Origin: Sphingosinicella sp. YJ22 | GTDB lineage: Bacteria > Pseudomonadota > Alphaproteobacteria > Sphingomonadales > Sphingomonadaceae | DNA length: 45,327 bases | Direction: 5' to 3' | NCBI RefSeq assembly: GCF_011320075.1 | Contig: NZ_JAANPA010000025.1 | Coordinates: forward strand, 1 to 45,327 | Shown here: positions 1-45,327 of the stretch, piece after piece | Numbering within the stretch: position 1 is the first letter of the stretch | Layout: each line of letters starts with the position of its first letter | The notes under the pieces: model-generated | Seen by the model: the letters and a program-made list of their open reading frames with translations, nothing else | What the model was told of the DNA's origin: nothing | Databases searched by the model: none | Made by a program: the position numbers and the translations under genes

Positions 1-65
1 TCGCGCGAGCCGGCGTCCGTGTTCGTTTCTCCCGGCTGGAGTCCAGCCGCGTGCTCTTCCGACCC
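1..65 (+). other. Probable residual sequencing adapter at contig end
   Basis: Bases 32-65 align without gaps to the Illumina TruSeq Read-2 adapter at about 26 of 34 positions, including an unbroken 12-base match (GTGCTCTTCCGA, 51-62). Bases 1-23 align to the P7 flow-cell sequence at about 13 of 23, leaving exactly 8 bases between them, the length of an i7 index. Most mismatches change A or T to G or C. The translated frame here (Trp, Cys, Ser, Pro) does not look like RNase E, whose Arg-rich run begins immediately afterwards. I infer a degraded adapter, not genomic DNA. The adapter sequences are recalled, not looked up. Confidence 0.75.
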
Positions 66-66
66 A

Positions 67-708
67 CGCCGCCGCCGCCGCCGCCGCGGCCGCCGCGGTG
101 GCCGTCGCCAGGGTGGCGACGAGCAGCGCGAAGCCGGCGCCGAGGGCGAGGAGATCGAAGCGGTCGAGGCGCCCGAGGGCGGCGAGCCCGTGACGGCCGA
201 GACCGGGACGGTCCAGGCCGAAGCGGCCGAAGCGCCCGTCGAGGCCGCCGCCGAGGACGAGAAGCCGAAGCGCGGCCGTCGTCGTCCGCGCGCCCGCAAG
301 GCCGACGAGGCGAGCGAGGCCGCGGCCGAGACCGCCGCTCCGGTCGAGGCGGAAGCCCCGGCGGCGGAGCCGGCCCCGGTTGAAGCGGCTCCCGCCGAGG
401 AAGCGCCGGCCGAGGAGAAGCCCAAGAAGCGCCGCACCGGCGGCCGTCGCAAGAAGGCCGATGCCGAGGCCGAGGCCGCAGCCGCGGCCGAGCCGGTGCC
501 GGCGCCGGCCAATGACGAGGGCGGCGTCGTGCCGACCCAGGTCGCCGAGAAGCTCGACGGTCACGCCGGCAACGGCACCGCCGCGCCGGACTCGCCGGAA
601 GCGCCGATGCTCGAGCGTCAGACGATGGAAGGCAGCGACGAGGCCGAGATGACCGGCCCGGGCGAGCCCGCCCGCCGCGGCTGGTGGCAGCGCACCTTCG
701 GCGGCTGA
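67..708 (+). CDS. rne: Ribonuclease E, C-terminal fragment (5' truncated)
   Basis: This is the last ~213 residues of an open frame that runs in from the window edge. It starts with an Arg-rich RNA-binding stretch (RRRRRRRGRRGGRR), continues with low-complexity Ala/Glu/Pro/Lys sequence containing further basic clusters (KRGRRRPRARK, KPKKRRTGGRRKK), and ends GWWQRTFGG. That pattern is the disordered RNA-binding and degradosome-scaffold tail of sphingomonad RNase E, which follows the catalytic S1/RNase H-like/DNase I-like core. The core lies outside the window, so the call rests on composition and the C-terminal motif. RNase E initiates mRNA decay and processes rRNA and tRNA. A hairpin 9 bases after the stop likely terminates the transcript. 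Confidence 0.72.
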   Translation, partial: RRRRRRRGRRGGRRQGGDEQREAGAEGEEIEAVEAPEGGEPVTAETGTVQAEAAEAPVEAAAEDEKPKRGRRRPRARKADEASEAAAETAAPVEAEAPAAEPAPVEAAPAEEAPAEEKPKKRRTGGRRKKADAEAEAAAAAEPVPAPANDEGGVVPTQVAEKLDGHAGNGTAAPDSPEAPMLERQTMEGSDEAEMTGPGEPARRGWWQRTFGG

Positions 709-716
709 TCGATCTT

Positions 717-746
717 CCCCTCCGGCTCTGGCCGGAGGGGAAAAGA
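717..746 (+). terminator. Hairpin terminator after rne
   Basis: There is a perfect 10-bp stem (717-726 pairing with 731-740) with a TCTG loop, just after the rne stop. What follows is AAAAGATTT rather than a clean T run, so efficiency is uncertain. Confidence 0.6.
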
Positions 747-786
747 TTTAATCGGCGGTTCACAATGCGGAGAAGAGAGCAGGACC

Positions 787-2178
787 ATGGCTGAAGCTCT
801 TCACGCCCGCCGCGGTCGCGGCGTCCTTGCCCGCCTTCTGCTGCTGCTCGTGCTGAGCTTCGCCTTCGTCGCTAGGCCGGCGATGGCGCAGTCGGTGCTC
901 CGCGACGCCGAGACCGAAGCCCTGTTCCGCGACATGTCGGCGCCGTTGATCGAGGCGGCGGGGCTTCGGCCGGCGGACGTGCGCATCGTCCTGCTCAACG
1001 ACGCCAGCATCAACGCCTTCGTCGCCGGCGGCCAGATCGTCTATCTCCATTCGGGACTGATCACGTCGGCGAGCAACGCCAACGAGGTCCAGGGCGTGAT
1101 CGCCCACGAGCTCGGCCACGTCACCGGCGGCCACATCATCCGGTTGCAGGAAGGGATCGGCCAGGCCGGCAACATATCGCTGCTGTCCCTGCTTCTCGGC
1201 GCCGCGGCGATCGCGGTCGGAGCGCCCGAGGCCGGCATGGCGATCATCACCGGCGGCCAGGCGGCGGCGATGAGCCGCTTCCTCGCCTTCAGCCGCGTCC
1301 AGGAGAACAGCGCGGACCAAGCCGGCGCCAGCTTCCTGAGCCGCGCCGGAATCAGCGGCCGCGGCAGCATCGCCTTCTTCGAGAAGCTGCAGAACCAGGA
1401 GTTCCGCCTCGCCATCCCGCAGACCGACAGCTACCAGCGCACCCACCCGCTCAATCGCGAGCGCATCGCGGTGCTCGAGAATGTCTATCGCACCGACCCG
1501 GCCTGGGACCGCCCGACCCCGCCGGAGCTGGAGGCGCGCTTCCAGCGCGTGCGCGCCAAGCTGCGCGGCTATATCGACGAGCCGGAGCGGGTGCTCGCCG
1601 CCTATCCGGACAGCGACACCTCGGTTCCGGCGCGCTATGCGCGCGCCTTCGCGCTCCACCGCGCGGCCTATCCCGAGCGTTCGCTCGCCGAGGTCGAAAC
1701 CCTGCTCGCCGAGCAGCCGCACGATCCCTATTTCCTGGAATTGAAGGGCCAGATCCTGCTCGAGTCCGGTCGCCCGACCGAGGCGATCACGGTTCTGCGC
1801 GAGGCGGTCGAGCGCTCGCGCAGCGAGCCGCTGATCGCGACCATGCTCGGCCATGCGCTGATCGCCACCGAGGACCCGGCCAATTTCCCCGAGGCCGAGC
1901 GGGTGCTGCGCACCGTCGTCCAGCGCGACGAGCGCAATCCCTTCGCCTGGTTCCAGCTCGGCGTCGTCTACGACCGCGCCGGCGACCTCGGCCGAGCCAA
2001 CCTCGCCAGCGCCGAGCGCTACAGCCTGATGAACGAGCCGCAGCTGGCGCTGGCCAGCGCGCGCAACGCCATGGCCGGAATCACCGCGGGCACGCCGGAC
2101 TGGATCCGCGCGCAGGACATCGTGATGGTGTCGCGCGCCGCGCTCGAGAACCAGCGCGGCCGGCGCCGGCGGCGATAA
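787..2178 (+). CDS. M48 family zinc metalloprotease with TPR tail (BepA-like)
   Basis: This 463-aa secreted protein has a signal peptide with a probable cleavage site near PAMAQS (residues 32-36). The zinc motif HELGH is at 107-111, and the downstream Glu ligand is in ENSAD (E173). The C-terminal half is Leu/Ala/Glu-rich helical repeat sequence (about 270-450), as in the TPR domains of BepA/YfgC and LoiP-like periplasmic M48 proteases. By family, it should degrade or assist assembly of outer-membrane proteins in the periplasm. The start is supported by AGCAGGA eight bases upstream. The next gene, a DsbA-like oxidoreductase, follows after 21 bases in the same direction, suggesting an envelope protein-quality operon. 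Confidence 0.9.
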   Translation: MAEALHARRGRGVLARLLLLLVLSFAFVARPAMAQSVLRDAETEALFRDMSAPLIEAAGLRPADVRIVLLNDASINAFVAGGQIVYLHSGLITSASNANEVQGVIAHELGHVTGGHIIRLQEGIGQAGNISLLSLLLGAAAIAVGAPEAGMAIITGGQAAAMSRFLAFSRVQENSADQAGASFLSRAGISGRGSIAFFEKLQNQEFRLAIPQTDSYQRTHPLNRERIAVLENVYRTDPAWDRPTPPELEARFQRVRAKLRGYIDEPERVLAAYPDSDTSVPARYARAFALHRAAYPERSLAEVETLLAEQPHDPYFLELKGQILLESGRPTEAITVLREAVERSRSEPLIATMLGHALIATEDPANFPEAERVLRTVVQRDERNPFAWFQLGVVYDRAGDLGRANLASAERYSLMNEPQLALASARNAMAGITAGTPDWIRAQDIVMVSRAALENQRGRRRRR

Positions 2179-2199
2179 TCCGGGGACGGTGACCAAGGA

Positions 2200-2928
2200 A
2201 TGAGCGACAAGAAGAGCCGCCTCGCGGGCGGCATGAGCGGGTTGTTGCTGGCGGGGGCGATCGGCCTCGTCGTCGGCGGCGGGGCGATGGTGCTGGCGCA
2301 GGGCGGCTTCGGCGACGCCCGCACCGAGCGCGTCGTCCACGACTATATCCTCGAAAATCCGGAGATCATCCCGGAGGCGATGGAGCGGCTTCAGCAGCGT
2401 GAGGCCGCCGCAGCGATCGGGCCGCGCCGGGCGCAGCTCGAGACGCCCTATGGCAGCGCCTGGGCAGGCGCGGCCGACGCCGACGTCGTTCTGGTCGAGT
2501 TCTTCGACTATGCCTGCGGCTATTGCCGGGCGAGCAACTCGGTGGTCGAGCGGCTGCTGCGCGAGGATCCGCGCCTGAAGGTGGTGTGGCGCGAGCTGCC
2601 GGTGCTCGGGCCGGCCAGCCAGGAGGCTGCCTTCGTCAGCCTCGCCGCCGCCGAGCAGGGCCGTTTCCGCCAGTTCCACGACGCCCTGTTCGCGCTCGGT
2701 CCGCCCAGCGCCCAGAACGTCGCCCAGGTCCAGCGCGCCGTCGGCGTCCAGCTCGCGCGATCGAGCGACGGCCACCGCCAAGAACTCCAGCGCAACATGG
2801 AGCTCGCCAATTTGCTGCGCGCCACCGGCACGCCGACCTTCGTGGTCGGCGACCAGGTGATGCACGGCGCGGTCGGCTATGAGCGCTTGAAGCAGGCGAT
2901 CGAAGAGGCGCGGGCTTCGCGTTCCTAG
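2200..2928 (+). CDS. DsbA-family thiol:disulfide oxidoreductase (Com1/ScsC-like)
   Basis: This 242-aa protein has an N-terminal membrane segment or signal sequence (about 11-34), then a helical stretch (ILENPEIIPEAMERL, 50-64) typical of the N-terminal region of ScsC/Com1-type proteins. The thioredoxin-fold domain carries the redox motif C106-G-Y-C109 and the cis-proline loop TGTPTF (P212). It should oxidise or isomerise disulfides in periplasmic proteins. The thioredoxin-fold domain is of the shorter type (DSBA, KE-like), so Com1/ScsC is more likely than classical DsbA. It probably shares a transcript with the upstream M48 protease. Confidence 0.88.
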   Translation: MSDKKSRLAGGMSGLLLAGAIGLVVGGGAMVLAQGGFGDARTERVVHDYILENPEIIPEAMERLQQREAAAAIGPRRAQLETPYGSAWAGAADADVVLVEFFDYACGYCRASNSVVERLLREDPRLKVVWRELPVLGPASQEAAFVSLAAAEQGRFRQFHDALFALGPPSAQNVAQVQRAVGVQLARSSDGHRQELQRNMELANLLRATGTPTFVVGDQVMHGAVGYERLKQAIEEARASRS

Positions 2929-2933
2929 AGATC

Positions 2934-3011
2934 GTCATGCCAGCGAAAGCTGGCATCTCAATTCATGTGGTCTCGAGAGGGCCGGGAGATTCCCGCTTTC
3001 GCTGGAATGAC
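2934..3011. repeat. Palindromic intergenic repeat, family 1 (copy A)
   Basis: Both ends match an inverted pattern, GTCATxCCxGCGAAAGC at the left and GCTTTCGCTGGAATGAC at the right, and the element fills the gap between two convergent genes. The same arms recur at 20779-20867. These are REP/MITE-like hairpin elements common in sphingomonad genomes. Confidence 0.85.
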
Positions 3012-3019
3012 GGGTGCAC

Positions 3020-3670
3020 CTAGCCCTTGAACCCCTGCGCGACGACGTACCACTCGCTCGAATCCTTGCGGCTGGCGGGCGGCTTGGCGTGCTTCACGGT
3101 CGTGAAGCGGCGTTTCAGTTCGGCGACGAGATTGTTGTCGGCGCCGCCGGCCAGCACCTTGGCGACATAGGCGCCGCCGGGGCGGAGCACTTCGCCGGCG
3201 AAGTCCAGCCCCGCCTCGACCAGCGCCATGGTGCGCAAATGGTCGGTCTGCGGGTGGCCGACGGTGTTGGCGGCCATGTCCGATAGGACGACGTCGGCGG
3301 GGCCGCCGAGCGCTTCCTTGAGAAGGTCGGGCGCGCTGTCGTCCATGAAATCGAGCTGGAGGATGGTCGCCCCCTCGATCGGGTCCGTCGGCAGGAAGTC
3401 GATGCCGACCACCACCGCCTGCGGCGCGGTCTTGCGCACCACCTGGGTCCAGCCGCCGGGAGCGATGCCGAGGTCGACGACGCGCTTGACGCCGCCGAGG
3501 AACTTGAAGCGCTCGTTCAGCTCGATCAGCTTGTAGGCGGCGCGGGAGCGGTAGCCCTCGGCCTTGGCCTTGCGGACATAGGGATCGGCGAGCTGGCGCT
3601 CGATCCACTTGGTCGAGCTGATCTTGCGCCCCTTGGCGGTGCGGATGCGCTGTTTGGGAGGGGCGGGCAT
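3020..3670 (-). CDS. rlmE: 23S rRNA (uridine-2552-2'-O)-methyltransferase RlmE (FtsJ/RrmJ)
   Basis: This 216-aa Rossmann-fold SAM methyltransferase methylates U2552 in the A loop of 23S rRNA late in 50S assembly. The SAM-binding motif is VVDLGIAPGGWTQ (64-76), and the K-D-K-E catalytic tetrad is visible as K47 (YKLIE), D131 (SDMAAN), K171 (VAKVL) and E206 (SSEWY). The length is normal for the family, and the basic N-terminus (KQRIRTAKGRK) fits rRNA binding. It lies 9 bases downstream of the ppx/gppA gene on the same strand, so the two are probably co-transcribed. Confidence 0.95.
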   Translation of the reverse strand: MPAPPKQRIRTAKGRKISSTKWIERQLADPYVRKAKAEGYRSRAAYKLIELNERFKFLGGVKRVVDLGIAPGGWTQVVRKTAPQAVVVGIDFLPTDPIEGATILQLDFMDDSAPDLLKEALGGPADVVLSDMAANTVGHPQTDHLRTMALVEAGLDFAGEVLRPGGAYVAKVLAGGADNNLVAELKRRFTTVKHAKPPASRKDSSEWYVVAQGFKG

Positions 3671-3679
3671 GGCCGCTCT

Positions 3680-4777
3680 CTAGATGCGATAGCCGTCGCG
3701 CGCCATGAGGCTGCGCAAGATTCCCTCGCGGATGCCGCGGTCGGCGATGCCGAGGGTGTCGGCCGGCCAGATGTCCATGATCGTCTCGAGGATCGCGCAG
3801 CCGGCGACGACGAGGTCGGCGCGCTCATGGCCGATGCACGGGAATTTGGCGCGCTCGTCATGGCTCGCGACGGACAGGATCTGGCTGATCTCGCGCATCG
3901 CCGGCGCCGGAACCATCAGGCCGTCGATCTGCTTGCGGTCGTAGGCGGGCAAAGCGAGGTAGACGCTCGCCAGAGTCGTCACCGTGCCGCTGGTGCCCAT
4001 CAGGCGAATGTTGGTCTTGTCCGCCGGAAGCAGCTGCTGGAAGCGGCGGAAAGCGTGGCGGACGCGCTCGCGCATGCGGCCGTAGGCGGCGAGGCGCTCG
4101 TCGGCGTCCTTGAACACCGTGCCCTCGCTCTCGGTCAGCGAGGCGACGCCCCAGGGCGCGCTCCACCAGCAGCGGATTCGCGGCGCCTCGCCGTCGGTGT
4201 CGATCAGCACCAGCTCGGTCGAGCCGCCGCCGATGTCGAAGATGAGGGCTGGACCGTCGCCCGGCTCGAGCAGGCGGTGGCAGCCGAGCATGGCGAGCCG
4301 CGCTTCCTCCTCGGGCGAGATGATCTCGAGCACGATTCCGGTCTCGCGGCGCACCCGCTCGACGAACTGGCGGCCGTTGACGGCGCGGCGGCATGCCTCG
4401 GTCGCCACCGAGCGGGCGAGGCTGACGCGGCGGCGGCGGAGCTTGTCGGAGCAGACCGAGAGGGCGGCGACGGCGCGGTCCATCGCGTCCTGGCTGATCT
4501 TGCCCGAGGTGCCGAGCCCTTCGCCGAGCCGGACCACGCGCGAGAAGGCGTCGACGACGGTGAAGCCGTCGTCGGACGGCCGCGCCACGAGCAGCCGGCA
4601 ATTGTTGGTGCCGAGGTCGATCGCGCCATAAGTGTGGCGCGGGAAGCGGCGATGTTGGGGAACGCCGTTGGCGGCGAGCGGGGCGAGGCCCTCGGAAACC
4701 GGAGCGGTGGTGGGTAAGGCCGCGTCGGCCGGACCCCCGCCCGGCGCTTGCGGAGCCGGTACGGCTTGCTGCGCCAT
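3680..4777 (-). CDS. Ppx/GppA family exopolyphosphatase / guanosine pentaphosphatase
   Basis: This 365-aa protein has an ASKHA phosphatase fold: phosphate-1 loop GAIDLGTNNCRLLV (51-64), a Glu in ATEACR (E127) at the catalytic-base position, and phosphate-2 loop FDIGGGSTEL (180-189). It should hydrolyse polyphosphate and/or pppGpp. It is shorter than E. coli Ppx because the C-terminal HD-like domain is missing, as in many alphaproteobacterial versions. The frame stays open upstream to 5044, but that extension is antisense to tRNA-Gln and low in similarity, so I chose the ATG at 4777. The first ~45 residues (Ala/Pro-rich) are probably disordered. Confidence 0.9.
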   Translation of the reverse strand: MAQQAVPAPQAPGGGPADAALPTTAPVSEGLAPLAANGVPQHRRFPRHTYGAIDLGTNNCRLLVARPSDDGFTVVDAFSRVVRLGEGLGTSGKISQDAMDRAVAALSVCSDKLRRRRVSLARSVATEACRRAVNGRQFVERVRRETGIVLEIISPEEEARLAMLGCHRLLEPGDGPALIFDIGGGSTELVLIDTDGEAPRIRCWWSAPWGVASLTESEGTVFKDADERLAAYGRMRERVRHAFRRFQQLLPADKTNIRLMGTSGTVTTLASVYLALPAYDRKQIDGLMVPAPAMREISQILSVASHDERAKFPCIGHERADLVVAGCAILETIMDIWPADTLGIADRGIREGILRSLMARDGYRI

Positions 4778-4885
4778 CCTGACACTTACTCTTGTTCTCT
4801 TGGCGGCCGGGAATACCGTCCGCTGACTTGCCGCCAGTCGTACACGAGGCGACCGTTTCGGGCAAGCACAGGGGTTTCCGAGGCG

Positions 4886-4914
4886 TTGACAGGGCCGGGC
4901 CGCGCTCCTATTTC
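4886..4914 (+). promoter_or_regulatory. Sigma-70 promoter of tRNA-Gln
   Basis: A consensus TTGACA (4886-4891) is followed by a 17-base spacer and TATTTC (4909-4914), placing transcription start only a few bases before the mature tRNA at 4927. Confidence 0.65.
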
Positions 4915-4926
4915 GCCCGTCCGCGT

Positions 4927-5000
4927 TGCCCGATCGTCTAATGGTAAGACTACGGACTCTGACTCCGTCAATCGAGGTTCGAATCCTCGTCGGGCATCCA
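4927..5000 (+). tRNA. tRNA-Gln (anticodon CUG)
   Basis: This is a 74-nt cloverleaf. The acceptor strands TGCCCGA and TCGGGCA pair. The anticodon stem ACGGA/TCCGT encloses the loop CTCTGAC, which gives anticodon CTG. The T arm GAGG-TTCGAAT-CCTC is canonical, and CCA is encoded at 4998-5000. The discriminator base appears to be T. Confidence 0.95.
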
Positions 5001-5052
5001 GCTTCCGCCTTCTGATCCAAGCCTCTATGCCTCTGCCGCGTCACGGTAGGGG

Positions 5053-6588
5053 ATGATCATGCGCGGCAGGTTTTGGGCGGCTTCCTTCATTCTGATGCTT
5101 GCGGGCTGCGCCACTTCGGCGCCGGGACCGGCGATCAGCGACGCCGAGACTCGGGCGTGGTGGGCGGTGACCGCCGAACTTTCCAATGATGCGATGGAGG
5201 GCCGCGACACCGGCTCGCCCGGCTATGACCGCGCCGCCGCCCTTGTCGTCGAACGGTGGCGGCGGGCGGGGCTGCGGCCGGCCGGCGACAACGGGACCTG
5301 GTTCCAGCCGATCGCGATGAAGGAGGTGCGGGTCGATCGCGCCGGCACCGCGCTGACGCTGACCGGCCAGGGTGCGCGCCCGGTGCAGATGCAGTTCCTC
5401 CATGCCTGGACCGTGCGGCCGACCGAGCAATTGCCCGCTTCCGTTTCCGGGGCTCTGGCCTTTCGCGGCTATTGCGCGGCGGCCGACCTCCGGGACGTGG
5501 CCGGCAAGGTCGTCGTCTGCCTCAACACCAGGCGAACGGGAGCGCCGTCGGCCGGGCAGCAGGTCCAGGCCGCGGCCGCGGCGCGGGCGGCGGCGATCAT
5601 CCAGGTCGACAACCCGTATTTCATGGTCGAGCCGCCCCGCTGGCCCATCGCCTATGCGCGGTCCGTCTCGTTGCTCGACGCCGCGCCGCCCGCAGCCGCC
5701 GCGCTCCCGGTCATTCGGTGGAATGCCGAATGGTTCGGCTGGCTGGTTCCGGACGGCGCCGACGATCTGCTTCGGGCCGCCGACCGCGGTGAGCCGGTGG
5801 CGAGTTCCGACCCGCCGGCCCGTCTCGACGCCCGCTTTGCGATTGGCCGCGGCACCCTTTCGTCCCCGAACGTTCTCGGCGTCCTCCCCGGCACTGATCC
5901 GGCGCTGGCGGACGAATATGTCGTCGTCGGCGCGCATCTCGACGGCTACGGCTTTGGCGAGCCGATCGACGGGGACGGGCTCTACAACGGCACGTTCGAC
6001 GACGCGGCCTATGTCGCGACTTTGATCCGCCTCGCCGAGCAGAGGCAGGGGCGGGGCTTCCGGCGGCCGGTCCTGTTCGCGGCCTTCACCGGCGAAGAGA
6101 AGGGGCTGATCGGGTCGCGCTGGCTCGTCGACCATCTGCCGATGCCGCGCGACCAGGTCGCCGCGATGATCAACCTCGATCAGTTGCGGCCGATCTTCCC
6201 GCTCGACCTGCTCACCGTCCACGCGCTCGACGACACGACTCTGGGCGAGGATGCACGGGCGGTGGCGGAAGGGATGGGAATCCGGGTTCGTCTCGATCCC
6301 GAGCCGGAGCGCAACCTCCTCCAGCGCACCGACCATTGGCCGTTCCTGATGGCGGGCGTGCCGGCGATCAATTTCGTGTTCGGCTACGAGCCCGGAAGCG
6401 ACGCCGAGCGGCGCTACCGGCTGTGGTACCAGACCCGCTACCATCATCCCGGGGACGACCTCACCCAGCCGTGGGACCCGGTCGCGGCGGAGCGGTTCAA
6501 CCGCTTCTTCTACGACCTGGTCGCCCGGGTCGCCGACGCCGACCGGCGGCCGGCATTCGTCCGCGGCAACCCCTATCGGCGCCGCTAG
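5053..6588 (+). CDS. M28 family zinc peptidase, lipoprotein
   Basis: This 511-aa aminopeptidase-like protein has a type II signal (MLAGC, lipidated Cys19), so it is probably anchored in the periplasm. A PA-type insert occupies about 100-250. The M28 metal and catalytic residues follow in order: H295 (GAHLDG), D316/D317 (GTFDDA), E348/E349 (TGEEK), D376 (NLDQ) and H464/H465 (YHHPGDD). It should release N-terminal residues from peptides. It is convergent with the VOC gene; the two stops overlap by about 4 bases. The start could equally be the ATG two codons downstream. Confidence 0.92.
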   Translation: MIMRGRFWAASFILMLAGCATSAPGPAISDAETRAWWAVTAELSNDAMEGRDTGSPGYDRAAALVVERWRRAGLRPAGDNGTWFQPIAMKEVRVDRAGTALTLTGQGARPVQMQFLHAWTVRPTEQLPASVSGALAFRGYCAAADLRDVAGKVVVCLNTRRTGAPSAGQQVQAAAAARAAAIIQVDNPYFMVEPPRWPIAYARSVSLLDAAPPAAAALPVIRWNAEWFGWLVPDGADDLLRAADRGEPVASSDPPARLDARFAIGRGTLSSPNVLGVLPGTDPALADEYVVVGAHLDGYGFGEPIDGDGLYNGTFDDAAYVATLIRLAEQRQGRGFRRPVLFAAFTGEEKGLIGSRWLVDHLPMPRDQVAAMINLDQLRPIFPLDLLTVHALDDTTLGEDARAVAEGMGIRVRLDPEPERNLLQRTDHWPFLMAGVPAINFVFGYEPGSDAERRYRLWYQTRYHHPGDDLTQPWDPVAAERFNRFFYDLVARVADADRRPAFVRGNPYRRR

Positions 6589-6956
6589 GCGTAGCTGACC
6601 ACCTCGAACTCGATTCCGTCCGAATCGTCGAAATAGAAGCGGCGGCCGGGGTCGTAGTCGGCGTGGCTCTGCGGGGTGAAGCCCTCGGCGATCACCTTGC
6701 GTTCGGTGGCGTCGAGATCATCGACGACCACGCCGATATGGTTGAGGCGGCTGTCCTCGTCACCCGCGGTGAAGCCCGGGGGCGGCGACCAGAGCGCGAC
6801 ATAGGCGTCGTCGGTGCCGACATGGACGGTGCGGCCGTTCAATTTGGCCGGTCCTTCCCAGCGGATGCTCCAGCTGAACAGGCGCTCAAGCATCTCCGCC
6901 GTCCGTCGCGGGTCGCTGACCGTCACGTTCACATGTTCCAGAATGCCCTTAGCCAT
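6585..6956 (-). CDS. VOC (glyoxalase/bleomycin-resistance fold) protein, SoxR-controlled
   Basis: This 123-aa single-domain vicinal-oxygen-chelate protein begins with a typical H-containing strand (LEHVNVTVSDPRRT, 6-19). It has the second-module pattern LNHIGVVVDDLDATE (71-85) and ends with the Glu-containing strand FDDSDGIEFEVV, so a metal site built from His and Glu is plausible. The family includes glyoxalases, dioxygenases and drug-binding proteins; the substrate cannot be read from sequence. The gene is divergent from soxR and preceded by a promoter with a SoxR box in a 19-bp spacer, so it is probably induced by redox-active compounds. Confidence 0.9.
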   Translation of the reverse strand: MAKGILEHVNVTVSDPRRTAEMLERLFSWSIRWEGPAKLNGRTVHVGTDDAYVALWSPPPGFTAGDEDSRLNHIGVVVDDLDATERKVIAEGFTPQSHADYDPGRRFYFDDSDGIEFEVVSYA

Positions 6957-7000
6957 CGTCCGAATGTCCTTTCGCTTGCGATTCGTTTCGCGATGGCGCT

Positions 7001-7031
7001 TTGATAGAACCTCAACCTAAGTTCAGGTCAA
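7001..7031 (-). promoter_or_regulatory. SoxR-type promoter and SoxR box for the VOC gene
   Basis: On the minus strand, TTGACC (7031-7026) and TATCAA (7006-7001) are separated by 19 bp, the over-long spacing that MerR-family activators correct. The spacer holds an imperfect palindrome, ACCTCAAC-CTAA-GTTCAGGT (plus strand 7009-7028), very like the E. coli SoxR box. The regulator gene starts 27 bp beyond. Confidence 0.8.
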
Positions 7032-7054
7032 GCAGCTCCCGACGGAGAGGAATC

Positions 7055-7498
7055 ATGCACACGACCGACCTGCTGCCGATCGGCGACCTCGCCGCGCGGA
7101 CCGGGTTATCGGTCTCGGCGATCCGCTTCTACGAAGCGCGCGGGCTGGTCAGCGCGCTACGCAACCGCGGTGGGCAGCGGCGCTTCCTGCGCTCCGACAT
7201 CCGCCGCTTGTCCTTCATCCGAATCGCGCAGCAGCTGGGCTTCACCATCGAGGAGATTGGAGGGGTGCTGGCCAAGTTGCCGCAGGGGCGAACTCCGACC
7301 CAGAAGGACTGGGCGGCGATCAGCGCGCTGTTCCGCAAGCGCCTCGACGAGCGGATCGCAGCGCTCACCCACATGCGCAGCAAGCTCGACGAATGCATCG
7401 GCTGCGGCTGCCTGTCGCTGAAGCGCTGCGCCCTCTACAACCCGCAGGACAGGTTGCGCGAGCGCGGGCCGGGACCAAGGCTGCTGCTCGACTTCTAG
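7055..7498 (+). CDS. soxR: Redox-sensitive transcriptional activator SoxR
   Basis: This 147-aa MerR-family regulator has an N-terminal winged HTH (LPIGDLAARTGLSVSAIRFYE, about 7-27), a dimerisation helix (about 84-113), and the [2Fe-2S] cysteine cluster C114-x2-C117-x-C119-x5-C125 that defines SoxR. Oxidation or nitrosylation of the cluster activates target promoters. GGAGAGGA lies 5-12 bases before the ATG at 7055. The frame is open upstream to 7001, but that part would cover the operator. No soxS is visible. The target is the adjacent VOC gene, as expected for SoxR outside enterics, where it controls small detoxification regulons directly. Confidence 0.95.
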   Translation: MHTTDLLPIGDLAARTGLSVSAIRFYEARGLVSALRNRGGQRRFLRSDIRRLSFIRIAQQLGFTIEEIGGVLAKLPQGRTPTQKDWAAISALFRKRLDERIAALTHMRSKLDECIGCGCLSLKRCALYNPQDRLRERGPGPRLLLDF

Positions 7499-7538
7499 CG
7501 GCCTTTGCCGCTAGGCAAGGCATCCGGAAGGGGGCGGC

Positions 7539-8465
7539 ATGGACGACATCCTGGCCGAGGTGCTGGCGGCGATCGAGCCGCATCGCGGCGAGGGCAAGGT
7601 CGCCGACTATATTCCCGCGCTGGCCTGCGTCGATCCGAGCAAGTTCGGAATCGCCTTCGCCGACGCCGGCGGCGCGGTGCACGGCGCCGGCGACTTCGAG
7701 GCGGCTTTTTCGATCCAGTCCATCTCCAAGGTGTTCACGCTTTCGCTGGTCCTAGAGAAGGTCGGCGTGGCGATCTGGGACAAGGTCGGGCGCGAGCCGT
7801 CCGGAAGCGCGTTCAACTCGATCGTCCAGCTCGAGCGCGAGGACGGCCGGCCGCGCAACCCGCTGATCAACGCCGGCGCCATCGCCGTCACCGACCAGCT
7901 GATCGGCGCCGGCGACGCCGATGCGGCGATCGGCGCGCTCCTCGCGCTGCTCCGCGCGCGCAGCGGCGACGCGGCGATCTCGGTGGACGAGGAGGTGGCG
8001 GCGTCGGAGGCGGCGACCGGCAGCCGCAACCGCAGCCTCGCCTGGTTCATGAAGACCTACGGAATCCTCGACAACGAGGTGGAGACGGTGCTGGGCGCCT
8101 ATTTCAGGCAATGCGCGGTGGCGATGAGCTGCCGCCAGCTCGCCCGCGCCGCCTTGTTCCTCGCCTTCGACGGGCGCGACCCGGCGAGCGGCGCGGAGGT
8201 CGTCGCCTGGCACAATGCCCGCCGAATCAACAGCGTGATGATGCTGTGCGGCCATTACGACAATTCGGGCGAGTTCGCTTACCGGATCGGCCTGCCCGGC
8301 AAGTCCGGCGTCGGCGGCGGCATCCTCGCGGTCGCTCCGGGGCACGGCACCCTGGCGGTATGGTCGCCGGGCCTCAACGCCTCCGGCACCAGCGCCGTCG
8401 GCGCGCTCGCGCTGGAGAAACTCGTCGACCTCACCGGCTGGTCGGTGTTCGCGCCGCGCCCGTAA
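7539..8465 (+). CDS. glsA: Glutaminase A
   Basis: This 308-aa serine-dependent glutaminase has a beta-lactamase-like fold. The S-x-x-K catalytic motif is S61-I-S-K64, followed by the conserved NPLINAGAI and LPGKSGVGGGI segments. It hydrolyses L-glutamine to glutamate and ammonia in the cytoplasm, supporting nitrogen metabolism and acid resistance. The length is normal. The Shine-Dalgarno region is unusually G-rich (GGAAGGGGG, ending about 4 bases before the ATG). It follows soxR by 40 bp; a small 8-bp hairpin (7495-7514) overlaps the soxR stop. Confidence 0.95.
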   Translation: MDDILAEVLAAIEPHRGEGKVADYIPALACVDPSKFGIAFADAGGAVHGAGDFEAAFSIQSISKVFTLSLVLEKVGVAIWDKVGREPSGSAFNSIVQLEREDGRPRNPLINAGAIAVTDQLIGAGDADAAIGALLALLRARSGDAAISVDEEVAASEAATGSRNRSLAWFMKTYGILDNEVETVLGAYFRQCAVAMSCRQLARAALFLAFDGRDPASGAEVVAWHNARRINSVMMLCGHYDNSGEFAYRIGLPGKSGVGGGILAVAPGHGTLAVWSPGLNASGTSAVGALALEKLVDLTGWSVFAPRP

Positions 8466-8480
8466 CCCTGCCGGCCGCGA

Positions 8481-8702
8481 TCAGGGTCCCGAGTGAGGCC
8501 CGTCGGAGACGCCCCAGCGGTCGCGGTCATGGGCATTGTTGCAGACATGGATGCGCGCGCCATCGTGCCAGACCAAGCGCTTGGCGTGACCGGGCAGGGC
8601 GGCCGCGGCGCCGGCCGTCATCGCGTCGCGCAGCGCATGGCGGCGCTGGCGGTGCCAGGCGGCGGCGGGCTTGTCGTCGATGAACAGGCAGTACCAGTGC
8701 AT
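8481..8702 (-). CDS. Small uncharacterised protein, 73 aa
   Basis: I do not recognise the family. The product begins MHWYCLFIDDKP and continues with a basic helix (AWHRQRRHALRDAM), an Ala-rich segment, and RLVWHDGARIHVCNN. It is rich in Trp, His and Arg and has no signal peptide or membrane segment. A purine stretch (GAGGGA) lies about 10 bases upstream of the ATG. It is convergent with glsA, 15 bp away. Composition and an ordered strand/helix alternation suggest a real small protein, but coding status is unproven. Confidence 0.5.
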   Translation of the reverse strand: MHWYCLFIDDKPAAAWHRQRRHALRDAMTAGAAAALPGHAKRLVWHDGARIHVCNNAHDRDRWGVSDGPHSGP

Positions 8703-9009
8703 GGGTGCCGATCCCTCGACCGCGACGACGCAGGAGAGCGCCCCCGCGTTCCGCGCTGGCCGCGCGAAGATAACCTGGCTTGGCGAAAAAGCGGCGCGGC
8801 ACTGACCTGTGTGGGTGCGCGCGGGCCAGACGTGCCGCATGGCGACGGCCGGCGCGGACAGTCCTCTCCCGCGCGTCGATCGGACCTGCGGAAGGCGCCT
8901 GGGGAGGTGGCCCTTCCGCCCCTTCGGCCGCGAACTGATCCACAGGAACAGGGGCTTCGGCGCGCCGGCGGGCTTCGACTCGCATGCGCGAGCCGCTAGA
9001 CTTTGGCTC
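8703..9009. other. 307-bp stretch without a confident gene
   Basis: Frames on both strands remain open here, as expected at this GC content, but none shows a recognisable motif or good ribosome binding site. The scpA frame extends upstream through it to 8809, but that extension has no ScpA character. It probably holds the promoters of scpAB and of the small minus-strand gene. No strong hairpin was noticed. Confidence 0.5.
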
Positions 9010-9762
9010 GTGGATTCGGCCGACCCCTTCGACACGCCCGACGAGCCAGACCGGCTGCGGCTGGACCTCGACGGGTGGGAAGGGCCGCTCGACCTGCTGC
9101 TGACCCTCGCGCGGGCGCAGAAGGTCGACCTCGCCAAGATCTCGATCCTCGCGCTGGTCGAGCAATATCTCGCCTTCATCGCCGATGCGCGCCAGCTGAA
9201 GCTGGAGATCGCCGCCGATTACCTCGTGATGGCGGCGTGGCTCGCCTATCTCAAATCCTGCCTGCTGCTGCCCAAGGACCCGGAGGTCGAGCCCAGCCCC
9301 GAGGACCTCGCGCTCAGGCTGCAGATGCGGCTTCAGCGGCTCGACGCGATGCGCGAGGCCGGCGCGCGGCTGATCGCGCGCGACCGCATCGGCCGCGACG
9401 TCTTCCTGCGCGGAGCGCCCGAAGGGCTGCCGCTGATCCGCCGAGCGCGCTGGCAGGCCGAGCTCTACGACCTCATCGCTGCCTACGGACGGGTGCGCGC
9501 GCGCAGCGCGCCGGTCGTCCACATGGTCGCTCGCCGGCCGGTGATGACTCTAGACGAGGCGCTGGTGCGGATCGAGCGGCTGATCGGAGTGCGCGTCGAC
9601 TGGGCGGACATCCGCAGCTTCCTGCCCGAGACGCAGGACGGCGAATTTCGCCGCTCGGCGCTCGCTTCGAGTTTCGTCGCCGCGCTCGAGCTGGCGCGCC
9701 AGGGCAAGGTCGCCATCGCCCAGGACGAGCCGTTCGGCGAATTGCTGTTGAGGCGGGCATGA
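9010..9762 (+). CDS. scpA: Segregation and condensation protein A
   Basis: This 250-aa kleisin is a subunit of the SMC-ScpAB condensin that organises and separates the chromosome. The N-terminal SMC-neck binding region is clear (LDLDGWEGPLDLLLTLAR, about 17-34), followed by helices VDLAKISILALVEQYLAFI and AADYLVMAAWLAYLKSCLLL and the C-terminal winged helix that binds the SMC head. I chose the GTG at 9010 because family similarity begins just after it; the upstream in-frame extension looks unrelated. The stop overlaps the scpB start as ATGA. Confidence 0.92.
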   Translation: MDSADPFDTPDEPDRLRLDLDGWEGPLDLLLTLARAQKVDLAKISILALVEQYLAFIADARQLKLEIAADYLVMAAWLAYLKSCLLLPKDPEVEPSPEDLALRLQMRLQRLDAMREAGARLIARDRIGRDVFLRGAPEGLPLIRRARWQAELYDLIAAYGRVRARSAPVVHMVARRPVMTLDEALVRIERLIGVRVDWADIRSFLPETQDGEFRRSALASSFVAALELARQGKVAIAQDEPFGELLLRRA

Positions 9763-10358
9763 ACGAACCGGACGAGATGCTTCGCGCGGTCGAGGCGATC
9801 CTGTTCGCCGCCGAGGGGCCGCTGACCGCGGACGAGATCGCCGAAATGGCCGGCGAGGCGCTCGCGGTGCGCGCCGCCCTTCAGCAGCTTCGCGACCATT
9901 ATGCCGGCCGCGGAGTCGAGCTGGTCGAGCGCGGCGGGCGCTGGCACTTCCAGACCGCAGCGGACCTTGCCCCCTTGCTCCGCCGCGAGCGCGAGGAGAC
10001 CCGCAAGCTCAGCCGCGCCGCGGTCGAGACGCTGGCGATCATCGCCTATCACGAGCCGGTCAGCCGGGCCGAGATCGAGGCGATCCGCGGCGTGCAGATT
10101 TCGAAGGGCACGCTCGACGTGCTTCTGGAGGCGGGCTGGGTGCGGCCGGCGGGCCGGCGCGAGGCGCCGGGGCGGCCGCTTACCTTCGCCACCACGGCGA
10201 CCTTCCTGTCCCATTTCGGCCTGGCGAGCCGGCGCGACCTGCCCGGCATCGACGATCTCAAGGCCGCCGGACTGCTCGATCCGATCGACGTCGCCCTCGA
10301 GCGGTCGGGCGGCGATCCCGACCTGCTCGATCTGGAAACTGACAACGGCGCCGCTTAG
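9759..10358 (+). CDS. scpB: Segregation and condensation protein B
   Basis: This 199-aa protein has two winged-helix domains: EMLRAVEAILFAAEGPLTADEIAEM (5-29), then KLSRAAVETLAIIAYHEPVSRAEIEAIRGV (about 80-109). It dimerises and binds the ScpA linker, modulating SMC ATPase activity. It is translationally coupled to scpA by a 4-base overlap. tatA follows after 30 bp on the same strand, an arrangement common in alphaproteobacteria. Confidence 0.95.
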   Translation: MNEPDEMLRAVEAILFAAEGPLTADEIAEMAGEALAVRAALQQLRDHYAGRGVELVERGGRWHFQTAADLAPLLRREREETRKLSRAAVETLAIIAYHEPVSRAEIEAIRGVQISKGTLDVLLEAGWVRPAGRREAPGRPLTFATTATFLSHFGLASRRDLPGIDDLKAAGLLDPIDVALERSGGDPDLLDLETDNGAA

Positions 10359-10388
10359 GTGTAAGCACGGCCGCGAGGAGAATTTTCA

Positions 10389-10631
10389 ATGGGTATGACG
10401 AGCATCTGGCACTGGCTGATCGTGCTGGTGGTGGTGATGCTGCTGTTCGGCGCCGGGCGCATCTCCGGCGTGATGGGTGACCTCGGACGCGGCATCAAGA
10501 GCTTCAAGAAGGGCCTCAACGAGGAGGACGAGCCGGCGACGCCGCGCCCGCAGCCGCGGCTGAGCGACGAGCGCCCGGCCGAGACGCCGACCGCGTCCGC
10601 GCAGCCGACCGCCGACCTCGACAAGCGCTGA
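10389..10631 (+). CDS. tatA: Sec-independent translocase subunit TatA
   Basis: This 80-aa protein has an N-terminal membrane helix ([19 protein letters not shown], 7-25), the FG hinge, an amphipathic helix ([15 protein letters not shown]) and a hydrophilic disordered tail. TatA multimers form the conduit through which folded twin-arginine substrates cross the inner membrane. AGGAG is well placed before the ATG. A possible substrate in this window is the dienelactone hydrolase at 42574-43461. tatB follows, but a 75-bp palindromic repeat separates them. Confidence 0.96.
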
Positions 10632-10640
10632 GCCCCTTTC

Positions 10641-10715
10641 CGTCATTGCGAGGAGCGCAGCGACGAAGCAGTCCATGGCTCGATGCTGGATTGCTTCGCT
10701 GCGCTCGCAATGACG
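10641..10715. repeat. Palindromic intergenic repeat, family 2
   Basis: The element is bounded by CGTCATTGCGAG and CTCGCAATGACG, with a second inverted pair inside (CGCAGCGACGAAGCA and TGCTTCGCTGCG, imperfect). It sits between tatA and tatB, so the tat mRNA would carry a long hairpin there. The same type is widespread in alphaproteobacterial genomes. Confidence 0.85.
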
Positions 10716-10744
10716 TGTTGAGGGAAGTCGGGTAGAAACGTCGC

Positions 10745-11185
10745 ATGTTCGGGGTCGATTCCAGCGAACTGTTCCTGATCGTCCTGGTCGCCGTCGTGGT
10801 GATCGGGCCGAAGGACCTGCCGCGGGTGATGCGCGAGATCGGCAAATGGGTCGGCAAGGCGCGGGGCATGGCGAGCCAATTCCGCCTCGGCGTCGACCAG
10901 ATGATGCGCGAGACCGAGATCGCCGACCTCGAGAAGAAATGGCGCGAGCAGAATGAGGCGATCATGAAGGCGCACCCCGCGGCGCTGATCGACAGCGACT
11001 GGGGCAAGCCGGCGCTTCCCGAGGAAGCGGAAACGACCGCGGTCCTCCTCGACAAGCCAATGACCCTCGACAAGCGGGCGCCGGCCGAACCGGCCGCCTC
11101 GGCCATCCCCGCGCCCGTCGCTGAATCGACGTCGACGAGCAGGCCCGCGCGCCGAGCGCCGCGGGCGAAGCCGGGCCTGCCATGA
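10745..11185 (+). CDS. tatB: Sec-independent translocase subunit TatB
   Basis: This 146-aa protein has an N-terminal membrane helix (SELFLIVLVAVVVIGP, 7-22) ending in the G-P hinge with the polar Glu (E8) typical of TatB, then amphipathic helix KDLPRVMREIGKWVGKAR and a Pro/Ala-rich tail. With TatC it forms the receptor for twin-arginine signal peptides. The stop overlaps the tatC start by 4 bases. Confidence 0.95.
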   Translation: MFGVDSSELFLIVLVAVVVIGPKDLPRVMREIGKWVGKARGMASQFRLGVDQMMRETEIADLEKKWREQNEAIMKAHPAALIDSDWGKPALPEEAETTAVLLDKPMTLDKRAPAEPAASAIPAPVAESTSTSRPARRAPRAKPGLP

Positions 11186-11964
11186 ACGACCTTCCCAAGC
11201 TGGACGGCGACGAGCTCGACGCCAGCCGGGCGCCGCTGCTCGACCATCTCATCGAGCTGAGGCGGCGGCTCATCTGGTGCTTCGTCGCGCTGGCGATCTG
11301 CTTCGGCTTCTGCCTCTATTTCGCCCAGGCCATCTTCACCTGGCTGGTCCACCCGCTGCTGGTGGCGGGCCAGAACCGGCTCATCTTCACCAACGTGTTC
11401 GAGGCCTTCTTCTCGCAGATCAAGGTCGCCTTCTTCGCCGGCGGAATGCTCGCTTTTCCCGTGATCGCGGGCCAATTGTGGCTGTTCATCGCGCCCGGCC
11501 TCTACAAGAACGAGAAGAAGGCGTTCCTGCCGTTCCTGCTGATGACTCCGGTGCTGTTCCTCGGCGGCGCGGCGCTCGCTTATTATTTCGCAGTGCCGGT
11601 GGCGCTTCACTTCCTGTTGGGCTTCGAGGGCAATCTCGGCGGAGTCCAGCAGGAGGCGCTGCCGGGCGTCGGCAACTATCTCGACTTCATCACCAAGTTC
11701 CTGTTCGGCTTCGGAGTCTCGTTCCTTCTGCCGGTGCTGCTCATGCTGATCGAACGGGCCGGCCTGGTCACGCTCAAGCAGCTGCGCAAGGGCCGCCGCT
11801 ACGCGATCGTCGCGGCCTTCGTGGTCGCCGCGGTGCTGACCCCGCCCGACATCATCTCGCAGCTGCTCCTCGCCTTCCCGTTGATCCTTCTCTACGAACT
11901 CGCGCTGATCGGCATCATGCTCACCCACCGCCGCCGAGCGAGAAAGGCGTCCGCGGACGCCTGA
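11182..11964 (+). CDS. tatC: Sec-independent translocase subunit TatC
   Basis: This 260-aa polytopic protein has six membrane segments, beginning near RRRLIWCFVALAICFGFCLYF. The conserved N-terminal LDHLIELRRRL (15-25) and the periplasmic/cytoplasmic loop motif IAPGLYKNEKK (about 96-106) belong to the twin-arginine recognition surface, with Glu in the cytoplasmic tip. It is the core of the Tat receptor. It is coupled to tatB. The entericidin-like gene downstream is convergent. Confidence 0.96.
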   Translation: MNDLPKLDGDELDASRAPLLDHLIELRRRLIWCFVALAICFGFCLYFAQAIFTWLVHPLLVAGQNRLIFTNVFEAFFSQIKVAFFAGGMLAFPVIAGQLWLFIAPGLYKNEKKAFLPFLLMTPVLFLGGAALAYYFAVPVALHFLLGFEGNLGGVQQEALPGVGNYLDFITKFLFGFGVSFLLPVLLMLIERAGLVTLKQLRKGRRYAIVAAFVVAAVLTPPDIISQLLLAFPLILLYELALIGIMLTHRRRARKASADA

Positions 11965-12021
11965 CACGAAGAAGGCGCCGATTTGCGGTCGACGCCTCCA
12001 GGGATCTTGCGAGTAGCGGAA

Positions 12022-12147
12022 TCAGTCCGCGAGGTCGGAAACCTTTTCGCCGACCGACTGGACGTCGCGTCCGGCGCCCTCGATCGTGTTGCACGCCGCC
12101 AGGGCGAGGCCGCTGGTCAGCACCAACAGCGTGAGCATCTTGCGCAT
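12022..12147 (-). CDS. Entericidin A/B-family small lipoprotein
   Basis: This 41-aa lipopeptide has a hydrophobic signal ending LALAAC (lipidated Cys19), followed by NTIEGAGRDVQSVGEKVSDLAD, the short amphipathic helix of the entericidin family (EcnA/EcnB: CNTxxGxGxDxxxxG). In E. coli EcnB is a bacteriolytic lipoprotein under stationary-phase control and EcnA its antidote; only one copy is seen here. AGGAGAG is spaced 5 bases before the ATG. A candidate EcfG promoter lies about 50 bp upstream, and the GSR locus is close by, so stress-sigma control is likely. Confidence 0.85.
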   Translation of the reverse strand: MRKMLTLLVLTSGLALAACNTIEGAGRDVQSVGEKVSDLAD

Positions 12148-12196
12148 CTTACTCTCCTGAACCGCCACGGGCACGAAACCCGTCCATGCGCCTGAC

Positions 12197-12221
12197 AATG
12201 CTGTCGGCGTGGCGCGGTTCC
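12197..12221 (-). promoter_or_regulatory. Candidate EcfG promoter for the entericidin gene
   Basis: On the minus strand, GGAAC (12221-12217), a 16-base spacer and CATT (12200-12197) match the GSR sigma consensus GGAAC-N16/17-CGTT at 8 of 9 positions. The gene starts 50 bases further on. Confidence 0.55.
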
Positions 12222-12282
12222 ACCCGTTCGGCGGAGTCGCGTCAAGGCGTGGCTAATACGGGGGAAAGCCCTGGCTCTTCAG

Positions 12283-12386
12283 AAAAGTTGAGCCCGGAGG
12301 CGCTACCGGGGGGGGGGGGAGGTTAGCGCGTCCGGGCTCATGGTTCTGGATAGCGAGAGCGGGGGGGCAAAAGGTCACTATCCGGA
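12283..12386 (-). ncRNA. Predicted EcfG-dependent small RNA with two C-rich loops
   Basis: No reading frame explains this intergenic segment. On the minus strand a perfect GGAAC-N16-CGTT promoter predicts a start near 12386. The first ~38 nt fold as a hairpin (GGATAG at 12348-12353 pairs with CTATCC at 12378-12383) whose loop contains C7. The next part is a 16-bp arm pair with one mismatch (12290-12305 with 12324-12339) enclosing a U-C12 loop, followed by AACTTTT, a weak intrinsic terminator ending at 12283. C-rich loops are the seed of several alphaproteobacterial sRNAs (Caulobacter GsrN, cuckoo-type RNAs) that pair with G-rich ribosome binding sites. The promoter and folds are seen; expression and function are inferred. 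Confidence 0.6.
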
Positions 12387-12392
12387 CTGCTC

Positions 12393-12417
12393 AACGGCCT
12401 TGGCGGGGCGGGGTTCC
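12393..12417 (-). promoter_or_regulatory. Perfect EcfG-type promoter driving the predicted sRNA
   Basis: On the minus strand, GGAAC (12417-12413), exactly 16 bases, then CGTT (12396-12393). This equals the consensus for the alphaproteobacterial general stress sigma factor, whose gene lies 3.5 kb away. Confidence 0.75.
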
Positions 12418-12524
12418 AGCCCGCGCGATTTTTTTTCTGCGATTTTATCGGGAAGCGGAGCGGACAGGCCGGGAGGCAACCGAGTCGGGCCTGACCGGTT
12501 GGAGCGGATGAAAGGAACCCATCC

Positions 12525-12710
12525 ATGCCCAAGCCGCCGAGCTCGCCGCCCCATTCGGACATAGACGGAGTCAACCGCGACGGGACTCGGCCGAGCAAGA
12601 AGCTCAGCGGGCGCGGCGACAGCACCGCGGCGCTCGAGCGCGCGGACCGCGAGGACGTGGCCCGCCCGGACTATAGCGACGACCGCTCCGACGACGACCG
12701 CACGCGCTAG
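12525..12710 (+). CDS. Small hydrophilic protein, 61 aa, unknown
   Basis: The product is charged and probably disordered: a Pro/Ser-rich start (MPKPPSSPPHSDIDG), a middle with KKLSGRGDSTAALERADRED, and a tail of alternating Asp/Arg (YSDDRSDDDRTR). No domain is recognised. AAAGGAAC precedes the ATG by about 7 bases. It lies between the predicted sRNA promoter and phyP, convergent with phyP. Its position inside the GSR island makes a stress role possible, but nothing in the sequence shows it. Confidence 0.5.
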   Translation: MPKPPSSPPHSDIDGVNRDGTRPSKKLSGRGDSTAALERADREDVARPDYSDDRSDDDRTR

Positions 12711-12736
12711 GCTCAAATGATGGCGCCCAACGGCGC

Positions 12737-14323
12737 TCAGGGAACCGCGGGCGTGTCGCGGTCGACCACGGCGATGGTCAGGCTGTAGCGGCCGGCCTCG
12801 CCGTCGCGCTCCAGCGTGGAGCGGAGCTGGCGTGCGAGCCCGGAAACGATGCGATCGAACCGTTCCTGGACGTCGGGCGAGCAGGTGATCTTGCCGGCCA
12901 GGACTTCCGACTCCAGCACCAGCCGGGCCCGGCCGTCCTGCTCTGGCTCCAGCGCGATGGCGACGATGCGCGCGCCGCACAGCATGCCGAACTCGACCAC
13001 CTCGGTGACCAGGAAGGCGGTCGACACCGCGACGTCCTGGGTGGCGTAGAGCGGCTCCAGCGCGAGTCGGATCTGCATGCCGGCCGCGCCTGTGGGGGCG
13101 GTGGCGCGCAGATTGGCGGCGAGCTCCGAAACCAACGCCTTCAAGGCGACTCCGCGATTTTCCTCCAGCTCGGCATAATGGTTGCGGTGCACCACGGCGA
13201 GCGCGTCGACCCGGCGCTGGATCGACGCATAGGCCGCCGCGGCCTCGTCGCTGACGCTGCTGCGCGAATGGATGTTGAGCAGCGACGCGACGACCTGGAG
13301 GTTGTTCTTCACCCGGTGATGGACTTCGCGGACCAGCCGCGTCTGGCGCTCGACCGCCGCTTCGAGATCGGCCTCGTGGCGCGCGACCGTGCGAGTCACC
13401 TCGGCGAAGGCATTGCCGAGATCGTCGATCTCCCTGGCGGCGCTGTGCACGGTCGGCCGTTCGAAGCCGCGGTCGCCCGGCACGTAGGCGGCGATGGCGC
13501 GCTGCATGCGCAGCAGTGGGTTGAGCAGCAGATATTGCACGACCAGCCAGCCGACCACCGCGGCGAGTAGCCACATCAGCAGCGGGAGGACGATCATCAG
13601 CACCTCCTCCCAGCTCATGCGCGGCGCCGCGGCGTGGAGGCGCAACTCGACGCCGCTGGCGGTGATCGGCTCGCGCAGCACGACCCCGCCGAGCGCCTGC
13701 TGGCCCGGTTGCGACGCGAACAGGCGCATCGTCGAATCATCCACGGCCAGCTCGATCTCGGTCGGCTGGGTGGTGCTGCCGAGATTGGCGGCGGCTTCGA
13801 GCGACGCGCGCGGAAACTCGATCTGGCCGAGCGGGCGGCCGCCGGCGTCGTACAGCCACAGCCGGAGCAGTTCGCCCTGCGGATCGAGCCAGGCGGCGGA
13901 CGTGGCACCCGCAGCGACTCGGGGCGCCGGTGCCGGGTTGACGGTGAGCGGCGGGCAGGCGACGCCGCCGCCCGGATCGTAGACGAGGAAGCGCACCGGC
14001 GGCGATCCGCTCGCGCGCAGCTGTGCGTCGGCATGCTGGCAGGCGAGCGCCGCGGTTTCAGGTCGGCGCACCGCGTCGCTGGCGATCCTGACGATCAACG
14101 CCGCGCGATTGACGACCGAGGACAGGCGCTGCGCCGACAGCGCGAGATTGGTGTTCGCCTCGGCGAGTGCGTTGGAGCGGCTGTCGCGCGCGCTCTCGAT
14201 GCTGGCCAGGACGGAGATCACCAGCAGCGGCAGCAGCGCCGCGCCGAGGATGAGCAGCATCTTGGTCGCGGTCGGGAGCCCGCCGAACCAGGCGCGGACC
14301 GGGTTTTGCTGTCGTTCGGTCAC
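12737..14323 (-). CDS. phyP: PhyP-type membrane sensor of the general stress response (HisKA_2, degenerate ATPase)
   Basis: This 528-aa protein has two membrane helices (about 21-41 and 240-266) flanking a periplasmic sensor region, a HAMP-like linker (267-316), and a HisKA_2 dimerisation domain with REVHHRVKNNLQ (probable phospho-acceptor His336). The C-terminal ATPase region is degenerate. Where kinases have NELVTNA there is TEVVEFG, and no DxGxG box is visible. In sphingomonads PhyP is reported as a negative regulator of PhyR acting as a phosphatase, which fits loss of ATP binding. GTG start. It lies 39 bp downstream of nepR on the same strand, so a nepR-phyP operon is likely. Confidence 0.88.
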   Translation of the reverse strand: MTERQQNPVRAWFGGLPTATKMLLILGAALLPLLVISVLASIESARDSRSNALAEANTNLALSAQRLSSVVNRAALIVRIASDAVRRPETAALACQHADAQLRASGSPPVRFLVYDPGGGVACPPLTVNPAPAPRVAAGATSAAWLDPQGELLRLWLYDAGGRPLGQIEFPRASLEAAANLGSTTQPTEIELAVDDSTMRLFASQPGQQALGGVVLREPITASGVELRLHAAAPRMSWEEVLMIVLPLLMWLLAAVVGWLVVQYLLLNPLLRMQRAIAAYVPGDRGFERPTVHSAAREIDDLGNAFAEVTRTVARHEADLEAAVERQTRLVREVHHRVKNNLQVVASLLNIHSRSSVSDEAAAAYASIQRRVDALAVVHRNHYAELEENRGVALKALVSELAANLRATAPTGAAGMQIRLALEPLYATQDVAVSTAFLVTEVVEFGMLCGARIVAIALEPEQDGRARLVLESEVLAGKITCSPDVQERFDRIVSGLARQLRSTLERDGEAGRYSLTIAVVDRDTPAVP

Positions 14324-14362
14324 CGGCGGCCCCGACGCTTCATGTTGCGCGTGCGGGGAGAA

Positions 14363-14566
14363 TCAGCCGAGCTTGCCGAGGAGATCGAGCATCTCCGGCG
14401 GAATGTCCTCGGCGACCGCGCGTTCATAGACGCTGCGCAAGGCATCGCCGACGTCGCCGGACTGCTTCTTCTTGTTGCGCGGCTTGCGCGGCGCTTCGGG
14501 ATCGGCCGCATGGTCACCCTCGACCTTGCGACGCCGCTCACGTTCCAGTTCATTGTGAAAGGTCAA
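14363..14566 (-). CDS. nepR: Anti-sigma factor NepR
   Basis: This 67-aa protein has a basic, disordered N-terminus (ERERRRKVEGD, RKPRNKKK) and the NepR core VGDALRSVYERAVAEDIPPE followed by MLDLLGKLG (residues 39-67): two helices that clamp EcfG in resting cells and move to phosphorylated PhyR under stress. The only start in frame after the upstream stop is a TTG at 14566, 7 bases after GGGG; a non-ATG start may keep levels low. A candidate EcfG promoter about 130 bp upstream suggests negative feedback, as known for nepR in other alphaproteobacteria. Confidence 0.9.
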   Translation of the reverse strand: MTFHNELERERRRKVEGDHAADPEAPRKPRNKKKQSGDVGDALRSVYERAVAEDIPPEMLDLLGKLG

Positions 14567-14693
14567 AGGATCACCCCACCCGCGGTCCGCTCATTCTATC
14601 GGATCTGATCAACCGCTTGCGTGAGGTTGGATCGAACCGTGTTTTCCAGCGCAAATTGTCGCGGGCGAAATAATCACGCCGCGTGGGCTTGGA

Positions 14694-14718
14694 AACAAAA
14701 AACTCCGACGATGGTTCC
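14694..14718 (-). promoter_or_regulatory. Candidate EcfG promoter for nepR-phyP
   Basis: On the minus strand, GGAAC (14718-14714), 16 bases, TGTT (14697-14694): one mismatch to the consensus GGAAC-N16/17-CGTT. It lies in the 281-bp divergent region between nepR and phyR. No equally good plus-strand site was found for phyR. Confidence 0.5.
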
Positions 14719-14847
14719 ACAGGTTCTGCAGGCGTATCGGGCGGGGGCCATAGGGGCTGTCACAAACCTGTCCGAGCGCCGTTACACTTGCCAAGCGGGG
14801 GTCGCCCTCATAGGCGCACGCTTTAAATGATTGAGGAGTCGAAACGA

Positions 14848-15648
14848 ATGTCGCTCGGCCAGGAAATTGCGCCTCATCTTCCTTTCCTACGCCGCTACGC
14901 GCGCGCGCTCACGGGCACGCAGAAGCATGGCGACGCCTTTGTCCGCGCGACCCTGGAAGCGATCGTCGCGGCGCCGGACTCCTTCCCGCGCGACGTCGAC
15001 CCGAGGGTCGGACTCTACCGCACCTTCCACGCCATCTGGTCCTCCGCCAACATCGAGGAGGATCCGGGCTATTCGGGCGCCGAGGGCGACGGCGCCGAGA
15101 GCATCGCCCAGGCCCGCCTGTCGCGGATCACGCCGCTGTCGCGCCAGGCCCTGCTGCTGACCGCGATGGAAGGCTTCACGCCGGAGGATGCCGGCTATCT
15201 GATCGGCGCCGCGCCCGAGGAAGTGGAATCGCTGGTCGCCGAGGCGCTCGAGGAGATCGAGCGGCAGACCCGCGCCGAGGTGCTGATCATCGAGGACGAG
15301 CCGATCATCGCGATGGACATCGAGACGATCGTCCGCGACCTCGGCCACAGCGTCGTCGGAGTCGCGGTGACCCGCGACGAGGCGGTCAGCCTGGCGCTCG
15401 CCAAGCGCCCGGGACTGGTGCTCGCCGACATCCAGCTCGCCGACGACAGCTCGGGCATCGACGCGGTCAAGGACATCCTCGCCGAATTCGAGGTGCCGGT
15501 GATCTTCATCACCGCCTTCCCCGAGCGGCTGCTCACCGGCGAGCGGCCCGAGCCGACCTTCCTGATCACCAAGCCGTTCCAGCGCTCGACGGTGAAGGCG
15601 GCGATCGCCCAGGCCCTGTTCTTCGATCCGGCGACGCTTCCGGCTTAA
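14848..15648 (+). CDS. phyR: General stress response anti-anti-sigma regulator PhyR
   Basis: This 266-aa protein fuses an N-terminal EcfG-like (sigma2/sigma4 mimic) domain (about 1-140) to a C-terminal receiver (144-262). The receiver has the acidic pair E149/D150, phospho-acceptor D194 (LADIQLAD), T222 (FITAF) and K242 (TKPF). When phosphorylated, the sigma-like domain sequesters NepR and frees EcfG. I chose the ATG at 14848, which follows GAGGAG by 9 bases and matches known PhyR N-termini (MSLGQEIAPHLPFLRRYARAL); another ATG lies seven codons upstream. It is divergent from nepR-phyP. Confidence 0.97.
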   Translation: MSLGQEIAPHLPFLRRYARALTGTQKHGDAFVRATLEAIVAAPDSFPRDVDPRVGLYRTFHAIWSSANIEEDPGYSGAEGDGAESIAQARLSRITPLSRQALLLTAMEGFTPEDAGYLIGAAPEEVESLVAEALEEIERQTRAEVLIIEDEPIIAMDIETIVRDLGHSVVGVAVTRDEAVSLALAKRPGLVLADIQLADDSSGIDAVKDILAEFEVPVIFITAFPERLLTGERPEPTFLITKPFQRSTVKAAIAQALFFDPATLPA

Positions 15649-15662
15649 GTTTTCAATCTCTT

Positions 15663-15688
15663 CGCACGGGCGGGGAACCGCCCGTGCG
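15663..15688. other. Perfect 11-bp hairpin after phyR
   Basis: CGCACGGGCGG (15663-15673) and its exact complement (15678-15688) enclose GGAA, 15 bases after the phyR stop. No T run follows, so it may act as an mRNA 3' stabiliser or weak terminator between phyR and the downstream genes. Confidence 0.5.
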
Positions 15689-15745
15689 GGGGCGCGTTAG
15701 CCCGCGAAACGATTGGAACTTTTGAGCGAGGGTATCCCATTCGCC

Positions 15746-15883
15746 ATGAATCAAGGCCCGGACCATCTCGGGAAAACCGAAGCGCGCGCCGGCACCACGC
15801 CGCACGTGGCGCGCTACGTCCTTTTCTTCGGACTGACGTTGACCATCCTGGCCTTCGTCATCATCTATCTGATCTGGATGTAG
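15746..15883 (+). CDS. 45-aa single-pass membrane protein in the GSR locus
   Basis: The product has a polar N-terminus (MNQGPDHLGKTEARAGTTPHVARY) and one membrane helix (VLFFGLTLTILAFVIIYLIWM, 25-45). The EARAGxTPHVxRYVL pattern resembles short membrane proteins I recall from other sphingomonads; no function is assigned to them. The gene lies between phyR and ecfG on the same strand. The purine-rich GAGCGAGGG region lies 10-20 bases upstream, a weak ribosome binding site. Position suggests a GSR-linked membrane role, which is inference. Confidence 0.65.
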   Translation: MNQGPDHLGKTEARAGTTPHVARYVLFFGLTLTILAFVIIYLIWM

Positions 15884-15962
15884 GTTGCCGAAGCGAATGG
15901 GTGCTAAACTCGCCCGTTCAGTCGCGCACGTATAAAGTCCAATGTATATCGGGGGCAGCTCC

Positions 15963-16643
15963 ATGTCGGGCGTGAAGCCGGCGCAAGAAGACGCGACGAT
16001 CGAGCGTGAAGAGCTCGTGCCGCTGCCGGACGACGAGTTCAAGCAGCAGCTCGGCCAGGTCATTCCGCACCTGCGCGCGTTCGGCCGGTCGCTGTCGGGA
16101 AGCCGCGATCTCGCGGACGACCTCGTCCAGGAGACGCTGCTCAAGGCATGGGCGGCGCGCAAGCGCTTCCAGGCGGGCACCAACATGCGCGCGTGGACCT
16201 TCATCATCTTGCGCAACCTGTTCCTCAGCCAGATGCGGCGCGCCCGATTCAAGGGCGAGTGGGACGAATTGACCGCGTCCAAGATCCTCGCCGCGCCGGC
16301 GAGCCAGGACAAGCATATCGAACTCGCCGACATGCAGCGCGCGCTGCTCCACCTGCCACAGCCCCAGCGCGAGGCGCTGATCCTCGTCGGCGCCGGCGGT
16401 TTCGCCTACGAGGAAGCGGCCGAGATCTGCGGCTGCGCGGTCGGCACGATCAAGAGCCGCGTCGCGCGCGGCCGAGTCGCGCTCGAGGCCCTGCTCAGCG
16501 AAGGCAAGCTGCCGTCGCGCCGCGAGCACGACAATCACGACAAGACCGCGCTCCAGGCGATCATGAGCGAAGTCGACGATCTGAGCCGCGACCGCCTCCC
16601 CACGCCCGACGAGGGCGAGGACGAGGAAGAGACGAAGGCCTGA
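15963..16643 (+). CDS. ecfG: General stress response ECF sigma factor EcfG
   Basis: This 226-aa ECF sigma factor has region 2 ([20 protein letters not shown] to FLSQMRR, 37-93) that recognises -10 elements and region 4 (LPQPQREALILVGAGGFAYE to RVALEAL, 131-177) with the HTH for the GGAAC -35 box. The acidic/His tail after 180 is longer than minimal ECFs and unusual. A start at 15942 is possible (MYIGGSS), but the ATG at 15963 follows a GGGGG tract by 7 bases and is preferred. It is held by NepR until PhyR is phosphorylated. The candidate sites near 12.2, 12.4, 14.7 and 29.0 kb match its expected recognition sequence. Confidence 0.93.
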   Translation: MSGVKPAQEDATIEREELVPLPDDEFKQQLGQVIPHLRAFGRSLSGSRDLADDLVQETLLKAWAARKRFQAGTNMRAWTFIILRNLFLSQMRRARFKGEWDELTASKILAAPASQDKHIELADMQRALLHLPQPQREALILVGAGGFAYEEAAEICGCAVGTIKSRVARGRVALEALLSEGKLPSRREHDNHDKTALQAIMSEVDDLSRDRLPTPDEGEDEEETKA

Positions 16644-16754
16644 TCCCGCGCGACTGTCGCCCGGACCCTGTTTCAGAGCGCGTCCGACGACTGCTCAGGG
16701 GGGCGGGGCGGAATGCCGAAACGGGTAGGTGTGACGCGGTGCCTGGGATCGCGC

Positions 16755-16934
16755 TCAATCGAGCCGCGCCAACAGGTCCTCGAAGGTGGTGAGGGAACGC
16801 ATCTCGCCGTCGAGCTGGAAGGCCTGGCGCAAGGCATTGCCGACGCCCGCATGAACGGTGGGCGGCGCCACCTTCACGAAGCGCTTGTGACCGCGGTCGG
16901 TCCCATCTTCCCGGCTTGCATTCAACGGTTCCAC
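16755..16934 (-). CDS. Short NepR-like protein, candidate second anti-sigma factor
   Basis: The 59-aa product has a charged N-terminus and the core VGNALRQAFQLDGEMRSLTT followed by FEDLLARLD. It aligns without gaps to the NepR core over 29 residues: 9 are identical, Y/F, D/N, E/Q and K/R changes are conservative, and the spacing from VGxALR to DLLxxL is the same. The IPP segment of NepR is absent. It is convergent with ecfG, 111 bp from its stop. The start is uncertain: GTG at 16934, TTG nine bases later, or TTG at 16970; no strong ribosome binding site is seen. Calling it an EcfG anti-sigma factor is inference. Confidence 0.55.
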   Translation of the reverse strand: MEPLNASREDGTDRGHKRFVKVAPPTVHAGVGNALRQAFQLDGEMRSLTTFEDLLARLD

Positions 16935-16985
16935 GGCCTTCTTAACGTACGTTCCTAGATGCGGTTGCAACTGTACCGGACCACA

Positions 16986-19721
16986 ATGACGGATTCAGAA
17001 CCACGTTGCGTTGAAGAGACACTTGGTTGCGACCAAGATGACATCGAACGCGTGGGTCCGGCGGTTGAACGTGGGCGAACGCACTCCCCCTTCCTGCGGT
17101 TCCATCTCGAGTCGAAAAATCCTGTCGCGACCGCGGTTTGCGCCGGCCGGCTGGGCGAGGCGCTGGCGCTGGCGCGGGCGCAGGGGGAGGACGGCGACGT
17201 CATGGCGGCGCTGCGCCGCGAGCGGACCGGGCACGCCCTGGCGCTGGCGATCGGCGACCTTGCCGGGCTGCTCACCCTGGAGCAGGTGACGGCGACGCTG
17301 TCGCAGCTTGCCGACAGGGTGCTGGAGCGGGCGGTCGCGGCCGCCATCGCCGAACGCTGTCCCGGCGCGCCGGTGCGCGGCTTCGCGGTGATCGCTCTCG
17401 GCAAGCTCGGCAGCGGCGAGCTCAACTACTCGTCGGACGTCGACCTCTTGTTCCTGTTCGACCCGGCGACGCTGCCGCGGCGCGAGCGCGAGGATTCCGG
17501 CCAGGCTGCGGTGCGGATCGGCCAGCGCGTCGTCGAGCTGCTGCAGAAGCGCACCGAGGACGGCTACGCCTTCCGGGTCGACCTGCGCCTGCGCCCGTCG
17601 CCGGAAGTGACTCCGATCGCCCTGCCGGTCGACGCCGCGATCAGCCATTACGAATCCTCGGCGCTGCCGTGGGAGCGCTCGGCCTTCATCCGCGCGCGCC
17701 ATGCCGCGGGCGACGCCGCGCTCGGCCGTTATTTCCTCGACGCGATCCACCCGTTCGTGTGGCGGCGAAGCCTCGATTTCGGCGCGGTCGGCGAGATCCA
17801 GGCGGTGACGGGACAGATCCGCGACCATTATTCCGCGGGCCAGAAATTCGGCCCTGGCTTCGACCTCAAGCGCGGGCGCGGCGGAATCCGCGAGGTCGAG
17901 TTCTACACCCAGGCACTTCAGCTCATCCATGGCGGCCGCGAGCCGCAGCTGCGCGCGCCCGCAACGATGGACGCGCTCGCCGCGCTGGGCGCGGCGGGGC
18001 GGATCGGCGCCGACGAGGCGGCCGCGCTCAGCGACGCCTATCGCCTCCTGCGCACGATCGAGCATCGCGTGCAGATGGTCGACGACAAGCAGACCCATCA
18101 GCTGCCGCCGACTCCGGAAGGGCTCGACAATGTCGCGCAGCTTCACGGCCTGGCGGACGGCGCCGCTTTGCTCGACCTCTTGCGCCCGCATGTCGAGTCT
18201 GTGGCGGACCATTATGGCGCGCTCGCGCCGCAATCGCAGACCCGGCTGCCGGGCTCGGCCGCGCTCGAGGAGCGGCTCGCCGGCCTCCACTTTCCCGACC
18301 CCCCGGCGGCGGCGGCGCGGATCGAGGGCTGGCGCAGCGGCAAGGCCCGGGCGCTGCGCACCGCCGCCGCGCGCGACCCGTTCGAGGCGATGCTGCCGGG
18401 GCTCGTCGAGGCATTCGGCCAGTCGTCCGACCCGATGGCGGCCTTGAACCGCTTCGACAATCTCGTCGAGCGGCTGCCGAGCGGAGTCAATTTCTTCCGC
18501 CTGCTCGAGGCGCGGCCGGCGGTGGTCGACTATCTCGCCAATATCCTCAGCCACGCGCCGACGCTGGCCGACCAGCTCGGGCGGCGGTCGGAGCTGCTCG
18601 ACGGCCTGATCGACGCCAGCGCCTTCGCTCCGCCGCCGGACGTCGCCACGCTTGCCGACGACTTCGCCCGGCGCGAACGGCGCGGCGAGGATTACCAGAT
18701 GCTGCTCGACCGCGTGCGCGCCCGGGTCAACGGCGTGCGCTTCGCGCTCGGCGCCCAGATCGTCCTCGCCCGGTCCGACCCGCTCGACGCCGCGCGCGGC
18801 TATGCCCGGGTCGCCGAGGCGGCGATCGACGTGCTTGCCCGCGCCGCCATCGCCGAGTTCGAGCGCCAGCACGGCAAGGTGCCCGGCTCCGAGCTGCTCA
18901 TCCTCGGCCTGGGCCGGCTCGGCGGCGGCGAGCTCACCCATGCCTCCGACCTCGATCTGATCTACCTGTTCAGCGGCACCCACGAAGCGCAGTCGGACGG
19001 CTCCAAGCCGCTGCGCGCGACCGATTATTTCAACCGCCTCGCGCCGCGCGTCTCGGCCGCGCTGAGCGTGCCGACCGCGGCGGGGCCGCTCTACGACGTC
19101 GACCTGCGTCTGCGCCCGTCCGGCCGCGACGGACTCCTCGCCGTCTCGCTGCCGAGCTTCGCGGACTATCAGGCCAGCCACGCCTGGACCTTCGAACATA
19201 TGGCGCTGACCCGAGCGCGCCCCGTGTTCGGCTCGCCCGAGGCGCGTGCGGCGCTGGGCGCGACGGTCGCGGAGATCCTTCAGAGCGAGCGCGATCCCGG
19301 CAAGGTCGCGGCCGACGCCCGGACGATGCGGCGCGAGATCGCGCGCCACAAGCCGGCCAAGGGGCCGTTCGACATCAAGCTGGGCGAGGGCGGGCTCGTC
19401 GACCTCGAATTTCTCGTCCAGTCGCTTCAGCTCATCCATCGCACCGGGCTCGACCCGCGCATGGACGTCGCGCTCACGGCGCTCGCCGAGGCGGGCCTCG
19501 TCCTGCCCGACCTCGTCGAGGATTATCGCCTGCTCACCCGCATGCTGGTCACGTTCCGGCTCGTCTCGCCGCAATCGGCAGAGCCGCCGCCGCCCTCGCG
19601 CGCGTTGGTCGCCCAGGCGTGTGGCCTCGCCGATTGGGACGCTTTGCTTGAAGCGCACGACGAGGCGCGCCAGAGGGTATCGCAATCATGGGCCGCTTTC
19701 GCGGCGCAAGCAGAGGAATGA
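16986..19721 (+). CDS. glnE: Bifunctional [glutamine synthetase] adenylyltransferase/adenylyl-removing enzyme
   Basis: This ~911-aa protein carries two nucleotidyltransferase domains joined by a helical PII-binding linker. The N-terminal deadenylylase has GKLGSGELNYSSDVDLL (Asp pair D151/D153) and the C-terminal adenylylase has GRLGGGELTHASDLDLI (D655/D657). It adds or removes AMP on glutamine synthetase according to nitrogen status signalled by PII. The ATG at 16986 is chosen because the family match begins soon after it; 16959 is possible. The stop nearly abuts the bcp start. Glutaminase (glsA) elsewhere in the window acts on the same metabolite. Confidence 0.95.
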   Translation: MTDSEPRCVEETLGCDQDDIERVGPAVERGRTHSPFLRFHLESKNPVATAVCAGRLGEALALARAQGEDGDVMAALRRERTGHALALAIGDLAGLLTLEQVTATLSQLADRVLERAVAAAIAERCPGAPVRGFAVIALGKLGSGELNYSSDVDLLFLFDPATLPRREREDSGQAAVRIGQRVVELLQKRTEDGYAFRVDLRLRPSPEVTPIALPVDAAISHYESSALPWERSAFIRARHAAGDAALGRYFLDAIHPFVWRRSLDFGAVGEIQAVTGQIRDHYSAGQKFGPGFDLKRGRGGIREVEFYTQALQLIHGGREPQLRAPATMDALAALGAAGRIGADEAAALSDAYRLLRTIEHRVQMVDDKQTHQLPPTPEGLDNVAQLHGLADGAALLDLLRPHVESVADHYGALAPQSQTRLPGSAALEERLAGLHFPDPPAAAARIEGWRSGKARALRTAAARDPFEAMLPGLVEAFGQSSDPMAALNRFDNLVERLPSGVNFFRLLEARPAVVDYLANILSHAPTLADQLGRRSELLDGLIDASAFAPPPDVATLADDFARRERRGEDYQMLLDRVRARVNGVRFALGAQIVLARSDPLDAARGYARVAEAAIDVLARAAIAEFERQHGKVPGSELLILGLGRLGGGELTHASDLDLIYLFSGTHEAQSDGSKPLRATDYFNRLAPRVSAALSVPTAAGPLYDVDLRLRPSGRDGLLAVSLPSFADYQASHAWTFEHMALTRARPVFGSPEARAALGATVAEILQSERDPGKVAADARTMRREIARHKPAKGPFDIKLGEGGLVDLEFLVQSLQLIHRTGLDPRMDVALTALAEAGLVLPDLVEDYRLLTRMLVTFRLVSPQSAEPPPPSRALVAQACGLADWDALLEAHDEARQRVSQSWAAFAAQAEE

Positions 19722-19723
19722 CG

Positions 19724-20188
19724 ATGGTCAACGAAGGCGACATTGCTCCGGACGTGGCGCTGGTCGGCGCGGACGGGGAGACCGTGAGGATCGGCGACTT
19801 CAAGGGCCAGAAGCTGGTCCTCTATTTCTACCCGAAGGACGATACCTCCGGCTGCACCCGCGAGGCGCAGGATTTCACCGCCCTGGCCGAGGAGTTCGAG
19901 AAGGCCGGCACCTTCATCACCGGCGTGTCGAAAGACAGCCCGAAGAGCCACGCCAAGTTCACCGACAAATACGACCTCAAGGTCCGGCTCCTGTCCGACG
20001 TGGAAGGCGCCGCGTGCGAGGCGTTCGGCACCTGGGTCGAGAAGTCGATGTACGGCCGCAAATATATGGGTATCGAGCGCGCGACCTTTCTGATCGACCG
20101 CGACGGCGTCGTGAAACGGGTGTGGCGAAAGGTGAAGGTGCCCGGCCACGCCGAGGACGTCCTGGCCGCGGCGCGCGCGCTGCCCTGA
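19724..20188 (+). CDS. bcp: Thioredoxin-dependent thiol peroxidase (BCP/PrxQ)
   Basis: This 154-aa peroxiredoxin has the active-site motif YFYPKDDTSGCT with peroxidatic Cys44. The common resolving Cys five residues later is replaced by Gln (CTREAQD); the only other Cys is C98 (GAACEAF), so it is a 1-Cys or an atypical 2-Cys type. It reduces hydroperoxides in the cytoplasm. Two starts compete: ATG at 19718, overlapping the glnE stop, and ATG at 19724, which is better spaced from AGAGGA. Translational coupling to glnE is likely. Confidence 0.93.
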   Translation: MVNEGDIAPDVALVGADGETVRIGDFKGQKLVLYFYPKDDTSGCTREAQDFTALAEEFEKAGTFITGVSKDSPKSHAKFTDKYDLKVRLLSDVEGAACEAFGTWVEKSMYGRKYMGIERATFLIDRDGVVKRVWRKVKVPGHAEDVLAAARALP

Positions 20189-20193
20189 CGCTG

Positions 20194-20214
20194 GCCCTCC
20201 GCGCTGCGGAGGGC
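20194..20214 (+). other. Hairpin after bcp
   Basis: A perfect 9-bp stem (GCCCTCCGC with GCGGAGGGC, loop GCT) begins 5 bases after the bcp stop. It lacks a T run; it is a possible factor-assisted terminator or 3' end stabiliser for glnE-bcp. Confidence 0.5.
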
Positions 20215-20253
20215 TAAAGCGCGTCGACGGGGCCGGGCGGGGGAACGCCAGCG

Positions 20254-20769
20254 ATGAATGCTCGTTTTCGCACCATCATGAAGCTGGGCAATTCCAATCT
20301 GCTCCCGGTGATGGGCGTGCTGACCGTGGTCTCGGGCGCGGTCGGGCTCCAGCTCGGCGAGAGCGCCATCGCGCAGATCGACCCGATCCATTTCCAGGGC
20401 CCGGCGCCGACTCCGCGCGACGTGTCGCAGGACCCGCTGCCGCCGGTCGGGCCGACTTATGCCAGCGCCTATGGCTGGGCGCAGAGCGAGGCGGCGCTGG
20501 CCGCCGAATGCGGCGATTGCGGCACGCCCGCGGCGCGCACCGCGGTCGCGGCGAACTGGGAGCCGGTCCATGGCGCCGCGCCCGAACCGCGCTACGTGCC
20601 GGTCTCGGTCCCCCGCTACGAGCCGCGCGAGGTGAAGGTCGAGCGCGAGGTCGCCGAGTGGCGCGACGTCACCCGCTACACCAGCTACCGGGTCGTCGAG
20701 GACGAGCCCGAGTTCGAGCGCGTGGTCATCGAGACCGAGCCGGCCGGCGAGGATCTGGCGGGGCTCTAA
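20254..20769 (+). CDS. Uncharacterised membrane-anchored or secreted protein, 171 aa
   Basis: A basic N-terminus and a weakly hydrophobic segment (LLPVMGVLTVVSGAVGLQLG, 16-35) suggest a signal anchor, or a signal peptide ending near AIAQ. The rest is Pro-rich with a Cys pair (CGDCG, 86-90), then a charged, Val/Arg/Glu-rich region (YVPVSVPRYEPREVKVEREV, 113-132) of probable beta strands. I recognise no domain. Codon use is like its neighbours. A family 1 repeat lies 9 bases after the stop. Confidence 0.7.
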   Translation: MNARFRTIMKLGNSNLLPVMGVLTVVSGAVGLQLGESAIAQIDPIHFQGPAPTPRDVSQDPLPPVGPTYASAYGWAQSEAALAAECGDCGTPAARTAVAANWEPVHGAAPEPRYVPVSVPRYEPREVKVEREVAEWRDVTRYTSYRVVEDEPEFERVVIETEPAGEDLAGL

Positions 20770-20778
20770 CAGCAACCT

Positions 20779-20867
20779 GTCATCCCCGCGAAAGCGGGGA
20801 TCCAGCTTCTCCTTCCGTTTCCGCGGCGCTTGCAAGGCAGCTGGATTCCCGCTTTCGCGGGAATGAC
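20779..20867. repeat. Palindromic intergenic repeat, family 1 (copy B)
   Basis: GTCATCCCCGCGAAAGCGGGGATCC opens the element and GGATTCCCGCTTTCGCGGGAATGAC closes it, with AGCT-containing inner arms. Its last base is directly followed by the ATG of the DUF455 gene, so the repeat supplies the 5' leader and the only purine-rich sequence available as ribosome binding site (GCGGGAA). Confidence 0.9.
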
Positions 20868-21668
20868 ATGACTGCCCCTGACACCATCGCCCAGGCCTGC
20901 CGCGACGTCCTTCTGGCCGCCGATCCGCTGAGGAAGGTGAAGATCGCCCGAGCCGCGGCCCGCGCCTGGCGCCGCGGCGCGCTGGGCCATCGCTTCGACG
21001 TCGCCATGCCCGGCGCGCCCGGCCGGCCGGAGCGGCCGGAGCTGCTTCCGCCCAACCGCATGCCCAAACGCGGCCGCGCGGGGTCGGAGCGCAGCCGAAT
21101 CGCCCTGCTTCACGCGCTTGCCCATATCGAGTTCGCGGCGATCGACCTCGCCTTCGATCTGGTCGGACGGTTCGGGGAGCGCTTCCCGCGCGGCTTCGTC
21201 GACGACTGGATCGGCGTCGGCGCCGACGAAGCGATGCATTTCGCGCTGCTCGACCGCCGCCTCCACGCGCTCGGCGCCCGCTATGGCGACCTGCCGGCCC
21301 ATGCCGGCCTGTGGGACGCCGCCGCCGCCACCGCCCACGATCCGCTCGCCCGTCTCGCCGTGGTTCCGACCGTGCTGGAGGCGCGCGGCCTCGACGTCAC
21401 GCCGGCGACCGTGGCGTCGCTCGAGCGCGTCGGCGACGCCCGTTCAGCGGTGATTCTCGGCCGCATCTATCGCGACGAGATCCGTCACGTCGGCGCCGGG
21501 ATGAAGTGGTTCCGTTACGGCTGCGAATCGGCGGGGGAGGAGCCGGTCGCCCTGTGGCACGGCCTCGTGCGCCGCCATTTTAGGGGCGCGATTAAGCCAC
21601 CGTTCAACGACTCGGCGCGGGCCGAGGCCGGTTTGTCCCGCGAATTCTACGCAGGGATTGCCGATTAA
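20868..21668 (+). CDS. DUF455 family ferritin-like protein
   Basis: This 266-aa all-helical protein matches the DUF455 family, with two E...H/E-x2-H helix motifs as in diiron ferritin-like folds: LLHALAHIEFAAIDLAFD (about 80-97), IGVGADEAMHFALLDRRL (about 116-133) and RIYRDEIRHVGAGMKWF (about 203-219). The carboxylates and His residues could bind two metal ions. Members are thought to be oxygenase or oxidase-like, but no reaction is established that I know of. The start codon directly abuts a palindromic repeat (20779-20867), so expression may depend on that hairpin. Confidence 0.88.
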   Translation: MTAPDTIAQACRDVLLAADPLRKVKIARAAARAWRRGALGHRFDVAMPGAPGRPERPELLPPNRMPKRGRAGSERSRIALLHALAHIEFAAIDLAFDLVGRFGERFPRGFVDDWIGVGADEAMHFALLDRRLHALGARYGDLPAHAGLWDAAAATAHDPLARLAVVPTVLEARGLDVTPATVASLERVGDARSAVILGRIYRDEIRHVGAGMKWFRYGCESAGEEPVALWHGLVRRHFRGAIKPPFNDSARAEAGLSREFYAGIAD

Positions 21669-21795
21669 CGCCTTCTTCGCCCACCCCTTGCACATCGATC
21701 GGGTGGGCACTCGAAACGGCAACCGCAGCGCAGACTGCATCGTCGCGAGCGCGAACGGAGCGCCTCATGGGGCTCCGCATGTTTTGAGGATGAGA

Positions 21796-22920
21796 ATGCA
21801 GGTATCGGTTCAGCGTAAGAACGGCGGGTGGGGCAGCAAGTTCCGGGGCGCGTTCAAATCTCGCGATATTTTTCTCCACGATGGCAGGAGCTTGCGTCGC
21901 TTCACCGTCGGCCGCCGGGCCCAGGCCGCGGCCACCGGCGCGGTTCTCGGCCTGCTCGCCTGGTCCGGCTATGCTACCGTCCAATATGCCAGCGCGATGA
22001 CCAGCGACGTTGCCACGATGCAGCGCCAGGTCGCCGACATGCAACAGGACGTCGAGGCTCTTCGCACCGCCGCCGCCGAGCGCGCCGAAGTTGTCGAGCA
22101 GCGCCAGGCTTTCCTATCGGCGATGCTGTCCGGTCAGGCCGATCCCGCCGACGTCGCCCGTCTCCTTCCCGCCGCCGTCGACGGCGACATCGAAGATCCC
22201 CGCATCGCCGCCGAGTTCGAGCAGATCGAAGGCATGCAGCTGTCGCTCGCTGCCCAGGCCGACGCCGCCACCCGCGCGCGCTACCGCCAGACCGCGGCGG
22301 CCGTCCGCCGCCTCGGCATCGATCCGCGCCGTCTCGCCCAGGGTGGCGTCGGCGGTCCGTTTGAGGAAGCCGCCGGCGGCGCGACCCCGGCCAATGCCGA
22401 CGTCGATCCGCGCTTCGCCCAGCTTTTCGCCAGCTGGCGCCAGATGGAGCAGCTCGAGCAGGGCGTCGCCTCGATCCCGTCGATGATGCCGGTTCAGGGC
22501 GCGCGCTGGACCAGCAGCTTCGGAGTCCGTTCCGATCCGTTCCGCGGCCGCGCCGCGATGCATGGCGGGATCGACATGGCCGGTCCGATCGGTACGCCGA
22601 TCTATGCCACCGCCGACGGCACCGTCGCCACCGCCGCCTGGAACAGCGGCGGCTACGGCAACCTCGTCGAGCTCGGCCACGGCGCCGGCATCGCCACCCG
22701 CTACGGCCACCTGTCGCGCATCATGGTCCGCGACGGTGAGCGAGTCCGTCGCGGCCAGGTCATCGGCCTGATGGGCTCGACCGGCCGTTCGACCGGCAGC
22801 CACCTTCACTACGAGGTCCGCATCGACGGCCGCGCGGTCAACCCGCTGCCCTTCCTGCAGTCCGGCCAGGCCCTCGCCGCCCTCCAGAGCAGCTCCGGCG
22901 GCCGCGGCGGCAGCCGCTAA
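21796..22920 (+). CDS. M23 family peptidoglycan metallopeptidase (membrane-anchored)
   Basis: This 374-aa protein has a short basic cytoplasmic N-terminus, one membrane helix (about 38-58), a coiled-coil-prone stretch (TMQRQVADMQQDVEALRTAA, about 73-92) and a C-terminal LytM/M23 domain. Zinc ligands are H256 and D260 (MHGGIDM) and H338 (SHLHYEV). By family it should cut peptide cross-links in peptidoglycan, or act as a regulator of other hydrolases. GAGG lies 6 bases before the chosen ATG; an earlier ATG is two codons upstream. A strong terminator follows. Confidence 0.93.
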   Translation: MQVSVQRKNGGWGSKFRGAFKSRDIFLHDGRSLRRFTVGRRAQAAATGAVLGLLAWSGYATVQYASAMTSDVATMQRQVADMQQDVEALRTAAAERAEVVEQRQAFLSAMLSGQADPADVARLLPAAVDGDIEDPRIAAEFEQIEGMQLSLAAQADAATRARYRQTAAAVRRLGIDPRRLAQGGVGGPFEEAAGGATPANADVDPRFAQLFASWRQMEQLEQGVASIPSMMPVQGARWTSSFGVRSDPFRGRAAMHGGIDMAGPIGTPIYATADGTVATAAWNSGGYGNLVELGHGAGIATRYGHLSRIMVRDGERVRRGQVIGLMGSTGRSTGSHLHYEVRIDGRAVNPLPFLQSGQALAALQSSSGGRGGSR

Positions 22921-22945
22921 GGTAGGCTTCCACTCGCGAAACAAG

Positions 22946-22973
22946 AGAGGCGCCGCGAGGCGCCTCTTTTTTT
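22946..22973 (+). terminator. Intrinsic terminator after the M23 gene
   Basis: A perfect 9-bp GC-rich stem (AGAGGCGCC/GGCGCCTCT) with GCGA loop is followed by six further T residues. It is a textbook rho-independent terminator. Confidence 0.93.
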
Positions 22974-23034
22974 GCATCAATGTTCGGGCGGGTCGGCGAG
23001 CAATCGCCCTCTCCCCGCTGGGGAGGGGCTCGAT

Positions 23035-23814
23035 TTACCGCCCGCGCTTCTTGCGGTGGGTGTCGAGGTCCAGCACCATATTGGCCTCGCCCTCGGGCAG
23101 CAGGCCGAGGCGGCGCGCGACTTCCTGATAGGCTTCGGCCTCGCCGCCGAGGTCGCGGCGGAAGCGGTCCTTGTCGAGCTTTTCGCCCGACGCCATGTCC
23201 CACAGGCGGCAGCCGTCGGGCGAAATCTCGTCGGCGAGGATGATCCGGGAGAAATCGTTCTCCCACAGACGGCCGAACTCCAGCTTGAAGTCGACGAGGC
23301 GGATGCCGATCCCCGCGAACAGGCCCGACAGGAAGTCGTTCACCCGGATCGCCATGTCGGCGATGTCGTTCATCTCTTCCTGGCTCGCCCAGCCGAAGCA
23401 GGCGATATGCTCGTCGGCGATCATCGGGTCGCCGAGCGCGTCGTCCTTGTAATAATATTCGATGATCGTGCGCGGGAGCGGGGTGCCTTCCTCGATCCCG
23501 AGCCGGGTCGACAGCGATCCGGCCGCGACATTGCGCACCACCACCTCGATCGGGACGATCTCGACCTGGCGGATCAGCTGCTCGCGCATGTTGAGGCGGC
23601 GGACGAAATGCGTCGGGATGCCGATCTGGCCGAGCAGGGTGAAGATATGCTCGGAGATGCGGTTGTTGAGCACGCCCTTGCCGGCGATCGAGCCCTTCTT
23701 CTGGGCGTTGAACGCGGTCGCGTCGTCCTTGAAATACTGGATCAAGGTCCCCGGCTCAGGACCCTCGTAGAGGATCTTGGCCTTGCCTTCATAAACGAGA
23801 CGGCGACGGGACAT
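23035..23814 (-). CDS. purC: Phosphoribosylaminoimidazole-succinocarboxamide synthase
   Basis: This 259-aa SAICAR synthetase joins aspartate to CAIR with ATP in purine biosynthesis. It shows the family start ([34 protein letters not shown]), the substrate loop [20 protein letters not shown] and the metal/substrate segment DFKLEFGR and [13 protein letters not shown]. The ATG at 23814 is the normal family start; the frame stays open upstream without similarity. No other pur gene is nearby. The next gene upstream on this strand, kynU, ends 132 bp away. Confidence 0.97.
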
Positions 23815-23946
23815 GGGCTGTGCGACGCTCCAAAGATCAAGCCCCGGCGGCGCGTGTCGCTGGCCCCCGGGGCGTATCGGGAGCGACCCTATAGGACAGG
23901 GGGCGGGGCAGGGCAATGCGCGCCCGTCCCGCAATGAGCGGCCGGA

Positions 23947-25170
23947 TCAGGTCACCTTGAGCCGAACCGCGAAACGCGGCTCGCGCCAGCTTTCGCTGCG
24001 CAGTATCTCAGCGAGGATATCGACCGCGCGCACCACCTCCTCGAAGCCGAGATAGAGCGGGGTGAGGCCGAAGCGGAGCACGTCGGGCGCGCGGAAGTCG
24101 CCGATCACGCCCTTCTCGATCAGCGCCTGGCACAATTCATAGGCGTGCTCGTGGCGGAACGAGATGTGGCTGCCGCGCTGCTCCGGCGCGCGTGGGGTGA
24201 TGCAGGCGAGTTCGGGGCAGTGGCGCTCCATGCAGGCGTGGAAGACGTCGAACAGGGTGATCGACTTGCGCCACAGCCGCTCCATGGTGACGCCCTCGAA
24301 CGTGTCGAGGCCGCCTTCCAGCGCGGCGATTCCGAGCACCGGCGGCGTGCCGGTGAGGAAGCGGCTGATCCCCTCCGCCGGGCGATAATCGTCGGTGAAG
24401 GCGAAAGGCTCGGCATGGCCCATCCAGCCCTGAAGCGGGTTGCCGAGCCGCTCCTGCAGGCCTTCGGCGACATAGAGGAAGGCCGGCGCGCCTGGACCGC
24501 CGTTGAGATATTTGTAGCCGCAGCCGACCGCGAGCTCGGCGCCCGCTTTGTTGAGGTCGAGCGGCACCGCGCCGGCGCTGTGGCTGAGGTCCCAGACGGT
24601 CGTCGCCCCGGCCGCCTTCGCCCGCGCCGTGACCGCCGCCATGTCGAACTTCTCGGCGCTCTTGTAATGGACATGGGTGAGCAGGAGCAGGTTGGTGTCG
24701 CGGCCGATGCGGCGCTCGACCTCCGCCCGCGGCGCGATGTCGAGGGTGAGGCCGGTGAGGTCGGCGACGCCCGCGGCGATGTGCAGGTCGGTGTGGAAAT
24801 TGCCGCTCTCGCTGAGCAAGGTCTTGCGGTCCGACAGCTTCGCCGCGGCGACGAGCAGCTTGAACAGGTTCACCGAGGTCGAGTCCGCGACCAGAACCTC
24901 GTGCGGCTTCGCGCCGATCAGCGCGGCGATGCGCGCTCCGACGCGCTGCGGCGCGTCGATCCAGCCATGCTTGTTCCAGCCGCCGATCAGGCTGTCGCCC
25001 CATTCGCGCGAGATCAGCGCGCCCAAATGCTCCGGCGTCGAGCGCGGCAGAGCGCCGAGCGAATTGCCGTCGAGGTAGATGATCCCCTCGGGCAAAGCGA
25101 AGCGCTCGCGATAGGCCCGCAGCGGGTCCGCCGAGTCCATCGCCCGCGCCTGTTCGAGGGTAACGGCCAT
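23947..25170 (-). CDS. kynU: Kynureninase
   Basis: This 407-aa PLP enzyme (aminotransferase class V fold) cleaves kynurenine to anthranilate and alanine. The motifs are IYLDGNSLG (31-39), TSVNLFK (98-104), WDLSHSAGAVPLDL (193-206) with the Asp that contacts the PLP ring (D194), and GCGYKYLNGGPG (217-228) with Schiff-base Lys220. The length is normal. It overlaps the stop of the upstream hydrolase by one base (TGATG), so the two are coupled. Tryptophan dioxygenase is not in the window. Confidence 0.96.
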   Translation of the reverse strand: MAVTLEQARAMDSADPLRAYRERFALPEGIIYLDGNSLGALPRSTPEHLGALISREWGDSLIGGWNKHGWIDAPQRVGARIAALIGAKPHEVLVADSTSVNLFKLLVAAAKLSDRKTLLSESGNFHTDLHIAAGVADLTGLTLDIAPRAEVERRIGRDTNLLLLTHVHYKSAEKFDMAAVTARAKAAGATTVWDLSHSAGAVPLDLNKAGAELAVGCGYKYLNGGPGAPAFLYVAEGLQERLGNPLQGWMGHAEPFAFTDDYRPAEGISRFLTGTPPVLGIAALEGGLDTFEGVTMERLWRKSITLFDVFHACMERHCPELACITPRAPEQRGSHISFRHEHAYELCQALIEKGVIGDFRAPDVLRFGLTPLYLGFEEVVRAVDILAEILRSESWREPRFAVRLKVT

Positions 25171-26132
25171 CAGCGCAGAGCCCTTTCGATTTCCTCGACA
25201 GCGGCGGCCCAGGCGGCGCTTTCCGGCGCGATCAGCTCGACATGGCCGGTGGCGTCGATCATCCGCACCCGCACCTCGTCGCCCATCGCGCGCATCTTGC
25301 CGGCATAATCCTCGGCGAAATGGGCCGGGATGATGGCATCCTGGTTGCCGTTGATCAGCACCTGCGGGATTCCGAGCGCGCCCATCCGCGGCACCGAGGT
25401 GTCGGCGAAGGGATCGCCGCGGCCCGGCCGGCCCTGACCGACGAGCTGCCCGATGACCTCGGTCCCACAGCCGCTGCCCGGCGGCCGAGCGGCGAGCTCG
25501 AGGTCCGGGAGGCCGCCGAGACTCACAACAGCGCGAAGCTCCGGCGGCGGGATCATCCGGACGTTTGCGGGCGGCATCCAGCGGCGCCGCTTGGCCGCAT
25601 ACCACAGGGCGAGGTGGCCGCCGGCGGAATGGCCCACCGCCACGGCGCGGTTGGGATCGAGCCCGAATTCGCGGCCCTGGATGGTCAGGGCATGGATCGC
25701 GGCCCAGTTGTCGTCGAACACGTGCGGCCAGCCGTTGCCGTCCTCGATCACGCGATAGTCGATGTTCCACACCGCGATCCCGCGCCGCCTGAGATCGTCG
25801 GAGATCCAGTTCATCAGAGTGCGGTCCCACGGCGCCGACCAGCAGCCGCCATGGATCATCACCGCGACCGGGTGCGGCCCCGGGCCCTGCGGCAGGAAGA
25901 GGTCGACGACCTGCCGTTCGTGGTCGCCGTATCGGATGGTATGATCGGGCGCGGGGCGCGGCCGAGCGAGGAATTCGGGCCAGGTCAGCAGCGCTCCCGC
26001 CTCGGGCGCGGGCGCAGGGGCCGCATTCTCGGTGTCACCGCCGGTGCTCATGGTGCAGCCGGCTAGTCCGGCGAGCAGCGCGAGCGCAACGATCTTGGCG
26101 CGTGCAGGCAAAGAAAATCCTCCCCGGGCCAT
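25170..26132 (-). CDS. Alpha/beta hydrolase lipoprotein, kynurenine formamidase-like
   Basis: This 320-aa serine hydrolase has a lipoprotein signal (LAGLAGC, Cys26), oxyanion motif HGGCW (94-98), nucleophile elbow GHSAGG (Ser169), acid D265 (NGNQDA) and base H297 (ATGHVE). The HGGxW motif and the coupling to kynU suggest N-formylkynurenine formamidase (KynB-type activity), giving a formylkynurenine-to-anthranilate cassette. The lipid anchor would place it outside the cytoplasm, which is odd for that role, so an esterase is the alternative. Confidence 0.82.
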   Translation of the reverse strand: MARGGFSLPARAKIVALALLAGLAGCTMSTGGDTENAAPAPAPEAGALLTWPEFLARPRPAPDHTIRYGDHERQVVDLFLPQGPGPHPVAVMIHGGCWSAPWDRTLMNWISDDLRRRGIAVWNIDYRVIEDGNGWPHVFDDNWAAIHALTIQGREFGLDPNRAVAVGHSAGGHLALWYAAKRRRWMPPANVRMIPPPELRAVVSLGGLPDLELAARPPGSGCGTEVIGQLVGQGRPGRGDPFADTSVPRMGALGIPQVLINGNQDAIIPAHFAEDYAGKMRAMGDEVRVRMIDATGHVELIAPESAAWAAAVEEIERALR

Positions 26133-26162
26133 GGGCCGCCGGGGAGGATTAGACGATCGGCA

Positions 26163-26273
26163 TCAGCCGCGGAAGCTGTTGTGCCAGGGCGCAGCGAACT
26201 GGATGCGCTGCAGCGTGCGGAAGTCGGACACGAGCTTCCGCCAGGCCTGCCGCGTGTCGCGGATGATCAGCAT
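26163..26273 (-). CDS. Short basic peptide gene, 36 aa
   Basis: The product, MLIIRDTRQAWRKLVSDFRT then LQRIQFAAPWHNSFRG, is basic and probably a single amphipathic helix. It resembles short DUF1127-like or leader peptides in size and charge, but no family is assigned. AAGGAG is ideally spaced (7 bases) from the ATG, the best evidence that it is translated. It lies downstream of the UrcA gene past a strong hairpin. The start region (26262-26280) is nearly identical to the palindrome in front of the LysR gene. Confidence 0.6.
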   Translation of the reverse strand: MLIIRDTRQAWRKLVSDFRTLQRIQFAAPWHNSFRG

Positions 26274-26305
26274 GGCTTATCTCCTTATCCCCACGTTCGG
26301 GAAAT

Positions 26306-26340
26306 GAAGGGGCGGCGGGTGGGGTCTGCGCCGCCCCTTC
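26306..26340 (-). terminator. Strong hairpin after the UrcA gene
   Basis: A perfect 12-bp stem (26306-26317 with 26329-26340) lies 11 bases past the UrcA stop in the minus direction and is followed by ATTTCCC. It probably attenuates transcription into the 36-aa gene. Confidence 0.65.
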
Positions 26341-26351
26341 TGCACAGCACA

Positions 26352-26828
26352 TCAGCGGGCCGTGATGGCGATGGTGCGGGCGGCGGCGAGCTGCGTCTGC
26401 GCGCCCCGGGCGACGGCCGCGTCGATCTGCGGCCGGGCGTTCCGGACCGCCGCGACAAAGCAGCGGTGGCGTTGCACGCGCTCGGCGGCGCCGTTGGCAA
26501 CGCTCGGCTGGCACAGCTGGTCCGCCGCGCCGCGCACGCGGCCCTTGAGCGCCGCGACGCCCGCTTCATTGGCGAGGTTGAGGTCAGCATAGCTGACCGC
26601 GATGCTCACCGCGCGCACCTCGATCCGGTCCTGCGCCAGGCTCGGCGTGGCGAACACCAGGCTGGTGACGCTCATTGCCAGAACCGCCGCCATCGCCTTC
26701 ACCGGCATCGGCACGCTGCCGAACAGGCTGCGGACCTTGGCCGCCGCGCGGTCCAGCTTCTGGCCGACATCGGCGCTGAACTGGTCGTGATGGTCGCTCC
26801 AGATGCGGCCCAAAATCTGATCCTGCAT
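26352..26828 (-). CDS. UrcA family protein
   Basis: This 158-aa protein has the UrcA signature VSYADLNLANEAGVAALKGR (78-97) and Cys residues (QLCQPS, HRCFVA) that may form a disulfide. The hydrophobic signal (MPVKAMAAVLAMSVTSLVFATPSLAQ) begins only at residue 41; the first 40 residues (IWSDHHDQFSADVGQKLDRA) are a charged helix. AAGGGAC supports the ATG at 26828, but M41 (26708) could be the real secreted start. Function of the family is unknown. The gene is divergent from a LysR regulator that may control it. Confidence 0.82.
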   Translation of the reverse strand: MQDQILGRIWSDHHDQFSADVGQKLDRAAAKVRSLFGSVPMPVKAMAAVLAMSVTSLVFATPSLAQDRIEVRAVSIAVSYADLNLANEAGVAALKGRVRGAADQLCQPSVANGAAERVQRHRCFVAAVRNARPQIDAAVARGAQTQLAAARTIAITAR

Positions 26829-26929
26829 GTCCCTTCTCCCTTCTTCCCTTCGAGCGACCGAAGCGTCGGCCGCTGCATGTCTCCAGATGGTGGAAAGCCG
26901 ATCGGACCGCCAACGAAAGGATCGACAGT

Positions 26930-26948
26930 GATGATAAGCATGGCTTAT
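26930..26948. promoter_or_regulatory. Palindromic T-N11-A site, candidate LysR operator
   Basis: ATAAGC-ATG-GCTTAT (26934-26948) is a perfect inverted repeat with the T-N11-A layout of LysR-type binding sites, 11 bp before the LysR start codon and in the divergent region with the UrcA gene. Eighteen of its 19 surrounding bases recur at 26262-26280, over the start of the 36-aa gene. Confidence 0.6.
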
Positions 26949-26959
26949 AGAATCGGACG

Positions 26960-27889
26960 ATGAGAACGCTTCCGCCTTTGTCCGCTGTGCGCGTGTTCGA
27001 AGCCGCCGCGCGCCACCAGAGCTTCACCCAGGCCGCGGCCGAGCTCGGCATGACCCAGGCCGCGGTCAGCTATCAGATCAAACTGTTGGAGCAGCGGCTC
27101 GGCGTGCCCTTGTTCCTGCGCGCCAAGCGGCGGGTCCAGTTGACCGAGGCCGGGCGCCGCGCCGCGACCCTGGTCTCCGCCGGTCTCGACCAGATTGCCG
27201 ACGCCTTCTCCGGCCTGCTCGCCGACAATGAAGGCGTGCTGACGATCAGCACCACCCAGACCTTTGCGTCTGAGTGGCTGGCGCCCCGGCTCGGCGCCTT
27301 CCAGCTCGACCGGCCGCAGCTCGCCGTCCGCCTCAATTCGGAGAACAATGTCGTCGATTTCGCCCAGCACGAGGTCGACGTCGCCATCCGCATCTGCCGC
27401 GATCCGGGCATGTGGCCGGGCCTCAGGAGCCACTTCCTGTTCCGCGTCCACGGCGCCGCCCTGGCCTCGCCCGAGTTCCGCGACCGCCACGACATCAGGC
27501 AGCCGGCCGACCTGCTCCGGGTGCCGCGAATCACCCCCGACGATTATTGGTGGGACTTGTGGTTCGAAGAGGTCGGCATCGCCGCGCCCGAGAAGACCCA
27601 CGGCGGCATCCGCCTCGACGCCCAGTCGATGGAAGGCAATGCGGCGATGGCCGGCGCCGGAGTCGCGATCCTCGCGCCGGTCTTCTGGCGCGGCGCGCTA
27701 CGCAACGGCGCGATGGTCCAGCTCTTTCCCGAAATCAGCGTCGAGCCGCGCTCCTACTGGCTGGTCTACCCCGACTATAAGAGGCTCCAGCCCAAGGTCG
27801 TCGCCTTCCGCGACTGGCTGCTCGCCGAGGTGCGCCGAATGGCCGAGACCGAGCCCGCCGCGATCTTCGCGCCGCCGGAGCTGGATTAG
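26960..27889 (+). CDS. LysR-type transcriptional regulator (GcvA-like)
   Basis: This 309-aa regulator has an N-terminal winged HTH (LSAVRVFEAAARHQSFTQAAAELGMTQAAVSYQIKLLEQRLG, about 7-49, with VPLFLRAKR following) and a periplasmic-binding-protein-like effector domain (about 92-295). The opening LPPLSAVRVFEAAARHQSF is typical of the GcvA branch. Its effector is unknown. Divergent orientation and the T-N11-A palindrome suggest control of the UrcA gene and of itself. Confidence 0.92.
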   Translation: MRTLPPLSAVRVFEAAARHQSFTQAAAELGMTQAAVSYQIKLLEQRLGVPLFLRAKRRVQLTEAGRRAATLVSAGLDQIADAFSGLLADNEGVLTISTTQTFASEWLAPRLGAFQLDRPQLAVRLNSENNVVDFAQHEVDVAIRICRDPGMWPGLRSHFLFRVHGAALASPEFRDRHDIRQPADLLRVPRITPDDYWWDLWFEEVGIAAPEKTHGGIRLDAQSMEGNAAMAGAGVAILAPVFWRGALRNGAMVQLFPEISVEPRSYWLVYPDYKRLQPKVVAFRDWLLAEVRRMAETEPAAIFAPPELD

Positions 27890-27900
27890 GGATTGCGCGG

Positions 27901-27930
27901 AAAAAAGCCCTCTCCCCTGAGGGGAGAGGG
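27901..27930 (-). terminator. Terminator-like arm for minus-strand transcription
   Basis: The 10-bp hairpin (27908-27917 with 27921-27930) is followed on the minus strand by C and T6 (27906-27901), a good intrinsic terminator for the DUF4349 gene. It is also one arm of a larger repeat. Confidence 0.7.
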
Positions 27931-28046
27931 TTGGGTGAGGGGGCTCGGGCTAGGCGATTAGCCTCGAACCCCGAACCCCCTCACCAACTCCGCCTAGGCG
28001 GCAAGGCCGCCAAGGCTCCGTAATCCTCTCCCCGCCGGGGAGAGGA
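27908..28046. repeat. Long composite palindromic repeat, family 3
   Basis: Two self-complementary hairpins (CCCTCTCCCC at 27908 and CCTCTCCCCGCCGGGGAGAGG at 28026-28046) flank an inverted pair TTGGGTGAGGGGG / CCCCCTCACCAA, filling the gap between two convergent genes. A related single hairpin (CCTCTCCCCGCTGGGGAGGGG) lies at about 23007-23030 after purC. Confidence 0.85.
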
Positions 28047-28048
28047 AG

Positions 28049-28963
28049 CTAGGCCGCCGGCTCGCTCGCGGGCTTGGGCATCCGCTTCCGCACCGCCCGC
28101 ACGACCAGCCAGATCAGGCCGGCGGCGAGCAGCCAGGGCAGCAGCACGCTCAACAGCACGAACAGCATGTAGGTCGCCCACACCAGCTGGTCCCAGGCAT
28201 TGCCGGCCGCGCCGCCGAAGTCCGGCCGCCCGGCATTGTAGGCGCTGGAGCTGTAGGCGAGCGTGACGGGGGTGGTGGCGAGTTGGTCGCGCTGCTCGGC
28301 GCGATTGTCCTCGAGCGCGCTTATTTGTCGGCGCAGCTCCGCGGCCTGCTCTTGCAGCCCGGCTTTCGCCTCGTCGCGCGTGCCGACCGCGGTAATGCGC
28401 TGCTCGATTGTGCGCAGCTCTTCGTGGAGGTCGGCGATCGATCGGGTGTCGCGGCGGATGCCGGTGCCGACATCGGTGCTGGTGATCTCGCTGTCGACCA
28501 GCTCGCCTTCCGCTTCCTGCACCGCGGCCAGGGCATTCTCGCCGAATCGGTCGGCGAGGCTCGGGTCGAGCGCGAGCCTGAGCTGCGCCTCGACGCTGTC
28601 CCCTCCGCTGCGGCGGTAGGTCATGCCGGTGATCCGGCAGCGGCTGGTGCCGAGCTCCTCGCAGGTTCGGGCATGGCGCTGCTGGACGCCGGCGATGCGG
28701 TCGGCGGCGATTCCGAAATTGTAGCTGTAGCCGAACGCCACGTCGGGCGCCGCGTCGGGCCGCACTTCCGGGACGCTCGAGCGGTTCGGTGAAGTGGGCG
28801 AGGGCGGCGCCACCAGTGCGGGCGGCGATTCGAAATTCGCATCGGTCGTGGCGGCGTCATTGGCGGCGCTTCCGCCTTCGCCGCGTCCGCCTCTCTCGCC
28901 CTGCTCCACGCCGCAGCCGGCGAGAACGAGGACCAGTCCAGTCGTCACAAGGAACCTACGCAT
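28049..28963 (-). CDS. DUF4349 domain lipoprotein
   Basis: This 304-aa protein has a lipoprotein signal (LVLAGC, Cys17), a Gly/Ala/Ser linker, the DUF4349 domain (about 75-240) with a central coiled coil (SIADLHEELRTIEQRITAVG and AGLQEQAAELRRQISALEDN), the typical LATTPVTLAYS strand, and a C-terminal membrane helix (LFVLLSVLLPWLLAAGLIWLVV, about 267-288). It therefore appears held by both a lipid and a helix. Function of the family is not established. A candidate EcfG promoter lies upstream. Confidence 0.88.
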   Translation of the reverse strand: MRRFLVTTGLVLVLAGCGVEQGERGGRGEGGSAANDAATTDANFESPPALVAPPSPTSPNRSSVPEVRPDAAPDVAFGYSYNFGIAADRIAGVQQRHARTCEELGTSRCRITGMTYRRSGGDSVEAQLRLALDPSLADRFGENALAAVQEAEGELVDSEITSTDVGTGIRRDTRSIADLHEELRTIEQRITAVGTRDEAKAGLQEQAAELRRQISALEDNRAEQRDQLATTPVTLAYSSSAYNAGRPDFGGAAGNAWDQLVWATYMLFVLLSVLLPWLLAAGLIWLVVRAVRKRMPKPASEPAA

Positions 28964-29013
28964 CGGGCATCCTCCTCTTCTGGTCCCGTAACATTACCAC
29001 ATTAGTTGAGTTG

Positions 29014-29039
29014 AACAAGCAGGTGCGTTGCGGCGTTCC
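29014..29039 (-). promoter_or_regulatory. Possible EcfG promoter for the DUF4349 gene
   Basis: On the minus strand, GGAAC (29039-29035), 17 bases, TGTT (29017-29014): one mismatch to the GSR consensus and 50 bp before the start codon. Confidence 0.35.
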
Positions 29040-29045
29040 CGAATC

Positions 29046-29933
29046 ATGGCCGATCCGTCCGACCAACAGCTTCGGGAAGCCGCCCGCGCCCGCGGCTTCC
29101 GGCTGGTCAAATCCCGCCGCCGCAAGCCCGGCGGCGACTTCGGCCGCTACGGCCTCGTCGATTTGAGCAGCGGCCGCGAATGCATGGGTTTCGGGAAGGA
29201 CGGCCTGACCGCGACGGCGGAGGAGGTGCTGGCCTATCTGCGCGGCGGCGAGGTCGCGTCGTGGAAACGCTCGCTGATCGGCGTGGTGGGTGGGGAGGAA
29301 AAGGAGCCGCGAAAGAGGGCGGAGGAGCCCACAGAACCCTCCGCTCGTCCTGAGCGAAGTCGAAGGGCGTCCGCACGAGCGGCCGACCGAGACGCCAAAC
29401 AGCCATCCGCTCGGGAGGAATCAGAAAGGCCTGCACGAAAATCTCGCGGGTGCCCTTCGACTGCGCTCAGGATGAGCGGGGAGGGGAGTGGCTTGCACGA
29501 CGCAGACGAGCGCGAACCCGCGCCCGAGCCCACCATCCGCGAGGTCACGCGGCGCGACGCCGCTGCCCTCGCCAAGCTGATCGGAATTCCCGCCGCAACC
29601 CTGGCCGACCGCCTCGCCGCCGCGATCCGCAATGACGAGGCGCCCTTGGTCGCTGAGCTGGACGGGCTCGTCGGGGCGGCGGCCTGGACCGCGGTTCCCA
29701 CCATCCAGCATGGTCCCCGCGGCCGCATCACCCTGCTGCTCGTCGCCGAAGACCACCGCCGGCAGGGCCTCGGCGCCCGGCTCCTCGCCGAAGCCGAGCA
29801 GCGCCTGCGCGACGCCGGCGTCGGGACCGTCGAGCTGGCGCTGGACATCGACTTCGATGCGCCGACCGGCTTCCTCCGCCATGCCGGCTTCGCCCGCACG
29901 ACCAACGGCTACGCCAAACCGCTCGGCGGCTAG
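29046..29933 (+). CDS. GNAT-family acetyltransferase with inserted repeat-derived linker
   Basis: This 295-aa protein has three parts. Residues 1-80 form a small basic domain (QLREAARARGFRLVKSRRRKPGGDFGRYGLVD) of a type found as short stand-alone proteins. About 99-145 is encoded by an inserted palindromic repeat. The C-terminal GNAT domain (about 160-295) has the acetyl-CoA loop LLVAEDHRRQGLGARLLAEAEQRL. The substrate is unknown. The insertion keeps the frame, so the gene looks intact. The ATG at 29046 gives the natural MADPSDQQ start; a possible extension begins at 29028. Confidence 0.85.
   Translation: MADPSDQQLREAARARGFRLVKSRRRKPGGDFGRYGLVDLSSGRECMGFGKDGLTATAEEVLAYLRGGEVASWKRSLIGVVGGEEKEPRKRAEEPTEPSARPERSRRASARAADRDAKQPSAREESERPARKSRGCPSTALRMSGEGSGLHDADEREPAPEPTIREVTRRDAAALAKLIGIPAATLADRLAAAIRNDEAPLVAELDGLVGAAAWTAVPTIQHGPRGRITLLLVAEDHRRQGLGARLLAEAEQRLRDAGVGTVELALDIDFDAPTGFLRHAGFARTTNGYAKPLGG
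29340..29480. repeat. Palindromic repeat, family 4, inside a coding region
   Basis: The arms CCGCTCGTCCTGAGCGAAGT... (29340-29368) and ...GACTGCGCTCAGGATGAGCGGG (29451-29480) are inverted copies of the widespread element built on CCTGAGCGAAGTCGAAGGGC. The interval is 141 bp, a multiple of three, without stops in the GNAT frame. Confidence 0.85.
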
Positions 29934-30003
29934 GACCGCTTTCACCACGATTGTTGCGCCTGTGCCTCTCGTCACTCGCCGAGCGGCTTGCTAGTCCCCC
30001 GCC

Positions 30004-32244
30004 ATGGCCACCAAGTCCGAGCTTCCCGAGATCACCGACGCCCCGTTCGACGACGCTTTGTCCGAACGCTACCTCGTCTATGCGCTCTCCACGATCACCG
30101 CCCGCTCGCTGCCCGACCTGCGCGACGGTCTGAAGCCGGTTCATCGCCGCCTGTTGTGGGCGATGCGCCTGCTGCGCCTCGATCCGTCGGCGGGCTATAA
30201 GAAATGCGCCCGCGTCGTCGGCGACGTGATCGGTAAATATCACCCGCACGGCGACCAGTCTGTCTATGACGCGATGGTCCGCCTCGCCCAGACCTTCTCG
30301 CTCCGCTACCCGCTCGTCGACGGCCAGGGCAATTTCGGCAATGTCGACGGCGATAACGCCGCGGCCTACCGCTACACCGAGGCGAAGCTGACCCAGGTCG
30401 CCATCGACCTGATGGCCGGGCTCGACGACGGCACCGTCGATTTCAAGCCGACCTATAATGGCGAGGACGAGGAGCCGGAGCTGATGCCCGGCCTGTTCCC
30501 CAACCTGCTCGCCAACGGCGCCAGCGGGATTGCGGTCGGCATGGCGACGTCGATCCCGCCGCACAACGCCGCCGAGCTGATCGACGCCGCGACCCACCTG
30601 ATCGACAATCCCCAGGCGACCGACGCCGCGATGATGGATTTCGTCGCCGGCCCCGATTTCCCGACCGGCGGAATCGTCGCCGACAGCGCCGAGATCATCG
30701 CGCTCGCTTACGCCACCGGCCGCGGCGCCTTCCGCGTCCGCGCCCGCTGGGAGGTCGAGGATCTCGGCCGCGGCACCTGGGCGATCGTCGTCAGCGAGAT
30801 CCCCTACGGCATCCAGAAGGGCAAGCTGATCGAGCAGATCGCGACGCTGATCAACGACAAGAAGCTGCCGATTCTCGCCGACGTCCGCGACGAATCGGAC
30901 GCCGAGGTCCGGATCGTCATCGAGCCGAGGAGCCGCACCGTTGACCCGACCGTGCTGATGGACGGCCTGTTCCGGATGACCGACCTCGAGGTGCGCGTCT
31001 CGCTCAACCTCAACGTCCTCGACGCGACTCGCACGCCGCGGGTGATGGGCCTGCGCGAGGTGCTGAGCGAGTGGGTGAAGTTCCAGATCGAGGTTCTGGT
31101 CCGCCGCTCCAACCACCGGCTCGGCAAGATCGCCGACCGGCTCGAGCTGCTCGGCGGCTATCTCATCGCCTATCTCAACCTCGATCGGGTCATCGAGATC
31201 ATCCGCACCGAGGACGAGCCCAAGCCGGTGATGATGGCCGAGTTCGGCCTCACCGACCGCCAGGCCGAGGCGATCCTCAACATGCGCCTGCGTTCGCTTC
31301 GCCGGCTCGAGGAAATGGAGATCAAGAGCGAACGCGACAAGCTCGAGAAGGAGCGCGAGACGCTCCAGGCGCTGGTCGAGAGCCCGGCCCGCCAGCGCAC
31401 CAAGCTCAAGAAGGACCTGGCGGAGCTCAAGAAGCGCTACGGGCCGGAGACCGATATCGGCCGCCGCCGCACCCGAATCGAGGAAGCCGGCCCGGCGCGC
31501 GAGATCCCGCTGGAAGCGATGGTCGAGCGCGAGCCGATCACCGTCATCCTCTCCCAGCGCGGCTGGATCCGGGCGATGCGCGGCCATGTCGAACTGTCCG
31601 CCGCCGAGACTTTGAAGTTCAAGGAAGGCGACGGCCCGGCCTTCGCCTTCCATGCCCAGACCACCGACCGGCTGCTGCTCGTCTCCGCCGACGGCCGCTT
31701 CTACACGCTCGCCGCCGACAAGCTGCCGGGCGGCCGCGGCTTCGGCGAGCCGGTCAAGCTGATGGTCGACATCGAGGGGGAGGGCAGCATCGTCGCGCTG
31801 CTGAAGGCGAATGCGGCGCCCAAGCTGCTTCTCGCGTCGTCGGACGGCCGCGGCTTCGTCACCTCCGCCGCCGGCGCCCTCGCGGAGACGCGCAAGGGCA
31901 AGCAGGTGGTGAACCTGCGGCCCGGCGCGCGGCTCCAGGTCGTCCGCCCGGTCGGCGAGGGCCATGACCGCGTCGCGGTGATCGGCGACAATCGCAAGCT
32001 CGCCGTGTTCCGCCTGTCCGAGCTTCCCGAAATGGCGCGCGGCCAGGGCGTCACCATGCAGCGCTACCGCGACGGCGGCCTGTCCGACGCGACCACGTTC
32101 AGGGACGAGACCGGCCTGACCTGGTCGATGGGCGGCGAGAGCGGCCGTACCCGCACCGAGGAGATGGGCCCGTGGTTCACCGCGCGCGGCGCGGCGGGGC
32201 GGATGCCGCCGACCGGCTTCCCCCGAAACAATCGCTTCACGTGA
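30004..32244 (+). CDS. parC: DNA topoisomerase IV subunit A
   Basis: This 746-aa subunit decatenates daughter chromosomes together with ParE. The catalytic Tyr is Y124 ([11 protein letters not shown]). The quinolone-determining region reads [12 protein letters not shown] (81-91 area): Gln-Ser where E. coli has Ser-Ala and Asp at the Glu84 position, the usual alphaproteobacterial form. The GyrA/ParC breakage-reunion domain is followed by the coiled coil with [17 protein letters not shown] and a C-terminal beta-pinwheel domain shorter than that of GyrA. The length is normal and no GyrA box is seen, which supports ParC. Confidence 0.96.
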
Positions 32245-32294
32245 GCGGCTTCGGCGAAATCAAGAATTAACCTACTTCACCTATCGCCTTTTGG

Positions 32295-34064
32295 ATGCAG
32301 GCGGCGAAGAAACGCGTGAGCGACGAGCCCCCGGCCAGCCTCGCGGCTGTGCCGGAGGTCGCCGACCCGCTTGCGCCTGACGTCGCCCGCGTGCTCGGCC
32401 ATGCCCGCCAGGTCTATCTCGACGCCCTGCCGATCCCCGCCGCGGTCGTCACCATCGATCCCGCCGGTCCCTATATCGAAAGCGCCAACGACGCCTTTCG
32501 CAACGTCGCGGAGTTCGACGAACGGCTCGGCGATCGCCGAGTCTCCAAGGTGCGCCTGCTCAGCACCGGCCCGATCGGCCGCCGCCTCGCCGAATATCTC
32601 GAGAGCGGCGAGCCCGCCCACCAGTTCGAGAGCAGCGACGGCCGCTCGATCGGCGGCCGCCATTTCCTGATTCGCTTCGCCCGCGTGCGTCCCCTCGAAT
32701 ATGGCCCGGTCCGCTTCGTGATCTCGCTGATCGACCGCACCGCCCAGGTCGAGACCGAGCGCAGCCTGCGATCCGAGATGCTGCTCGACAGCCTCACCGG
32801 GCTGCCCAACCGCCTCGCCTTCACCGAGCAGGTCGACCGGGTCCTGTCCGATCCCTCGCTCGCCGACGGCAGCTATGCGGTGCTCGCGGTCGACATGGAG
32901 CGGTTCAGCCGGGTCAACGAATGCGTCGGCGCCATCGCCGGCGACGAGCTTCTGATCGCCTTCGCCCGCCGCCTCGTCTCGGCGCTGCGCCCGACCGACA
33001 TGCTCGCCCGCACCTCGGGCGACGAGTTCGGAATCCTGATGAAGCTCGACCGCGGCCTCGCCGACGCGCTTCGCGCCGCGGAGCGGATCAAGGCCGTGCT
33101 CACCCTGCCGTTCCGGCTCACCGACCTCGAGATCCGAATCGACTGCGCGATCGGCTGCGCGCTGGTCGGACGCGGCGTGAGCAGCGCCGACGAGCTGCTG
33201 CGCAACGCTCAGTTCGCCTTGAAGCGTTCCAAGCGAGTCGGCGCCGCCCAGGTCTACGAGCCGGTCCAGGCCCAGGCGGTGCGCCGCCGCTTCAGCATGG
33301 AAACCGAATTGAGGCGCGCCATCGAGGCCGAGGCGCTCGAGCTCGCCTTCCAGCCGCTCATCGACCTCCAGACCGGCAAGGTGTCCTCGTTCGAGGCTCT
33401 GGCGCGCTGGCGCCAGGACCCGATCGGCCCGATCTCGCCGGCCGAGTTCATCCCCGTCGCAGAGGAATCGGGCTTGATCGTGCCGCTCGGCCGCTGGGCG
33501 CTCGAATCGGCGCTGCGCACCCTGGCGGACTGGGACCGGGCCAATGGCAGCCCGCTGCCGTTCGGAATGAGCGTCAACCTCTCGCCGATCCAGATCGGCC
33601 GCGACAACATCGCCCAGGTCGTGTTCGCGGCGCTCGCCGGCAGCGGCATCAGCGGCAACCGGCTGACGCTCGAGCTCACCGAGAGCGCCATCGTCCAGGA
33701 TCCCGACCGCGCGAGCAGCGTGCTCACCGGCCTCAAGAAGCTCGACGTCAAGGTCGCGATGGACGATTTCGGCACCGGCTTCACCTCGATCGGCTCGCTC
33801 CAGCGCCTGCCGATCGACGTGCTGAAGATCGACCGCAGCTTCGTCGGCAACATGTGCGAGGACGAGGACGCCACCTCGATCGTCCGCGCCATCCTGTCGC
33901 TGGCCTCCTCGCTCGGCATCGAGACCACCGCCGAGGGCATCGAGCGCGCCGAGCTTGGCGATGCGCTTGCGGAGATGGGCTGCACCTACGGCCAAGGCTA
34001 TCATTACGCCCGGCCGATGCCGGCCGACGAGGCGCTGGCTTACTGGCGCGAGACCAACGGCTAG
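32295..34064 (+). CDS. PAS-GGDEF-EAL cyclic-di-GMP protein
   Basis: This 589-aa protein has an N-terminal PAS-like domain (about 38-148), a GGDEF domain (about 160-322) with signature SGDEF (241-245) and an EAL domain (about 335-585) with FEALARW (366-372), LTLELTES and DDFGTG, all metal-binding positions being intact. The phosphodiesterase is probably active. The first Gly of GGDEF is Ser, which many active cyclases tolerate, but the cyclase may instead be regulatory. No membrane segment is seen. Its stop overlaps that of the convergent DUF1963 gene. Confidence 0.93.
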   Translation: MQAAKKRVSDEPPASLAAVPEVADPLAPDVARVLGHARQVYLDALPIPAAVVTIDPAGPYIESANDAFRNVAEFDERLGDRRVSKVRLLSTGPIGRRLAEYLESGEPAHQFESSDGRSIGGRHFLIRFARVRPLEYGPVRFVISLIDRTAQVETERSLRSEMLLDSLTGLPNRLAFTEQVDRVLSDPSLADGSYAVLAVDMERFSRVNECVGAIAGDELLIAFARRLVSALRPTDMLARTSGDEFGILMKLDRGLADALRAAERIKAVLTLPFRLTDLEIRIDCAIGCALVGRGVSSADELLRNAQFALKRSKRVGAAQVYEPVQAQAVRRRFSMETELRRAIEAEALELAFQPLIDLQTGKVSSFEALARWRQDPIGPISPAEFIPVAEESGLIVPLGRWALESALRTLADWDRANGSPLPFGMSVNLSPIQIGRDNIAQVVFAALAGSGISGNRLTLELTESAIVQDPDRASSVLTGLKKLDVKVAMDDFGTGFTSIGSLQRLPIDVLKIDRSFVGNMCEDEDATSIVRAILSLASSLGIETTAEGIERAELGDALAEMGCTYGQGYHYARPMPADEALAYWRETNG

Positions 34065-34996
34065 CTGCTTTCCCAGTGAAATGCGACGCGCGAGAAATCG
34101 CGCGCGATGAGGTCGTCGCGGCGGATCATGAATACCGCCCAGCCGCAATCGCCCCAGATCAGGCCGTTTTGCGAGTCGAGCTGGAGAAGCACCCGGTCGA
34201 ATTCGTCCCGGAAACCGGGCTTGCGGAAGTCCCACTGCACGAAGCGGGGATGGCCGCCGACGAACTGGTTCGGCGGTTCCTCGTCGACCTCCACGGGATC
34301 GAGCAGGTCGCCGACATTCGCGGCGTTGGCGAGGCCCATCTCTATCAGGATCTGCTCGACCGCGACGCTGTCGGGCGACGGCAACCGGCTCGATAGGGTC
34401 GCCGATAGCGGCCGTCCGGCCGCGCGCACGGCCTCGTCCAGGAATGGCGAGCTGTCGGCGAGCGGGTCCAGCGGCCCCTGCACGTGGAGGCGCCCTCCAG
34501 CGGGCGGTTCGGAGCGCCAGATCAGGCGCACGTCGCTTCGCGCGGGATCGTCATAATCGGCTCCGAAGCTGTCGCTGCGGGCGATGAAGAATTGAAGCAG
34601 CCCCGCCTCGGGGTAGTCGGGAAGGGGCGGCAGGTCGGCGAAATCGAGCTGGGCGAGGAACTCCATCGGCCGGCCGTCGCGCCCACACGGCCAGGCCTCG
34701 CCATCGGCGAGCCAGGCCGGCCCGCCGATGCGGGTTCCGGCCGCCTGTATCGGCTTGTCGGGCGCTGCTGCCAGCTGGAGCGACGGCAGCCGCAAACCTG
34801 CCAGTCGCTTGAGGAATGTCGCTTCCTGTTCCTCGGTCGCAGGCGGTCCGGGCGGGTTTTCGGAGAGCCAGCGCGCGGCGTCTCGCCGGTTCGCCTCCCG
34901 CCGCCGTCGGGCGCGCCGCCGTTCGACCAGATAGGGGATGGCGAGGACGGCAAGCAGCAGCAGGACCGCCGCGACGCCGCCCGGGTTAAGCGCCAT
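34061..34996 (-). CDS. DUF1963 (YwqG-like) protein with N-terminal membrane anchor
   Basis: This 311-aa protein starts with one membrane helix (GVAAVLLLLAVLAIPYLVE, 7-25) followed by a basic stretch (RRRARRRREANRR). The DUF1963 fold covers most of the rest, with typical segments RIGGPAWL, FLAQLDFADLPPLPDYPEAGLLQFF and FVGGHPRFVQWDF. Function unknown. It overlaps the 3' end of cca by 11 bases and is the last gene of a four-gene minus-strand operon. Confidence 0.88.
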   Translation of the reverse strand: MALNPGGVAAVLLLLAVLAIPYLVERRRARRRREANRRDAARWLSENPPGPPATEEQEATFLKRLAGLRLPSLQLAAAPDKPIQAAGTRIGGPAWLADGEAWPCGRDGRPMEFLAQLDFADLPPLPDYPEAGLLQFFIARSDSFGADYDDPARSDVRLIWRSEPPAGGRLHVQGPLDPLADSSPFLDEAVRAAGRPLSATLSSRLPSPDSVAVEQILIEMGLANAANVGDLLDPVEVDEEPPNQFVGGHPRFVQWDFRKPGFRDEFDRVLLQLDSQNGLIWGDCGWAVFMIRRDDLIARDFSRVAFHWESS

Positions 34997-36191
34997 GGCG
35001 CAATTCCTCGGCCATGATGGCGCGCGCCCGTGCCTCGCCGGGGAAATCCTCGCCGATCCAGCGATCCTCGATGCGGCGCAGCAGCCGCGCGACCTCCGGA
35101 CCGGCGGTCACGCCCGCCGCGACCAGATCGCCGCCGCGCACCGGCAGGCTGGGGCGCCGCCAGGAAGCGAGCGCGCCGATCCGGGCCGCCGCGTCCTCGG
35201 CTCCGAAGCGGTCGTCGAGCAGCAGCCGATCGGCTGCGCATTCGGCACCGATGCGATAAGCGAGCTGACGCGGAGCGATGCCATTGTCCGGCTCCGCGCG
35301 CTCGATGCACTCCAGCCGCGCCCGCTGCGCGTTCGACAGGCGCAGGCGCGCCGCGACGTCGACCGCGATCTCGGCGCGGGGGAGCAGGGCGGCGAGGCGG
35401 CGAATGCCGTCGGCTCCCACGCCCGCGGCCTGCTCGCGCGGCGGCAGCGCCGCGAGCCGCTCGACGCCGCCCAGGTCGATCTCCGGCAACACTGGGGAGA
35501 AGATGCCGCGCTCGACCATGATCCGCACCGTGGGCGTGGGATCAGGCAACGCCAGCAGCCGCAACAATTCGCCGGCGATCCGCTCGCGCGACAGCGCCAT
35601 CAGGTCGTTCGCGCGCGCCGTGCATGCCTCCAGACCCGCCGGGTCCGGCGCGCCCGCCCCGAATCGGGCGTGGAAGCGGAAGAAGCGCAGAATCCGGAGA
35701 TGGTCCTCGGCAATCCGCGTCAGCGCGTCGCCGATGAAGCGCACCTGCCGCGCCGCGAGATCCTCGAGGCCGCCGAAATAGTCGAAGATCTCGCCGCTCT
35801 CGGGGTCGGCGCTGAGCGCATTGATGGTGAAGTCGCGGCGGCCCGCATCCTCGCGCCAGTCGTCGGTGAAGGCGACGGTGGCGCGGCGGCCGTCGGTCGA
35901 GACGTCGCGGCGCAGGGTGGTGATCTCCACCGACTTGCCTCGAATCACCGCGGTGACGGTGCCATGGGCGAGCCCGGTCGGGACGGCCTTGATGCCGGCC
36001 TGCTCGAGCCGCCGAATCACTTCCTCGGGCAGCAGCCGGGTGGCGAGGTCGACGTCGGCGACGGTGATGCCGAGCAGGGTGTCGCGCACGCAGCCGCCGA
36101 CGAATCGGGTGTCGCCTTCGGCGGCGCCGAGCGTCGCGAGCAGGCGGCGCATGTCCTCGCCGCCTTGCCAGGGAGCGTCGGGCAGCTTCAT
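34986..36191 (-). CDS. cca: CCA tRNA nucleotidyltransferase / poly(A) polymerase family
   Basis: This 401-aa class II nucleotidyltransferase has the catalytic loop FVGGCVRDTLLG (30-41) and metal-binding D46/D48 (ADVDLAT), then RRDFTINALS and the EDHLRILRFFRFHARFG helix of the neck. It lacks the E. coli HD domain, as usual in alphaproteobacteria. It repairs or adds the 3' CCA of tRNAs. The start at 36191 overlaps the nudix stop as ATGA; the upstream frame extension to 36266 lies inside nudix. Confidence 0.94.
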   Translation of the reverse strand: MKLPDAPWQGGEDMRRLLATLGAAEGDTRFVGGCVRDTLLGITVADVDLATRLLPEEVIRRLEQAGIKAVPTGLAHGTVTAVIRGKSVEITTLRRDVSTDGRRATVAFTDDWREDAGRRDFTINALSADPESGEIFDYFGGLEDLAARQVRFIGDALTRIAEDHLRILRFFRFHARFGAGAPDPAGLEACTARANDLMALSRERIAGELLRLLALPDPTPTVRIMVERGIFSPVLPEIDLGGVERLAALPPREQAAGVGADGIRRLAALLPRAEIAVDVAARLRLSNAQRARLECIERAEPDNGIAPRQLAYRIGAECAADRLLLDDRFGAEDAAARIGALASWRRPSLPVRGGDLVAAGVTAGPEVARLLRRIEDRWIGEDFPGEARARAIMAEELRHGA

Positions 36192-36787
36192 GCCGTGACC
36201 GCCAGCCGACGGCTCAAATTCACGATCATCGCCGCCGTTGCCCCCCAGATGCGCCGCTTGCCCCACAGGATCTCATAATAGGTCCGCGTCGCGCCGCGAA
36301 ACTGTGCTTCGCGAACGATCTGGTTGGCCGGGTCGAGCAGATAGTCGAGCGGCGCCTCGAACATCGCCGCGACCTCGCCCGGATGCGGCGCGAGGTTCAG
36401 GTCCGGCGGCACCACGCCGACCACCGGGATCACCTCGAAGCCGGTGATGGTGCGATAGGGGTCGGCGATTCCGATGAGCTCGACCATGCTCGGCGGCAGG
36501 CCTATCTCCTCCTCGGCCTCGCGCAGCGCCGCTGCGACGGGGCCGTCGTCATGCGCATCGATCCGCCCGCCCGGGAAGCTCACCTGGCCGGGGTGGCGCT
36601 TCATCGTCTCGGGCCGCAGCGTCAGGATGACGGTGGGGGCAGGGCGATCGACGATCGCGACCAGTACCGCCGCCGGCGTCGGGCCCCTGTCCGGATCCTC
36701 AAGCTCGAGCGCGTCGCCGGGCAGCAACTCGGGCGTGCGGCGGTGGCCTTCCTCCAGGGCCGCGCGCAGCCGGTCGGGAAGCGTCAC
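36188..36787 (-). CDS. Nudix hydrolase, CoA pyrophosphatase type
   Basis: This 199-aa protein carries the NudL/PCD1-type signature: RPETMKRHPGQVSFPGGRID (58-77) followed by the Nudix box REAEEEIGL (89-97). It should hydrolyse CoA or its derivatives to phosphopantetheine and adenosine phosphates with Mg2+ or Mn2+. The GTG at 36787 overlaps the DUF1285 stop as GTGA, so I preferred it to the upstream ATG at 36826. It is coupled at both ends to its neighbours. Confidence 0.92.
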   Translation of the reverse strand: MTLPDRLRAALEEGHRRTPELLPGDALELEDPDRGPTPAAVLVAIVDRPAPTVILTLRPETMKRHPGQVSFPGGRIDAHDDGPVAAALREAEEEIGLPPSMVELIGIADPYRTITGFEVIPVVGVVPPDLNLAPHPGEVAAMFEAPLDYLLDPANQIVREAQFRGATRTYYEILWGKRRIWGATAAMIVNLSRRLAVTA

Positions 36788-37353
36788 GCCCCGGGCTCCA
36801 GAGCGAAGAACGCGCCGCCGCTCCACACGCCCGCGGGGTCGGCGCCCTCGGCGAGCGCGATCTCGGCCAGCTCGTAATAGACCGGGCGCGCCACCAGCGC
36901 CTCAAGGCCGGAGCGGACGAGGAGATAAGGGTGCGGGCCGTCGGCTCGCCCGGCGAAGCGCAGCGGATGATCGGGTCCGGCAACGACCATGTCGCCGGTG
37001 TTGAGGCGGAAGGCGAGCGAACGGTCCAGTCCTTCGCCCTCGGACTTCACCTCGACCGCCATGAACGGCGCGTCCTCGACCTCGATGTCGAGCTTCTCGA
37101 CCGGAGTCACCAGCACGAAGCGGCCGTCGGCCTCGCGCCGCAATATCGTCGAGAACAGCCGAACCATCGCCGGGCGGCCGATCGGCGAGCCCTCGTGGAA
37201 CCAGGTGCCGTCGCGAGCGATGCGCATGCCGCTGTCGCCGCAATGGCTGGGATTCCAGGCGTCGACCGGCGGCAGCTTCCGGGCCTCCGCCAGCGCGACG
37301 ATCTCGGCGAGGCTGAGGCCGGCCAGATCGGGTGGTGGCTCGGACGCGGGCAT
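36784..37353 (-). CDS. DUF1285 family protein
   Basis: This 189-aa protein matches DUF1285 with PPVDAWNPSHCGDSGMRIARDGTWFHEGSPIGRPAMVRLFSTIL (28-71) and the LVTPVEKLDIEVEDAPFMA strand region. The family is common in alphaproteobacteria beside a nudix gene and cca, and its function is unknown. It is the first gene of the DUF1285-nudix-cca-DUF1963 operon, with 4-base overlaps throughout the first three genes. Confidence 0.92.
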   Translation of the reverse strand: MPASEPPPDLAGLSLAEIVALAEARKLPPVDAWNPSHCGDSGMRIARDGTWFHEGSPIGRPAMVRLFSTILRREADGRFVLVTPVEKLDIEVEDAPFMAVEVKSEGEGLDRSLAFRLNTGDMVVAGPDHPLRFAGRADGPHPYLLVRSGLEALVARPVYYELAEIALAEGADPAGVWSGGAFFALEPGA

Positions 37354-37413
37354 GCGCCCCTAGTGGAGTCGCCCGCCTTTGCCCGCAAGCCCAACAGCGG
37401 ATAGGTCGGAGGA

Positions 37414-38160
37414 ATGGAGCAGGAATTCGAAGGTCCCCGCACCGCGATCGTGACCGGTGGCGCCAAGCGGATCGGCGCCGAGCTGGTCCGGGCGCTCGCC
37501 GCGGACGGCTGGCATGTGCTGATCCACTACAACCGGTCGAGCGCCGAGGCGGAGGCCCTCGCGTCGGAAGTGGGCGAGGCGACGATCGTCCAGGCCGATC
37601 TGGGGGAACCGGACTGCGCGGAGCGGGTCATGGCGGCGCTCGACGGCCGTCCCCCGGCTCGGCTGCTCGTCAACAGCGCCTCGCAATTCAATTACGACAG
37701 CGCCGCCGAGTTCACGGTCGCGCAATGGGACCTGCACCAGACGGTGAACCTGCGCGCGCCCGCTCTGCTGAGCCAGGCGTTCGCGCGGCGACTCGACGAC
37801 GCCGGGCTCATCGTCAACCTGCTCGATGCCAAGCTCGCCGCACCCAATCCGGACTTCTTTACATACACGATGTCGAAGATCGGCCTCGCCGGCCTGACCG
37901 AACTCACCGCCCGCGCCTACGCCCCGCGGATCCGAGTGTGCGGCATCGCGCCGTCGGTGACGCTGGTGTCGGGCCCGCAGAGCCGCGAGAATTTCGACGA
38001 GGTCCACCGCCTCAACGCGCTCGAACGCGGAGTCGACGTCAGCCACATCGTCGCGGCCCTGCGCTTCATCGTCGCCACCCCGACGCTCACCGGCCAGACG
38101 ATCGCGCTTGACGCGGGCCAGCGTTTCCTCTCCCTGCCGCGCGATGTCCAATTCCTCTGA
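37414..38160 (+). CDS. Short-chain dehydrogenase, pteridine reductase-like (FolM type)
   Basis: This 248-aa Rossmann oxidoreductase has the cofactor motif TGGAKRIG (15-22), an NSAS motif (87-90) and the catalytic YTMSK (Tyr and Lys at about 150-154). The TGGAKRIG sequence and HYNRSS (39-44) are typical of pteridine reductases that use NADPH. folB overlaps its 3' end by 17 bases, which supports a role in (dihydro)monapterin or folate metabolism, though a general SDR activity cannot be excluded. Confidence 0.88.
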   Translation: MEQEFEGPRTAIVTGGAKRIGAELVRALAADGWHVLIHYNRSSAEAEALASEVGEATIVQADLGEPDCAERVMAALDGRPPARLLVNSASQFNYDSAAEFTVAQWDLHQTVNLRAPALLSQAFARRLDDAGLIVNLLDAKLAAPNPDFFTYTMSKIGLAGLTELTARAYAPRIRVCGIAPSVTLVSGPQSRENFDEVHRLNALERGVDVSHIVAALRFIVATPTLTGQTIALDAGQRFLSLPRDVQFL

Positions 38161-38581
38161 CAGCCTCGCCGCCACGCCGCGGCTCGACGGCCTCATGCCC
38201 GAGCGGCTGACGCCGCGCACCCGCAAGATCGTGCTCCAGGATTACGACCTCAACCTCGACATCGGCTTTCACGATTTCGAGATCGGCAACCCGCAGCGGC
38301 TGCTTGTCACCGTCGAGGTGTGGGTCGAAGAATCGGCCTTCGCCATCCACGACGAGGCGGACAGGGCGTGGGACTATGATTTCCTGCGCACCGAAATCGG
38401 CGCCCTGGTCGCGGGGCGCCGCTACAATCTCCAGGAAACGCTCGCCCATGAAATCTACGCGCTCGTCGCGGCCCGCCGTGGCGTGACCGCGCTTCGGGTC
38501 AGCACCCGCAAGCCGGACATCTATCCCGACTGCGCCGGGGTCGGCGTCGAGCTGTCCTCGTTCGCGCCGGGAGGCGCTTAA
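38144..38581 (+). CDS. folB: Dihydroneopterin aldolase
   Basis: This 145-aa enzyme matches FolB from about residue 26: KIVLQDYDLNLDIGFHDFEIGNPQRLLVTVEVWVE, then a C-terminal RVSTRKPDIYPDCAGVGVEL containing the catalytic Lys region. It converts dihydroneopterin to hydroxymethyl-dihydropterin and glycolaldehyde in folate synthesis. The N-terminus is about 25 residues longer than usual, so a later start (ATG at M18) is possible. It is coupled to the SDR upstream and convergent with the next gene. Confidence 0.93.
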   Translation: MSNSSDSLAATPRLDGLMPERLTPRTRKIVLQDYDLNLDIGFHDFEIGNPQRLLVTVEVWVEESAFAIHDEADRAWDYDFLRTEIGALVAGRRYNLQETLAHEIYALVAARRGVTALRVSTRKPDIYPDCAGVGVELSSFAPGGA

Positions 38582-39423
38582 CCGCGACTCCGGTTGCGCG
38601 GGCAAGCCCCGAGATGCTCGCGCACCAGCCGGTAATCGCTCTGGATCGCCTGGGCATGCTCGCGCGCGTCGGCGATGGCCGCAGCAGGAAGCTGCGTGGG
38701 CAGGAAGCAGGCGAGGCGATACCACAACAGGCTGTCAGGGCGCGGCTGCGCCGCCCCCGCGTCGACGAACTCGCTCAGCGACACGAACCAGCGCGGCTCG
38801 GCGCCGGATTCGCGCGCGACCGTGATCGAGACGGGCTGGCTGCGCGCGGTCTGCAGGAAGATCTGGGTCTCGCCGGTGCCGGGCAGCGCCCCGGGCACGT
38901 GGAAGGCGCGGCCGATCGCGCTCACCGCGGGCGGCGCATCGCCTTCCAGTTCGGCGCGGATGATCGCGCGGACCCGGTCGGCGATCGCCGAATCATAGGG
39001 AATCGCGGCGTCGGGGGCGATCAGCTGAAGCTCGCCTGGCCGGCCGGGGACGGGGCGGGCGAAGACGAGCCACTGGCTGCCGCGCTGGAGTCGCGCCGGC
39101 CGTCCTCGCGCGTCATTGGGAAAATCGGCGAGGTAGCGGACCTGGGCGGGGGTGCCGGATTCGCCGCGAATCAGCGCTGTGAGATCCGCCTCGACCAGGA
39201 ATCGGCTGTGTCCCGGCGGGACGCCGACCGCCTGTTCGGCGCGCAACGGCCGCGCCCGGCGCAGCGTGACATGCGCCGCGACCGGCGCCGCCAGCGCCAG
39301 GTCGGCGGTGTCCGCATATGTCAGGGCGACGGAATTTTGATCTTGCAAATCACTAGCTTGCGCCGGGGCGGGGGCGGCGATGGCGGCCGCACAGAGCAAG
39401 GTCAGGCGCAGGAGATGTGGCAT
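38578..39423 (-). CDS. Secreted hypothetical protein, 281 aa
   Basis: A clear signal peptide (LLRLTLLCAAAIAAPAPAQA, about 4-23) precedes a periplasmic domain of mixed strands: VAAHVTLRRARPL, SRFLVEADLTALI, VRYLADFPNDARGRPARLQR and SQWLVFARPVPGRPGELQLI. It ends with a helix and SDYRLVREHLGAC. I do not recognise a named family; similar conserved hypotheticals occur in sphingomonads. The 3' end overlaps folB by 4 bases. Confidence 0.75.
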   Translation of the reverse strand: MPHLLRLTLLCAAAIAAPAPAQASDLQDQNSVALTYADTADLALAAPVAAHVTLRRARPLRAEQAVGVPPGHSRFLVEADLTALIRGESGTPAQVRYLADFPNDARGRPARLQRGSQWLVFARPVPGRPGELQLIAPDAAIPYDSAIADRVRAIIRAELEGDAPPAVSAIGRAFHVPGALPGTGETQIFLQTARSQPVSITVARESGAEPRWFVSLSEFVDAGAAQPRPDSLLWYRLACFLPTQLPAAAIADAREHAQAIQSDYRLVREHLGACPRNRSRG

Positions 39424-39661
39424 GGAGTTCCTCTTTGCGAGAGTCCCCTCTCGACATCCGAGTCTGAATCGCGTTTGAATATGGCCGAAATCAGGTTTGG
39501 CGTTGGGGCTGGGAGGCCCGTTCGAGACTCAGCGATACAGCATTGCGTCACCGAAACTGTCGAGATAGAGACACGCCGCCTTTCATTGGTGAACTGGAAC
39601 GAGGTCGGAGCGTTAGCGCAACCGAGCCGTACGATGTGGAGATAGGGAGCGCCGCCGTTTA

Positions 39662-40372
39662 ATGTCGTACCTTGACCAAGGCATGAGCCCCAGCAAGATG
39701 TGGGCGATCATCATCGTCGCCCTGATTCACGTGCTGCTCGGCTTCGCGTTCGTCACCGGATTCGCCAACGAGTTCATCAAGAAGGCGAGCAAGGATCTCG
39801 ATGTGTTCGAGGTCGAGGAACCGCCGCCCCCCGAGGAGGAGCCCCCGCCCCCCGAGGAGGTCGAGCCGGTTGCGCCCGAGGTGGTGACCCCGCCGGCGAT
39901 CGTCCGCACGAACCAGCCGCCGCCGCCGCCGATGCGAACCACGACGGAGCAGGCACCGATCACCTTCAACCCGGATCCGCCGCGCGCCCCCCCGGCACCG
40001 GCAACGCCGCCGCCTGCGCCGCGCGTTCAGTGCCCGGGTGGAGTGACGGTTCCGGCCGGCACCGCCTGTCCCGCGCCGGCAGCCCCGCCGTCGCCGCCGC
40101 GCCTGCGCAGCGGCACGATCAGCAACGACGACTATCCGGCTTCGGCCATCCGCGCCCAGGCGCAGGGCACGACCCGGATGAGTCTGCAGGTCAGCGCACA
40201 AGGCCGTGTCACCAGTTGCTCGGTCACCGGCTCCAGCGGCAATTCGTCGCTCGACAGCGCCGCCTGCAGCCTCGCCCAGCGCCGCTACCGGTTCACGCCG
40301 GCCACGCGGGGCGGCCAGCCCGTCGCCAGCACCTACTCCCAGTCGGTGCGGTGGCAGCTGCCGGACGAGTGA
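39662..40372 (+). CDS. tonB: Energy transducer TonB
   Basis: This 236-aa protein has a single membrane helix (WAIIIVALIHVLLGFAFVTGF, 14-34) with the conserved His, a periplasm-spanning Pro/Glu linker (EPPPPEEEPPPPEEVEPVAPE, from about 52) and a C-terminal TonB box-binding domain (about 145-232, ending ASTYSQSVRWQLP). Unusually, the linker contains a Cys pair (VQCPGGVTVPAGTACP). It transfers proton-motive force to TonB-dependent receptors, which sphingomonads have in large numbers. It heads the exb cluster; AGGGAG lies upstream of the ATG. Confidence 0.94.
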   Translation: MSYLDQGMSPSKMWAIIIVALIHVLLGFAFVTGFANEFIKKASKDLDVFEVEEPPPPEEEPPPPEEVEPVAPEVVTPPAIVRTNQPPPPPMRTTTEQAPITFNPDPPRAPPAPATPPPAPRVQCPGGVTVPAGTACPAPAAPPSPPRLRSGTISNDDYPASAIRAQAQGTTRMSLQVSAQGRVTSCSVTGSSGNSSLDSAACSLAQRRYRFTPATRGGQPVASTYSQSVRWQLPDE

Positions 40373-40446
40373 TCCACCTTTAAGGCCTTTGTTTAACCCG
40401 GGCGGTCTCGCCCTCGACCCAAACCGTTGAAGAGAGGAAAGTTAAC

Positions 40447-41247
40447 ATGGCAGCACCAGCCTCGGGTGGCGGTTTCCAAGAACACGGAATCGTCGAATCC
40501 ATCATCGAGGGCGGTCCCATCGCCATCGGCACCGCGATCATCATGATCATCATGTCGGTCGCGTCCTGGTACATCTTCTTCGTGAAGATCTTCGAGCAGA
40601 ACAAGATCATGCGTGAGGGCCGCGCCGCCCGCACGACCTTCTGGCAGTCGGCGAACCTGCGCGAAGGCGCCAACAAGCTCGACAAGAACGGCGCCTATCG
40701 CCAGATCGTCGATGACGCCCTTCAGGCTCAGGAGCAGCACACCAAGCTGACCGATCCCATCGACCAGCATGACTGGCTGATCGGCTCGCTCGCGCGCAGC
40801 CAGGGCGCGATCGTCTCGAAGCTGGGCTCGGGCCTCGCAGTGCTCGCCACCGTCGGCTCGACCGCTCCGTTCGTCGGTCTGTTCGGCACCGTCGTCGGCA
40901 TCTACCGCGCTCTGATCCGCATCGGTGCGTCGGGTTCGGCGTCGATCGACGCGGTCGCCGGCCCGGTCGGTGAGGCGCTGGTCATGACCGCTCTCGGTCT
41001 CGCTGTCGCGGTTCCGGCCGTCATGCAGTACAACTGGCTCATGCGCCGCAACAAGGCGATCGCCGAGCAGCTGGGCAAGTTCTCCAACGACCTGCACGGC
41101 TACCTGATGTCGGGCGGCGCCGTGAAGCCGACCGTTCCGAGCAGCGCTGCTCGCGCCGCGGCGGCCAAGCCGTCGACCGGTCCGACCACCGGCGCGACCG
41201 GCGGCACGGCGAAGCCCGCCGGCGGTCCGACCCTCGGCAAGTCTTAA
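40447..41247 (+). CDS. exbB: MotA/TolQ/ExbB proton channel protein
   Basis: This 266-aa protein has three membrane helices: GPIAIGTAIIMIIMSVASWYIFFV (about 20-43), AVLATVGSTAPFVGLFGTVVGI (about 134-155) and ALVMTALGLAVAVPAVMQYNW (about 178-198), plus a cytoplasmic domain. The tail is Ala/Pro/Thr-rich. With ExbD it forms the pentamer-dimer motor that drives TonB. GAGAGGAAAG precedes the ATG. The Thr/Ala residues facing the channel are conserved. Confidence 0.95.
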   Translation: MAAPASGGGFQEHGIVESIIEGGPIAIGTAIIMIIMSVASWYIFFVKIFEQNKIMREGRAARTTFWQSANLREGANKLDKNGAYRQIVDDALQAQEQHTKLTDPIDQHDWLIGSLARSQGAIVSKLGSGLAVLATVGSTAPFVGLFGTVVGIYRALIRIGASGSASIDAVAGPVGEALVMTALGLAVAVPAVMQYNWLMRRNKAIAEQLGKFSNDLHGYLMSGGAVKPTVPSSAARAAAAKPSTGPTTGATGGTAKPAGGPTLGKS

Positions 41248-41336
41248 GCTGACGCATTCGGGCGGCGCCGCATTCGGCGGTGCCGCCCGCAAGGCCGCCC
41301 CAGCGGCGGCATCTGGACTAGGATAGGAAATAAGCC

Positions 41337-41807
41337 ATGGCGATGCAGGTCGGCGGCGACGGTGGCGACCAGACACCGATTTCTGAAATCAACACGACGC
41401 CGCTCGTTGACGTGATGCTGGTGCTGCTCATCATCTTCATCATCACCGTCCCCGTGGTGCTGAACACGATCCCGGTGACTCTGCCGCAGGTCGAGTTCGA
41501 GCCGACCACGACCAAGGCTGAGAACGTCAACCTCTCGATCCGCGCGCCGGGCGGCCAGTGCGAGGTCTATTGGGAGGTCACCCGGGTGACGTCGCAGGAA
41601 CTCCTCGACCGCGGCGTCGCCGCGCTGCGTGAGGAAATCGAGCGCCAGGGTGGGCCGGACAATGTCGAGGAGCTGCCGGAAGTGCACATCCGCGGCGACG
41701 TCAACACGCCTTATCGCTGCATCGGCGGCGCGATCTTCACGATGCAGCGCGCCGGTTTCACCCGCGTCGGCTTCATCTCGGAGCCGGTGCCGGGCGGCGG
41801 CGGCTGA
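41337..41807 (+). CDS. exbD: ExbD/TolR biopolymer transport protein, first copy
   Basis: This 156-aa protein has one membrane helix with the essential Asp (NTTPLVDVMLVLLIIFIITVPV, 20-41; Asp25) and a periplasmic domain. Compared with the next copy it has a Cys pair (GGQCEV, YRCIGG) and a longer EIERQGGPDNVEELPE insertion. Tandem different ExbDs after exbB are normal in sphingomonads; this one may form a heteromeric partner. The start could also be the ATG two codons later. Confidence 0.93.
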   Translation: MAMQVGGDGGDQTPISEINTTPLVDVMLVLLIIFIITVPVVLNTIPVTLPQVEFEPTTTKAENVNLSIRAPGGQCEVYWEVTRVTSQELLDRGVAALREEIERQGGPDNVEELPEVHIRGDVNTPYRCIGGAIFTMQRAGFTRVGFISEPVPGGGG

Positions 41808-41849
41808 TCGACGGCTGGGCGATAACGAAGCGATTTAGGAGTAGAGAAG

Positions 41850-42272
41850 ATGGCAGCCGCAGTCGTTAGCGACTCTGACGAACCGATGATGGACATCAAC
41901 ACGACGCCGCTCATCGACGTCATGCTGGTGCTCCTGATCATGTTCATCATCACCATCCCGATCCAGACCCATGCGGTGAAGATCGACCTGCCGACGCCGA
42001 ACGACAGCCCGGCGCCGCCGATCGACCCGCAGCGCAACAAGATCGCGATCGAGGCGAACGGCACCGTGCTGTGGAACGCCGCGCCGGTCGATCTCAACAC
42101 GCTGCGCCAGTATCTGGAGCTCACCACCACGATCCGGCCGACTCCGGAGCTCCACATCCAGCCGCATCCCGAGGCGCGGTACGAGACGGTCGACGAGGTT
42201 CTGGCGGTGATCAAGCGCGCCGAGGTTCAGTCGATGGGCTTCGTCGGCAACGAGCAATATTCGACCTTTTGA
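41850..42272 (+). CDS. exbD: ExbD/TolR biopolymer transport protein, second copy
   Basis: This 140-aa protein has the essential Asp in NTTPLIDVMLVLLIMFIIT (16-34; Asp22) and the periplasmic domain ending HIQPHPEARYETVDEVLAVI and RAEVQSMGFVGNEQYSTF. AGGAG precedes the ATG. It is followed by a strong terminator and then by a decayed partial copy of its own 3' end. Confidence 0.94.
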   Translation: MAAAVVSDSDEPMMDINTTPLIDVMLVLLIMFIITIPIQTHAVKIDLPTPNDSPAPPIDPQRNKIAIEANGTVLWNAAPVDLNTLRQYLELTTTIRPTPELHIQPHPEARYETVDEVLAVIKRAEVQSMGFVGNEQYSTF

Positions 42273-42298
42273 TCCTCGGATCCGAAGCGAAGCGTTAA

Positions 42299-42325
42299 GG
42301 GCGGTCCCGCGGGGCCGCCCTTTTT
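42299..42325 (+). terminator. Intrinsic terminator of the tonB-exb operon
   Basis: A 10-bp stem with one G-T wobble (GGGCGGTCCC/GGGGCCGCCC, 2-base loop) is followed by TTTTT. It ends 53 bases after the second exbD. Confidence 0.92.
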
Positions 42326-42329
42326 GCAT

Positions 42330-42577
42330 GTGCGTCGCGAGGAGATCGCCGTCGATCCTGACGGCACGGTCAGGTGGAACGGCGCGGCCATCGCGATGCC
42401 CGAGCTTCGCGCGACCCCTGGACGCCACCGATCGCCTGAGCCGCCCGCCGGAGCTCCAGATCGAGCCTCATCCGGAGGCGCGCTACGAGACGGTCGACGA
42501 AGTGCTGGCGGTGATCAGGCGGGGCCGACGTTCAGTCGATGGGTTTCGTCGGCAACGAACGCTACCGCAGTTTCTAG
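42330..42577 (+). pseudogene. Decayed 3' fragment of a third exbD
   Basis: Reading in pieces gives EEIAVDPDGTVRWNGAAIAMPELRA in one frame, then PPELQIEPHPEARYETVDEV-LAVIRRG in a second, then ADVQSMGFVGNERYRSF-stop in a third. These match the second exbD product (IAIEANGTVLWNAAPVDLNTLR, PELHIQPHPEARYETVDEV, AEVQSMGFVGNEQYSTF) in order. Two frameshifts, including one extra G near 42524, separate them, and the 5' half with the membrane helix is missing. It is a partial tandem duplicate. Its stop overlaps the stop of the convergent hydrolase gene. Confidence 0.88.
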
Positions 42578-43461
42578 GACGAGGCTCCGGCGAGATGGCG
42601 GCGGAAGAAGGCCAGGGTCTCGCCCCAGGCCTGCTGGGCGGCGGCCTGATTGTAGCGGGCCTGCGACGTGTCGTTGTGAAAGGCGTGGTCGACGTCCGGA
42701 TAGCTGATCGCCCTGACGTCCTTTCCCGCCGTTTCGGCCGCCTGGACATAGGGCAGCGCCGTCCGGTTCACGCGCTCGTCGCGGCCGGCGAGGATTACGA
42801 GCAGGGGAACCTGCAGCTGCGCCGCTTCGGCGGGGTCGGGGGCGGGGCCGTAGAACGGCACCCCCGCCGCTAGGGCGGGGCCGGCGGCGAGGGCGAGGCG
42901 GTGGACCATCGCTCCGCCCCAGCAGAAGCCGACTGCGCCGACCTTGCGGCGGTTGTTGACCCCGGCGAGGCGGCGGATCAGCGCGGCCCCGTCGGCGACG
43001 GTCGCCGGCATGTCGAGCGCGCCGATCATCGTGCGCGCCTGGTCCTCGTCGGCGGGCGTGCCGCCGGCGGCGCTCAGGAAATCGGGTGCGTAGGCGGCAT
43101 AGCCGGCGAGGGCGATGCGCCGGGCGACGTCGCGGATATGTTCGTTGAGACCGCGATTCTCGTGGACCACGACCACCGCCGGCCGGTCGTCGCCGCCGCG
43201 CTCGGGACGGGCGGCGTAGAGCGTAAGCTGCCGCCCCTGGCGCACGTCCCAGATGACCGTCTCGGTGTGGAGCCGGTTGTCGTCGGCGGGCACCACCGGG
43301 GCGCAGCCGGCCTGGGCGGCGACGGTGCCCAGTAGCGCGCTCGCCGCCGCGGCTCCGCCGGCGATGCGCGCAAGCTCCGCCATGAATGCGCGCCGGTCCA
43401 TGCCTTCATGGGTGTAGCGGTCATAGAGGGCGATGACCGCGCGGGTGACCGGGTCGCTCAT
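42574..43461 (-). CDS. Dienelactone hydrolase family protein with Tat-type signal
   Basis: This 295-aa alpha/beta hydrolase has the DLH triad Cys180 (GFCWGG), Asp228 (AGRDER) and His259 (DVDHAF) and the conserved HENRGL (100-105). A twin-arginine-like signal (MDRRAFMAELARIAGGAAAASALLG, split at residues 21-45) follows a 20-residue N-terminal extension, so it may be exported folded through the TatABC system in this window. The substrate is unknown. It overlaps the upstream GST gene by 4 bases. Confidence 0.87.
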   Translation of the reverse strand: MSDPVTRAVIALYDRYTHEGMDRRAFMAELARIAGGAAAASALLGTVAAQAGCAPVVPADDNRLHTETVIWDVRQGRQLTLYAARPERGGDDRPAVVVVHENRGLNEHIRDVARRIALAGYAAYAPDFLSAAGGTPADEDQARTMIGALDMPATVADGAALIRRLAGVNNRRKVGAVGFCWGGAMVHRLALAAGPALAAGVPFYGPAPDPAEAAQLQVPLLVILAGRDERVNRTALPYVQAAETAGKDVRAISYPDVDHAFHNDTSQARYNQAAAQQAWGETLAFFRRHLAGASS

Positions 43462-44111
43462 TCCGCCGGCTGCGGCATTTGCGGCCGCTGGACGTGAGCC
43501 ATCGCCTCATCGTCCAGTTGGTTGGCTCGGACGGCGGCCGGACGCTCGCGCAGGCGCGCGAAATAGGCCTCGAACGCCGGCCGCTTGTCGATCGTCCCGA
43601 ACTGGAGGCCCCAGCCGATCTGGGCGCCGACATAGACGTCGGCCGCGGTGAACTGATCGCCGCAGATATAGGGCCCCTGCGCGACGGCGCCCTCGAGCGC
43701 GTTCATGACGTCCTCGAACGTGCCGTAACCGGCCATCATCGCCTTGTCCCTGGGCGCGAGCAGGCCGAGCGCCTTGCCGGTGACCGCGCTCTCGACCGGA
43801 CCCGCGGCGAAGAACATCCAGCGATAATAGGGCCCGCGCCGGCGGTCGCCATGCGGCGGCGCGAGGTTCGCCTCGGGAAAGGCGTCGGCGAGATAGGCGC
43901 AGATCGCCGCGGCTTCCGTCACCACCGTGTCGCCATGCTTGATCGCCGGCACCTTGCCCATCGGGTTGACCGCCAGATAGTCGGCGTCCTTCATGGTCGT
44001 GCCATAGTCGAGCAGCACCGTCTCGTAGGGCGCGCCGACTTCCTCCAGCATCCACCGCGCGATCCGCGCCCGCGACATCGGGTTGGAATAAAAAATGAGG
44101 TCGGCCATCAC
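43458..44111 (-). CDS. Glutathione S-transferase family protein
   Basis: This 217-aa protein has a thioredoxin-fold N-terminal domain (DLIFYSNPMSRARIARWMLEEVGAPYETVLLDY, 4-36) with Ser at the likely glutathione-activating position, the cis-Pro and SNAIL-like stretch GKVPAIKHGDTVVTEAAAICAYLADAF (52-78), and an all-helical C-terminal domain. The call is to the superfamily; the substrate is not predictable. A second in-frame ATG is the next codon. It is coupled to the downstream hydrolase, suggesting a common detoxification or catabolic role. Confidence 0.9.
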   Translation of the reverse strand: MMADLIFYSNPMSRARIARWMLEEVGAPYETVLLDYGTTMKDADYLAVNPMGKVPAIKHGDTVVTEAAAICAYLADAFPEANLAPPHGDRRRGPYYRWMFFAAGPVESAVTGKALGLLAPRDKAMMAGYGTFEDVMNALEGAVAQGPYICGDQFTAADVYVGAQIGWGLQFGTIDKRPAFEAYFARLRERPAAVRANQLDDEAMAHVQRPQMPQPAE

Positions 44112-44211
44112 GAGTCTCCCTTCTCAGGCTCGCGGCGATCATAGCAGTTCGCGGCCGCCACGTGATCCATTGTTAAGCGCGGCGTGCTATGGGCACGGCA
44201 GGGGGAGCCAG

Positions 44212-45327
44212 ATGGAAATTCGATCGTCCGGGCCGTTCGAGGGCGCCGTGCTGGAGGAAGAATATCAGCGCGCCGGCAGGACGGCGCGGATTCCCTATGT
44301 CCGCGGCTACGTCGTCGTCGCCCTGGCGGTGCTGGTCGGTTACGCGATCGCCAATCCGCTCTTCTTCGACGAGGAGGAGCTGGCGCGGTTCGTCTACCTG
44401 CTGGTGCCTAGCCTGCTCGTGCTCGGCTCGTATCTCGCGGCGACATTCTGGGATCGCTATCCCGACATCCCGCTGATCGATTTCACCGCGTTGCTGGCGC
44501 TGTCGATCCTGGTGACGGGCGAGAACGTCATCCTGTTCGACGAGCTCAACCGCCAGGGCGACGACGTCCACGGCAATGTCGGCATCAGCGGCCTGATCGT
44601 CAGCGCCTTCGCAGCCTTCGCCATGACCGGGCGACCGCGCTGGTTCCTGACCTGGACCGCCCTTCACGCGATTGGGTTCACCGCTCTCGTGCTTCTGCTC
44701 GATGCCAGCGCGGAAGTGCGCTTCTACGAGATCATGAGCCATCTGACCGGCGCGGGCGTGATGCTGTTCCTCAACTGGGGGCTGAGCCGCGCCGACCGCC
44801 ACGGCTTCCTCCTCAATGCCGCGCTGGAGGCCGAGCGGGCAAAGACCGAGGAGCTGCTCTACAACGTCCTGCCCGAGGCGGCGGCGCAGCGCCTCAAGGC
44901 TGGGCAGGTCGTCGCCGACGCCTATTCGGATGCCTCGGTCGTGTTCATCGACGTGGTCGGCTTCACCAAGCTGTCCGGCACCGTCTCGCCCGGCCACCTG
45001 ATCGACCTGCTCAACGCCTTCTTCAATCTCGCCGATCGCTGCGCGGCTGAGCATGGCGTCGAGAAGGTGAAGACGATCGGCGACGCCTATCTGGCAATCA
45101 GCGGCGGCAACCTCCCCGCGACCAACAGCGCCGACGCGGCGCTCGCCTTTGCGATGGCGGTGATCGATGGGCTCGGCGAGGTAGAGGAGGCGATCGGCAT
45201 CCCCGTCCAGGTGCGGGTTGGAATCCATAGCGGCTCGGTGGTCGGCGGAGTCATCGGCGCGACGCGCATGACCTACGATTATTGGGGCGAGACAATGAAC
45301 GTCGCCAGCCGCCTCGAAGGGCAGGCG
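44212..45327 (+). CDS. Class III adenylate cyclase, membrane-bound (3' truncated by window end)
   Basis: The visible 372 residues comprise a cytoplasmic N-terminus, about six membrane helices (approximately 31-190) and most of a class III cyclase domain from about 235. The two metal-binding Asp residues are D247 (VVFIDVVGF) and D291 (KTIGDAYL), the adenine-selecting pair is K287 and D356 (YDYWGETMN), and the transition-state residues N363 and R367 are present. It should make cAMP. No stop is reached. A purine-rich GGGGGAG ribosome binding site precedes the ATG by 5 bases. Confidence 0.92.
   Translation, partial: MEIRSSGPFEGAVLEEEYQRAGRTARIPYVRGYVVVALAVLVGYAIANPLFFDEEELARFVYLLVPSLLVLGSYLAATFWDRYPDIPLIDFTALLALSILVTGENVILFDELNRQGDDVHGNVGISGLIVSAFAAFAMTGRPRWFLTWTALHAIGFTALVLLLDASAEVRFYEIMSHLTGAGVMLFLNWGLSRADRHGFLLNAALEAERAKTEELLYNVLPEAAAQRLKAGQVVADAYSDASVVFIDVVGFTKLSGTVSPGHLIDLLNAFFNLADRCAAEHGVEKVKTIGDAYLAISGGNLPATNSADAALAFAMAVIDGLGEVEEAIGIPVQVRVGIHSGSVVGGVIGATRMTYDYWGETMNVASRLEGQA

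Follow-up and report, generated by a model that had tools for sequence, protein, structure and literature searches.

A conserved, putatively EcfG-controlled small RNA gene with two C-rich loops in sphingomonads

We have identified a small RNA (sRNA) gene with an EcfG-type promoter, and sequence comparison confirms that it is conserved across much of one family, the sphingomonads. In the window, which is the whole 45,327-nucleotide stretch of Sphingosinicella sp. YJ22 DNA that was analyzed, the gene lies at positions 12417-12283 of the minus strand, beside genes of the general stress response (GSR). Its promoter, fold, strand and conservation are supported by the comparison of genomes, and from these we infer its transcription, its EcfG dependence, its base pairing and the sign of its regulation. 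Taken as a whole, our reading is that of a trans-acting sRNA that would be made by EcfG-RNA polymerase and would pair with G-rich sites through its C-loops, and we give it a probability of about 0.78. The RNA is described in no paper that we found in the open-licence PMC literature.

Promoter, fold and C-rich loops

Read along the minus strand, the locus consists of GGAAC-N16-CGTT and, after 9 nt, of two hairpins that carry C7 (hairpin 1) and C12 (hairpin 2), followed by AACTTTT. A perfect EcfG promoter had been claimed at 12417-12393, and it is present there as described, with the -35 element GGAAC at 12417-12413, a 16-nt spacer and the -10 element CGTT at 12396-12393. The pattern GGAAC-N15-18-CGTT has six matches in the window vs. 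1.01 expected; other such sites are found at 17078-17103 (minus), 20242-20266 (plus), 21820-21844 (minus) and 33204-33230 (minus). The predicted sRNA is about 104 nt long (12386-12283, minus), its start being placed from the promoter and its end from the T-tract. Just past the promoter, on the opposite strand, is a small ORF of 61 aa without a family match (12525-12710, plus).

The promoter was compared across 177 distinct loci that had been chosen mostly by the hairpin 1 pattern and otherwise by BLAST or covariance model, none of them by promoter; two loci, one without the hairpin 1 pattern (L052) and one truncated (L084), were excluded. GGAAC stands at the expected site in 176 of the 177 and CGTT in 134. 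The spacer measures 16 nt in 140 loci and 17 nt in 37, and shows low sequence conservation except at its first base. With duplicates included, GGAAC and NGTT occur together in 185/190 loci and the -10 box is 9 nt ahead of hairpin 1 in 179/190, while a shuffled upstream control had both elements at allowed positions in 1 of 3800 cases.

The fold predicted for 12386-12281 has a free energy of -45.8 kcal/mol (z = -8.05), which none of 200 shuffles equaled. Hairpin 1 (12383-12348, minus) has the C7 loop of the original prediction, but its stem had been given too short, as the 6 bp GGATAG/CTATCC; we found 9 bp, GGAUAGUGA/UCGCUAUCC, including one U-G. The loop reads CCUUUUG-C7-GCUC and contains a 2-bp inner helix. 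Its C7 (12367-12361, minus), the presumed seed, is of near-fixed length in relatives. Hairpin 2 (12340-12289, minus) was found as predicted, with conserved pairs, C12 (12319-12308, minus) in its loop and AACTTTT after it. The first C of the C7 is predicted to pair in the inner helix and the other six to be exposed (unpaired probability at least 0.9); with the C12, likewise predicted unpaired, they form the two exposed C-loops that had been proposed. Lengths of the C-runs were counted in 26 BLAST-selected sequences only, because counts from loci chosen by the hairpin 1 pattern would be circular. Loop 1 has C7 in 24 of these, C6 in one and C8 in one, and its CUUUUG is invariant. The run of loop 2 ranges from 5 to 13 Cs between species, in line with the earlier suggestion that the C12 run may vary in length. 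It is preceded by ACCU in 23 of the 26 sequences, and the CC of the ACCU ahead of the C12 is predicted to pair with GG.

The terminator-like tail AACTTTT (12289-12283, minus) is weak, with four Ts. The T-tract varies, at least five Ts occurring in the next 14 nt at 93 of the 142 loci (out of 155) in which the end of hairpin 2 was recognized. A terminator scan that permits loops of 3-8 only gave no flag at the locus. The prediction that about 100 nt would be devoid of a reading frame holds for conserved proteins and fails for short frames, since an AUG at the base of hairpin 2 opens 12 codons here. This AUG is invariant in 26/26 sequences, as it might be if the locus were a small protein gene beginning there. 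We rejected that explanation as extremely unlikely: the frame ranges from 11 codons to the script's cut of 50, it shifts between species through the length of the C-run and one indel, and peptide conservation stops after the first part of hairpin 2.

Covariation and distribution among genomes

Stem pairing was examined in 59 distinct sequences aligned to the covariance model, a procedure that favors that model's pairing. Standard pairs fill 97.3% of the pair cells in this alignment. Double-sided change is seen in 24 of 29 pairs, including 7/9 stem pairs in hairpin 1 and 17/18 pairs in hairpin 2, vs. 6-10 pairs in controls with slid partners. Cells with double-sided change number 149 vs. 29.5 in shuffles, and 0/500 shuffles reached as high a count. 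A MAFFT alignment of 26 sequences gave double changes in 6/29 pairs. When the pairs are read on the minus strand, 78 cells are G-U and 13 are A-C, an excess indicating that this is the RNA strand. Genomes of groups g2, g37, g42 and g66 have a stem 1 of different sequence and retain the C-loops and promoter; tatC is still nearby in the inspected g37, g42 and g66 genomes with the altered stem. Loss of the promoter and stems in related genomes had been named as the result that would speak against the original prediction, and we found both kept.

A DNA search located the sRNA in 25 of 26 genomes of the genus, own genome included. The sole exception, G003, is 87% complete and also lacks a covariance model match. 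One further clear DNA match came from a different genus of the same family (G035). A first covariance model was built from these 26 sequences and a second from 61. The first matched 73 of 296 genomes of the order at E ≤ 0.01, all in one family. With the second, the search of the two-hairpin model in Sphingomonadales that had been proposed as a check showed the stems to be conserved, with matches in 89/296 genomes at E 0.001 that again fall in one family and span 20 of 79 genera. Twelve low-to-middling matches were inspected, of which eight have an EcfG-type promoter. The four without one (L517, L518, L519 and L523) are the main matches of G256, G260 and G315 and the second match of G316; discounting three genomes leaves about 86 in 18 genera. 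Many genomes of the same family had no second-model match in this search of 296 genomes. One genome, G030, carries a paralogue with two C-loops and GGAAC-N16-TGTT at a second site.

Outside the family, the best E value was 0.0044 for the first model, run on 240 genomes of the class, and 0.018 for the second, run on 230, and none of the matches was convincing. We treated class matches at or above these values as chance. Eleven such loci were taken, two of which could not be located, and the nine that were read at the position of the match all lack the combination of promoter and two C-loops. Under laxer filters, 18 of 39 genomes had a match at E ≤ 1. Two of them, G070 and G114, were accepted; G028 has a model match (E 4.8e-6) at the tatC place without an EcfG-type promoter, and the remainder were taken as chance. 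A survey of 30 tatC flanks from the laxer-filter genomes, which would miss any family member moved away from tatC, found the promoter and two C-runs in the same two genomes. The flank of G027 was set aside, as it has a GGAAC-CATT site but one C-run and a weak fold. The sRNA occurs in records named Sphingomonas, Sphingobium, Sphingosinicella, Sphingomicrobium, Stakelama, Hephaestia, Rhizorhapis and Parasphingopyxis. Among the matches listed (at least 120 stretches), all records named to genus are sphingomonads, and some are MAGs named at higher rank only.

Neighboring genes and the comparison with Sphingomonas melonis Fr1

The gene order in the window is ecn, sRNA, kinase, phyR, ecfG and glnE, with tatC and scpA beyond ecn. 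The upstream neighbor encodes an HWE/HisKA_2 histidine kinase (14323-12737, minus) for which the best NCBIfam model is PhyK, far under its cut-off. It is followed by phyR (14827-15648, plus) and ecfG (15963-16643, plus; start picked by spacing from a G5 tract). Between these two lies an ORF of 45 aa (15746-15883, plus) with a hydrophobic stretch, a Pfam DUF2788 match at E 0.0059 only, and an EcfG-type promoter ahead of it (from 15674, plus). A regex for a NepR-like motif had no match in the window. Downstream of the sRNA, ecn (12147-12022, minus) encodes an entericidin-family lipoprotein of 41 aa (Pfam Entericidin, E 1.6e-8) and has an EcfG-type promoter, GGAAC-N16-CATT, at 12221-12197 (minus).

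In 35 stretches (L064-L098), tatC was found in 29, ecn in 26, and the kinase and phyR/ecfG in 20. The proximity to the GSR locus that had been noted in the window is therefore shared by 20 of 35 stretches. Two of the 15 stretches without GSR genes end early on that side; the other 13 keep the sRNA despite at least 4 kb upstream. On the other side, 121 of 155 loci, a set that includes nine duplicates, have ecn downstream of the sRNA in the same orientation. This arrangement, and the weak terminator tail, would suit a cis-acting leader of ecn, such as a thermometer, riboswitch or attenuator, in place of a free sRNA. Between the RNA and ecn, however, a separate GGAAC-N15-18-NRTT site is present in 109 of the 121 loci, vs. 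1/121 when the complementary strand of that stretch is searched. Moreover, 34 of the 155 loci have no recognized ecn, 29 of them with at least 800 nt downstream. We therefore regard a cis-acting leader as decidedly unlikely. Being kept both without ecn (29 loci) and without phyR/ecfG (13 stretches), the sRNA appears to be a gene of its own.

Data published for S. melonis Fr1 also bear on this question. In the part of that study available to us, gene #1442 is listed as EcfG-dependent with a log2 ratio of -4.7 (PMC6599016); its promoter and the GGAAC-N16-CATT promoter of ecn in the window are of one type. Two genomes that share Fr1 promoter letters contain the sRNA (model E about 1e-20). In one of these genomes, the ecn promoter immediately below the sRNA matches that of #1442 exactly, which again argues against a cis-acting leader, and in the other it differs by one change. 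In these relatives, then, the gene next downstream of the sRNA is one whose EcfG dependence in Fr1 has been published, and we infer that the sRNA is present in S. melonis Fr1 itself. A text search of the Fr1 EcfG RNA-seq paper (PMC6599016), as far as its text was available, gave no mention of an sRNA, and the examined parts of the sphingomonad EcfG regulon papers (PMC6599016, PMC7083833) contain none either.

Gene #2180, beside pakA (#2181), has the lowest log2 ratio among the Table 1 rows listed, -6.3 (PMC6599016). It was considered as an ecn candidate behind the sRNA because its promoter lies 270 nt 5' of its start. The candidate was rejected, since in two genomes the same promoter (one mismatch) leads to another region, with a 54-aa ORF that has no model match; in both of these genomes the sRNA is found at a different place, ahead of ecn. 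From position 1501 of L342 and L344, the #2180 promoter is followed by about 250 nt and then by the 54-aa ORF, which lacks an NCBIfam match. The stretch after this promoter may be a further stress RNA, or else a long leader.

Known C-loop RNAs, candidate targets and proposed function

A scan of the locus against 4227 Rfam families, among which we take 6C to be counted, gave no family at gathering score. With all families and E up to 5, cmscan of 12200-12480 returned only Scr3202 and mir-1304; the 6C model had no match there. The best match, Scr3202 of Streptomyces (RF02833), extends over the whole length and has the same two-hairpin C-loop layout, but its 20.2 bits fall short of the gathering score of 52 (E 0.87), so that it amounts to resemblance, not membership. 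The definition of 6C RNA is a pair of hairpins, each with about six consecutive Cs in its loop, and the sRNA has this layout of two hairpins with a C-run in each loop. It resembles the actinobacterial 6C/B11 in this respect and differs in belonging to another phylum and in its EcfG-type promoter. Either of the two C-loops of B11 represses a gene whose leader carries a G-tract, according to the part of the report consulted (PMC10470900). Within the sphingomonads, SuhB of Sphingopyxis granuli TFA is likewise described as a trans-acting sRNA, of 61 nt, regulated by growth rate and lowering thnR translation with Hfq (PMC6563040, in part); it was compared by description only.

Caulobacter GsrN, to which the original prediction had likened the RNA, is transcribed by the same kind of sigma factor and acts on a G-rich target through a C-rich loop, as far as we consulted its description (PMC5869019). 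GsrN was compared by this description. The sRNA shares with it the EcfG/SigT-type promoter, proximity to GSR genes, which are near in most GsrN relatives, and an exposed C-rich 5' loop; traits of the GsrN family also include an effect of Hfq on processing and katG activation. The sRNA differs in having two C-loops, where one C-rich 5' loop is described for GsrN, and in our searches its convincing members are in one family only. A counterpart of GsrN is thus upheld in promoter, place and C-loop and not in model matches, as both models, run on 240 and 230 class genomes, found none convincing outside the family. Descent is a separate matter, and a diverged orthologue of GsrN that has drifted beyond recognition would be compatible with our preferred reading. 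The promoter kind, the GSR neighborhood in 20 of 35 stretches and the C-rich 5' loop favor such an orthologue, as do GsrN-associated sites, e.g. UCGGGGGGCG, complementary to CGCCCCCCGA, which is similar to GCCCCCCCGC of the sRNA. Evidence against it, besides the second C-loop and the model searches, comes from BLASTn matches of gsrN, which, as given in the part of Tien et al. (PMC5869019) consulted, are confined to Caulobacteraceae, with no apparent gsrN-like gene in Erythrobacter litoralis. We consider common descent possible but doubtful.

Three genes with G5 tracts before their starts (ecfG, glsA and the adenylate cyclase) had been proposed as targets, a proposal that did not stand. GGGGG-N4-10-ATG occurs seven times in the window vs. 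11.3 expected by chance, and ecfG was rejected as a conserved target, given that at least five consecutive Gs are present in the last 24 nt upstream of it in 10 of 77 distinct regions. By comparison with a reversed pattern, a control that leaves ordinary Shine-Dalgarno bias in the excess, CG6 shortly before ATG has 36 matches vs. 9 in the own genome, and 29 to 58 vs. 3 to 15 in six relatives at slightly narrower spacing. This excess, about 2- to 14-fold in the own genome and G005, G007, G009, G018, G019 and G020, suggests that the genus may favor G-rich ribosome-binding sites in general. For candidate targets we inspected the 36 own matches, 30 loci over the six relatives and 129 more stretches from four relatives; G018 was covered among the matches listed, and G019 and G020 were sampled thinly. 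At least 112 candidate ORFs (at least 70 aa; seven genomes, two thinly sampled) yielded only three two-genome clusters, one of which has unlike N-termini and one of which is a lipoprotein cluster. The best candidate, a secreted protein family with matches in 20/26 genus genomes, was rejected as a conserved target, since the G-run is not kept: among the 27 of 29 matches that were read, a run of at least four Gs occurs in 22 and of at least six in four, own included, and the longest run has 8 Gs in the own genome and from 1 to 7 in the other homologues.

Absence of a conserved target among the CG6 candidates, together with the conservation of loop 1 beyond its Cs (the invariant CUUUUG), would be consistent with an RNA that binds protein, as a sponge for a C-binding regulator or Hfq, and does not base-pair. 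The precedents of GsrN and 6C/B11, so far as their reports were consulted, favor pairing by analogy, and we think a sponge unlikely. Since GsrN and B11 act via C-loops, pairing with G-rich ribosome-binding sites would be the likeliest action.

Upon stress, PhyR frees EcfG. In the mechanism that we propose, the freed EcfG would direct transcription of the gene at 12417-12283 (minus), giving an RNA of about 104 nt that would end past hairpin 2 and in which both C-rich loops would remain single-stranded. These loops would base-pair with G-rich sequences, chiefly at ribosome-binding sites, and pairing would alter how several mRNAs are translated and how stable they are. Loop 1, with its nearly fixed C6-8, would be the main seed, and loop 2, with its variable C-run, a second and more tolerant one. 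More speculatively, and with considerable doubt, the sRNA may represent a new RNA class. Sphingomonads would then have evolved a 6C-like regulator with two seeds independently, to serve as the translational arm of the EcfG response. The near-fixed C7 of loop 1 would be a seed, and loop 2 an anti-Shine-Dalgarno mimic (ACCUCC...) whose drifting C-run sets strength and breadth, possibly by slippage. Since the CC of ACCU is paired in the predicted fold, such a mimic would need that short pair to be opened.

RNA-seq has already been applied to the stress response of sphingomonads, and the sRNA adjoins GSR genes in many genomes. If real, it would offer a candidate for post-transcriptional control of this response that can be deleted, and a case in which to ask if regulatory RNAs with C-loops have several origins (GsrN, 6C/B11 and the sphingomonad sRNA). 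Most likely, the sRNA is a post-transcriptional arm of the sphingomonad general stress response, and it probably tunes protein synthesis under stress.
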